NCBI GenBank assembly: GCA_017445845.1
Contig: JAFSRY010000046.1
Location: 1 to 37,047, forward strand
DNA length: 37,047 nucleotides
DNA from: Prevotella sp.
GTDB taxonomy: Bacteria; Bacteroidota; Bacteroidia; Bacteroidales; Bacteroidaceae
Reading direction: 5' to 3'
The first letter of the stretch is position 1; each line of letters begins with the position of its first letter. Positions 1 through 37,047 of this stretch are shown here, piece by piece. The notes beneath the pieces are model-generated. The model ran no database searches and was not told where the DNA came from. It saw nothing but the letters and a program-made list of their open reading frames with translations. The translations under genes and the position numbers were made by a program.

Positions 1-15
1 ATATCGGTGTCGATA

Positions 16-50
16 TGTCCTGCCTCACAAATCCCTTGTGAAGCAGGACA
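16..50. other. Hairpin, possible end of an upstream transcript
   Basis: Arms 16-30 and 36-50 are complementary over 15 bp with one mismatch, and the loop is ATCCC. No T-run follows on the plus strand, so it is not a canonical intrinsic terminator. It could be a REP-like palindrome or a processing hairpin belonging to a gene outside the window. Confidence 0.4.
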
Positions 51-134
51 GGATAGGTACGTCCGAACGGCAAAGGGTAGCCTTAACTGTTAAAATGTTC
101 TATTTTTCTCGTCTTTTATTTGGAGATTAAAACA

Positions 135-214
135 GAATCTTGAATAATTACGAATTAGTATACATGGAGAAAGGCTAATTCGAGAAATTCGAGTAATTCG
201 TGGTTTCAAGATTC
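135..214. repeat. A+T-rich imperfect inverted repeat (MITE-like)
   Basis: GAATCTTGAA at 135-144 is the exact complement of TTCAAGATTC at 205-214. Inside lie several copies of the word AATTCG, and CGAATTAG / CTAATTCG face each other around a short spacer. The whole 80-bp unit is non-coding. It resembles the small AATTCG-rich repeats of Bacteroidetes intergenic DNA, but the family cannot be confirmed here. Confidence 0.45.
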
Positions 215-234
215 ATCCGAAACTTCATTCATAA

Positions 235-344
235 ACAAGTTTCTGTTTTCTTTGTTATGCGCTCACTTATTGGATAAAATTCTCACGTTCGGAAAAATTA
301 ATGAATTTATTCTTCCTCACTTAATCGAATTTTTCGTACCTTTG
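235..344 (+). repeat. Promoter module, copy 1
   Basis: This 110-bp stretch matches 418-527 with only one difference (A versus T in the GTTATGCG / GTTTTGCG word). It starts with ACAAGTTTCTG and ends in TACCTTTG, a consensus Bacteroidetes -7 box at 337-344. The box is immediately followed by a GGC-TTC-GCC hairpin (336-360) that pairs across GTACCTT/AAGGTAC, so the duplicate promoter is embedded in a palindrome. Confidence 0.85.
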
Positions 345-385
345 GCTTCGCCGAAGGTACTCTCGCTCGGCAAAACCTAAAAAAC

Positions 386-411
386 GATTTTGTCCTTAAG
401 CGGACAAAATC
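386..411. repeat. Perfect 10-bp inverted repeat between the module copies
   Basis: GATTTTGTCC (386-395) and GGACAAAATC (402-411) are exact complements around TTAAGC. It lies in the spacer between the two promoter-module copies. No T-run follows, so it is a hairpin or protein site rather than a clear terminator. Confidence 0.6.
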
Positions 412-417
412 TTCAGA

Positions 418-527
418 ACAAGTTTCTGTTTTCTTTGTTTTGCGCTCACTTATTGGATAAAATTCTCACGTTCGGAAAAATTAATGAATTTATTCTTCCT
501 CACTTAATCGAATTTTTCGTACCTTTG
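418..527 (+). repeat. Promoter module, copy 2 (drives ffh)
   Basis: Second copy of the 110-bp module, 183 bp downstream of the first. Its TACCTTTG end lies 32 bp before the ffh start codon. A shortened version of the same module is found on the minus strand upstream of engB (35913-36012). Confidence 0.85.
520..527 (+). promoter_or_regulatory. ffh promoter -7 element TACCTTTG
   Basis: Exact match to the Bacteroidetes -7 consensus TAnnTTTG, leaving a leader of about 25 nt before the ATG at 560. A purine-rich AAGGAAAAAG stretch just before the ATG may help ribosome binding. Confidence 0.75.
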
Positions 528-559
528 CACTCTGAATAACAAATAACAAGGAAAAAGAA

Positions 560-1894
560 ATGTTTGAAAATCTAAGTGAGAGACTTGAACGCTCGTTTAA
601 GATACTGAAGGGCGAAGGAAAGATTACCGAGATTAATGTTGCGGAAACCTTGAAGGATGTCCGTCGCGCGTTGTTGGATGCCGACGTCAACTACAAGGTC
701 GCCAAGACCTTCACCGACACCGTGAAGCAGAAGGCGTTGGGCATGAACGTGCTCACTGCCGTGAAGCCCGGACAGCTGATGGTGAAGCTGGTCCACGACG
801 AGTTGGCAGAACTCATGGGAGGCAAGGCCGCCGAGCTGAACCTCGAGGGCCATCCCGCCATCATCCTCATGTCGGGACTGCAAGGTTCCGGTAAGACTAC
901 CTTCTCGGGCAAGCTGGCCAACATGCTGAAGACCAAGCAGCACAAGCGTCCGCTGCTCGTGGCCTGCGACGTATATCGTCCTGCCGCCATCCAGCAGCTG
1001 CATGTCGTCGGCGAGAGTGTAGGCGTGGATGTCTACAGCGAGCCCGACAACAAGAATGTCGTAGAGATTGCCAACAATGCCATCCGCAAGGCCAAGCAGG
1101 AGAACTACAACATCGTCATCGTCGATACCGCCGGCCGACTGGCCGTCGACGAGGAGATGATGAACGAGATTGCTACCCTGAAGGAGGCCATCCACCCCGA
1201 TGAGACCCTGTTCGTGGTCGACTCGATGACAGGTCAGGATGCCGTCAACACTGCCAAGGAGTTCAACGACCGGCTGGACTTCGACGGTGTCGTGCTGACC
1301 AAGCTCGACGGCGACACCCGTGGTGGTGCAGCCCTCTCCATCCGCACTGTTGTGACGAAGCCCATCAAGTTCATCGGTACGGGCGAGAAGATGGAAGCCA
1401 TCGACGTGTTCCATCCCTCACGAATGGCCGACCGCATCCTTGGCATGGGCGACGTGGTATCGCTCGTAGAACGTGCACAGGCACAGTTCGACGAGGAGGA
1501 GGCGCGCCGACTGCAGAAGAAGATTGCCAAGGATAAGTTCGACTTCGACGACTTCCTCGGGCAGATCCAGCAGATCAAGAAGATGGGTAACCTGAAGGAA
1601 CTCGCCTCGATGATACCGGGCGTAGGCAAGCAGATCAAGGACCTCGACATCGACGACAATGCTTTCAAGGGCATCGAGGCCATCATCCAGAGTATGACTC
1701 CGAAGGAGCGTCAGAACCCCGACATCCTCAACCAAAGCCGTAAGCTGCGCATCGCCAAGGGCTCAGGCACCACCATCCAGGATGTCAACCGCCTCTTGAA
1801 GCAGTTCGACCAGACCCGCAAGATGATGAAGATGGTCAGCGGCATGGGGAAAGCCCACCCCTTCCGCCTCCCCAAGGGAGGGGCATTAAGATAG
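560..1894 (+). CDS. ffh: Signal recognition particle protein Ffh (SRP54)
   Basis: GTPase of the signal recognition particle. With SRP RNA it binds signal sequences of nascent inner-membrane and exported proteins and delivers ribosomes to FtsY. The N domain covers about residues 1-90. The G domain shows the P-loop GLQGSGKTT (106-114), DTAGR and TKLDGD motifs and the closing FIGTGEK signature. The methionine-rich M domain follows and carries the RKLRIAKGSGT RNA-binding segment. The start at 560 gives the normal family N-terminus. The last residues (AHPFRLPKGGALR) do not look like Ffh. They are encoded by a GC-rich palindromic repeat at 1851-1884, so the C-terminus seems to have been replaced when that repeat arrived. 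The M-domain core is intact, so function is probably kept. Confidence 0.98.
   Translation: MFENLSERLERSFKILKGEGKITEINVAETLKDVRRALLDADVNYKVAKTFTDTVKQKALGMNVLTAVKPGQLMVKLVHDELAELMGGKAAELNLEGHPAIILMSGLQGSGKTTFSGKLANMLKTKQHKRPLLVACDVYRPAAIQQLHVVGESVGVDVYSEPDNKNVVEIANNAIRKAKQENYNIVIVDTAGRLAVDEEMMNEIATLKEAIHPDETLFVVDSMTGQDAVNTAKEFNDRLDFDGVVLTKLDGDTRGGAALSIRTVVTKPIKFIGTGEKMEAIDVFHPSRMADRILGMGDVVSLVERAQAQFDEEEARRLQKKIAKDKFDFDDFLGQIQQIKKMGNLKELASMIPGVGKQIKDLDIDDNAFKGIEAIIQSMTPKERQNPDILNQSRKLRIAKGSGTTIQDVNRLLKQFDQTRKMMKMVSGMGKAHPFRLPKGGALR
1851..1884 (-). repeat. GC-rich palindromic repeat, left inverted copy
   Basis: Read on the minus strand, these 34 bases match 2344-2377 at 28 of 34 positions. Each copy contains a CCCCTCCC..GGGGAGG palindrome plus a G-rich tail. 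This copy lies inside the ffh frame and encodes its last residues. The two copies face inward around the DUF559 gene. Confidence 0.8.
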
Positions 1895-1910
1895 TCCGAA
1901 GGTAACTGGC

Positions 1911-2282
1911 ATGAGGCATAAATACCAAACATCTTCTGTTAATTATACCTTGTTGGAGACTTATGCGGTTGAAAACAGAAAGAATCCGACAGAGGCTGAG
2001 CGTGTATTATGGACCTATCTGAAGGGAGGTCAGTTAGGGGTTCATTTCCGCAGACAGCATGTCATTTTGGATTATATACCCGATTTCGTCTGCCTTTCAA
2101 AGCAGTTGATAATTGAGATAGATGGCGGTTATCATCTTGAAGGAGAACAACCGGAAAAAGATGCCCAACGTGCAGAAGAACTGTCAAAGTCTGGTTTTAA
2201 AGTACTAAGGTTTACAAACGAAGAGGTATTGTGTAACCTTGATTTTGTCTTAGAGGCGATATCGAAAGAAATAAAACAATGA
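1911..2282 (+). CDS. DUF559 (VSR/PD-(D/E)XK-like) endonuclease-domain protein
   Basis: A 123-residue protein filling one DUF559 domain, a family related to very-short-patch-repair and other restriction-like endonucleases. Typical family features are NPTEAERVLW near residue 25, FRRQHVILDYIPDFVC (46-61) with Asp54 and Asp58, and LIIEIDGGYH (66-75) with Glu69 and Asp71, the expected metal-binding acidic residues. VLRFTNEEVL near the C-terminus is also characteristic. The catalytic residues appear intact, so it is probably expressed and active. It starts 16 nt after the ffh stop and ends 30 nt before folD, so it is likely cotranscribed. It lies between inverted palindromic repeats and differs in base composition from its neighbours, pointing to acquisition. 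The substrate is unknown. Confidence 0.9.
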   Translation: MRHKYQTSSVNYTLLETYAVENRKNPTEAERVLWTYLKGGQLGVHFRRQHVILDYIPDFVCLSKQLIIEIDGGYHLEGEQPEKDAQRAEELSKSGFKVLRFTNEEVLCNLDFVLEAISKEIKQ

Positions 2283-2312
2283 GTCATTAAGGTGTATCTA
2301 AATAATAGATGA

Positions 2313-3248
2313 ATGGTAGAACGACAGAAAAAGCAAACTAAGCACCCCTCCCTTGGGGAGGGGCTGGGGGTGGGCCTCATTGACGGAAAGGCTACCTCGG
2401 CAGCCATCAAGGCCGAGATACGGAGTGAAGTGGAACAGATTGTGGCCCGCGGAGGCAAGCGACCCCATCTGGCCGCTGTCCTCGTCGGACACGACGGCGG
2501 CAGCGAGACCTACGTGAAGAACAAAGTGCTGGCATGCCAGGCCTGCGGCTTCGAGTCCACCCTCCTGCGCTACGAGGACGATGTCACCCAGGCCGAGCTC
2601 CTCGACAGCGTGGCAAGACTCAACGGCGACCCCGCCGTCGACGGTCTCATCGTCCAGCTGCCACTGCCCCGCCATATCGACGAACAAAAGATTACCGAAG
2701 CCATCGACCCCAGCAAGGATGTCGACGGCTTCCATCCCGTCAACGTCGGACGTATGGCCATCGGGCTGCCCTGCTTCGTGTCGGCAACGCCCCTCGGCAT
2801 CATGACCCTGCTCAGACGCTACGGCATCGAGACATCCGGCAAGAAGTGCGTCATACTCGGACGCTCAAACATCGTAGGCAAACCCATGGCACAGCTGATG
2901 ATGCAGAAACAGTATGGCGACGCCACCGTCACCGTCTGCCATTCCCATTCGCAGAACCTCAAGGAAGAATGCCGACAGGCGGACATCCTCATCGCTGCCA
3001 TCGGCCGACCCGACTTCGTGACAGCAGACATGGTCAAGCCTGGAGCCGTCGTCATCGATGTCGGTACCACGCGCGTCCCCGATGCCACCCGTAAGAGCGG
3101 CTTCCGGCTCAATGGCGACGTGAAGTTCGACGAGGTCGCCCCCCTCTGTTCCTATATCACGCCCGTGCCGGGTGGGGTAGGACCCATGACCATCTGCTCC
3201 CTCATGCAGAACACGCTGCAGGCGTATAAAATGAGGAATGAGAAATGA
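2313..3248 (+). CDS. folD: Bifunctional methylenetetrahydrofolate dehydrogenase/cyclohydrolase FolD
   Basis: Interconverts 5,10-methylene-, methenyl- and 10-formyl-tetrahydrofolate using NADP in the cytoplasm, feeding purine and formyl-Met synthesis. It has the catalytic Tyr67-x3-Lys71 (SETYVKNK), [10 protein letters not shown] (110-119), [10 protein letters not shown] (135-144), the nucleotide-binding [11 protein letters not shown] (181-191) and the closing PGGVGPMT motif. FolD normally begins near LIDGKA. Here about 21 extra residues ([16 protein letters not shown]) precede it, of which [11 protein letters not shown] comes from the right-hand palindromic repeat. No other in-frame ATG gives a normal start, so 2313 is chosen. 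The last residues (MRNEK) come from a 14-bp tandem repeat. The enzyme core is intact, and both ends are remodelled by repeats. Confidence 0.95.
2344..2377 (+). repeat. GC-rich palindromic repeat, right copy, inside folD 5' end
   Basis: Partner of the inverted copy at 1851-1884. It forms a CCCCTCCC/GGGAGGGG hairpin. At 2355-2374 it has four G-runs (4, 4, 5 and 3 G) separated by 1-2 bases, a pattern that could form a G-quadruplex in the coding strand and in the mRNA. It lies in frame within folD codons 11-21. Confidence 0.8.
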
Positions 3249-3272
3249 GGAATGAGAAATGAGGAATGAGAA
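3231..3272 (+). repeat. Three tandem copies of a 14-bp repeat
   Basis: Three exact copies of ATGAGGAATGAGAA run across the end of folD. They supply its last codons and stop (3246-3248), and a fourth partial copy supplies the ATG of the next gene at 3273. Related runs occur at 25291-25319, 36021-36050 and, reversed, at 23826-23845. Confidence 0.85.
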
Positions 3273-3458
3273 ATGAGAAAAACCGCCTCCTACTACTACC
3301 AGCTGGGCAACGACCTCCGACGGCGCGGTGACTATCCCGCCGCCATGAACGCCTACCTTGAGGCCATCGCCCTCGACCCCGACTCTCCCGCCGTCCATGC
3401 CAAACAGATGATGGACGACATCATGAACTACTATAACAAAGACGCCTACAACCCGTAG
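3273..3458 (+). CDS. Small TPR-like protein
   Basis: A 61-residue protein with one recognisable tetratricopeptide-like helix pair: YYYQLGNDLRRRGDYPAAMNAYLEAIALDPDSPAVHAK (about 7-44) matches the TPR spacing (small/large residues, terminal DPDSP turn). It is too short for a full TPR superhelix, so it is probably a small adaptor or protein-interaction peptide. No signal peptide. It lies 24 nt after folD and is probably cotranscribed. Its start codon is provided by the 14-bp repeat array. Its stop codon sits inside the 3' arm of the intrinsic terminator, so the gene and terminator are interleaved. Function unknown. Confidence 0.75.
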   Translation: MRKTASYYYQLGNDLRRRGDYPAAMNAYLEAIALDPDSPAVHAKQMMDDIMNYYNKDAYNP

Positions 3459-3468
3459 GCGTCTTTTT
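3438..3468 (+). terminator. Intrinsic terminator of the ffh-folD transcript
   Basis: AAAGACGCCTAC (3438-3449) pairs perfectly with GTAGGCGTCTTT (3455-3466) around a 5-nt loop and runs into a T tract. It overlaps the last codons of the small TPR gene. Confidence 0.9.
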
Positions 3469-3531
3469 GTTGCCCAGACCATCGAATACACTTTTTAACC
3501 TACCAACAGAGAATATGTCAGAAAAAAGTTG

Positions 3532-3539
3532 TATCTTTG
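3532..3539 (+). promoter_or_regulatory. Promoter -7 element TATCTTTG for the DUF6078 gene
   Basis: Exact TAnnTTTG match 33 bp before the ATG at 3573. A possible upstream in-frame TTG (3537) lies within this box, so it cannot be the start. Confidence 0.7.
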
Positions 3540-3572
3540 CATCGTCTAAAATCAAAATCAACAACAAATAAC

Positions 3573-4013
3573 ATGGAAAACATTGTAATCGACAAAAAAA
3601 TGGTGCCGCCAGGCTATGTGATGTGCTTCAACAGCGACTGTCCGCGGCATGGAGAATGCCTGCGGTGGATAGTAGGACAGCAGGCCAGTGACAACCTGCG
3701 AGTGGCAACGACCGTGCTGCCGTCAGTACTTAAACTCAGCCGATGCACCTATTATCGCAAGGCAGAGACCCAGCGGATGGCATGGGGATTCAGCAAACTC
3801 TTCGAAGACGTGAAACGCAAGGATGCCAAACCCCTGCGCGATGGCATGGTGAAATACCTCGGCGGCAACGGCACCTACTCACGCTACAGACTCGGCCGAA
3901 GAATGCTTTCGCCCCAGCAACAGGACTACATCCTCAACCTTTTCCGTCGCAGAGGCTACACCGAAGGGCTCGAATTCGACAACTACGTAACTACCTACGA
4001 CTTAGACCATTAA
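3573..4013 (+). CDS. DUF6078 family protein
   Basis: A 146-residue cytoplasmic protein of a Bacteroidetes family with no established function. Near the N-terminus lies a cysteine cluster, CFNSDCPRHGEC (about residues 16-27), followed by a Trp. This is the family hallmark and could bind metal. A Cys-x-YYRK motif, a helical middle part (WGFSKLFEDVKRKD) and the C-terminal GTYSRYRLGRRMLSPQQQDYI segment also fit the family. The ATG at 3573 follows a good promoter, and the gene appears monocistronic. An unusual 22-bp repeat array follows it downstream. Assigned from recalled family features, with no functional claim. Confidence 0.8.
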   Translation: MENIVIDKKMVPPGYVMCFNSDCPRHGECLRWIVGQQASDNLRVATTVLPSVLKLSRCTYYRKAETQRMAWGFSKLFEDVKRKDAKPLRDGMVKYLGGNGTYSRYRLGRRMLSPQQQDYILNLFRRRGYTEGLEFDNYVTTYDLDH

Positions 4014-4036
4014 GAAGACTTTATTAAATCGTTTCG

Positions 4037-4069
4037 CGTGACCAAAAATGAGACCCATTTTTGGTCACG
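4037..4069. repeat. Perfect hairpin at the head of the 22-bp array
   Basis: GTGACCAAAAATG (4038-4050) and CATTTTTGGTCAC (4056-4068) are exact complements around a 5-nt loop, extended by one more pair. It shares the GTGACCA / TGGTCAC words with the following tandem units and lies 25 bp after the DUF6078 stop. It has no T-run directly after it, so it could act as a transcript end or protein site. Confidence 0.75.
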
Positions 4070-4070
4070 T

Positions 4071-4158
4071 CGTGACCAGCCTTTGGTCTCATCGTGACCA
4101 GCCTTTGGTCTCATTGTGACCAGCCTTTGGTCTCATCGTGACCAGCCTTTGGTCTCAA
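4071..4158 (+). repeat. Four tandem 22-bp palindromic units
   Basis: Four units of CGTGACCAGCCTTTGGTCTCAT with three substitutions in total stand head to tail (starts 4071, 4093, 4115 and 4137). Each unit contains GACCA..TGGTC, so it forms a small hairpin. Spacing is 22 bp, about two helical turns. There are no spacers, so this is not CRISPR. A second, sequence-unrelated 22-bp array is at 21459-21546. Confidence 0.9.
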
Positions 4159-4227
4159 AAACAGTTTTCTTTTTCTTCCCATTGAAACCACAGCATCCCC
4201 TGTCTCGATGCTACTGTCCTATTCAAC

Positions 4228-4267
4228 AAAAGATGCAGGACTATTTGTAGACCCTGCATCTTTTTTT
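4228..4267. terminator. Bidirectional intrinsic terminator
   Basis: GATGCAGG (4232-4239) pairs with CCTGCATC (4253-4260). Seven T follow on the plus strand and a TTTTGTT tract follows on the minus strand. It can end both the DUF6078 transcript and the minus-strand HNH fragment. Confidence 0.8.
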
Positions 4268-4268
4268 G

Positions 4269-4523
4269 TTATCTGTTTCCTTTTCTACTGTTACAAGCCC
4301 TGCACAGTAGTTGGGCGTTTGAGAGCTCCGTGCGCCCGCCGATGCTCCAAGCTCTTTTGTGGTCTACGGTCAGTTCGTCGACATCAAAGTGTTGATGGCA
4401 ACCGTCACATTCATACAGTCCTTGCTCATTGGGAGTGAGTTTAGATAGTAGTTCCTTTTTGTCATCGGCTGTGAAAAGACGCTTAGGGTCAACACGCAGG
4501 TCGCCTACTATGCCAAGTATCAT
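4269..4523 (-). CDS. Small HNH endonuclease-domain protein, possibly a remnant
   Basis: An 84-residue reading frame with a complete-looking HNH core: a CDGC zinc pair, the catalytic VDHKRAWSIGG segment, then LSNAQLLCRACNSRKGN with the second Cys pair and Asn. Upstream, DPKRLFTADDKKELL resembles the stretch that precedes the HNH module at the C-terminus of larger restriction-type proteins. The protein may therefore be the surviving end of a longer gene, though a free-standing HNH protein is possible. The ATG at 4523 is the first good start. No clear promoter was seen, and its 5' end nearly abuts the promoter of the divergent secreted-protein gene. Gene or pseudogene status is open. Confidence 0.6.
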   Translation of the reverse strand: MILGIVGDLRVDPKRLFTADDKKELLSKLTPNEQGLYECDGCHQHFDVDELTVDHKRAWSIGGRTELSNAQLLCRACNSRKGNR

Positions 4524-4572
4524 TGAATTCAACTTTCTTCCCTTTTTTCTTGCTTATGTTGCTGATAATTGT

Positions 4573-4580
4573 TATCTTTG
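4573..4580 (+). promoter_or_regulatory. Promoter -7 element TATCTTTG for the secreted-protein gene
   Basis: TAnnTTTG match 16 bp before the ATG at 4597, implying a very short leader. Longer in-frame starts upstream would lie before this promoter. Confidence 0.65.
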
Positions 4581-4596
4581 CCGAAAAATAACCACT

Positions 4597-5946
4597 ATGA
4601 GGAAAATACTGTCTATAACGATTTTAGCCATGATGTTTCTGTCGCCAGTGCAGGTTTCTGCCGGTGACAAGAAGGAACGCGAGGCCATGATGCGTACTGT
4701 TATTAAGACAATGGAGGTGGGCGATGCCGTCATGGATTCTGTTCCATTGTTCTTGTTGTTCGACCATGTAGCCAGTGATTATTGCAACGGCATCCTCTAC
4801 CATGGCGAAGCCCAATATACGATGGATACTGTCATGGCCCGGAAGGTCATCCGCGCGGCTGAGTGGATCATGTCGCATCAGTGCGTGCCCGATGAGAAGA
4901 TGAGGAAAAAGCTGCTGAAACAGAACTGCGATGCAGAGAAACTTCCTGAGTATTATGCCTGGGCGGATATGATTCTTCGCGACCTCCAGCCCCGCTGGAG
5001 TACGCTGACGGACTTCTGCGAACGGCAGCTGCAGCACTATCGTGAAGCCATGCAACGTACCATGCCCGAGGGTAGGTTGGTGAGCTTCGCTTACAGAGAG
5101 TTTGGTTCGTCGCGTCCCGATCCTGTTGAATATGAGTTGAACTATGACAAAGAGATGTCCTGCTGGCTGCTCAACGGCTTTGAGGTGGACGCAAGTGTGG
5201 CGGAAGAAGTGCGCACGCTGGCAGAGCGACGTAAGGTCTATCAGTGTATGAGCTACTATCCCGAAGCACCTCATTTCAAGGACGCTCCCCCGTTGTTGGG
5301 CGGTCCTCCCTCGTGGTCGTTCCGCTGTCAGTTTGAAGGTGGAACGATTAGTACGGGCTCAGAGTGTAGGCCCGTGCCTGATGCGTGCTATGACATCGTG
5401 GTCTTTCTGCGTAAGACGTTGGATGAGCTGAATGTTGACAATCCCTCCGTTTCTGACTTTATCACCATGATTTCGCGAAAGGACTATAGTGGCGAGCTGA
5501 TGGGCTTCATCGGCGGCGAGTGGCGGAAGTACCGTCGCCGTCAACCCTATGAGGGACAGTTCACCGACGACAGTGCCAACGGATATGTGCGCCATGAGCA
5601 GCAGTGGAAGTCGGTGGACGGCGTATCGTCCTGTACGACCGAATACCGCCTGTGGGACTGCAATGACGGCCGAGGCAAGATGATCGGTGTGGCGACAAAT
5701 TATTACGAAAACGGTAAAGTCGTCGACGGGCAGTACGCAGGGCTTTCCTTATACGTCTTCGACGTCAGGGACCACTCGCTGGAGTTGGTCGACAACCGTG
5801 ATCTCGGTGCCGAACGCCCCGATGCCAACAGTCTCATCACCTATGAGCTGCCCAGAGAAGGGACGGACATCAAGGCTACCATCCACGACGGCAAACGGCG
5901 CCGAACCATAGTCTATGTTTGGAACGGCCGAGGGTTTAATTATTAA
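4597..5946 (+). CDS. Secreted or periplasmic protein of unknown function
   Basis: A 449-residue protein with a clear Sec signal peptide (MRKILSITILAMMFLSPVQVSA, cleavage near residue 22) and no further membrane segments. The mature part is rich in charged and aromatic residues and ends in an Asp/Lys/Arg-rich, probably beta-rich domain (DGKRRRTIVYVWNGRG). No lipobox, catalytic triad or recognised domain was seen, so no function is assigned. The start at 4597 was chosen because it gives the signal peptide and follows a promoter; a longer frame from 4429 adds a non-homologous tail. The gene converges with folA, with only 4 bp between the stop codons and no clear terminator. Confidence 0.8.
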   Translation: MRKILSITILAMMFLSPVQVSAGDKKEREAMMRTVIKTMEVGDAVMDSVPLFLLFDHVASDYCNGILYHGEAQYTMDTVMARKVIRAAEWIMSHQCVPDEKMRKKLLKQNCDAEKLPEYYAWADMILRDLQPRWSTLTDFCERQLQHYREAMQRTMPEGRLVSFAYREFGSSRPDPVEYELNYDKEMSCWLLNGFEVDASVAEEVRTLAERRKVYQCMSYYPEAPHFKDAPPLLGGPPSWSFRCQFEGGTISTGSECRPVPDACYDIVVFLRKTLDELNVDNPSVSDFITMISRKDYSGELMGFIGGEWRKYRRRQPYEGQFTDDSANGYVRHEQQWKSVDGVSSCTTEYRLWDCNDGRGKMIGVATNYYENGKVVDGQYAGLSLYVFDVRDHSLELVDNRDLGAERPDANSLITYELPREGTDIKATIHDGKRRRTIVYVWNGRGFNY

Positions 5947-5950
5947 AAGA

Positions 5951-6436
5951 CTATCCCCTCCTCTCGTAGGTGACGAAGGCATAGGGGAAGGCATGTCTGT
6001 CGTCGGCAGGATGTTCTTCCCTTTCTTTCAGTGTCCAGTCGTCGTAAGGTGGAAAGAAGGTGTCGGCCTGCAGGGGCGTGTCGTCGACCTCGGTCAGGCA
6101 GAGGCGGTCGGCGAGGGGCAGGGCGTGTCTGTAGACTCTGGCACCGCCGATGACATAGACCTCTTCGTCGGGGTCGCAGTGTTGCAGCGCTTCTTCGAGC
6201 GAGCGATAGCAGTCGCATCCGGGCAGCTCCGTCGTTGAGCGGCTGAGCACGATGTTCCTACGGTTGGGCAGTGCCCCATTGGGCAACGACTCATAGGTGC
6301 GTCGTCCCATGATGATGGTGTGGCCGGTGGTGAGCAGTCTGAACCGCTTCATGTCGTTCGGCAACCAATAAATCAGTTTGTTGTCAATGCCGATGGCCCT
6401 GTTGCGTGCCACGGCAGCTATAATGTTTATCGTCAT
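5951..6436 (-). CDS. folA: Dihydrofolate reductase
   Basis: NADPH-dependent reduction of dihydrofolate to tetrahydrofolate, the trimethoprim target, cytoplasmic. At 161 residues it has the normal length. It starts with MTINIIAAVARNRAIG, has the substrate-binding WLPNDMKRF (24-32) with catalytic Asp28, GRRTYESLP (44-52) for NADPH binding, and a VIGGARVYRHAL segment near residue 105. It is the last gene of the apparent tamB-tamL-hydrolase-folA transcript, beginning 15 bp after the hydrolase stop. In many Bacteroidetes folA pairs with thyA; here thyA is absent from the neighbourhood. Confidence 0.96.
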   Translation of the reverse strand: MTINIIAAVARNRAIGIDNKLIYWLPNDMKRFRLLTTGHTIIMGRRTYESLPNGALPNRRNIVLSRSTTELPGCDCYRSLEEALQHCDPDEEVYVIGGARVYRHALPLADRLCLTEVDDTPLQADTFFPPYDDWTLKEREEHPADDRHAFPYAFVTYERRG

Positions 6437-6450
6437 AATTCCTTTATTCC

Positions 6451-7494
6451 TTATCTTGTTTCTTTTCTTGCCTTTTCTATTTTGTTCTTGGGGGATGGTT
6501 TAGTCCCCCAGAGTTCGAGCACGAGCGGGAGGTGGTCGCTGAATCCATTGAGGAAGCGAGGCCCGAGGTAGTTGCGGCGGGGCTGTACGCCTCCGTATTT
6601 TTTGTCTTTTGTGAGCAGGAAGGGTGCGTCGAAGATGTAGCAGTTGTAGGAATGGGTCGTCAGCGACGGTGAGAGAAGGATGTGGTCGAGGCTTCCCCAG
6701 CGTCCCTGATAGCGGTAGGTGCCGCGTGCTCCGTGTGTTCCCGTGGCGTTGGCTGATACATCGGTGAGTCCACCTTCGGCATAGCGCAGGAGGTTTTCTT
6801 CTCCGGCATAGTCGTTGAAGTCACCTGTGACGATGATTTTTGCTTGTGGCTGTCGCTGTCGGACGGTGTCGACGGCAGACAGCAGCCTGTCGGCGACGAG
6901 TCTCCGGTAGGGCCTTGTGGCGCGTTCGCCCTGTGAGCGGCTTGGGGCATGGACAACGAAGACATGGAGGGTGTCGCCGCTGCTGATGCGTCCTTCGACA
7001 TGAAGGATGTCGCGTGTGGGCCGCATGTCGGATGGGGGAGTGATGCGGAGGGTGTCGCTGTGTAGCAGGCGAAAGCGGAAGGGTGAATAGAGCAGTGCCA
7101 CGTCGATGCCTCGTTGATCGGGAGCGTCGGTCATGACATATTCGTAATGGGCATTGCGCAGCAGTGAGCGTCGTGTCAGGTCGATGAGTACGCTGTCGTT
7201 TTCGACCTCGGTGAGTGCAACAAGGTCGGGCAGGCTGTTGTTGCCGGCACAAGCGAGGATGGTTTGTGCGGTACGGTTGAGGTGTCGCCAATAGCGTTTG
7301 TATGTCCAATGGCGGGCACTCTCGGGAAGGAATTCATAGTCGTCCTTGAGTGAATCGTGTCGGCAGTCGAAGAGGTTCTCGCAGTTGAGTTCTACCAGCG
7401 TAAACACTTCTTCCCTGTCGGAGTGTTGTGCCGATGTGTTATCGATGGTCAGCAGGAGAAGTGCCAGGACGGACCAACGACGGAGCGACGCCAT
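6451..7494 (-). CDS. Exported endonuclease/exonuclease/phosphatase (EEP) family protein
   Basis: A 347-residue member of the EEP superfamily, which includes DNase I-like nucleases and phosphatases. It has an N-terminal signal peptide (MASLRRWSVLALLLLTIDNTSA). The catalytic motifs are in order: ELNCENLFD, ALTEVEND (metal-binding Glu), VVHAPSRSQG, VTGDFND (Asp/Asn) and the terminal GFSDHLPLVLEL with the catalytic SDH. Both the active site and the export signal are complete, so it probably acts in the periplasm or outside on nucleic acids or phosphoesters. The start at 7494 excludes an unrelated upstream extension that overlaps tamL. It lies 43 bp after tamL and 15 bp before folA. Substrate unknown. 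Confidence 0.9.
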   Translation of the reverse strand: MASLRRWSVLALLLLTIDNTSAQHSDREEVFTLVELNCENLFDCRHDSLKDDYEFLPESARHWTYKRYWRHLNRTAQTILACAGNNSLPDLVALTEVENDSVLIDLTRRSLLRNAHYEYVMTDAPDQRGIDVALLYSPFRFRLLHSDTLRITPPSDMRPTRDILHVEGRISSGDTLHVFVVHAPSRSQGERATRPYRRLVADRLLSAVDTVRQRQPQAKIIVTGDFNDYAGEENLLRYAEGGLTDVSANATGTHGARGTYRYQGRWGSLDHILLSPSLTTHSYNCYIFDAPFLLTKDKKYGGVQPRRNYLGPRFLNGFSDHLPLVLELWGTKPSPKNKIEKARKETR

Positions 7495-7537
7495 GACTGT
7501 TTTTTCTCTTTTCACCTTTTTCACTTTTTCATCTTTT

Positions 7538-9916
7538 TCAGAATGGGTATCCGATGGCGAGGTGTATGCTCTGTGAGCTTCCGAAGTTGCGTGGGTTGTA
7601 GTAGCCGGAGCGCCCTGTGTCGTAGGGCAGGTGTAGTCCGATACCCCAGTCGACGCGCACGACAAAGTAGTCCAGGTCGTAACGCAGGCCGATGCCCGTG
7701 CCGAGTGCGAGGTCGTTGAGAAACTCTTTGGGCTTGAAAGTGTCGGCCCCCTGCATGAAGTCCTGTCCGTGTAGGCTCCACACGTTGCCGGCATCGAGGA
7801 AGGCAGCTCCGTGGAGCGAGCCTGCGAGGAGGAAGCGGTATTCGAGGTTGGCTTGGAACTTGATGTCTCCGACTTGCAACAGATAGGACAGCTCGCGTTC
7901 GGTGGGCTTATAGCGTCCCGGTCCGATGCTTCGTACGGAGAAGGCCCTGATGCTGTTGGCTCCGCCCACCCAGAACTGTTCGCTGTAGGGGGCTCCCTCG
8001 GCATTGCCGTAGTACCAGATGGCTCCTGCTGCCACATGGGCGACGAGGCTGCTGTGAAGCCCCGTGAGCCAGGTTTTGGTGATGTCGGTGTTGAGCTTTA
8101 TGTATTGTGCATAGGGGTTGCGGAAGAGTTGTTTTCCTTTCTGGTTCCAGTTTTTCCCAGCCGCAACATATCCGAGTGACAGCAGGTTGCCGGCTTCGGT
8201 GAAGGTGGTCTCCCACAGTAGCGGTCCGCGCCTGCTGCCTGCATTGGTGTAGGTGTATGTATAGCGCATTTTCGGTATGAACTGGTCTCGCATGGAAACC
8301 AGGGTGAAGGAGTTGCGCTGGATGATGGCATCGAACTTCTCGGTCGTGGAGTTCAGTTTTTGGTATTCAACGATGAGCGGACTGAACTCGTGGCGTCGTG
8401 ACGGGGTGAGGTGGAACCGGTAGGTGAGTTCGCCGCCTGCCGTGTGCATACGGAAATAGCCTGCACGGTTGATGATGTTGGCAGAACCCTTGATGAGTGT
8501 GGTGGGCGGTGTCGGCCAACGGCGTCTGACTTGCCATGGCAGCCACAGCCTGGGCAGTTCGACGGAGACATCGCCGCCGAACTCGTAGGTGTCGATGGCG
8601 GTTCGCTGTCCGCTGCTGCTGTGCGTGTCCCACTCGTAGGAGCCGTGGAAGTTGATGTCAAGGGTTTCGCCGCCATGGAAGGCGTTACGTTTTCCGAGAC
8701 CGATGACCAGTTCCGGTCCGATGCGTCCTGTCGTCTTTCCCTTAGCGTTTGTCTCGACGTAGAAGTTATAAGGTTTGTCGAAGACGCAGTCGAGGTTCAG
8801 GTTGAGTGTGTCACCGTTTTCCGACGGAAGGAATTGCAGGGAGGTATAGCTGAAGAGCCCCATTGCCTGGAGGTTCTGCATGGTCTGCACTTCATTGTCG
8901 GCACTGTATAGCTGTCCGGGTCGCAACTTGATGCCGCGCAGGATGACGTTGGGTCGCAGTCGGGGCTTGCTGCCGTTGAAGCGGATGGAAATCATGCCAG
9001 GCAAGCGACGGGGTCGTTTGAGGCTTGAGTCTTGAGGTTTGAGGCCGGAGGCTTTGGGGTTGCGTTGTCGCAGTCCGAGGGTGAGGGTGTCGGTGAGGGG
9101 CTGCATGATGGTTTGCCGGAGGTTTACCCCGACACGTCCGATATAGAACTGTCGCAGGCTGTTCTGATTGAGGCTGTCGGCCAGTTGCAGTCTGAGGTTG
9201 GCACGCCCGGGTGTGTTGATGGTGTCGGCCAAATAGGATGCGTTTCCTGCTTCATAGTAATAAAAGCCGTTGTTGCGAAACAGGGTCGACAGCCGTTCGC
9301 GTTCGCCGTCGAGTGTGCTCACGCTGAAGGCATCGCCCGGGTGGAGCAGTGTTTCGTTCTGGTGTGCCCTGAGCAGGCTGTCGGTCTTGCCGGAAAAGCC
9401 TGCATAGGCGATGGAGTCGAGGGTCCACAGGTGGCCCATGTCGACGCGATAGGCTATTTTTGCTTTTTTCGGGTTGTGTTCTTCTTCGATGTCGTAGTCG
9501 ACGTGGGCATTAAAGTATCCATATTTCTTCAATTGCGACTCAGCCACGGAAGCCCGCAGGCGAGGGTTGACCTGACTGAGCAGTTTCGGGGCGGTGGCAA
9601 AGGTGCTGGTCATCCACTTGGCAAAAGGACTCTCTTTTTGCGAGAAGGCGTTCCATATCCACAGCTTTGGGTTGAGTGGGCTGCGATAGTAGCTGCTGCC
9701 GAAGAGTGCTCCGTTGGGTGCTGATGCCAGCACATATTCCATTTCCTCCTGTGTCTTGACGGCATGTTCGCAGAGGGAGTCGACGGTGAAGGGTATGGGC
9801 TTGAGACCCGTGAAGAGTTGTTCACCGTCCTCGATGGCACTGGTTGTTGAACAGGCCGTCAGGAGGTATAAAGGTAAAAGTGTGGAAAGGTAAAAAAGGC
9901 TGCGGCGTATGTTCAT
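7538..9916 (-). CDS. tamL: TamL-type outer-membrane lipoprotein (BamA/Omp85 family)
   Basis: A 792-residue Omp85-family protein in the lipoprotein form found in Bacteroidetes. The signal peptide ends in a lipobox, LLTAC, with Cys22 as the lipidated residue. POTRA-like repeats fill about residues 25-400 (FNAHVDYDIEEEHNPKKAKIAYRV; ILRGIKLRPGQLYSADNEV). The C-terminal half is a 16-strand barrel with the conserved (V/I)RGY-like loop region (SIRAFSVRSIGPGRY) and ends in Phe, as expected for Bam-recognised barrels. The gene overlaps tamB by 4 bp. Together they form a TAM-like complex for outer-membrane insertion or lipid transport. The gene name follows literature usage for the family. Confidence 0.9.
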   Translation of the reverse strand: MNIRRSLFYLSTLLPLYLLTACSTTSAIEDGEQLFTGLKPIPFTVDSLCEHAVKTQEEMEYVLASAPNGALFGSSYYRSPLNPKLWIWNAFSQKESPFAKWMTSTFATAPKLLSQVNPRLRASVAESQLKKYGYFNAHVDYDIEEEHNPKKAKIAYRVDMGHLWTLDSIAYAGFSGKTDSLLRAHQNETLLHPGDAFSVSTLDGERERLSTLFRNNGFYYYEAGNASYLADTINTPGRANLRLQLADSLNQNSLRQFYIGRVGVNLRQTIMQPLTDTLTLGLRQRNPKASGLKPQDSSLKRPRRLPGMISIRFNGSKPRLRPNVILRGIKLRPGQLYSADNEVQTMQNLQAMGLFSYTSLQFLPSENGDTLNLNLDCVFDKPYNFYVETNAKGKTTGRIGPELVIGLGKRNAFHGGETLDINFHGSYEWDTHSSSGQRTAIDTYEFGGDVSVELPRLWLPWQVRRRWPTPPTTLIKGSANIINRAGYFRMHTAGGELTYRFHLTPSRRHEFSPLIVEYQKLNSTTEKFDAIIQRNSFTLVSMRDQFIPKMRYTYTYTNAGSRRGPLLWETTFTEAGNLLSLGYVAAGKNWNQKGKQLFRNPYAQYIKLNTDITKTWLTGLHSSLVAHVAAGAIWYYGNAEGAPYSEQFWVGGANSIRAFSVRSIGPGRYKPTERELSYLLQVGDIKFQANLEYRFLLAGSLHGAAFLDAGNVWSLHGQDFMQGADTFKPKEFLNDLALGTGIGLRYDLDYFVVRVDWGIGLHLPYDTGRSGYYNPRNFGSSQSIHLAIGYPF

Positions 9917-12900
9917 TCTGTCATTCTCCTTTCTTTCTTTGTTGAGTCAGCGGGAGCTATGGGGGCGTTGGGCGTGGTGTTCTTAAACCTGAAGATGTCG
10001 CGGAAGTGTTGCAGCTTTCGTTTCCACAGGAAGCCGGCACCATATTGTCCGATGACTCCCTCGAGCCAGTCGTAGGAGTTGTTTTCATAGAATACGCGGA
10101 GGTATTTGCTTGCGTTCTGGTTGAGGCGGTACTGCAGTTCTACGTTGTCGAAGAAGGAGTCGTCGCGTTGGTCGGCATCCGAGCCGGTTGACACTTTTCC
10201 TCCTACAATGAAGCTAAGTCGGTTGTTCCATAACCGTTTGGCGAACTGGAAGTTATAGTCGGTGTGCATCTGACCGGATGCCGTGGTGGCATTGTCGATG
10301 CCCATGCTGAGGTCGAGTCCTATGGAGCGCATGGCAGAGCCTGCGATGTTGTTGATTTCAGACTGCAGGAAGGAGCTCAATGCTGAGTTCATGGTGAAGT
10401 TCCCGGTGTTGCCGTCGGTCAGATACATTCCCGAAGCAAGCATGGTGATGGCAATCTTTCCGCGTTCTTCGGCACTCATCGTGTTGAGTTCGTCGCGAAC
10501 GGTGTTGTCGCTGGGGGCATCGATGATGAAGGACAGCCCGAGGTTGTTGAGCGTCTGCGACAGCTTCACGCCGCAGGTGAAGTCGACGGGTCTTCCCGTT
10601 CCCTCGCCTTCGCCTACGGTGGCCTTCACATTCTCCGTGGCCTGTATGCTGAGGGTGGGGTTCATCGGATCGCCGGTGAACTCGATGTAGCTGCCTTGGG
10701 CTATGTTGAAAGTCTTCAGCGGTATGACGGGCAGGGAGTACTTCATTTTTCCTGACTCTAAGGTATAGCGGCCCGTCAAGGCGAGGTCGTCAGTCGGCAG
10801 ATAGCGCAGCCGCAGGTTTCCACCTCCATAGATGTCGATGTAGTTCGACTTGTCGGTGTTCAAGGCACAGAACACATGGGCAGCTTCGTCGACGTTGACA
10901 TTGAGGTCCATGGTGAAGCCTGTCAGTGGTGGTCGTTCTATGGTGACGATGGTCGTGGTGTCCTCGAAGTTGACAAACTTCACCAGTTCGTCGAGCTGGG
11001 TGTCGTTGGCCAGTTCCGAGTCGCGGAGGATGTAGGACAGGTTGGTCGTACCCAACACGTCGAGCTGTCCGCGCATTGTCAGCCGTTCGACGGGGCCATT
11101 CATCGTTCCGAAGAAATTGACGTAGGCTTTGCCGAAGGCTTCTGAGCGTGGGTTCTCCTTGGCGTCGATGAGGAGGAAATTCTGGGCACGCATCCGGATG
11201 TCCATCGACATGTGGTCGAAGTCGGAGAAGTCGTAGTGTCCCACAACGTTGAGCGGACTGTCGTTGTTGGCAAAGAGTTCGAAGTTCTCGAATACCAAGT
11301 TGCTCTTTTCTATACGCACGGGGTCATCGGCAAAGCGGAGGGTTACGCCATAGGGTTCGCTGTAGAGGGCTGACGATGTCAGCATCACTTCGCCATCAAC
11401 GAGCGGACGGCTGAGGGTTCCTCGCAACGACAGGTCTCCCTCTGCCGATCCCCGTAGTCCGACGATGCGGTCGGGAATGAAACCATTGACGAGGCTCAGC
11501 GGCAGCTTGACGAGTCCGAGCGTGGCATCGAATTCGCCTGCCTCGCTGTAGGAACCGCTCAGCGTAGCTACTTCTTCGTTGTCCATCATCAGTAGGCCGT
11601 CGACGAAGTGTGAACCGTCATTCTTGGGGATATAGACAAACTCGCTCGACACATTGCCGATGGGGCTGTCGGCATACGCCATCGACTCTATGGCGAGGTT
11701 GGATGAAACGGAGAGCTCGTCGGCTGTCTGTATGACATGGAAGTCACCGTTCATCAGTCCAGAGATGTCGGGCGTATACGGAACGACGCTGAGAATGCGC
11801 GCCAGGTCGAAGCGGTTCAGTGCGACGGTGATGTCTTGCAGTACTGTTTCATCATCATCGTTGGTGTAGACCTGGATGCCGGTGCCGTCGTCGGCTTTGA
11901 GCACGAGGTCGGCCGACACACGGCTGTCGTCACCGACGTAGACGTAGTTATTGTCATTGGCCGTGAAGCTGACGAAGCCGAGGATGGGCTTCCGGTCGGT
12001 CAGTGAGAAGCGGACACCTTCTTCTTCGAGCGTTGCCGCCAGACCCACGTCGATGCCGAGGTCTCCCCGTTCGTCGTAAAGCTTGGTGGCAATCTGCGAT
12101 CCGTTTTCGGTGAGGAAACCGTCGACGAAGGCATTAAAGACATATTGCGGGTTGTTCTTGTTGTTCTTTATATTAATATGGTAGGAGGTGGAGTCGCGTT
12201 CGGACTGCACGCGGAAGTCGATGGCATCGAGCTGAACGCCGGCCGCCAACAGCGAATGGACTTTCATATATCCATCGAGTCCGTTGACGTGGGACGAGCG
12301 CAGGTCAGCCTGTATGTCCTCATAATGGTAGTCCATGTTGGTGGATAGAAACTGGTAGAGGATGTTGTCCTGTCCAGCCGATAGACGTATGTGGGCATCG
12401 GGAAGCCGTTCGCGCAGTCTCGTCTGGTCGATGCGTCGTGCCTGCCACTGCCGTGTGCCCTCGTTGATGAGGCTGTCGGCCTGTGTCAGTAATTTCTGAT
12501 AGCCGCTTCCGGAGCGAGCATCGAGGTGGAGGTCACCGGTGTCGACGACGATGCCTGTGGTATCTTTTTCCGACAACAAGGTGAACACAAGGTCGGTGGG
12601 GTGATACTGATAGTCGGTTCCTTCGAGTCCGATGTCGCTCACCAGTCCTTGCACACGATGGGAGTCTTTCAGGTCGGTCGTCACGTCGACATGTCCGCAC
12701 AAGGCAAGCATAAAGGTGGTGTCGGCCAGCTGCAGGGCATGAAGGTCGAGATGGTCGAGGTCGCACGAAACGGTTGCTTCGAGTCCTTGGCGATGGGTGA
12801 GGGCTTGCAGGTCGATGTTTCCTCTGAGTTGGTCGTTGTCACCATTGAGATGGCCTGTCATCTTACCGTTTTTCAGTGAAGCCACTAATTGCGTGCAGTC

Positions 12901-14379
12901 GAGTCGCAGCTGGTCGTAGCTGAGGCTTCCGATGTCGGCTTTGGCGGTGAGCATGGCTGATGGTGACAGCAGGTCGAAGCCTCGTCCGCGGGCTTCGATG
13001 GTGGCGGTCAGCGGCGACAGACCCAGTGTCGGAAGGAATTGTTGCAAGGGCAGTCTCCTTGCGTCGACATTCACCGAGTAGTTCTCGCTTTCGGAGTTGT
13101 AACGGCCCTTCAGACTGACATTGCCTCTGCCGACAAGGGTCTTCAGGTCGGCCAGATAGTTTCCATCTGTGGCTTTCAGAGTGCCGTCAGCCTTCATGTC
13201 CTTGGGGATGCGCACCATCCGCCGCGTCTCTCTGTCGAGGGCTGCCGTTGCAAAGCGCAGGTCGCGGGTGGTCGCCGCAAAGGTGAGGTCGGCATTGAGA
13301 TGGCTGAAATCATCGATGTTGCCGATGCTGCCCTCGGCGGTCAGCGTGAAGGCAGAGGGCAGTGTTGCCGTCAGCTTGTCTACAGTGAGGGCGGTCATGT
13401 CGCCGCTGACATCTGCCGTCAACTCCAGCGGTTCGTCGGGCCACTCGTTCATCATTGCCGTCGGCAACTGCGGAGCCAGTCGAGTGATGTCGTTCTTGTT
13501 CAGCAGGGCATGAATCTGCATATTCAACCCATTGCCGGGTTGACTTGAGAAAGTATTGAAGTCGACATCAAGCCGTGCCGACAGTACCGACTCGGCAGCT
13601 TTTAAAGAAAGGTCGCCCGTAGTGAGGCGACTGCCTTCAAAATGAATGTCGGAGGCTCTCAGGGCTATTGGTGACGACCAGGGTGCAGAGTCGACGGCCC
13701 CTTTCCAGTCGAGTGTTCCTAAGGAATAGGTTCCTTTGGCAAGGTCAAGGCGTGCGTTTGTGGCCGATGCTTGGCTCAGTTCGAAGCCCAGCTTTAGTGA
13801 GTCGTTGTTCATGGTAAGGTTCACCTTCGAAGTGTTGACGGCCAGCTGCTCTACGTCGATGGTCCATGGAGTTGTCGTTGATGTCGTGTCCTCCTTTGTT
13901 TCCAATAACCTTACAGATAAATCACTGTCGTATAGGGCCACTTCACCCAAACTGACAGCATGGCGCCGCAGGTCGATGCCGTGACCCTTTACCGAGAGCC
14001 GTCCCACGCGCCCTTTCACCTCTGTCGACTCAATGAGGTTCAGTGTGTTCAGCTTTCCGTCGGCCAACTCCAGTCCGTTGATGGCCACTCTGCCTTGGAA
14101 GAGAGGAAGCAGACCGATGTCCACCGTTGCACTTTTGACATCGAGCAAGGTGTCGGGAGGTTGCGTGACGAGCACATCGCCAAGGGAAAGATCAAGAGGA
14201 AACTTCAGACGAACGTTGCCGATGCTGACGTTCATGCCCGTCTGCTCGGAGGCGATATCCGTCACTGCTCCGACGGCCCATCGCTGGAAAGGGGGAAAAT
14301 AAAACAAAACTGCCAAAGCCAACACCAATAATAAAGGTGTCAGCACCGCAACACAAAGGCACTTTAGCGTTCGTTTCAT
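9913..14379 (-). CDS. tamB: TamB-like translocation and assembly module protein (DUF490)
   Basis: A 1488-residue protein with one N-terminal membrane anchor (about residues 8-30), a very long beta-rich periplasmic stretch and the C-terminal TamB/DUF490 domain (about residues 1050-1470). Features such as SGKMKYSLPVIPLKTFNI, GDPMNPTLSIQATENV, ALSSFLQSEINNIAG and LQYRLNQNASKYLRVFYEN are typical of the C-terminal domain. The protein probably spans the periplasm as a lipid-conducting or assembly bridge with TamL. First gene of its transcript, with a promoter-like TTACTTTG at 14416-14423 and a small GC hairpin in the leader. Confidence 0.93.
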   Translation of the reverse strand: MKRTLKCLCVAVLTPLLLVLALAVLFYFPPFQRWAVGAVTDIASEQTGMNVSIGNVRLKFPLDLSLGDVLVTQPPDTLLDVKSATVDIGLLPLFQGRVAINGLELADGKLNTLNLIESTEVKGRVGRLSVKGHGIDLRRHAVSLGEVALYDSDLSVRLLETKEDTTSTTTPWTIDVEQLAVNTSKVNLTMNNDSLKLGFELSQASATNARLDLAKGTYSLGTLDWKGAVDSAPWSSPIALRASDIHFEGSRLTTGDLSLKAAESVLSARLDVDFNTFSSQPGNGLNMQIHALLNKNDITRLAPQLPTAMMNEWPDEPLELTADVSGDMTALTVDKLTATLPSAFTLTAEGSIGNIDDFSHLNADLTFAATTRDLRFATAALDRETRRMVRIPKDMKADGTLKATDGNYLADLKTLVGRGNVSLKGRYNSESENYSVNVDARRLPLQQFLPTLGLSPLTATIEARGRGFDLLSPSAMLTAKADIGSLSYDQLRLDCTQLVASLKNGKMTGHLNGDNDQLRGNIDLQALTHRQGLEATVSCDLDHLDLHALQLADTTFMLALCGHVDVTTDLKDSHRVQGLVSDIGLEGTDYQYHPTDLVFTLLSEKDTTGIVVDTGDLHLDARSGSGYQKLLTQADSLINEGTRQWQARRIDQTRLRERLPDAHIRLSAGQDNILYQFLSTNMDYHYEDIQADLRSSHVNGLDGYMKVHSLLAAGVQLDAIDFRVQSERDSTSYHINIKNNKNNPQYVFNAFVDGFLTENGSQIATKLYDERGDLGIDVGLAATLEEEGVRFSLTDRKPILGFVSFTANDNNYVYVGDDSRVSADLVLKADDGTGIQVYTNDDDETVLQDITVALNRFDLARILSVVPYTPDISGLMNGDFHVIQTADELSVSSNLAIESMAYADSPIGNVSSEFVYIPKNDGSHFVDGLLMMDNEEVATLSGSYSEAGEFDATLGLVKLPLSLVNGFIPDRIVGLRGSAEGDLSLRGTLSRPLVDGEVMLTSSALYSEPYGVTLRFADDPVRIEKSNLVFENFELFANNDSPLNVVGHYDFSDFDHMSMDIRMRAQNFLLIDAKENPRSEAFGKAYVNFFGTMNGPVERLTMRGQLDVLGTTNLSYILRDSELANDTQLDELVKFVNFEDTTTIVTIERPPLTGFTMDLNVNVDEAAHVFCALNTDKSNYIDIYGGGNLRLRYLPTDDLALTGRYTLESGKMKYSLPVIPLKTFNIAQGSYIEFTGDPMNPTLSIQATENVKATVGEGEGTGRPVDFTCGVKLSQTLNNLGLSFIIDAPSDNTVRDELNTMSAEERGKIAITMLASGMYLTDGNTGNFTMNSALSSFLQSEINNIAGSAMRSIGLDLSMGIDNATTASGQMHTDYNFQFAKRLWNNRLSFIVGGKVSTGSDADQRDDSFFDNVELQYRLNQNASKYLRVFYENNSYDWLEGVIGQYGAGFLWKRKLQHFRDIFRFKNTTPNAPIAPADSTKKERRMTE

Positions 14380-14392
14380 TTACATTATTTTA

Positions 14393-14423
14393 TGCGCACA
14401 CGCGCATTCATTATGCAAAGTAA
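14393..14423 (-). promoter_or_regulatory. Putative tamB promoter and leader hairpin
   Basis: On the minus strand TTACTTTG (14416-14423) differs from TAnnTTTG at one position. Just downstream, TGCGC..GCGCA (14393-14397 / 14402-14406) forms a small hairpin in the short leader before the tamB ATG at 14379. Confidence 0.5.
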
Positions 14424-14495
14424 AAGAAAAAAAAGGAAACTAACGAAACTTTCCTCCTCTTTTTTCTGTTATGGGGCGAAAATGTCCTTGAAATC

Positions 14496-15062
14496 CTAAT
14501 TAGCGAGGGCAAAATTCGATGATGTGATGACTTGGTCTACTTTCAAGTCGTAATCCTCATGGGGTATTGTGTCGAAGAGTTGGAAGGGGAAGCAAAGGCC
14601 TATGGTGACGGGGGCTGGGTGATGGGAAATGGATTGAAAGAAGCGGTCGTAGTAACCGCCTCCGCGTCCGAGACGATGTCCTTCTCGGTCGAATGCGATG
14701 CCGGGAACAACGAAGACTTCGGCTGTGCACAGGGTTGTCGTGGCAGTCGGTGTTCCTTCCATGATGCCGAAAGCCCCCTTTTCTAATGTGCCATCGTAGG
14801 GCAGAAAGGTCATCGTGCCTTCACCAGTCACCCTGGGAAGCAGGATTTGTTTCCCCGCGGTCCTCAGCCGTTCGATGGCATCGTGGGTATAGACTTCGTC
14901 GGGCAGGGAGTGGTAGAAGGCAATGGTGTGGGCCTTGCTGACGGCAGGGTGGGAGAGGAGCCGCTCTATGATGGGATGCGACATCTCACGCAGCTGCGCT
15001 GGCGTGTAGGCCTGCTTACACCGACGTATCTCCTGCCGGAGGGATGCCTTCTCTGTGTTCAT
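14496..15062 (-). CDS. 5-formyltetrahydrofolate cyclo-ligase
   Basis: ATP-dependent conversion of 5-formyl-THF to 5,10-methenyl-THF, which salvages the storage form of folate. At 188 residues it has the usual family length. Motifs are the N-terminal KASLRQEIRR, FYHSLPDEVYT (about 50-60), ILLPRV, VVPGIAFDREGHRLGRGGGYYDRF (about 119-142) with the phosphate-binding GRGGGYYD, and the C-terminal DLKVDQVIT. It begins 9 bp after the S41 protease stop, so it is cotranscribed as the last gene of that operon. Together with folD and folA it makes three folate-interconversion enzymes in the window. Confidence 0.95.
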   Translation of the reverse strand: MNTEKASLRQEIRRCKQAYTPAQLREMSHPIIERLLSHPAVSKAHTIAFYHSLPDEVYTHDAIERLRTAGKQILLPRVTGEGTMTFLPYDGTLEKGAFGIMEGTPTATTTLCTAEVFVVPGIAFDREGHRLGRGGGYYDRFFQSISHHPAPVTIGLCFPFQLFDTIPHEDYDLKVDQVITSSNFALAN

Positions 15063-15071
15063 TCTTTCTTT

Positions 15072-16706
15072 TTATTCCTTACTGTCAGTTTCCTCTTCGT
15101 TCTTGGGGAAAGCCTCGCCCTTGTCGATAAGATTGATAGCCTGCCGGATGACGGGGTCATCTTCGTTGACGTATCGTGTCCATGCTTCTTCGTTGAGCAT
15201 GTTGTAGACGATGCGGCTGAAGAGGAAGCGTTGGAGGATTTTCTGTGACTTCTGTATCTGTATGTTGCGCCGTTTCAGGTCATGCTGGTCGGCATAGGTT
15301 GCGAATTTGTCGACGATGTGTTGCCGTTGGAGGTAGGCGACGAGTTCATGATAGTCAGTCATGGGAGTGAGCGTCTGTCGGTTGTCGTCGGTGTAGGCAT
15401 AGGCATACTGATAGATGAGTCCGCTCATGACAGCCTGCTGATAATAGGGTGTGATGTCGGTGGTGTCTTCAGGAACGAAGATGTCGGGGGTGATGCCTCC
15501 TCCGCCATATACGGTTCGCCCGTTGCGGGTGTGGTAGGCAGGTCCTTCGTGCTTGATGCTGTCCTGTGAGAAGAATTCGCCGTGTTCATAGCGTGTCATG
15601 ATGTCGAGGGCATAGTCATCGTTGGTTCCGGCGGTGTAAGGCTTCTGTATGCAACGGCCTGAGGGTGTGTAGTAGCGGGCAACGGTGAGCCGGATGAGAC
15701 TCTTGTCGTTGAACTCCAATTGTTGCTGTACGAGCCCCTTTCCGAAGGAACGTCGTCCGATGACAGTTCCCCGGTCGTTGTCTTGAATGGCACCGGCAAA
15801 GATTTCAGTGGCAGATGCCGACTGGTCGTCGATGAGCACCACGAGTGGCAGGTCGGCATAGTGTCCATGTCCGTCGCTGCGGAACTCCTGTCGGGGTGAG
15901 CGGCGTCCTTCGGTGTAGACGATGAGTTGGTTACGAGGCAGGAATTCGTTGATAATCTGAACGGCTGTGGTGAGCAGTCCACCGGTATTGCTTCGCATGT
16001 CAACGATGAGTTCCTTCATTCCATGCAGGGAGAGGTCGGCGAGTGCATTAATCATTTCGAGGTAGGTGGTCTCGCCGAAACTCTTGATGCGGATGTAGCC
16101 TGTGTGGTCGTTCATCATGTAGGCTGCCGCGATGCTCTTAATGGGAATTTCGCCTCGAGTGATGGTGTATTCGATGGGGTTGTCGTGTCCGTAGCGCTTG
16201 ACACCGATTGTCACTTTCGTTCCTTCGGCTCCCTTGAGTGTGCGCATGGCCTTGGCATTGTCGATACTGTCGCCGGTGAAGGGTTTGCCGTCGACAGTCA
16301 CAATTTTGTCGCCAGCCAGAAGTCCTGCCCGTTCGGAGGGGCCGTTGGCAATCACATTTTGAACATGGATAGTGTCTAATCGGATGGTGAACTCGATGCC
16401 GATGCCCGAGAAAGAACCTTTAAGGTCGTCGTTGTTGATTTCCACTTCGGCGGCACTCATATAGACGGAGTGTGGGTCGAGTTCGGAAAGAATTTGCGGG
16501 ATGGCCTTCTCAACAAGTGAGTCGATGTCTACTTTATCGACGTATTGGTCGTCGATGATGTGGAGCAGATTGGTCAGTCGGTTGCTGCCCGAATTGATGA
16601 TGTTCAGCCGGTTGCCTGAGAAATGATTGGCATAGAATGTGCCAATCAGTACGCCGATGACGACGCAGATGGCCATCAGTAGGGGGATATATCGGTTTCT
16701 GTTCAT
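15072..16706 (-). CDS. S41-family carboxy-terminal processing protease
   Basis: A 544-residue periplasmic serine protease of the CtpA/Prc group. The N-terminal membrane anchor (about 8-27) is followed by the segment LLHIIDDQYVD..IPQILSELDPHSVYM typical of S41 proteases. A PDZ domain follows (about 95-165: GIGIEFTIRLDTIHVQ..GPSERAGLLAGDKIVTVDG), then the catalytic core with VDMRSNTGG, the Ser in DDQSASATEIFAGA, and the Lys in RRSFGKGLVQ. The Ser/Lys dyad is present. It lies 27 bp after dCMP deaminase and 9 bp before the formyl-THF ligase. Its role is probably trimming of envelope proteins; the substrate is unknown. Confidence 0.93.
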   Translation of the reverse strand: MNRNRYIPLLMAICVVIGVLIGTFYANHFSGNRLNIINSGSNRLTNLLHIIDDQYVDKVDIDSLVEKAIPQILSELDPHSVYMSAAEVEINNDDLKGSFSGIGIEFTIRLDTIHVQNVIANGPSERAGLLAGDKIVTVDGKPFTGDSIDNAKAMRTLKGAEGTKVTIGVKRYGHDNPIEYTITRGEIPIKSIAAAYMMNDHTGYIRIKSFGETTYLEMINALADLSLHGMKELIVDMRSNTGGLLTTAVQIINEFLPRNQLIVYTEGRRSPRQEFRSDGHGHYADLPLVVLIDDQSASATEIFAGAIQDNDRGTVIGRRSFGKGLVQQQLEFNDKSLIRLTVARYYTPSGRCIQKPYTAGTNDDYALDIMTRYEHGEFFSQDSIKHEGPAYHTRNGRTVYGGGGITPDIFVPEDTTDITPYYQQAVMSGLIYQYAYAYTDDNRQTLTPMTDYHELVAYLQRQHIVDKFATYADQHDLKRRNIQIQKSQKILQRFLFSRIVYNMLNEEAWTRYVNEDDPVIRQAINLIDKGEAFPKNEEETDSKE

Positions 16707-16733
16707 GTTTGAAGTGGGTTTTATGCATGGGTT

Positions 16734-17168
16734 TTAGGGTTTGGGAACTTCTAAGAATTCAACTTCTATTCCTGCCCGGCGCAGCAGTTCGATGCCGTCG
16801 GTGAGTCGGTATTTCTCACCATAGACGACGCGCCGAATGCCGCTCTGAATGATCAGCTTCGCACATTCTATGCAGGGCGATGCCGTGACGTAGAGCGTCG
16901 AACCGTCGCTGTTGTTCGACGACCGTGCCAGTTTCGTGATGGCGTTGGCCTCGGCATGGAGCACATAGGACTTTGTGAGTCCGCTTTCGTCTTCGCAGAT
17001 GTTCTCGAAGCCGCTCGGCGTACCGTTGTAACCGTCGCTGATAATCATTTTCTCTTTCACGACGAGGGCTCCCACCTGTCGACGCTGACAGTAGGAGTTC
17101 TCAGCCCAAATGCGGGCCATGCGTAGGTAGCGCAGGTCGAGTTTCTGTTGCTTATCGTTTGATGCCAT
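16734..17168 (-). CDS. dCMP deaminase
   Basis: Zinc-dependent deamination of dCMP to dUMP for thymidylate synthesis. At 144 residues it is typical. The zinc site is HAE (71-73, catalytic Glu73) and PCIEC (98-102). The substrate-recognition segment GYNGTPSGFENICED (47-60) and a closing VVYGEKYR segment distinguish it from free cytidine deaminases. Its start overlaps the end of the M3 peptidase gene by 17 bp, which indicates translational coupling in one operon. Confidence 0.93.
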   Translation of the reverse strand: MASNDKQQKLDLRYLRMARIWAENSYCQRRQVGALVVKEKMIISDGYNGTPSGFENICEDESGLTKSYVLHAEANAITKLARSSNNSDGSTLYVTASPCIECAKLIIQSGIRRVVYGEKYRLTDGIELLRRAGIEVEFLEVPKP

Positions 17169-19215
17169 TTCGTTCGAGGAGAGCGTCGATGGTAGGTTCG
17201 GCGCCTTTAAAACGTTTGTATAGAGTCATAGGGTGTTCGGTTCCGCCTCGCGAGAGGATGCAGTCGCGGAAACGTTGTGCCGTAGCGGGATTGAAGATGC
17301 CTTCATGCTTGAACACGGCGAAGGCGTCAGCATCGAGCACCTCAGCCCATTTATAGCTGTAATAACCGGCGGCATATCCTCCCGCCATGATGTGGGAGAA
17401 CTGAACGGTCATGCAGGTGTCGGGCAGCTGGGGGGTGATGATGGCAGGCTTCCAGGCCTCTTTCTCGAAGGTCTGCACGTTGTCGGTGAAAGGTTCCTTT
17501 TTTGTATAATAGGCCATGTCGAGCAACCCGAACGACACTTGCCGCAGGCAGGCTGTCGCGACCATGAAGTTGCGGCTGCTGAGGATGCGGTCGATGAGTT
17601 CGTCGGGCAGGGGTTCGCCTGTTTCGTAGTGGAAGGCGAAGGTTCGCAGGAAATCGCGTTCGATGGCGAAGTTCTCCATGAATTGTGATGGCAGTTCGAC
17701 AAAGTCCCACCATACATTGGTTCCGGAGAGGCTTTCGAAGCGTGTGTTGGCAAACATGCCATGCAGGGAGTGTCCGAACTCATGCAGGAACGTCTCGACT
17801 TCGCCCAGGGTGAGCAGGGCTGGTCGGTCGGCGGTGGGCTTGGTGAGGTTCATCACCACGCTGACGTGAGGACGGATATTGTTGCCTTTGCGGTCAATCC
17901 ACTGTCCCTGGAACTCTGTCATCCAGGCTCCACCCTGTTTGCCTTTGCGGGGATGGAAGTCAGCATAGAATACAGCCAGATAGGAGCCGTCGCGGTCGGT
18001 CACCTCATAGGCTTTCACGTCGGGGTGATAGACGGGAATGTCTTTATTTTCCTTGAAGGTGATGCCATAGAGGCGGTTGGCGAGTCCGAAGACACCTTCG
18101 ATGACCTTGTCCAGCTGGAAGTAGGGGCGCAGCATCTCTGCATCGATGTTAAACTTCTCCATCTTCAGCTTGTGGCTGTAGAAGGCCGTGTCCCAAGGCT
18201 GCAGGTCGTCGCCGGCTATCGCCTTCAGTTCCTCCCACTCCTTCAGGGCTGTAGGCTTGTAGGCATCGATGAGGTCGTAGAGCAACTTGTAGACATTGGA
18301 TGTCGTCGAAGCCATTCGGTGTACGAGTACATAGTCGGCATAGGTCTCGAAGCCCAACAGCTGTGCCATCTCGCGTCGGAGGTTGACGAGTTGTCGGCAG
18401 ATGTCGAGGTTGTTCTCCGCGTTGTCGTGTATACACACGCTGTTGCGTGCCATGTATAGTTTTCGGCGCAGTTCACGTCGGGTGCTGTAAGTCATGAAGG
18501 GCGAATAGCTGGGAGCATCGAGCGTAAAGAGCCAGCCCTCCAGATTGTGTTCCTTCGCCGTCTGTGCAGCTGCATCAATGGCTGTCTGAGGCAGTCCGTC
18601 GAGGTCTGCTTCATCGGTGATGTGGAGTGTGAAGGCCTTCATCTCCTTCAGCAGGTTCTGCGAGAACTGCAGGGTGAGCAGGCCTGCCTGTTCGGTCAGC
18701 TGGCGCAGTTTGTCCTTTCCGGCGTTGTCGAGCAAGGCACCGCTACGCACGAAGCCGTCGTAGCTGTTCTGCAGCAGCATCTGTTCTTCGGCAGTCAGTT
18801 CGCGGTGGTGTTCATATACATATTTAATGCGTTGGAAGAGTTTCGGATTGAGCGAGACGTCGTTGGCATGTTGTGTGAGGATGGGCGACATCTTCTGCGC
18901 CAGTGCCTCAAGGTCGTCGTTGGTTTCGGCACTCATCATGCATGAGAAGACATTCGACACACGGTCCAACAGGTCGTAGTAGTGTTCGCCCTTCGTCTCG
19001 TCGTGGAAGATGAGGGTGTTGTCGAACGTCGGCTCGTCGGGGTTGCCGGTGATAAGGTCAATCTCTTCGTTGTCGCGGCGAATGCCTTCGAGGAATGCCT
19101 CCTCGTAGTCTTCGGTTCGGATGAGGTGGAAGGGCACGGTCCGATGCGGTGTGTCCCAGTCGATGAAGAATGGGTTCAGTCTTTTCTCTTGTTGTTCTGT
19201 ATGGTTTTCATTCAT
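17152..19215 (-). CDS. M3-family metallopeptidase (Dcp-like peptidyl-dipeptidase)
   Basis: A 687-residue zinc peptidase of the oligopeptidase A / peptidyl-dipeptidase Dcp group, which degrades short peptides. The zinc motif HEFGHSLHGMF begins at residue 478, and the family features LPSQFMENFAIE and FSHIMAGGYAAGYYSYKW follow. Dcp-type proteins begin with NPFF..TPH, as here (NPFFIDWDTPHRTVPF). The ATG at 19215 was preferred over one at 19245, because a strong promoter box at 19243-19250 would place the longer start at or before the transcript start. No signal peptide is seen, so it is probably cytoplasmic. First gene of a four-gene minus-strand operon. Confidence 0.93.
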   Translation of the reverse strand: MNENHTEQQEKRLNPFFIDWDTPHRTVPFHLIRTEDYEEAFLEGIRRDNEEIDLITGNPDEPTFDNTLIFHDETKGEHYYDLLDRVSNVFSCMMSAETNDDLEALAQKMSPILTQHANDVSLNPKLFQRIKYVYEHHRELTAEEQMLLQNSYDGFVRSGALLDNAGKDKLRQLTEQAGLLTLQFSQNLLKEMKAFTLHITDEADLDGLPQTAIDAAAQTAKEHNLEGWLFTLDAPSYSPFMTYSTRRELRRKLYMARNSVCIHDNAENNLDICRQLVNLRREMAQLLGFETYADYVLVHRMASTTSNVYKLLYDLIDAYKPTALKEWEELKAIAGDDLQPWDTAFYSHKLKMEKFNIDAEMLRPYFQLDKVIEGVFGLANRLYGITFKENKDIPVYHPDVKAYEVTDRDGSYLAVFYADFHPRKGKQGGAWMTEFQGQWIDRKGNNIRPHVSVVMNLTKPTADRPALLTLGEVETFLHEFGHSLHGMFANTRFESLSGTNVWWDFVELPSQFMENFAIERDFLRTFAFHYETGEPLPDELIDRILSSRNFMVATACLRQVSFGLLDMAYYTKKEPFTDNVQTFEKEAWKPAIITPQLPDTCMTVQFSHIMAGGYAAGYYSYKWAEVLDADAFAVFKHEGIFNPATAQRFRDCILSRGGTEHPMTLYKRFKGAEPTIDALLERNGIKR

Positions 19216-19242
19216 GAATTCGTGATTGTAATAATGCAAATG

Positions 19243-19250
19243 CAAAATTA
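19243..19250 (-). promoter_or_regulatory. Promoter -7 element for the M3 peptidase operon
   Basis: TAATTTTG on the minus strand is an exact TAnnTTTG match, 27 bp before the ATG at 19215. It lies back to back with the promoter of the MaoC gene. Confidence 0.7.
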
Positions 19251-19290
19251 CTAAAAAGACGTCGTCTATGCTTGATGTCGGTTATTTTTT

Positions 19291-19359
19291 TAACGATATT
19301 TATTGGAAATTGAAAAAAATAGCACCCTAAAGGTTTCGGTTTTTGAAAAAATATCGTTA
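19291..19359. promoter_or_regulatory. 11-bp inverted repeat between divergent promoters
   Basis: TAACGATATTT (19291-19301) and AAATATCGTTA (19349-19359) are exact complements, 47 bp apart. The right arm reaches into the -7 box of the MaoC gene. The pair looks like two operator half-sites or looping sites, but no regulator is identified. Confidence 0.5.
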
Positions 19360-19365
19360 CCTTTG
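19358..19365 (+). promoter_or_regulatory. Promoter -7 element TACCTTTG for the MaoC gene
   Basis: Exact consensus match, 37 bp before the ATG at 19403. Confidence 0.7.
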
Positions 19366-19402
19366 CAGCGGTTTTCAGAATATGTCAACACACACCGTGT
19401 AA

Positions 19403-19873
19403 ATGGAAAAATTAGTTATCAACTCCTACGAAGAGTTCGCCTCGCATCTCGGCGAGGTGTTGGGAATATCGGAATGGATGCAGGTAGACCAAGACCGCAT
19501 CAACCTTTTCGCCGATGCCACCAACGACCATCAATGGATACATGTAGATCCAGCGCGTGCGCAAGTGGAAAGTCCCTACCGGAGCACCATTGCCCACGGC
19601 TATCTGACACTGTCGCTGTTGCCCTATATGTGGAACCAGATTATCGACGTGCGCAACATCAAGATGCTGGTCAACTACGGCATGAACGACATGCGCTTCG
19701 GCCAGCCCGTCATCACAGGCAGCCGCATTCGCACGAAAGCAGTACTCAGCAACATTCAGGACCTGCGGGGCATCTGCAAGACCGAAATTCATGTCACCAT
19801 CGAAATAGAAGGACAGCGCAGACCAGCCCTCGACGGCAAAGCCACCTTCCTCTATTTTTTCAACAACGAGTGA
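19403..19873 (+). CDS. MaoC-like (R)-specific enoyl-CoA hydratase/dehydratase
   Basis: A 156-residue hot-dog-fold protein of the MaoC dehydratase family, which hydrates enoyl-CoA substrates. The catalytic segment FADATNDHQWIHVD (about 35-48) contains the family Asp and His, and the IAHGYLTLSLLPYM segment lines the substrate pocket. Full length and monodomain. It ends in a good intrinsic terminator and has its own promoter, so it is transcribed alone. The physiological substrate is not evident; fatty-acid or branched-chain metabolism is possible. Confidence 0.9.
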   Translation: MEKLVINSYEEFASHLGEVLGISEWMQVDQDRINLFADATNDHQWIHVDPARAQVESPYRSTIAHGYLTLSLLPYMWNQIIDVRNIKMLVNYGMNDMRFGQPVITGSRIRTKAVLSNIQDLRGICKTEIHVTIEIEGQRRPALDGKATFLYFFNNE

Positions 19874-19881
19874 AATCATAT

Positions 19882-19907
19882 GGGCGGAACTACGTTTCCG
19901 CCCTTTT
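19882..19907 (+). terminator. Intrinsic terminator after the MaoC gene
   Basis: GGGCGGAA (19882-19889) pairs perfectly with TTCCGCCC (19896-19903), followed by TTTT. Confidence 0.85.
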
Positions 19908-19974
19908 CATTTATAAAATATAAGAGTTCAGCAGTTCAACTTTTCAACCTTTCATTTTTTTTCAACCTTTCAAT

Positions 19975-21387
19975 ATGGGCGGCTTCTTTGGAACAATCAA
20001 GACAAAAGACTGTGTCAACGACCTATTCTACGGCACCGACTACAACTCACACTTAGGAACACGGCGGGCTGGTCTCGTCACCTACGACCCCGAACTGGGC
20101 TTCACCCGCTCCATCCACTCGTTAGAGCGCAACTATTTCCGTTCGCGTTTCGAAGACGAACTCGACAAATTCAAGGGAGCACAGGGATTGGGAGTCATCA
20201 GTGATACCGACCCGCAGCCCATCATCGTCAACTCCCACCTCGGACGCTATGCCGTCGTCACCGTTGCAAAAATCAACAACATTCCAGAGATAGCAGAAGA
20301 ACTGTTGGCTGCCCGGATGCACTTCTCCGAGCAGTCGGCCAATAATATCAACCAGACCGAACTCGTCGCCCTGCTCATCAACATGGGCGACACCTTCGTC
20401 GAAGGCATCAATCTGGTCTATAAGAAAGTAAAAGGCTCATGCTCGATGCTGATACTCACCGAAGACGGCATCATCTGTGCCCGCGACTTTCTGGGACGAA
20501 CCCCCATCGTCCTCGGACGCAAAGCCGACGGCTATGCTGCCTCCTCTGAGACCACCGCCTTTCCCAACCTCGACTACGAAACCCTGCGCGACGTAGGACC
20601 CGGCGAAATCGTCCGCCTACGGGCTGACGGCATCGAAGTGATGCAGCAGCCTGCCAGCCGGCAGCAGATTTGTGCCTTCCTGTGGGTCTACTACGGTTTT
20701 CCCACCAGTTGCTACGAAGGCATCAACGCTGAGGACGTGCGCGAGCGTGACGGAAAACAAGTGGGCGAAGAAGACGACGTAGAAGCCGACCTCGTGTGCG
20801 GTGTGCCCGACTCTGGCGTCGGCATGGCCATCGGCTATTCCGAAGGCCACCATATACCCTACAAGCGCGGAGTGCTGAAATACACCCCCACATGGCCACG
20901 CTCCTTCACACCGGGCAGTCAGGTGCGCCGCGACCTTGTCGCCAAGATGAAGCTCATCCCCAACCGTGCCATCCTCGAAGGACAGCGCATCGTCATCTGC
21001 GACGACAGCATCGTTCGCGGCACACAGCTTCACGACAACATCAAGATGTTCTTCGACTACGGAGCCCGAGAAGTCCACGCCCGTATCTCCTGCCCGCCGC
21101 TCGTCTACGGCTGCCCCTTCATCGGGTTCACCAATTCCAAAAATGACCTCGAGCTCATCACCCGCCGCGTCATACGCGACTTCGAAGGCGACGACACAAA
21201 AAAACTCGACCGCTACATGTCAGCAGGCACACCCGAATACGAGCGCATGGTCAACGAGATAGCACGACGACTCGGCATCACCAGCCTGAAATTTGCCAGA
21301 CTCGACACCCTCGTGCAGTCCATCGGACTGCCCAAATGCAAGCTCTGCACCCATTGTTTCGATGGCACTGGCTGCGGTTATAAGTAA
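19975..21387 (+). CDS. purF: PurF-like amidophosphoribosyltransferase lacking the glutaminase cysteine
   Basis: A 470-residue class II glutamine amidotransferase plus phosphoribosyltransferase, normally making phosphoribosylamine from PRPP and glutamine as the first purine step. The PRTase half is intact: PDSGVGMAIGY, TWPRSFTPGSQ and the PRPP loop VICDDSIVRGT (about 339-349). The C-terminal KCKLCTHCFDGTGC resembles the Fe-S cysteine region of PurF proteins. The N-terminus reads MGGFFG where active PurF has the nucleophile in CG(V/I)xG; the Cys is replaced by Gly2. No alternative upstream start restores it. From memory, this MGGFFG form recurs in Bacteroidetes, so it is probably a natural subfamily that uses ammonia or a partner, not a sequencing error. 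No clear promoter was seen. A 22-bp repeat array follows. Confidence 0.88.
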   Translation: MGGFFGTIKTKDCVNDLFYGTDYNSHLGTRRAGLVTYDPELGFTRSIHSLERNYFRSRFEDELDKFKGAQGLGVISDTDPQPIIVNSHLGRYAVVTVAKINNIPEIAEELLAARMHFSEQSANNINQTELVALLINMGDTFVEGINLVYKKVKGSCSMLILTEDGIICARDFLGRTPIVLGRKADGYAASSETTAFPNLDYETLRDVGPGEIVRLRADGIEVMQQPASRQQICAFLWVYYGFPTSCYEGINAEDVRERDGKQVGEEDDVEADLVCGVPDSGVGMAIGYSEGHHIPYKRGVLKYTPTWPRSFTPGSQVRRDLVAKMKLIPNRAILEGQRIVICDDSIVRGTQLHDNIKMFFDYGAREVHARISCPPLVYGCPFIGFTNSKNDLELITRRVIRDFEGDDTKKLDRYMSAGTPEYERMVNEIARRLGITSLKFARLDTLVQSIGLPKCKLCTHCFDGTGCGYK

Positions 21388-21407
21388 TCTTCCCCCCGAA
21401 ACTATCC

Positions 21408-21422
21408 ATCGGAACTTCCGAT
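21408..21422. repeat. Short perfect palindrome after purF
   Basis: ATCGGAA-C-TTCCGAT, followed by two further ATCGG words (near 21430 and 21443). It lies 20 bp after the purF stop. With no T-run it is a weak terminator candidate. Confidence 0.4.
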
Positions 21423-21458
21423 ACTTTCTATCGGAATCTGTATCGGTAAGATGTAAGG

Positions 21459-21546
21459 CTGTTATCTCACACTGGTGTGCCTGTTATCTCACACTGGTGT
21501 GCCTGTTATCTCACACTGGTGTGCCTGTTATCTCACATTGATAAGA
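21459..21546 (+). repeat. Tandem 22-bp repeat array, second array
   Basis: Three exact copies of CTGTTATCTCACACTGGTG plus TGC, then a fourth diverged copy, head to tail. Each full unit contains CACAC-TG-GTGTG, a small palindrome. The unit length (22 bp), copy number (four) and position just after a gene match the array at 4071-4158, but the sequence is unrelated. There are no spacers, so this is not CRISPR. Confidence 0.9.
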
Positions 21547-21631
21547 GGCGTACATCTTTGAGGAACAGCAAAAAATGTTTTCTATCGTCCTTCCCAAAGC
21601 AGGCAAATGTCCCCTGCGATTGCTGTCAGCG

Positions 21632-22675
21632 TCAGTCCCACCAGAAGCGCCAGAGGGTAGAACGCTTGTTCACCGCTGCCAGTTCTGAAAGGTTTTCGTA
21701 ATCCTGCAGCATGTCTGCACTGTAGGCTAATTGTTCTTCTGCCAGCTTCATTGCATCATCGACGACGGGGTGAGCGACTTTGTAGAATAGCGTTTCTGAT
21801 GCGATGAGGGCCACTTCTGCACCATACTTCTCGTACCAGTATTTGGCTATTGCCATGTGCTCAACGGTCTCAGGGCAGTCATTCCATCCGCCGAAAGGAA
21901 GGTAGGCGAAAACTTTCCACGGCTCGTCGACAGGTATCTCGGCCAGCAAGAGTCCGCAATTCTCGAAGATGAACTGAATCTCTGGTTGGTCCGGCTTGGC
22001 AGTGCCGACAATATCGGTTTCCCAGTCGTATTCTTTTTCATAGTCCTCCTTCAGATTGTCAAAGCGTGCCTTCAGCAGTGCCTGGCCATCGGCAATGGGT
22101 GAACAAAGCAATGCCTCTTCGTTGTTCTCAATGAAAGCCAGACTTTCCATAAAATGGCGGTCTACCGATAGCAGCACGGGGCATACCCCATCTTGTTTTC
22201 CCCGTTCGCGAGCGTCATCCAGGATCTTCATCGCTTCTTGAACGCTTATATCGGTCTTTAGGCGAGTGACATTTATGTTGTGTTGTCGTAACAGGTTCCC
22301 CACACGGGCTGTTTCTTCTTCAATGTCGGCAAGCTCTTCTTCCTGTATTGACTTCATTCTTTCGTTGTTGCGGGAATTGCGATAACTCCTGGCCAGTTGG
22401 AAAACTCTCCATAGACATAACGCAATAATTGCCGAATGAAAGGGCTTGAAGTCTCCTCGTACGGTCTTTGCCACAACAATGGCGACAGCAAAAACGGTGA
22501 TGACAATCCAAATGACGAGTTGTTTGTGGATAAAGCGGCTGACACGCTGCCAATCTTCTCTTTCGATAAGGCTATCCAGTTCTTCTCCCATCTGTCGTTC
22601 TTTCTGTTTCTTACGCTCATATAAGAAATAGAAGAGAGCTCCGACTGCTAATGCTATGAATATGGTTTCGCTCAT
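21632..22675 (-). CDS. Membrane-anchored DUF4253 protein
   Basis: A 347-residue protein with two or three N-terminal hydrophobic segments (about residues 4-20, 53-70 and 78-95), a charged helical linker (SIQEEELADIEEETARV) and a C-terminal DUF4253 domain. The domain is marked by LPFGGWNDCPETVEHMAIAKYWYEKYGAEVALI (about 250-282) and the closing WRFWWD. DUF4253 has no established activity. It is often found fused or near contact-dependent immunity-like proteins, but nothing here supports such a role. The promoter TATCTTTG at 22732-22739 (minus) fits the ATG at 22675. Confidence 0.8.
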   Translation of the reverse strand: MSETIFIALAVGALFYFLYERKKQKERQMGEELDSLIEREDWQRVSRFIHKQLVIWIVITVFAVAIVVAKTVRGDFKPFHSAIIALCLWRVFQLARSYRNSRNNERMKSIQEEELADIEEETARVGNLLRQHNINVTRLKTDISVQEAMKILDDARERGKQDGVCPVLLSVDRHFMESLAFIENNEEALLCSPIADGQALLKARFDNLKEDYEKEYDWETDIVGTAKPDQPEIQFIFENCGLLLAEIPVDEPWKVFAYLPFGGWNDCPETVEHMAIAKYWYEKYGAEVALIASETLFYKVAHPVVDDAMKLAEEQLAYSADMLQDYENLSELAAVNKRSTLWRFWWD

Positions 22676-22731
22676 GATAAAAGTTCTTTTAACTCCTTTA
22701 ACTACCAGAAGTTGAATTATTTACAATTATG

Positions 22732-22739
22732 CAAAGATA
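22732..22739 (-). promoter_or_regulatory. Promoter -7 element for the DUF4253 gene
   Basis: TATCTTTG on the minus strand, 56 bp before the ATG at 22675. Confidence 0.65.
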
Positions 22740-22809
22740 ATGATAGTCGTCAGTTTCCGTCCATATCTGTCTGGATTATTAGGAAAATTTAACATTTCTG
22801 TCAGTTGTG

Positions 22810-22846
22810 GTAACTACTCATGCACCAGAGGGTACTGAGTAGTTAC
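22810..22846. repeat. Perfect 11-bp inverted repeat
   Basis: GTAACTACTCA (22810-22820) and TGAGTAGTTAC (22836-22846) are exact complements around 15 bases. It lies between the divergent promoters at 22732 and 22917, so it could be an operator. No T-run follows. Confidence 0.55.
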
Positions 22847-22916
22847 AAGCCGTCGCATTATTCATAAAAAAATATAAATGAGCGGTGGTTTTCTTGTAGT
22901 TTCGGCTGCTTCTTTG

Positions 22917-22924
22917 TATCTTTG
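22917..22924 (+). promoter_or_regulatory. Promoter -7 element for the small RNA
   Basis: TATCTTTG, exact consensus. Transcription would begin near 22930. Confidence 0.65.
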
Positions 22925-22929
22925 CAAAA

Positions 22930-23131
22930 GAAAAAGGACTCATAGGGGTGTCGGGACAGATCGGGATACTCATCAAATAACACTGAAAACCGAGTCAGCT
23001 GCTCCTGCCGATGGCGGGCCACATAAAGCCGCAAGGCCTAAACCGTAACAGGTCGGTGGATTACAAAGACGGAGGGCTCTCAAAAACTTTCGTTTCTCGG
23101 AGTTTCATCACATCGCCGGCACCCCTTTTTT
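22930..23131 (+). ncRNA. Structured ~200-nt RNA upstream of ribE, class unidentified
   Basis: This stretch has a promoter before it and a closing stem that is also the 5' part of a terminator. GGGGTGTCGG (22945-22954) pairs with CCGGCACCCC (23116-23125), followed by six T. Inside, GATACTC (22965-22971) can pair with GAGTTTC (23100-23106) with one mismatch, making a rod. Further hairpins are CCTGCC-GAT-GGCGGG (23004-23018), GCC-GCAA-GGC (23028-23037) and ACCG..CGGT (23042-23057). No ORF is plausible. It does not match the FMN riboswitch core. It could be a free small RNA (6S-like or the Bacteroidales-1 type are possibilities I cannot verify) or a ribE attenuator. Confidence 0.55.
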
Positions 23132-23137
23132 ATAACT

Positions 23138-23162
23138 CCTCCTTCGTCAAGGGGGCTTTTTT
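23138..23162 (+). terminator. Second intrinsic terminator, just before ribE
   Basis: CCTCCTT (23138-23144) pairs with AAGGGGG (23149-23155) around CGTC, then C and six T. It lies 7 bp after the T-run of the preceding hairpin and 15 bp before ribE, so two terminators stand in series. Confidence 0.7.
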
Positions 23163-23177
23163 AATAAAAAATCAGAT

Positions 23178-23777
23178 ATGTTTAGTGGAATCGTAGAAGA
23201 AATGGCTCAGGTGGTAGCCATCGGGAAAGACCAGGAGAACATGCATTTCACGCTGAAGTGCTCGTTTGTTGATGAACTGAAAATTGACCAGAGCGTCAGT
23301 CATAATGGTGTGTGTCTGACCGTTGTGGGTATCGAAAACGGAACGTATACCGTGACGGCAATGAAGGAGACGCTTGAACGTTCCAACCTCGGACTGCTGC
23401 GGGTGGGCGACTATGTGAATGTGGAACGGTCGATGCTGATGAACGGTCGTCTCGACGGTCACATCGTGCAGGGTCACGTCGACGAGACCGCCCGCTGCAT
23501 CGACATGCGCGATGCCGACGGCTCAACTTATTTCACCTTTGAGTATAAACAGGACCGCGAGATGGCACGCCGGGGGTACTTCACGGTAGACAAGGGTTCC
23601 GTTACCGTCAACGGCGTGTCTCTGACCGTATGCGAACCGACGGACAATGCTTTCACCGTTGCCATCATCCCCTTCACCCGCGAGGTGACCAATTTCGCCT
23701 ATATCGAGGTCGGCTCCATCGTCAACATCGAGTTCGACATTTTAGGTAAGTATATTGCACGTTTGCAGACGCTTTAA
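23178..23777 (+). CDS. ribE: Riboflavin synthase (alpha subunit)
   Basis: Dismutates two molecules of 6,7-dimethyl-8-ribityllumazine into riboflavin. At 199 residues it has two lumazine-binding repeats, about 1-96 and 97-190. The first begins with MFSGIVEE and holds SVSHNGVCLTVV. The second has KGSVTVNGVSLTV. The linker NGRLDGHIVQGHVD is the characteristic substrate-binding stretch. The start codon is the first ATG after a double terminator, so expression depends on read-through or an unseen promoter. No FMN riboswitch (RFN element) is recognisable. No other rib genes are in the window. Confidence 0.96.
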   Translation: MFSGIVEEMAQVVAIGKDQENMHFTLKCSFVDELKIDQSVSHNGVCLTVVGIENGTYTVTAMKETLERSNLGLLRVGDYVNVERSMLMNGRLDGHIVQGHVDETARCIDMRDADGSTYFTFEYKQDREMARRGYFTVDKGSVTVNGVSLTVCEPTDNAFTVAIIPFTREVTNFAYIEVGSIVNIEFDILGKYIARLQTL

Positions 23778-23793
23778 AGTGTGAGGTAACATC

Positions 23794-23845
23794 ACCAATC
23801 TACCAAACTACCAATCTACCAAACTCATAATTACTCATTACTCAT
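23794..23845. repeat. Tandem 16-bp repeat and reversed ATGAGTAATG-type repeat
   Basis: Two exact copies of ACCAATCTACCAAACT (23794-23809, 23810-23825) are followed by a reverse-strand version of the ATGAG-type repeat (CATTACTCAT). The TolC gene starts 110 bp later. A weak TTAATTTG box (23855-23862) may serve as its promoter. Confidence 0.7.
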
Positions 23846-23954
23846 GGGGTCTCCTTAATTTGTGTTAATTATCGACCGACAGGCTAAACTTTCAGGCGAG
23901 TATAATCGTCAAAACATTAAAAAAGAGTATATACATATTTATTTATATAGGACT

Positions 23955-25304
23955 ATGAGAAGAACAGGCATGATTGCCCTTGCGACCTTCATCCTCAGTG
24001 CGTTTGGCATTGAGGCTGAAGCTAAGCAGTGGACGTTGAGAGACTGCATCGACTATGCCCTCAACAACAACATCACCCTACAGAAATCTATGCTTCAGAC
24101 ACGCAGTGCCCTTGAGGATGTCTACCAGAGTCAGGCTGTGCTGCTGCCGTCGTTGTCGGCCAATACGTCGCAGAATGTCACCTACAGACCTTGGCCTGAG
24201 AGCGGTCGGTCGTCAGTGCTCGACGGCTATGTGCAGACGAGTGTCGACAAGACTTACTATAACGGTTCTTACGGTGTGAGTGCCAACTGGACCGTATGGA
24301 ACGGCGGCCGTAACGTCAACACTGTGAAACTGAACAGGCTGACAGCCCAGCAAGCGCAACTCGACTCTGCCACTACGGCTAACCAGCTGATTGAGCAGAT
24401 TGCTCAACTCTATGTGCAAATCCTTTACATGCAAGAGGCCATCAAGGTGAACCGTTCGACCTTGGAGACGAGCATTGCCAACGAGAATACGGGCAAGAGT
24501 TTCTTTGAGAACGGCAAGATGAGCAAAGCCGACCTGGCTCAGCTCACCGCCCAGCGTGCACAGGATGAATATAACGTCGTGGAAGCCGAGAGCAATGTAA
24601 AGAACTATAAGCGTCAGTTGAGGCAAATCCTGCAACTCGTTGACGATGAGGAGTTTGATGTTGTGGCTCCGATGCCTACCGACGAGATGGCTCTCGAGGC
24701 TGTTCCGAGTCTGAATGATGTCTATGTCTCTGCCCTCGACCATCGTCCGGAGATACAGAAAGCAAAACTCGGCATTGAGAGCAGTGACCTGAGCATCAAG
24801 ATGGCTAAGGCCCAGCGGCTGCCCTCTTTAGGTGTCTCGGCGAGTGCCTTCACCAGCACCTCATCGATGAGCGACAATGCTTGGGGACGCCAGCTGAAGA
24901 ACAACTTCGATGTGGGCGCAGGTCTCAACCTCAGCATCCCGCTCTTCGACCAGCGACAGGCCAAGACTGCCGTCAACAAGGCGAAGCTGCAGCGCGAGAG
25001 CTATTTGCTCGACCTGAAAGACAAGGAAATCAGCTTGTATTCGACGATTGAGGAGTATTGGCTGCAGGCTGTCAACAACCAAAACAAATTCAAGGCTGCC
25101 AAAGTGAGCACAGAGAGTGCCGAAGCCAGCTACGAGCTGGTGAGCAGTAAATTCCAGGAACACATGGTCAATACTGTTGAGTTGATGCAGGGCCGAGACA
25201 AATTGCTGCTGGCGCAGCAGAGCGAACTGCAGAGCAAGTATCTGACAATCCTGAACCTCAGCCTGCTCAACTTCTACCAGAACGGAGAAATGAAAAATGA
25301 GTAA
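23955..25304 (+). CDS. TolC-family outer-membrane efflux protein
   Basis: A 449-residue outer-membrane channel protein with a signal peptide (about residues 1-22, ending ..FGIEAEA) and two OEP repeats: the first starts WTLRDCIDYALNNNITLQKS, the second includes PEIQKAKLGIESSDLSIKMAKAQRLPSLGVSAS. Long coiled-coil helices follow the family pattern. The last residues (EMKNE) come from a repeat of the ATGAGTAATGAG type. First gene of the efflux operon: the next, an adaptor, begins 70 bp later. The start at 23955 gives the signal peptide; an upstream extension in the same frame does not. Confidence 0.9.
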   Translation: MRRTGMIALATFILSAFGIEAEAKQWTLRDCIDYALNNNITLQKSMLQTRSALEDVYQSQAVLLPSLSANTSQNVTYRPWPESGRSSVLDGYVQTSVDKTYYNGSYGVSANWTVWNGGRNVNTVKLNRLTAQQAQLDSATTANQLIEQIAQLYVQILYMQEAIKVNRSTLETSIANENTGKSFFENGKMSKADLAQLTAQRAQDEYNVVEAESNVKNYKRQLRQILQLVDDEEFDVVAPMPTDEMALEAVPSLNDVYVSALDHRPEIQKAKLGIESSDLSIKMAKAQRLPSLGVSASAFTSTSSMSDNAWGRQLKNNFDVGAGLNLSIPLFDQRQAKTAVNKAKLQRESYLLDLKDKEISLYSTIEEYWLQAVNNQNKFKAAKVSTESAEASYELVSSKFQEHMVNTVELMQGRDKLLLAQQSELQSKYLTILNLSLLNFYQNGEMKNE

Positions 25305-25355
25305 TGAGTAATGAGAAATATCCCCAATCTGCAAACCACCAATCTGCCAAGATAT
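25291..25355 (+). repeat. Short repeats spanning the TolC 3' end and the gap to the adaptor gene
   Basis: ATGAGTAATGAGTAATGAG supplies the TolC stop codon, and CCAATCTGC-type words follow (25324-25348). They resemble the repeats at 3231 and 23794. Variants differ by single bases. Confidence 0.65.
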
Positions 25356-25374
25356 AACTCGTCAACTAAAAAAA

Positions 25375-26553
25375 ATGAACAAAAAAGTATTGGCAGCCGT
25401 CGCTGCCGCCGTAGCTATAGCCGTTATCGTCTGGCTATTCTCTGGCAAGAAGAAAACGGAGCATGTCAGCTTCGTCACCGAGAAGGCTGTCGTTGCCAAC
25501 ATTCAGAACAGTATCACCGCCACAGGCACCATCGAACCTGTCACCAGCGTCACCGTCGGTACGCAGGTCAGTGGTATCGTCAGCCGACTTTATGTTGACT
25601 ATAACTCAACCGTAAAGAAAGGACAAGTGATAGCTGAACTCGACAAGACCAACCTTATCAGCCAACTCAATGCCGCTAAGGCCAGCCTGAACTCCATGCA
25701 GAGCACGCTGGACTATCAGCAGGCCAACTACAATCGCTACAAGAACCTTTACGAAAAGGGACTGGTCAGCGCTGACGAGTTCGAACAGGCCAACCTCTCC
25801 TATGTGCAGGCCAAGAACCAAGTGGCATCGGCACGCGAGGAAGTGCAGCGGGCACAAACCAACCTCGGATATGCCACCATCACGTCACCCATCGACGGTG
25901 TCGTGCTCTCTAAGTCGGTTGAGGAAGGACAGACCGTTGCCTCTTCCTTCTCTACACCTGAGCTCTTCGTCATCGCCCAGGATTTGACCAACATGCGCGT
26001 CATTGCCGACATCGATGAAGCCGATATCGGTGGTGTCTTGGAAGGTCAGCGAGTGAGCTTCACCGTCGACGCCTTCCCCGATGACTCCTTTGAGGGCCAT
26101 GTGACCCAGGTGCGCCAACAGGCAACGACCGAAAGCAACGTCGTTACTTATGAAGTTGTCATCTCGGCTCCCAACAACGACCTGAAGCTGAAGCCAGGAC
26201 TGACCGCCAATGTCACCATCTTCACACTGGAGAAGAACGGCGTGCTGGCTGTGCCGGCAAAGGCCCTTCGCTTCACACCGAACGAAGCCATTCTTACGGA
26301 GGACCAGACCATCGAGGATGTAGAAGCCCCCGTGAAGGTATGGACGAAAGAGGGTAATGTGTTTAAAGCCCACGCCGTCACCGTCGGCACCACCAACGGT
26401 ATGCTCACCGAGATAACGGGCGGCATCAGCGAGGGAACGGAAGTGCTGACCGACTTCAATTTATCTTCCGGCGACGAAGGTCCAGCTGAGCAGCAGGCCC
26501 AGAACCCCTTTATGCCTCGTCCGAAGAACAATAACAAGAACCAGAAGAAGTAA
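25375..26553 (+). CDS. HlyD/MacA-type periplasmic adaptor
   Basis: A 392-residue adaptor linking an inner-membrane transporter to the TolC channel. One N-terminal membrane segment (about 4-22) is followed by a biotinyl-lipoyl-like domain (TGTIEPVTSVTVGTQVSGIV and later SPIDGVVLSKSVEEGQTV). An alpha hairpin (about 95-165) lies between them, and a beta-barrel domain (VIADIDEADIGGVLEGQRVSF) and C-terminal domain close the protein, which ends in a Pro/Asn/Lys-rich tail. The ATPase gene starts 6 bp later. Confidence 0.9.
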   Translation: MNKKVLAAVAAAVAIAVIVWLFSGKKKTEHVSFVTEKAVVANIQNSITATGTIEPVTSVTVGTQVSGIVSRLYVDYNSTVKKGQVIAELDKTNLISQLNAAKASLNSMQSTLDYQQANYNRYKNLYEKGLVSADEFEQANLSYVQAKNQVASAREEVQRAQTNLGYATITSPIDGVVLSKSVEEGQTVASSFSTPELFVIAQDLTNMRVIADIDEADIGGVLEGQRVSFTVDAFPDDSFEGHVTQVRQQATTESNVVTYEVVISAPNNDLKLKPGLTANVTIFTLEKNGVLAVPAKALRFTPNEAILTEDQTIEDVEAPVKVWTKEGNVFKAHAVTVGTTNGMLTEITGGISEGTEVLTDFNLSSGDEGPAEQQAQNPFMPRPKNNNKNQKK

Positions 26554-26559
26554 GGGCTT

Positions 26560-27312
26560 ATGGATGATAGAAAAGTCGTCATCGAACTGCAGAACGTGAA
26601 GAGATACTTTCAGGTGGGCAGTGAGACCGTGAAGGCGCTGCGTGGTGTCTCCTTCAAAATCTACGAAGGAGAGTTTGTCACCATTCAGGGCACCTCCGGC
26701 TCGGGCAAGTCGACGCTGCTCAATCAGTTAGGATGTCTCGACACTCCCACGAGCGGCGAGTATTTCCTCGACGGCATCGCTGTGCGGACGATGTCGAAGA
26801 ACCAGCGCGCCCATCTGCGCAACCGCAAGATTGGCTTTGTCTTCCAGAACTATAATCTGTTGCCGAAGACAACCGCCATCGAGAATGTGGAGCTGCCCTT
26901 GATGTATAACAGCAACTATAACGCTCGCCAGCGTCGCGAAGCCGCTATCAAGGCGCTGAAGGCAGTAGGGTTGGGCGACCGTCTGGAACACAAGTCCAAC
27001 CAGATGTCTGGCGGACAGATGCAGCGCGTCGCCATCGCCCGTGCTTTGGTCAACGACCCTGCCGTATTGCTGGCCGACGAGGCTACGGGTAACCTCGACA
27101 CACGCACCTCGTTCGAGATGCTGGTACTCTTTCAGGAACTCTACAAGCAGGGGCACACCATCATCTTCGTGACCCACAACCCTGAGATTGCCGAGTTTTC
27201 GAGCCGCAACATCTTCCTGCGCGACGGAAAGATTCGCGAAGACACCATTAATACCAACATCCGGTCGGCTGCCGAGGCGCTGGCTGCGTTGCCCCAACCC
27301 CAAGACGATTAA
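26560..27312 (+). CDS. ABC transporter ATP-binding protein (MacB/LolD-type)
   Basis: A 250-residue ABC ATPase. Walker A is GTSGSGKST (44-52), the Q-loop FQNYNLLP follows, the signature is SGGQMQRVAIARAL, and Walker B is VLLADEATGNLD. The short single-domain form pairs with the separate permease 6 bp downstream. Export is powered by this subunit. Substrate not determinable. Confidence 0.95.
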   Translation: MDDRKVVIELQNVKRYFQVGSETVKALRGVSFKIYEGEFVTIQGTSGSGKSTLLNQLGCLDTPTSGEYFLDGIAVRTMSKNQRAHLRNRKIGFVFQNYNLLPKTTAIENVELPLMYNSNYNARQRREAAIKALKAVGLGDRLEHKSNQMSGGQMQRVAIARALVNDPAVLLADEATGNLDTRTSFEMLVLFQELYKQGHTIIFVTHNPEIAEFSSRNIFLRDGKIREDTINTNIRSAAEALAALPQPQDD

Positions 27313-27318
27313 AAGAAT

Positions 27319-28539
27319 ATGAACATACTCAACCTTTTCAAAGTCAGCCTGAAAGCCGTCGCCAACAATAAGATGCGGTCGTTTCTGTCGATGCTGGGTA
27401 TCATCATCGGTGTGGCAGCCGTTATCATCATGATGGCCATCGGACAGGGTTCGAAGGAGAGCATACGCGCTGAGCTGTCGACGATGGGTACGAACCTGCT
27501 GACCATCCGTCCTGGTGCCGACATGCGAGGCGGTGTGCGCCAAGACCCGTCGGCTATGCAGACTCTGAAGATGGCGGACTATCAGCGCATCCTTGCCGAG
27601 AAGAAATTTGTGACGAAGGTGTCGCCCGAGGTCACCGCCAGCGGGCAGGTCATCTATGGTAACAATAATACCACCACAACGGTCTACGGCGAGAGTCCCG
27701 ACTATCTCGACATCAAGCAGTGGACGGTGGAGCAGGGTGACTGCTTCACGGAGGAAGACATCCGGAAAGCCGCCAAAGTGTGTGTGATAGGAAAGACGAT
27801 TGTCGATGAACTCTTCGGAGCCGGTACGAACCCCATCGGCAAGACTATCCGCTTCAAGTCGATACCGATGCGAGTCGTCGGCGTACTGAAGTCGAAGGGC
27901 TACAACTCGTGGGGAATGGACCAGGACAATGTGATGATTGCTCCGTATTCGACGGTGATGAAGCGTATTGCAGCCCAAACGTGGTTTACGAGTATCAACT
28001 GTTCGGCCATCACCGAGGAACTCTCTGATGCTGCCATCGACGAGCTGACGCAAATCCTGCGTGACAACCACAAGCTGAAGGCCGATGCCGACGACGATTT
28101 CACCATACGTTCACAAGCAGAAATGATGGAGACCATGTCGACGACAATGGACACGGTGACGATTATCCTTGTCGTTGCCGCCGCCTTCTCGCTGCTGGTG
28201 GCAGGCATCGGCATCATGAACATCATGCTGGTGAGCGTTACTGAGCGCACGAAAGAGATTGGTCTTCGGATGTCGGTGGGTGCTACGGGACTGGTTATTT
28301 CTATCCAGTTCCTCATTGAGTCGATACTCATCTCGCTCACGGGCGGACTTCTGGGAATACTGCTTGGGTGCTCCGTCAGTGAGTTCATCGTGCCGATGGC
28401 GGGTATGCCTTCGAGTGTTCCTGCCTGGTCGATTTATGTCTCGTTCCTTGTCTGCGTGTTCATCGGCGTACTCTTCGGCTACATTCCGGCTCAGAAGGCT
28501 GCGCGTCTCGACCCGATAGAGGCTATCCGTTACGAGTAG
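27319..28539 (+). CDS. MacB-type ABC transporter permease
   Basis: A 406-residue permease with one N-terminal membrane segment (about 20-42), a large periplasmic domain (MacB_PCD, about 43-270) and three C-terminal membrane segments (about 280-305, 325-350, 365-390). The FtsX-like core is recognisable by MLVSVTERTKEIGLRMSVGA and the closing PAQKAARLDPIEAIRYE. Together with the ATPase, adaptor and TolC-type channel it makes a complete tripartite efflux pump. Confidence 0.94.
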   Translation: MNILNLFKVSLKAVANNKMRSFLSMLGIIIGVAAVIIMMAIGQGSKESIRAELSTMGTNLLTIRPGADMRGGVRQDPSAMQTLKMADYQRILAEKKFVTKVSPEVTASGQVIYGNNNTTTTVYGESPDYLDIKQWTVEQGDCFTEEDIRKAAKVCVIGKTIVDELFGAGTNPIGKTIRFKSIPMRVVGVLKSKGYNSWGMDQDNVMIAPYSTVMKRIAAQTWFTSINCSAITEELSDAAIDELTQILRDNHKLKADADDDFTIRSQAEMMETMSTTMDTVTIILVVAAAFSLLVAGIGIMNIMLVSVTERTKEIGLRMSVGATGLVISIQFLIESILISLTGGLLGILLGCSVSEFIVPMAGMPSSVPAWSIYVSFLVCVFIGVLFGYIPAQKAARLDPIEAIRYE

Positions 28540-28565
28540 AATAAAGAAATATAGTTATAGATGGT

Positions 28566-29636
28566 TTGAAGAAGAAAGCAAATGAAGGAGTTCTCGTCTT
28601 GACGTTGGTTTGGCTGTTGATTTTTCTGACACCCTTAATGTTCATCAACGTCTCCCAGGAATTCGTCCTTAAGCGTTTCCTGGTTGAGCTGGCGATACCC
28701 CTATCGATGTTCATCGTCTTCTTGTCGAACTATTATTGGCTGACTCCGAAAGTGTTGATGGAGGGCCGTCATCTGCGGTTCATAGCCTTGAATGTGGCAA
28801 TGGTTGTGAGCCTTGCCTTGTTAATACACGAGTGGGTGGTCTTTTCCTACCACACATGGTTCCGTGAGATGCTGACTTTGTCGACTCCAATGGTACAATA
28901 TGCTCCCAAACGGATGGACATCCGTTGGACCTTGTTCTATTTGGGTCGAGACATTTTCAATATGGCTGTTTCCGGAACGGTAGCGACTGCCTTAGTGCTT
29001 TCGCGCAACTGGGCCGTCGCCAGAAACCGTCAGGCGGAGGCAGAAAAAGAGCGTGTGAAGATGGAGTTGATGATGCTGCGCTATCAGGTGAGCCCTCATT
29101 TCCTGCTCAATACGCTCAACAACATCTACGCACTGACGGTCTTCAATCAGGAGAAAGCCCAAAGGGCCATACAGCAGTTGAGTCAGCTCATGCGCCACAT
29201 CCTTTATCATGGAGATGAAGATGTGAGACTTTCAGACGAGGTGGACTTTATGGAGTCGTATGTAGAGTTGATGCAGTTGCGTTTAAGTGACAAAGTGAAA
29301 TTGACAAAAGACATCGACATCAGTTCCGACCCCAATAAGTATCTTCCTCCCTTGCTCTTCATCCCACTTATTGAAAATGCCTTCAAGCACGGAGTCTCGG
29401 CCACCCAAGATAGTTTTATTGACATCAGGTTGAAGTCTGACCCGGAAAAGGTCGTTTGTGAAATCACAAATAGTAATTTTCCCAAAGACGACAACGACCA
29501 AAGCGGCAGCGGCATCGGTCTGCAGCAGGTGGAACGTCGGCTCTCTCTCGTTAAAGGCGGTCATTACGAATGGACTCGAAGTCTTTCAGAGGACAAAACA
29601 ACGTATCACTCAAAAATTATACTATATGATTCTTAA
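28566..29636 (+). CDS. LytS/YehU-type sensor histidine kinase
   Basis: A 356-residue membrane sensor. Four hydrophobic segments (about 9-28, 40-56, 72-92, 125-147) precede a His_kinase domain with QVSPHFLLNTLNNIYAL, phospho-acceptor His178, and the ATP-binding segment LLFIPLIENAFKHG and GSGIGLQQVERRL. It is the sensor partner of the LytTR regulator, whose gene overlaps by 11 bp. The frame opens with TTG at 28566; the upstream ATG at 28561 is out of frame and the first in-frame ATG (residue 25) lies after the first membrane segment, so the non-canonical start is inferred. Confidence 0.9.
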   Translation: MKKKANEGVLVLTLVWLLIFLTPLMFINVSQEFVLKRFLVELAIPLSMFIVFLSNYYWLTPKVLMEGRHLRFIALNVAMVVSLALLIHEWVVFSYHTWFREMLTLSTPMVQYAPKRMDIRWTLFYLGRDIFNMAVSGTVATALVLSRNWAVARNRQAEAEKERVKMELMMLRYQVSPHFLLNTLNNIYALTVFNQEKAQRAIQQLSQLMRHILYHGDEDVRLSDEVDFMESYVELMQLRLSDKVKLTKDIDISSDPNKYLPPLLFIPLIENAFKHGVSATQDSFIDIRLKSDPEKVVCEITNSNFPKDDNDQSGSGIGLQQVERRLSLVKGGHYEWTRSLSEDKTTYHSKIILYDS

Positions 29637-30336
29637 CTGTATTATTATCGATGACGAACCGTTGGCAGCCGATTTGCTGGCCAGCTATGTCAAGAAGACA
29701 CCATACCTCAATCTCGTCGGCACCTTCAATGGCGCTATTGATGCCATTCGTGTGATACGGGAGAAAAGTGTCGACCTTTGTTTCCTCGACATCCAGATGC
29801 CCGAACTGAGCGGTCTGGAATTGGCGAAACTGCTTCCCGAGGAAACGAAAATCGTCTTTACGACGGCTTTTAGCCAGTATGCCGTTGACGGTTATAAGTA
29901 TAACGCTGTCGACTATCTGGTGAAACCCATTAGCTACGAGGATTTCGTCAGTGCCTGTCTTCGTGCGTTGCGTGGAAACGATGAGCCGCGGCGGGATGTT
30001 GACGTTACCGAACGCATTATTTATGTGAAGAGCGACTACAAGCTGATACAGGTGTTGCTTGACGAACTTCTATACGTTGAAGGTGAGAAAGACTATGTGA
30101 AGTTTTTCATCGAGGGTCGTGACGAACCGATTATGTCGCTGCTGAGCATGAAGACCATAGAAGAGCGTCTGCCGAAGCCCGAGTTTCTCCGCACCCATCG
30201 GTCCTTCATTGTGAACACATCAAAGTCGAAGGTCATTGACAAAGGGCACTTTATCGTTGGCGAGGTGCGCATCCCTGTTTCTGAGAGTTATAAGGCAGAG
30301 GTTGCCAAATACATCGACTCACATGTCTTGAGCTGA
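29626..30336 (+). CDS. LytTR-family response regulator
   Basis: A 236-residue response regulator. The receiver domain has the acidic pair Asp9/Asp10 in IIIDDEP, phospho-acceptor Asp55 in FLDIQMPELSG, Thr79/80 and Lys100 in YLVKP. The LytTR DNA-binding domain (about 130-232) includes LLYVEGEKDYVKFF and FLRTHRSFIVN. The start at 29626 overlaps the kinase gene by 11 bp. It ends the six-gene operon and is the likely transcriptional controller of the pump; direct binding sites were not identified. Confidence 0.94.
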   Translation: MILNCIIIDDEPLAADLLASYVKKTPYLNLVGTFNGAIDAIRVIREKSVDLCFLDIQMPELSGLELAKLLPEETKIVFTTAFSQYAVDGYKYNAVDYLVKPISYEDFVSACLRALRGNDEPRRDVDVTERIIYVKSDYKLIQVLLDELLYVEGEKDYVKFFIEGRDEPIMSLLSMKTIEERLPKPEFLRTHRSFIVNTSKSKVIDKGHFIVGEVRIPVSESYKAEVAKYIDSHVLS

Positions 30337-30355
30337 CAGCAACTCTTGGCTGCCT

Positions 30356-31036
30356 TCACACGAAGAGTTCTTCCGGCCGGCTGATGAGCGTCTTGGCTCC
30401 GTGAGCCAGCAGGAAGTCGCGGTTGCGAAATCCCCAAAGCACGCTGATGCAGGGCAGCCCACTGTTCAGCGCCGTTTGTATGTCTACATCGCTGTCACCG
30501 ACGTAGACGGCATGTTGTTTGGTTGCATTGAGTTGTCTGAGAGCCTCGTTGACGGTGTCGGGAGCCGGCTTTTTGCGCAGCGGGTGTTGTGGGAAGCCTT
30601 CCGGTATGTTTTCGGGCATTGCGGTTTCGCATTCTCCTACGGCCACTTCAATATAGTCGCCGAAGAAGTAGTCGACCATTTCGAGTGTGGCGTCATAGAA
30701 TTTGTTGCTGACGACAGCCATCCGACAGCCCTCTTGCTGCAGTCTATCAAGCATTTCTTCGATGCCTGGATAGGGTTCTGTCGTGTCGAGTCCGTGTTCC
30801 ATATAATAATTGCGGAAGGTTTCCATCGCTTGTTCGAAGTGGGGATTGTTCAGTCCGTCGGGCACGGCTCTTTCCATGAGTTTTCTGACTCCGTTGCCCA
30901 CGAAGTGCCTGACTTCTTCGATAGAGCGTTCCTTCATTCCGTAGGTGCGCAAGGCGTAGTTGCAGCTTTCAGTGAGGTCGCCGAGCGTATTGAGTAGTGT
31001 GCCGTCGAGGTCGAAAATATATGTGTCGTAGATCAT
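30356..31036 (-). CDS. HAD-family phosphatase (phosphoglycolate phosphatase-like)
   Basis: A 226-residue haloacid-dehalogenase hydrolase. Motif I is FDLDGTLLNT with nucleophile Asp9 and Asp11. Motif II lies in VVSNKFYD. Motif III is the Lys in KKPAPD and motif IV is YVGDSDVDIQTA. The helical cap domain (about 17-85) resembles phosphoglycolate phosphatase Gph. The ATG at 31036 follows a promoter box at 31100-31107. The protein is convergent with the LytTR gene (19 bp). The exact substrate is not certain. Confidence 0.88.
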   Translation of the reverse strand: MIYDTYIFDLDGTLLNTLGDLTESCNYALRTYGMKERSIEEVRHFVGNGVRKLMERAVPDGLNNPHFEQAMETFRNYYMEHGLDTTEPYPGIEEMLDRLQQEGCRMAVVSNKFYDATLEMVDYFFGDYIEVAVGECETAMPENIPEGFPQHPLRKKPAPDTVNEALRQLNATKQHAVYVGDSDVDIQTALNSGLPCISVLWGFRNRDFLLAHGAKTLISRPEELFV

Positions 31037-31099
31037 TAGTATCTTTTTCTTTTGTTTGTTATCCGGGTATCTGTTCTCACAATGTATCTTTTGAGTTGG

Positions 31100-31107
31100 C
31101 AAAATTA
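31100..31107 (-). promoter_or_regulatory. Promoter -7 element for the HAD phosphatase gene
   Basis: TAATTTTG on the minus strand, exact TAnnTTTG. A longer ORF start at 31102 would lie inside it, supporting the start at 31036. Confidence 0.65.
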
Positions 31108-31184
31108 CGAAAAAATCATTATATACGCATATTTTTTCTGTTGTTTTTTTCTTCTCCCCATCATATTTTTTTCTATGACAAGAA

Positions 31185-31219
31185 AAAGCCCCTGTTCCGC
31201 GAATTGGAACAGGGGCTTT
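31185..31219 (-). terminator. Intrinsic terminator of htpG
   Basis: AAAGCCCCTGTTCC and GGAACAGGGGCTTT (31185-31198 / 31206-31219) are perfect 14-bp arms. On the minus strand a T-rich tract follows. It lies 45 bp after the htpG stop. Confidence 0.85.
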
Positions 31220-31264
31220 GTGCTATTTCAGGTATCCCGGATGATCGGGATATTCCAGAAAGAC

Positions 31265-33319
31265 TTATTTGATCATGCTGACAGAGCGCTGCAGGAAGGC
31301 ACTGAGGGCAGCACCTTTGAGCATACCGTTCTGCAGGAGCGCCAGGTCGATGAGCTGGTGTACGATGTCGTTACCTTTGGCATAGTTGGCGATGACTTCC
31401 GTTCGCTTTGCCTTCTGCTCTTCAACGGCCTTTTCGGCTTCAGCCTTCATGTCTTTGTCTTCCTGTGTGAGTTCGTCGTATTTCTTCTTGTCCTGTGTCT
31501 GTCGGATGGCGGCGAGTCTTGCTTCCTGTCCTTTGAGTTCGGCCAGGATGGGCTTCAGGGCTTCAGCGGTGTTGGCGGTTGTGTCGCCGAGTACGCGCTT
31601 GACGAGCGGATGGTCGCTGTTGAGGACGAGGGTATACATGTCGGGCATCTGTCCGTAGAAGGCCATTCCGGTCTGATAGCGGCTCATCTCTTTCATGCGT
31701 CGCATGTATTCGCTCTGGGTGATGACGACGGGCTGCGCCTGCTTGCCGAGTGACTGCACCTCTACATGGAATTCTGCTTTGTCGAGTTTTGGCAACTGTG
31801 TGTTGAAGACGGCTGACAAATTGTCAGTTTCCTCGGTTGTCAGTTCTGTCTTCTTCTCGTCCTCCTTGGGGATGAGTCGTTCGATGATGTCGCCGTCGAC
31901 GCGCGTGAAGCGCGACTTTTCCAGTTTCTGCTCGAGCATCGAGACGACGGGTGTGTCGAGCTGGCCGTCCATGAGGAGCACGGAGTATCCTTTCTGCTTG
32001 GCGGCCTCGATGTAGGCGTATTGTTCGTCCTTGTCGGTAGCATAAAGGTAGACGAGGGTTCCGTCCTTGTCTTTCTGCTCGCCTTCGATGAGTGTCTTAT
32101 ATTCGTCGAAGGTGAAGTATTTGCCTTCGATGTCTTTGAAGAGTGCAAAGTCTTTGGCGCGGTCGTAGAAGGATTCTTCGGTGAGCATTCCGTAGTTGAT
32201 GAAGAGTTTCAGGTCATCCCATTTCTCTTCGTATTCCTTTCGGTTTTCGTTGAAGATGCTCTTCAGTCGGTCGGCGACTTTCTTGGTGATATAGGTTGAG
32301 ATTTTCTTGACGTTGGCGTCGCTCTGCAGATAGCTTCTCGAGACGTTCAGCGGAATGTCGGGCGAGTCGATGACGCCGTGGAGCAGAGTGAGGAACTGCG
32401 GCACGATGCCTTCCACCTGGTCGGTGACGAATACTTGGTTGCAATAGAGCTGTATCTTTCCCGGCTGCAGTTCGATGCTCGATTTGACACGTGGGAAGTA
32501 AAGGATACCGGTGAGGTTGAAGGGATAGTCGACGTTGAGGTGTATCCAGAAGAGGGGTTCGTCCTGCATGGGGTAGAGTGCGCGGTAGAACGACTTGTAG
32601 TCTTCGTCCTTCAGTGTCGACGGGGTCTTCGTCCAGAGGGGCTCCACATTATTAATAATGTTGTCGTCGTCGGTGTCCTGCATCTTTCCGTCTTTCCACT
32701 CCTGACGCTTGCCGAAGCTGACGGGCACGGTCATGAACTTGCAGTACTTCTGTAGGAGGCTTTCGATGCGTTGTTTCTCGAGAAATTCCTTGCAGTCGTC
32801 GGCGATGTGGAGGATGATGTCGGTTCCGCGGTCTTTCTTCTCGGCGTCTTCGATGGTGAACTCAGGGCTTCCGTCACAGGTCCATCTGACGGCTTTTGCT
32901 CCTTCCTGCCAGCTGCGGGTGACGATTTCTACGCGCTCACTGACCATGAACGACGAGTAGAAGCCGAGTCCGAAGTGTCCGATAATCTGGTTGGCTTGGT
33001 CTTTGTATTTGTCGAGGAAGTCGGTGACACCCGAGAAGGCAATCTGGTTGATGTATTTGTCTATTTCCTCGGCGGTCATGCCGATGCCTCGGTCGCTGAT
33101 GGTGAGTGTCTTTTCCTTTTCGTTGAGGGTCACTCTGACGGTGAGGTCGCCCTCTTCGCCGTTGAAGTCGCCGTTGGCCTTTAGCGTCTTGAGTTTTTGG
33201 GTGGCGTCGACGGCATTTGATACCATTTCGCGCAGGAATATCTCGTGGTCGGAATAGAGAAACTTTTTGATGACGGGGAAGATGTTCTCGGTTGTAACCC
33301 CGATGTTACCTTTTTGCAT
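31265..33319 (-). CDS. htpG: Chaperone HtpG (Hsp90)
   Basis: ATP-dependent Hsp90 chaperone of 684 residues. The N-terminal GHKL ATPase domain shows REMVSNAVDA (Asn-containing Bergerat motif), DRGIGMT and GHFGLGFYSSFM. The middle domain shows VTDQVEGIVPQFLTLLHGVIDSPDIPLNVSRSYLQ with the catalytic Arg. The C-terminal dimerisation domain closes with LALLQNGMLKGAALSAFLQRS. The start is at 33319. An inverted repeat GTTTGTTTC-N17-GAAACAAAC stands just upstream. A strong terminator follows. Client proteins unknown. Confidence 0.97.
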   Translation of the reverse strand: MQKGNIGVTTENIFPVIKKFLYSDHEIFLREMVSNAVDATQKLKTLKANGDFNGEEGDLTVRVTLNEKEKTLTISDRGIGMTAEEIDKYINQIAFSGVTDFLDKYKDQANQIIGHFGLGFYSSFMVSERVEIVTRSWQEGAKAVRWTCDGSPEFTIEDAEKKDRGTDIILHIADDCKEFLEKQRIESLLQKYCKFMTVPVSFGKRQEWKDGKMQDTDDDNIINNVEPLWTKTPSTLKDEDYKSFYRALYPMQDEPLFWIHLNVDYPFNLTGILYFPRVKSSIELQPGKIQLYCNQVFVTDQVEGIVPQFLTLLHGVIDSPDIPLNVSRSYLQSDANVKKISTYITKKVADRLKSIFNENRKEYEEKWDDLKLFINYGMLTEESFYDRAKDFALFKDIEGKYFTFDEYKTLIEGEQKDKDGTLVYLYATDKDEQYAYIEAAKQKGYSVLLMDGQLDTPVVSMLEQKLEKSRFTRVDGDIIERLIPKEDEKKTELTTEETDNLSAVFNTQLPKLDKAEFHVEVQSLGKQAQPVVITQSEYMRRMKEMSRYQTGMAFYGQMPDMYTLVLNSDHPLVKRVLGDTTANTAEALKPILAELKGQEARLAAIRQTQDKKKYDELTQEDKDMKAEAEKAVEEQKAKRTEVIANYAKGNDIVHQLIDLALLQNGMLKGAALSAFLQRSVSMIK

Positions 33320-33327
33320 AGCTGTAT

Positions 33328-33362
33328 GTTTGTTTCGTTATAAATTCGTTTGTGAAACAAAC
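33328..33362. promoter_or_regulatory. Inverted repeat upstream of htpG
   Basis: GTTTGTTTC (33328-33336) and GAAACAAAC (33354-33362) are exact complements around 17 bases, 9 bp upstream of the htpG start. It differs from the CIRCE element (TTAGCACTC-N9-GAGTGCTAA). It may be an operator for a heat-stress regulator. No consensus -7 box was seen here. Confidence 0.5.
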
Positions 33363-33399
33363 AGCAAAAAGTGTGCCAGAAGTCAACGCATCAGCTTTC

Positions 33400-35175
33400 T
33401 TACGCCATTTCGCTGAGTTCGAGCCACCGCATTTCTTTCTCGTCGAGTTCCTCCTTCAGCTGTGGCAGCCGGATGCTCTTCTGGGTGAGTTCGTCGATGC
33501 TGAGGTTTCCGCTGCAGAGGGCTTCCTCGATGTGGTGCTGTTCCTGGTTGAGGGCTGCGATGTCGCGTTCGAGCTGTTCAAACTCGCGTTTCTCCTTGAA
33601 ACTCATGCGCTGCCGCGTGTCGTTGCGGTAGTTTTTCTTTGGTGCTGCCGTCTCTTTCGGTGCCGCCTGCTTCTCGGGTTGGGGCTGCAGGGCGAGCCAC
33701 TGCCGGTACTGGGTGTAGTTGCCTGGGAAGTCCTTGATGACGCCTTCGCCCTGGAAGACGAGCAGGTGGTCGACGACTTTGTCGGTGAAATAGCGGTCGT
33801 GGCTGACGACGATGACGCATCCGGGAAAGTCCTGCAGGTATTCTTCGAGCACTTGCAGGGTTTGTATGTCGAGGTCGTTGGTGGGCTCGTCGAGGATGAG
33901 GAAGTTGGGGTTTCTCATCAGCACGGTGCAGAGGTATAGCTTCCTGCGTTCGCCGCCCGAGAGTTTGTAGACGTAGTTATATTGCTGTTCGGGCGTGAAG
34001 AGGAAGTATTGCAGAAATTGCGATGCCGACAGGTGGCGCCCGTGTCCGAGGTCAATGTAGTCGGCGATGTCACGGATGACATCGATGACCTTCTGGCTGT
34101 CATTGAAGCGCAGCCCCTCCTGCGAGAAGTAGCCGAAGCGCACGGTCTCGCCGATGTCGAAGCGTCCTGAGTCGGGTCTCAGCTCGCCCAGCAGAAGCTT
34201 GAGGAAGGTCGACTTGCCCGTTCCGTTGCTGCCCACGATGCCCATTTTCTCGAAGCGTGCGAAGTTGTAGTAGAAGTCTTTGAGGATGACAGGCCCTCCG
34301 TCGAACTGCTTCGACACATATTGGCATTCGAAGATTTTCGAACCGATGTAGACGTTGGCGGCCTTGAGGCGTATCTGCCGTTCCTCAATGCGCTGCTTGG
34401 CGACCCGCTCGAGTTCGTAGAAGGCCTCCTCGCGATAGCGTGCTTTGTGTCCACGCGCCTGCGGCATCCGTCTCATCCACTCCAGTTCGGTGCGGTACAG
34501 GTTGTTGGCGCGTGCCACCTCGGCGCGTTGGTTCTCTATACGTTCCTGCCGTTTCTCGAGGTAGTAGCTGTAGTTGCCGCGGTAGGTGTAGAGCTGTTGG
34601 TTGTCGAGTTCGATGATGAGGTCGCAGACGCGGTCGAGGAAGTAGCGGTCGTGGGTGACCATGAGGAGCGTCTTCTGTCCGCGGTTGAGGTAGCCTTCGA
34701 GCCATTCAATCATCTCCAGGTCGAGGTGGTTGGTGGGTTCGTCGAGAATGAGCAGGTCGGGTTCGGTAAGCAGCACGTTGGCCAGTGCGACGCGCTTCTG
34801 CTGTCCGCCGCTGAGTTGTCCCATGGGCTGCTCAAGGTTTCTGATTTTCAGCTGCGTGAGCACCTGCTTGGCGCGCAGCATCTTCTCTTCGTTGCCCTCG
34901 TGGTTGAAGCAGGCGTCAAGCACGGTGTCGTCGGGATTGAAGTGGGGCAGCTGCTCGAGAAATCCCACCCGCAGGTCGTTGCGGTAGATAATCTGTCCGT
35001 CATCGGGCGACTCCCTGCCAGTGAGCACGGAGAGCAGCGTCGACTTTCCGGTGCCGTTCTTGGCGATGAGGCCCACCTTCTGGCCTTGGGCAATGGAAAA
35101 CGATATGTCCTCGAACAGCGTGAGGGCACCGAAGCGCTTCGTAAGATGTTGTATGTCGACGTAAGGTACAGGCAT
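33400..35175 (-). CDS. ABC-F family ATPase (Uup-like)
   Basis: A 591-residue soluble protein with two ABC domains and no membrane segments, typical of ABC-F ribosome-associated ATPases. Domain 1 has KNGTGKSTL, LSGGQQKRVALANVLL and LLILDEPTNHLD. Domain 2 has GSNGTGKSTFL, LSGGERRKLYLCTVLM and FLILDEPTNDLD. Both catalytic Glu are present (DEP). The region between is helical and acts as the interdomain linker. A charged C-terminal coiled coil (about 520-590) follows, as in Uup. Probably translation-related, with the exact role unproven. It follows engB on the same strand across 104 bp. Confidence 0.93.
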   Translation of the reverse strand: MPVPYVDIQHLTKRFGALTLFEDISFSIAQGQKVGLIAKNGTGKSTLLSVLTGRESPDDGQIIYRNDLRVGFLEQLPHFNPDDTVLDACFNHEGNEEKMLRAKQVLTQLKIRNLEQPMGQLSGGQQKRVALANVLLTEPDLLILDEPTNHLDLEMIEWLEGYLNRGQKTLLMVTHDRYFLDRVCDLIIELDNQQLYTYRGNYSYYLEKRQERIENQRAEVARANNLYRTELEWMRRMPQARGHKARYREEAFYELERVAKQRIEERQIRLKAANVYIGSKIFECQYVSKQFDGGPVILKDFYYNFARFEKMGIVGSNGTGKSTFLKLLLGELRPDSGRFDIGETVRFGYFSQEGLRFNDSQKVIDVIRDIADYIDLGHGRHLSASQFLQYFLFTPEQQYNYVYKLSGGERRKLYLCTVLMRNPNFLILDEPTNDLDIQTLQVLEEYLQDFPGCVIVVSHDRYFTDKVVDHLLVFQGEGVIKDFPGNYTQYRQWLALQPQPEKQAAPKETAAPKKNYRNDTRQRMSFKEKREFEQLERDIAALNQEQHHIEEALCSGNLSIDELTQKSIRLPQLKEELDEKEMRWLELSEMA

Positions 35176-35212
35176 TGTGAATGTTGAATTAGTCGTATGG
35201 TGGTTTGGTTGC

Positions 35213-35283
35213 TTAGTCGTTTAGGAAAGTTACCAACCAGAAAAGGTAAAATCCCTAATCTAACCAATCTACTAAACGACTAA
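35213..35283. repeat. 12-bp inverted repeat overlapping the engB 3' end
   Basis: TTAGTCGTTTAG (35213-35224) and CTAAACGACTAA (35272-35283) are exact complements. The right arm contains the engB stop codon. AATCTA-type words of the 23794 repeat family lie inside (35256-35271). Confidence 0.65.
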
Positions 35284-35888
35284 TTATCATTTTTCAGTTC
35301 CTTGTTGATTTGTCCGATGTAGTCGAGCAGTTCGTCGCGGCCAGTCTTCTTGTCGGCGCTGGTGACGAAGTAAGGTGGCAGTTCCTCCCACGTCTCGTTC
35401 AGCTTCTCCATCCATGCTTTGGCGGCAGCAGCAACCTTTGTGGGTGCCAGCTTGTCGGCTTTGGTGAAGACGATGGAGAAGGGGATGCCCGACACGCCCA
35501 GCCAGTTGATGAAGTCCAGATCGATGGCCATCGGGTCGTGGCGGATGTCGATGAGCACGAAGACGTTGACCAGCTGTTCGCGTCCGAGGATGTAGCCGCG
35601 TATCATCTGGTCGAGCTGCTGCTGCACGTTCTTCGACCGTTTTGCAAAGCCGTAGCCGGGCAGGTCTACGAGATACCATTCCTTGTTGATGATGAAGTGG
35701 TTGATGAGTAGCGTCTTTCCTGGTGTCGACGACGTCTTTGCCAGTCCCTTGTGGTTGCAGAGCATGTTGATCAGGCTCGACTTGCCCACGTTGGAGCGTC
35801 CGATGAAGGCATATTCAGGCTTCGTGTCCTTGGGGCACATCGACTCGCGCGGAGCGGAAAGCACAAATTCAGATGTCTTGATATCCAT
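35280..35888 (-). CDS. engB: Ribosome biogenesis GTP-binding protein EngB (YsxC/YihA)
   Basis: A 202-residue essential GTPase needed for large ribosomal subunit maturation and cell division. The P-loop is GRSNVGKSS (30-38), followed by TPGKT (G2), DLPGYGFAK (G3) and TKADK (G4). Length and order are typical. The start MDIKTSEFV at 35888 is preferred. An alternative ATG 9 bp upstream (35897) would leave almost no leader after the promoter box at 35913-35920. The promoter region is a shortened copy of the module upstream of ffh. ABC-F is downstream on the same strand. Confidence 0.95.
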
Positions 35889-35912
35889 TGTTACCATTTC
35901 TTTTTCCGACTG

Positions 35913-36012
35913 CAAAGGTACGAATAAGTGAGAGCAAAACAAAAAAACAGGAACTTGTTTAATTTTTTTTATGTTTTGCCGAACAGGAGTAGCCTCGGCG
36001 AAGCCAAAGGAA
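35913..36012 (-). repeat. Promoter module related to the one upstream of ffh
   Basis: On the minus strand this reads CCTTTGGCTTCGCCGA.., TTCGGCAAAAC, AACAAGTTCCTG, CTCACTTATTCG and ends in TACCTTTG (35913-35920), the likely engB promoter. The same words in the same order occur at 340-527 before ffh, with an extra segment present there. Confidence 0.75.
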
Positions 36013-36137
36013 CAAAATAGAATGAGGAATGAGGAATGAGAAATGAGGAACCAAAGGTCGGCGGAGTCATAGTTGAATTGGTTGACAGTCACATGAAAAA
36101 AACTCCCGAAGGATTTGGCTGTCTGAGATTTTTTTTG

Positions 36138-36145
36138 TACCTTTG
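36138..36145 (+). promoter_or_regulatory. Promoter -7 element TACCTTTG for the BspA-like gene
   Basis: Exact consensus. The start codon lies 154 bp downstream, so the leader is unusually long. Confidence 0.65.
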
Positions 36146-36151
36146 CATTGT

Positions 36152-36298
36152 GGTAGAGGATTTCACTCGCCTTTGGGTGAGGTGCAGGGTAGGAGCGAAA
36201 TCCGATAGGACAAGGCTGCTGGCAACCCCGTGCTGCTCAGTGATTTAGAGAGAAATTTAAAAACATAAGTATTGCGGAATTTAAAACACACAAAGGAT
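36152..36298 (+). promoter_or_regulatory. Long structured mRNA leader of the BspA-like gene
   Basis: GGATTTC (about 36159) can pair with GAAATCC (about 36198), enclosing CTCGCC-TTTG-GGTGAG. A second region contains GCTGCTGGCAACCCCGTGCTGCTC. Together they suggest a folded leader that may regulate translation or transcription. It does not match a riboswitch class I can name; the GGCAACC word is shared with SAM riboswitches but the rest of that core is missing. Confidence 0.4.
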
Positions 36299-37047
36299 AT
36301 GAAACAAATCAAACTTGCATTTCTGTTCACGATGCTCCTGAGCATGGTTGGAGTCCAGACTTTTGCACACGACCTTGCGGTAGAAAACGCTGATGGCGTC
36401 ACCATCTTTTACAACTATATCAACGACGGAACAGAGCTGGAAGTGGCACAATATCCTTCAGACTTAAAATATGAAGGTAACGTCGTCATTCCGGACGAGG
36501 TTACATATGAGAATGAAACATATCAGGTGACGGGCATTGGGGATGGTGCGTTCTCTGGTTGCTCCGACCTCACCTCCGTCACAATACCCAACAGTGTAAC
36601 GTCAATAGGAAATGCTGCCTTCTGGTATTGCTCTGGCCTTACATCGATCACAATACCCAATAGTGTGACAAGCATTGGAGTCGACACTTTCCATATGTGC
36701 ACGGGTCTTACCTCAATTTCAATTCCCAATAGTGTGACAAGCATTGGAGGCTGTGCTTTCTCTGGTTGCGAGGGACTTACCTCCGTCACCATTCCCAATA
36801 GTGTGACAAGCATAGGGGATGGTGCTTTCGAAGATTGCACGGACCTTAAAAAGGTAATCGTAAAAGATATAGCAGCATGGTGTAATATATCATTTGGTAT
36901 TTCAACTTCAAATCCTTTATACTACGCCCATCATTTATATAGTGACGAAAACACAGAAATTACTGATTTGGTCATTCCCAACAGCGTGACGAGTATTGGT
37001 AATAATGCGTTTTCTGGCTGTAAAGGTCTTACTTCTGTAACCATACC
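36299..37047 (+). CDS. BspA-like leucine-rich-repeat surface protein, 5' part
   Basis: Opening 249 residues of a secreted protein that continues beyond the window. A signal peptide (MKQIKLAFLFTMLLSMVGVQTFA) is followed by a short spacer, then TpLRR/LRR_5 repeats of about 23 residues with consensus LTSVTIPNSVTSIGxxAFxxC. At least six are visible (about residues 80-170, then again from about 220). Such proteins (BspA of Tannerella, many in Prevotella) bind host matrix or other cells. The repeats are almost identical at DNA level, so recombination could change their number. RBS-like AAAGGA precedes the ATG at 36299. Confidence 0.85.
   Translation, partial: MKQIKLAFLFTMLLSMVGVQTFAHDLAVENADGVTIFYNYINDGTELEVAQYPSDLKYEGNVVIPDEVTYENETYQVTGIGDGAFSGCSDLTSVTIPNSVTSIGNAAFWYCSGLTSITIPNSVTSIGVDTFHMCTGLTSISIPNSVTSIGGCAFSGCEGLTSVTIPNSVTSIGDGAFEDCTDLKKVIVKDIAAWCNISFGISTSNPLYYAHHLYSDENTEITDLVIPNSVTSIGNNAFSGCKGLTSVTI

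Follow-up and report, generated by a model that had tools for sequence, protein, structure and literature searches.

Here, we found that a unit lying between ffh and folD in the window, i.e. the whole 37,047-nucleotide stretch of DNA that was analysed, is probably a mobile cassette bounded by REP-like palindromes, whose DUF559 protein would be the partner enzyme of the palindrome family. The cassette architecture is not special to ffh-folD. It recurs at many loci, and many of the palindromes have no gene between them.

The left arm of the unit (1853-1883, no strand assigned) consists of an outer box CCCACCCC, a linker and a hairpin core at 1867-1881, and the inverted right arm (2345-2375, likewise without strand) of a hairpin core at 2347-2361, a linker and an outer box GGGGTGGG; a repeat finder delimited these arms with a complementarity of 87%. 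An earlier, sequence-only reading had described two facing 34-bp palindromes. The inverted match stands, with 28 of 34 positions pairing up between arm 1851-1884 and the reverse complement of arm 2344-2377 (counted by hand), but the palindrome itself is confined to the inner ~15 bases of each arm, and the outer CCCACCCC box tags one side only. A pattern derived from the arms matched the window twice, once at each arm, vs no match in 100 shuffles. That reading's lone, A+T-richer nuclease gene was confirmed: the single ORF between the arms (1911-2282, + strand, 123 aa, included in an alignment of 18 sequences) lies in a stretch of lower G+C and is assigned to DUF559 by Pfam (E 3.5e-33). The chimeric ends of both neighbours were also recovered. 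The ffh ORF (560-1894) crosses the left arm and stops within the unit, the ffh tail and stop codon being coded by the element (1853-1894, + strand), while the folD ORF (2313-3248) starts inside the unit and then runs through the right arm, its start and an N-terminal extension being element-coded as well (2313-2375, + strand); relatives lacking the unit have native ends.

To describe the locus without the unit, we read the folD loci of 42 genomes, 30 of them best matches and 12 later picks chosen partly for long open frames. In 37 of the 42, ffh lies upstream of folD in the same direction, and four of these 37 carry the unit, all with the same right junction. The DUF559 gene is intact in the window and in G051, internally deleted beside an extra arm in G135, and lost in G110, where the right arm is still intact. 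The empty-site allele sought among relatives is present at 30 of the 37 loci, which have no REP within 160 bases before folD; G071 carries other palindromes, and two further loci have longer gaps (636 and 856 bases). In relatives without the unit, the native ffh end is longer and is followed by a gap and then by the native start of folD, and the insertion replaced the native ffh end, the gap and the first folD codons. At frr-rsgA, the window's genome carries a gene-less REP pair that is absent in 27 of the 29 relatives read. The closely related G026 and G003 hold frr-rsgA REP pairs of two different families, and the G026 pair resembles, by eye, the arms of a cassette of that same genome. Also by eye, the leuS REP pair of G129 (L169) lies just before the segment where G043 has a whole cassette (L050). 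Movement, which the sequence-only reading had deduced, gains empty-site alleles and related cassettes at other loci in its favour, and by such comparison the mobility of the putative cassette is well supported.

Is the combination of inverted arms and a DUF559 gene a common motif? We sampled, in the window's genus, 110 of the listed loci including the window's own (30 from the search and 80 fetched), taking the best matches first and then a selection of weaker ones; one flank was too short. With an inverted-arm score of at least 30 as threshold, arms were present at 99 of 109 loci (65/70 in the first batch, 34/39 in the second), vs 3 of 212 control windows displaced by 1000 bases within these loci. 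Arms were measured from the domain end, which gave the 65/70 of the first batch; a version measured from the ORF end gave 40/70, missing fused genes. At least 80 of the 150 genus genomes have a relative of the window's DUF559 protein. Among named Bacteroidota genomes, 57 of 78 loci had arms vs 2 of 293 controls, the loci being the best 80 of a longer list, 78 of them with enough flank. Armed loci include those of Segatella baroniae, Hoylesella timonensis, Flavobacterium cucumis, Mucilaginibacter (2/2), Chitinophaga and Ignavibacterium (1/2), and a hand-made subset of 26 named loci, mostly outside Prevotella and its kin, had arms in 13. Phylum-wide, tblastn was used to place the domain, and 18 of the 27 loci that could be tested were armed vs 1 of 52 controls (3 of 30 loci were too short for the test). 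In a plasmid collection, which extends the comparison to other phyla and from which 16 of 45 matching records were fetched, the count was 9 of 16 vs 0 of 32, with arms in Azospirillum (2/4), Sinorhizobium, Sphingobium, Sphingomonas, two Deinococcus, Pseudanabaena and, marginally, Neisseria, and arms below threshold in two Synechocystis, Shinella, Methylobacterium and E. coli. By this threshold, 10/109 genus, 21/78 named, 9/27 phylum-wide and 7/16 plasmid-collection loci lack arms. A phage collection held just two distant relatives of the protein, and at a second, distant DUF559 gene of the window's genome (C72) no palindromes were seen by eye.

The arms share a common plan despite their varying sequence, namely a GC-rich hairpin joined through a short linker to a C-rich outer box. 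A script found a perfect stem of at least 6 pairs in 172 of 186 arms (12 of 198 were dropped for length) vs 4.5% of shuffled sequences; the stems comprise 42 different sequences. Aligned arms vary in the length of loop and linker. The median element length is 532 bp, and in 26 of 70 cassettes the left end fits its own right end better than the right end of any other cassette. A GTAG tag is absent at the window's two arms, and GTAG or CTAC occurs in 21 of the 198 16-base outer-end windows of 99 cassettes, approximately at chance level; CGTC or GACG occurs at 1 of 198 outer ends. The DNA fold energy of single arms was ordinary relative to shuffles (z -0.48 and -1.05), and that of one REP pair was unusual (z -3.73).

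Outside the cassettes, palindromes of this design are dispersed without a gene. In the window's assembly (2.46 Mb, 75% complete), the hairpin core CCTCCCNNNGGGAGG has 8 sites vs 0 for its reversed control. Two of the sites are the arms of the unit, and the gene-less ones form inverted pairs with a shared spacer (C28, C45), direct tandem copies (C71) and one further site (C83). Across the genus, the REP pattern is present in 48 of 80 genomes with a DUF559 relative vs 14 of 70 without (Fisher 1e-6), and the reversed control gave 3 matches in total in 150 genomes. The association of palindromes with DUF559 genes, sought genome-wide, was thus found both beside the genes and across genomes. A looser pattern, which may count one repeat more than once, gave up to 280 matches per genome vs 0-3 for the control in 15 genomes picked as REP-bearing. 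Two REP-rich genomes have no detected DUF559 relative, G101 (47 matches, 73% complete) and G123 (14 matches, 86% complete). In five of nine genomes, the dispersed REPs include matches to the arms of that genome's own cassettes (in one of them, 1 of 10), in four they include none, and in six of the nine the arms of another genome match more of the dispersed REPs (permutation p 0.005). A one-to-one pairing of cassette arms and dispersed REPs within a genome is weakly supported.

In the alignment of 18 sequences, E30, D58, E69, D71 and H75 are invariant. A profile of these sequences matches PDB 3hrl (E 4.5e-33) and 3r3p, annotated 'Mobile intron protein' (E 1.2e-7), which we take to be I-Bth0305I. 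By this profile match the putative cassette nuclease is homologous to a homing endonuclease. The window protein matches the Vsr family TIGR00632 weakly (E 4.9e-4, far below the cut-off). The DUF559 protein of E. coli is presumably YcjD. A relationship of YcjD to Vsr is mentioned in an excerpt of PMC1189080, and an excerpt on EDxHD enzymes describes one that forms a dimer on a target of almost 60 base pairs (PMC3943268). A self-splicing intron around the DUF559 gene was considered and rejected, with no Rfam match at gathering score at 13 loci; the lone Rfam hit in the window, whalefall-1 at 2342-2375, is below the gathering score and is not an intron. No splicing domain (intein) was found in the 15 proteins or parts scanned.

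Many cassettes are read together with their neighbours. In 32 of 99, the DUF559 frame continues for at least 50 codons beyond the right arm into the next gene, and in 6 of 99 it is open on both sides. Pfam together with inspection by eye gave fusion partners including ArgB, TrmH, IspF, Gmk, RNase H, LeuS, GAF, a helicase and a DegT-type aminotransferase; for a tenth partner, Pfam gave no match. Where fused ispF loci were compared, ispF has lost its native start codon and translation passes through the arm as a linker, and five genomes carry a single REP in frame within ispF. At five loci of other classes, the DUF559 domain lies within MetH, HsdR, LeuS and two methylase frames that are otherwise continuous, with arms above threshold at three of them (MetH, HsdR and one methylase).

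The domain tree, built on 110 rows of which 74 carry no locus label, closely tracks the host locus, with 9 changes for 9 labelled groups vs a shuffled mean of 21.3. Nevertheless, its supported branches force at least three locus changes for gmk and two for argB, and a trmH cassette falls within the ispF group. As the tree follows the locus but forces changes, cassettes would for the most part remain or spread at a single site and occasionally switch site; the changes may represent arrivals or departures. In one same-site pair (G026/G124), the cassette is 96-100% identical and the flanks 77-85%, with a taper over 100-200 bases, a pattern as expected after homing with co-conversion. This pattern is clear in one of five same-site pairs and less clear in the other four. 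Among the first 70 cassettes, five pairs are more than 78% identical, and since all five are between different genomes, no recent within-genome copy was seen in this set.

The architecture and its recurrence, the empty and decayed alleles, the different loci and the co-occurrence come from comparison, and from them we infer that the nuclease would bind the palindrome, cut, and drive copying. Most likely, this Vsr- or homing-type nuclease would cut a palindrome-related site or a preferred target, and repair of the break would introduce a copy of a single REP, of a REP pair or of a whole cassette, with the loss of some target bases. The gene-less copies, single REPs as well as inverted pairs, would be non-autonomous members. 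The arms are readable in frame, such that copies inside or at the ends of genes could provide stop codons, start codons or linkers; because the arms are read through, these copies would survive in or at the ends of genes and be hard to delete.

The main conventional alternative takes the palindromes as ordinary REPs moved by a RAYT (Y1) transposase, with the DUF559 genes merely sheltering between two REPs. Indeed, the anatomy resembles the REP pairs that flank RAYT genes as described in two papers (PMC3733652, PMC6006769), and Y1 transposases are present in 76 of the 150 genus genomes. However, REPs show no association with them, occurring in 32 of 76 genomes with Y1 vs 30 of 74 without (odds ratio 1.07, p 0.87), Y1 had no match in the window's genome (G000, assembly 75% complete), and within a single cassette the left end matches the right. 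The alternative is weakened because this link to Y1 is missing, and we think it quite improbable. The association of the palindromes with DUF559, set against none with the Y1/RAYT family, instead agrees with the earlier proposal of a REP-type unit with a nuclease in place of RAYT. Could the enzyme instead be a free-standing homing endonuclease at fixed sites, homing only into cassette-less alleles of its own locus, with the palindromes as part of the insertion site or as an aid to recombination? Such pure fixed-site homing accounts for a domain tree that follows the locus and would fit the co-conversion-like pair and the homology to a homing nuclease, but it fails to account for gene-less palindromes of the same design that are widely dispersed, for cassettes of one branch at different loci, and for gmk and argB each holding cassettes of different branches; we regard it as unlikely.

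Hairpins can terminate transcription, which speaks for an explanation without mobility, in which a Vsr-like nuclease serves repair or defence, the palindromes are terminators or insulators, and selection acts on the gene context. It also fits the Caulobacter DUF559 protein VsrA, which, in an excerpt of PMC12907096, causes an SOS response without a methyltransferase. We hold this explanation to be very improbable in view of the empty alleles and different loci, the REPs inside reading frames, and the armed domain that MetH and HsdR contain in frame, a position at which a terminator would do harm. The terminal inverted repeats (TIRs) of a conventional transposon, with a transposase that went undetected and acts in trans, would equally produce inverted ends and empty sites. 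Yet no target site duplication is evident at ffh-folD (one locus, by eye), where host bases were replaced, and single arms stand alone in ispF, so that a TIR transposon seems highly improbable.

Like REP/REPIN-RAYT systems (REPtron), the proposed nuclease cassette has short hairpin repeats that are tagged on one side, occur singly or as inverted pairs, and flank one enzyme gene. It differs in its enzyme, a PD-(D/E)XK/Vsr-type nuclease and not an HUH tyrosine transposase, in its tag, a C-rich box and not GTAG, and in the many copies within reading frames. Parts of the REP literature give generally one full-length enzyme gene per REP repeat type (PMC6006769), and report one REP superfamily without a dedicated enzyme, the CGTC-tagged REPs as palindromic repeats without a known enzyme, and some enzyme-less palindromic repeats located inside genes (PMC3733652). 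Unlike the CGTC REPs, the DUF559 arms have no CGTC tag and have an associated enzyme gene. Rickettsia palindromic elements often insert in frame, according to an excerpt of PMC10969869, and by this description they are alike in entering protein genes in frame (here ispF, the fusions, MetH and HsdR) and unlike in that an enzyme gene is associated with the DUF559 cassette palindromes. The EDxHD homing endonucleases (I-Bth0305I) have the homologous nuclease domain and a counterpart to the co-conversion-like tract of one same-site pair, whereas the DUF559 gene has no intron or intein around it in the loci and proteins scanned and is bounded by dispersed palindromes. With the very-short-patch repair endonuclease Vsr the likeness ends at the weak TIGR00632 match, and the DUF559 gene, unlike Vsr, is carried in palindrome-bounded cassettes at many loci. 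REP-RAYT, EDxHD, CGTC and TIR elements each fail at least one feature, and the Rickettsia elements would be set apart by the enzyme gene that is associated here.

No publication linking DUF559 to palindromic repeats was found among open-licence papers, and the palindrome-bounded nuclease cassettes look like an undescribed kind of mobile DNA. We see even chances for the broader proposal, that they form a class of REP-type elements with a homing-type, restriction-like nuclease and not a transposase, which reaches at least Bacteroidota, Pseudomonadota, Deinococcota and Cyanobacteriota, enters essential genes in frame, and may supply the enzyme missing for orphan palindromic repeats. REPs are common across bacteria, and in the literature we found RAYT transposases are the enzymes to which they are linked. 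A nuclease partner, if true, would make the question of an enzyme for the enzyme-less REP superfamily directly testable. It would also illustrate a route by which selfish DNA reaches the coding frames of essential enzymes with no need for splicing, and would assign a function to many DUF559 proteins, still of unknown function in Pfam.

Finally, we compared 10 region pairs between near-related genomes. No new empty or filled site was seen inside these alignments, and the three clear REP differences within them each amount to one gained tandem unit (36, 39 and 39 bp), for which ordinary recombination can be sufficient. Some other gaps between near relatives fall in palindrome-like stretches.

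At the intergenic site between frr and rsgA, two close relatives (loci L394 and L395) carry pairs of inverted REPs, the short palindromic repeats of the cassette-arm design, that belong to two different families. Because REP pairs of different families share this one site, the arrangement suggests either a hot spot common to both families or the replacement of one REP family by another.

DUF559 genes bounded by REPs were also observed inside operons (loci L303 and L305), namely one within an NAD(P) transhydrogenase operon of Sphingomonas parapaucimobilis and one within a phenylacetate operon of Deinococcus psychrotolerans. At a further locus, L034, a REP unit is repeated five times in the same orientation next to a DUF559 gene, with a period of 88 bases (positions 1903-2273 of that locus).

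The right arm of the cassette, on its folD side, matched the Rfam family whalefall-1 below threshold (window 2342-2375); whalefall-1 may thus be another repeat of the same kind as the cassette arms.

Two other repeats were seen in the window. Upstream of ffh lies an A+T-rich direct repeat in two copies of about 110 bases each (234-344 and 417-527), and beyond the ORF at 3537-4013 a unit resembling GACCAGCCTTTGGTCTCATCGT was recognized by eye as a tandem repeat at approximately 4050-4160.
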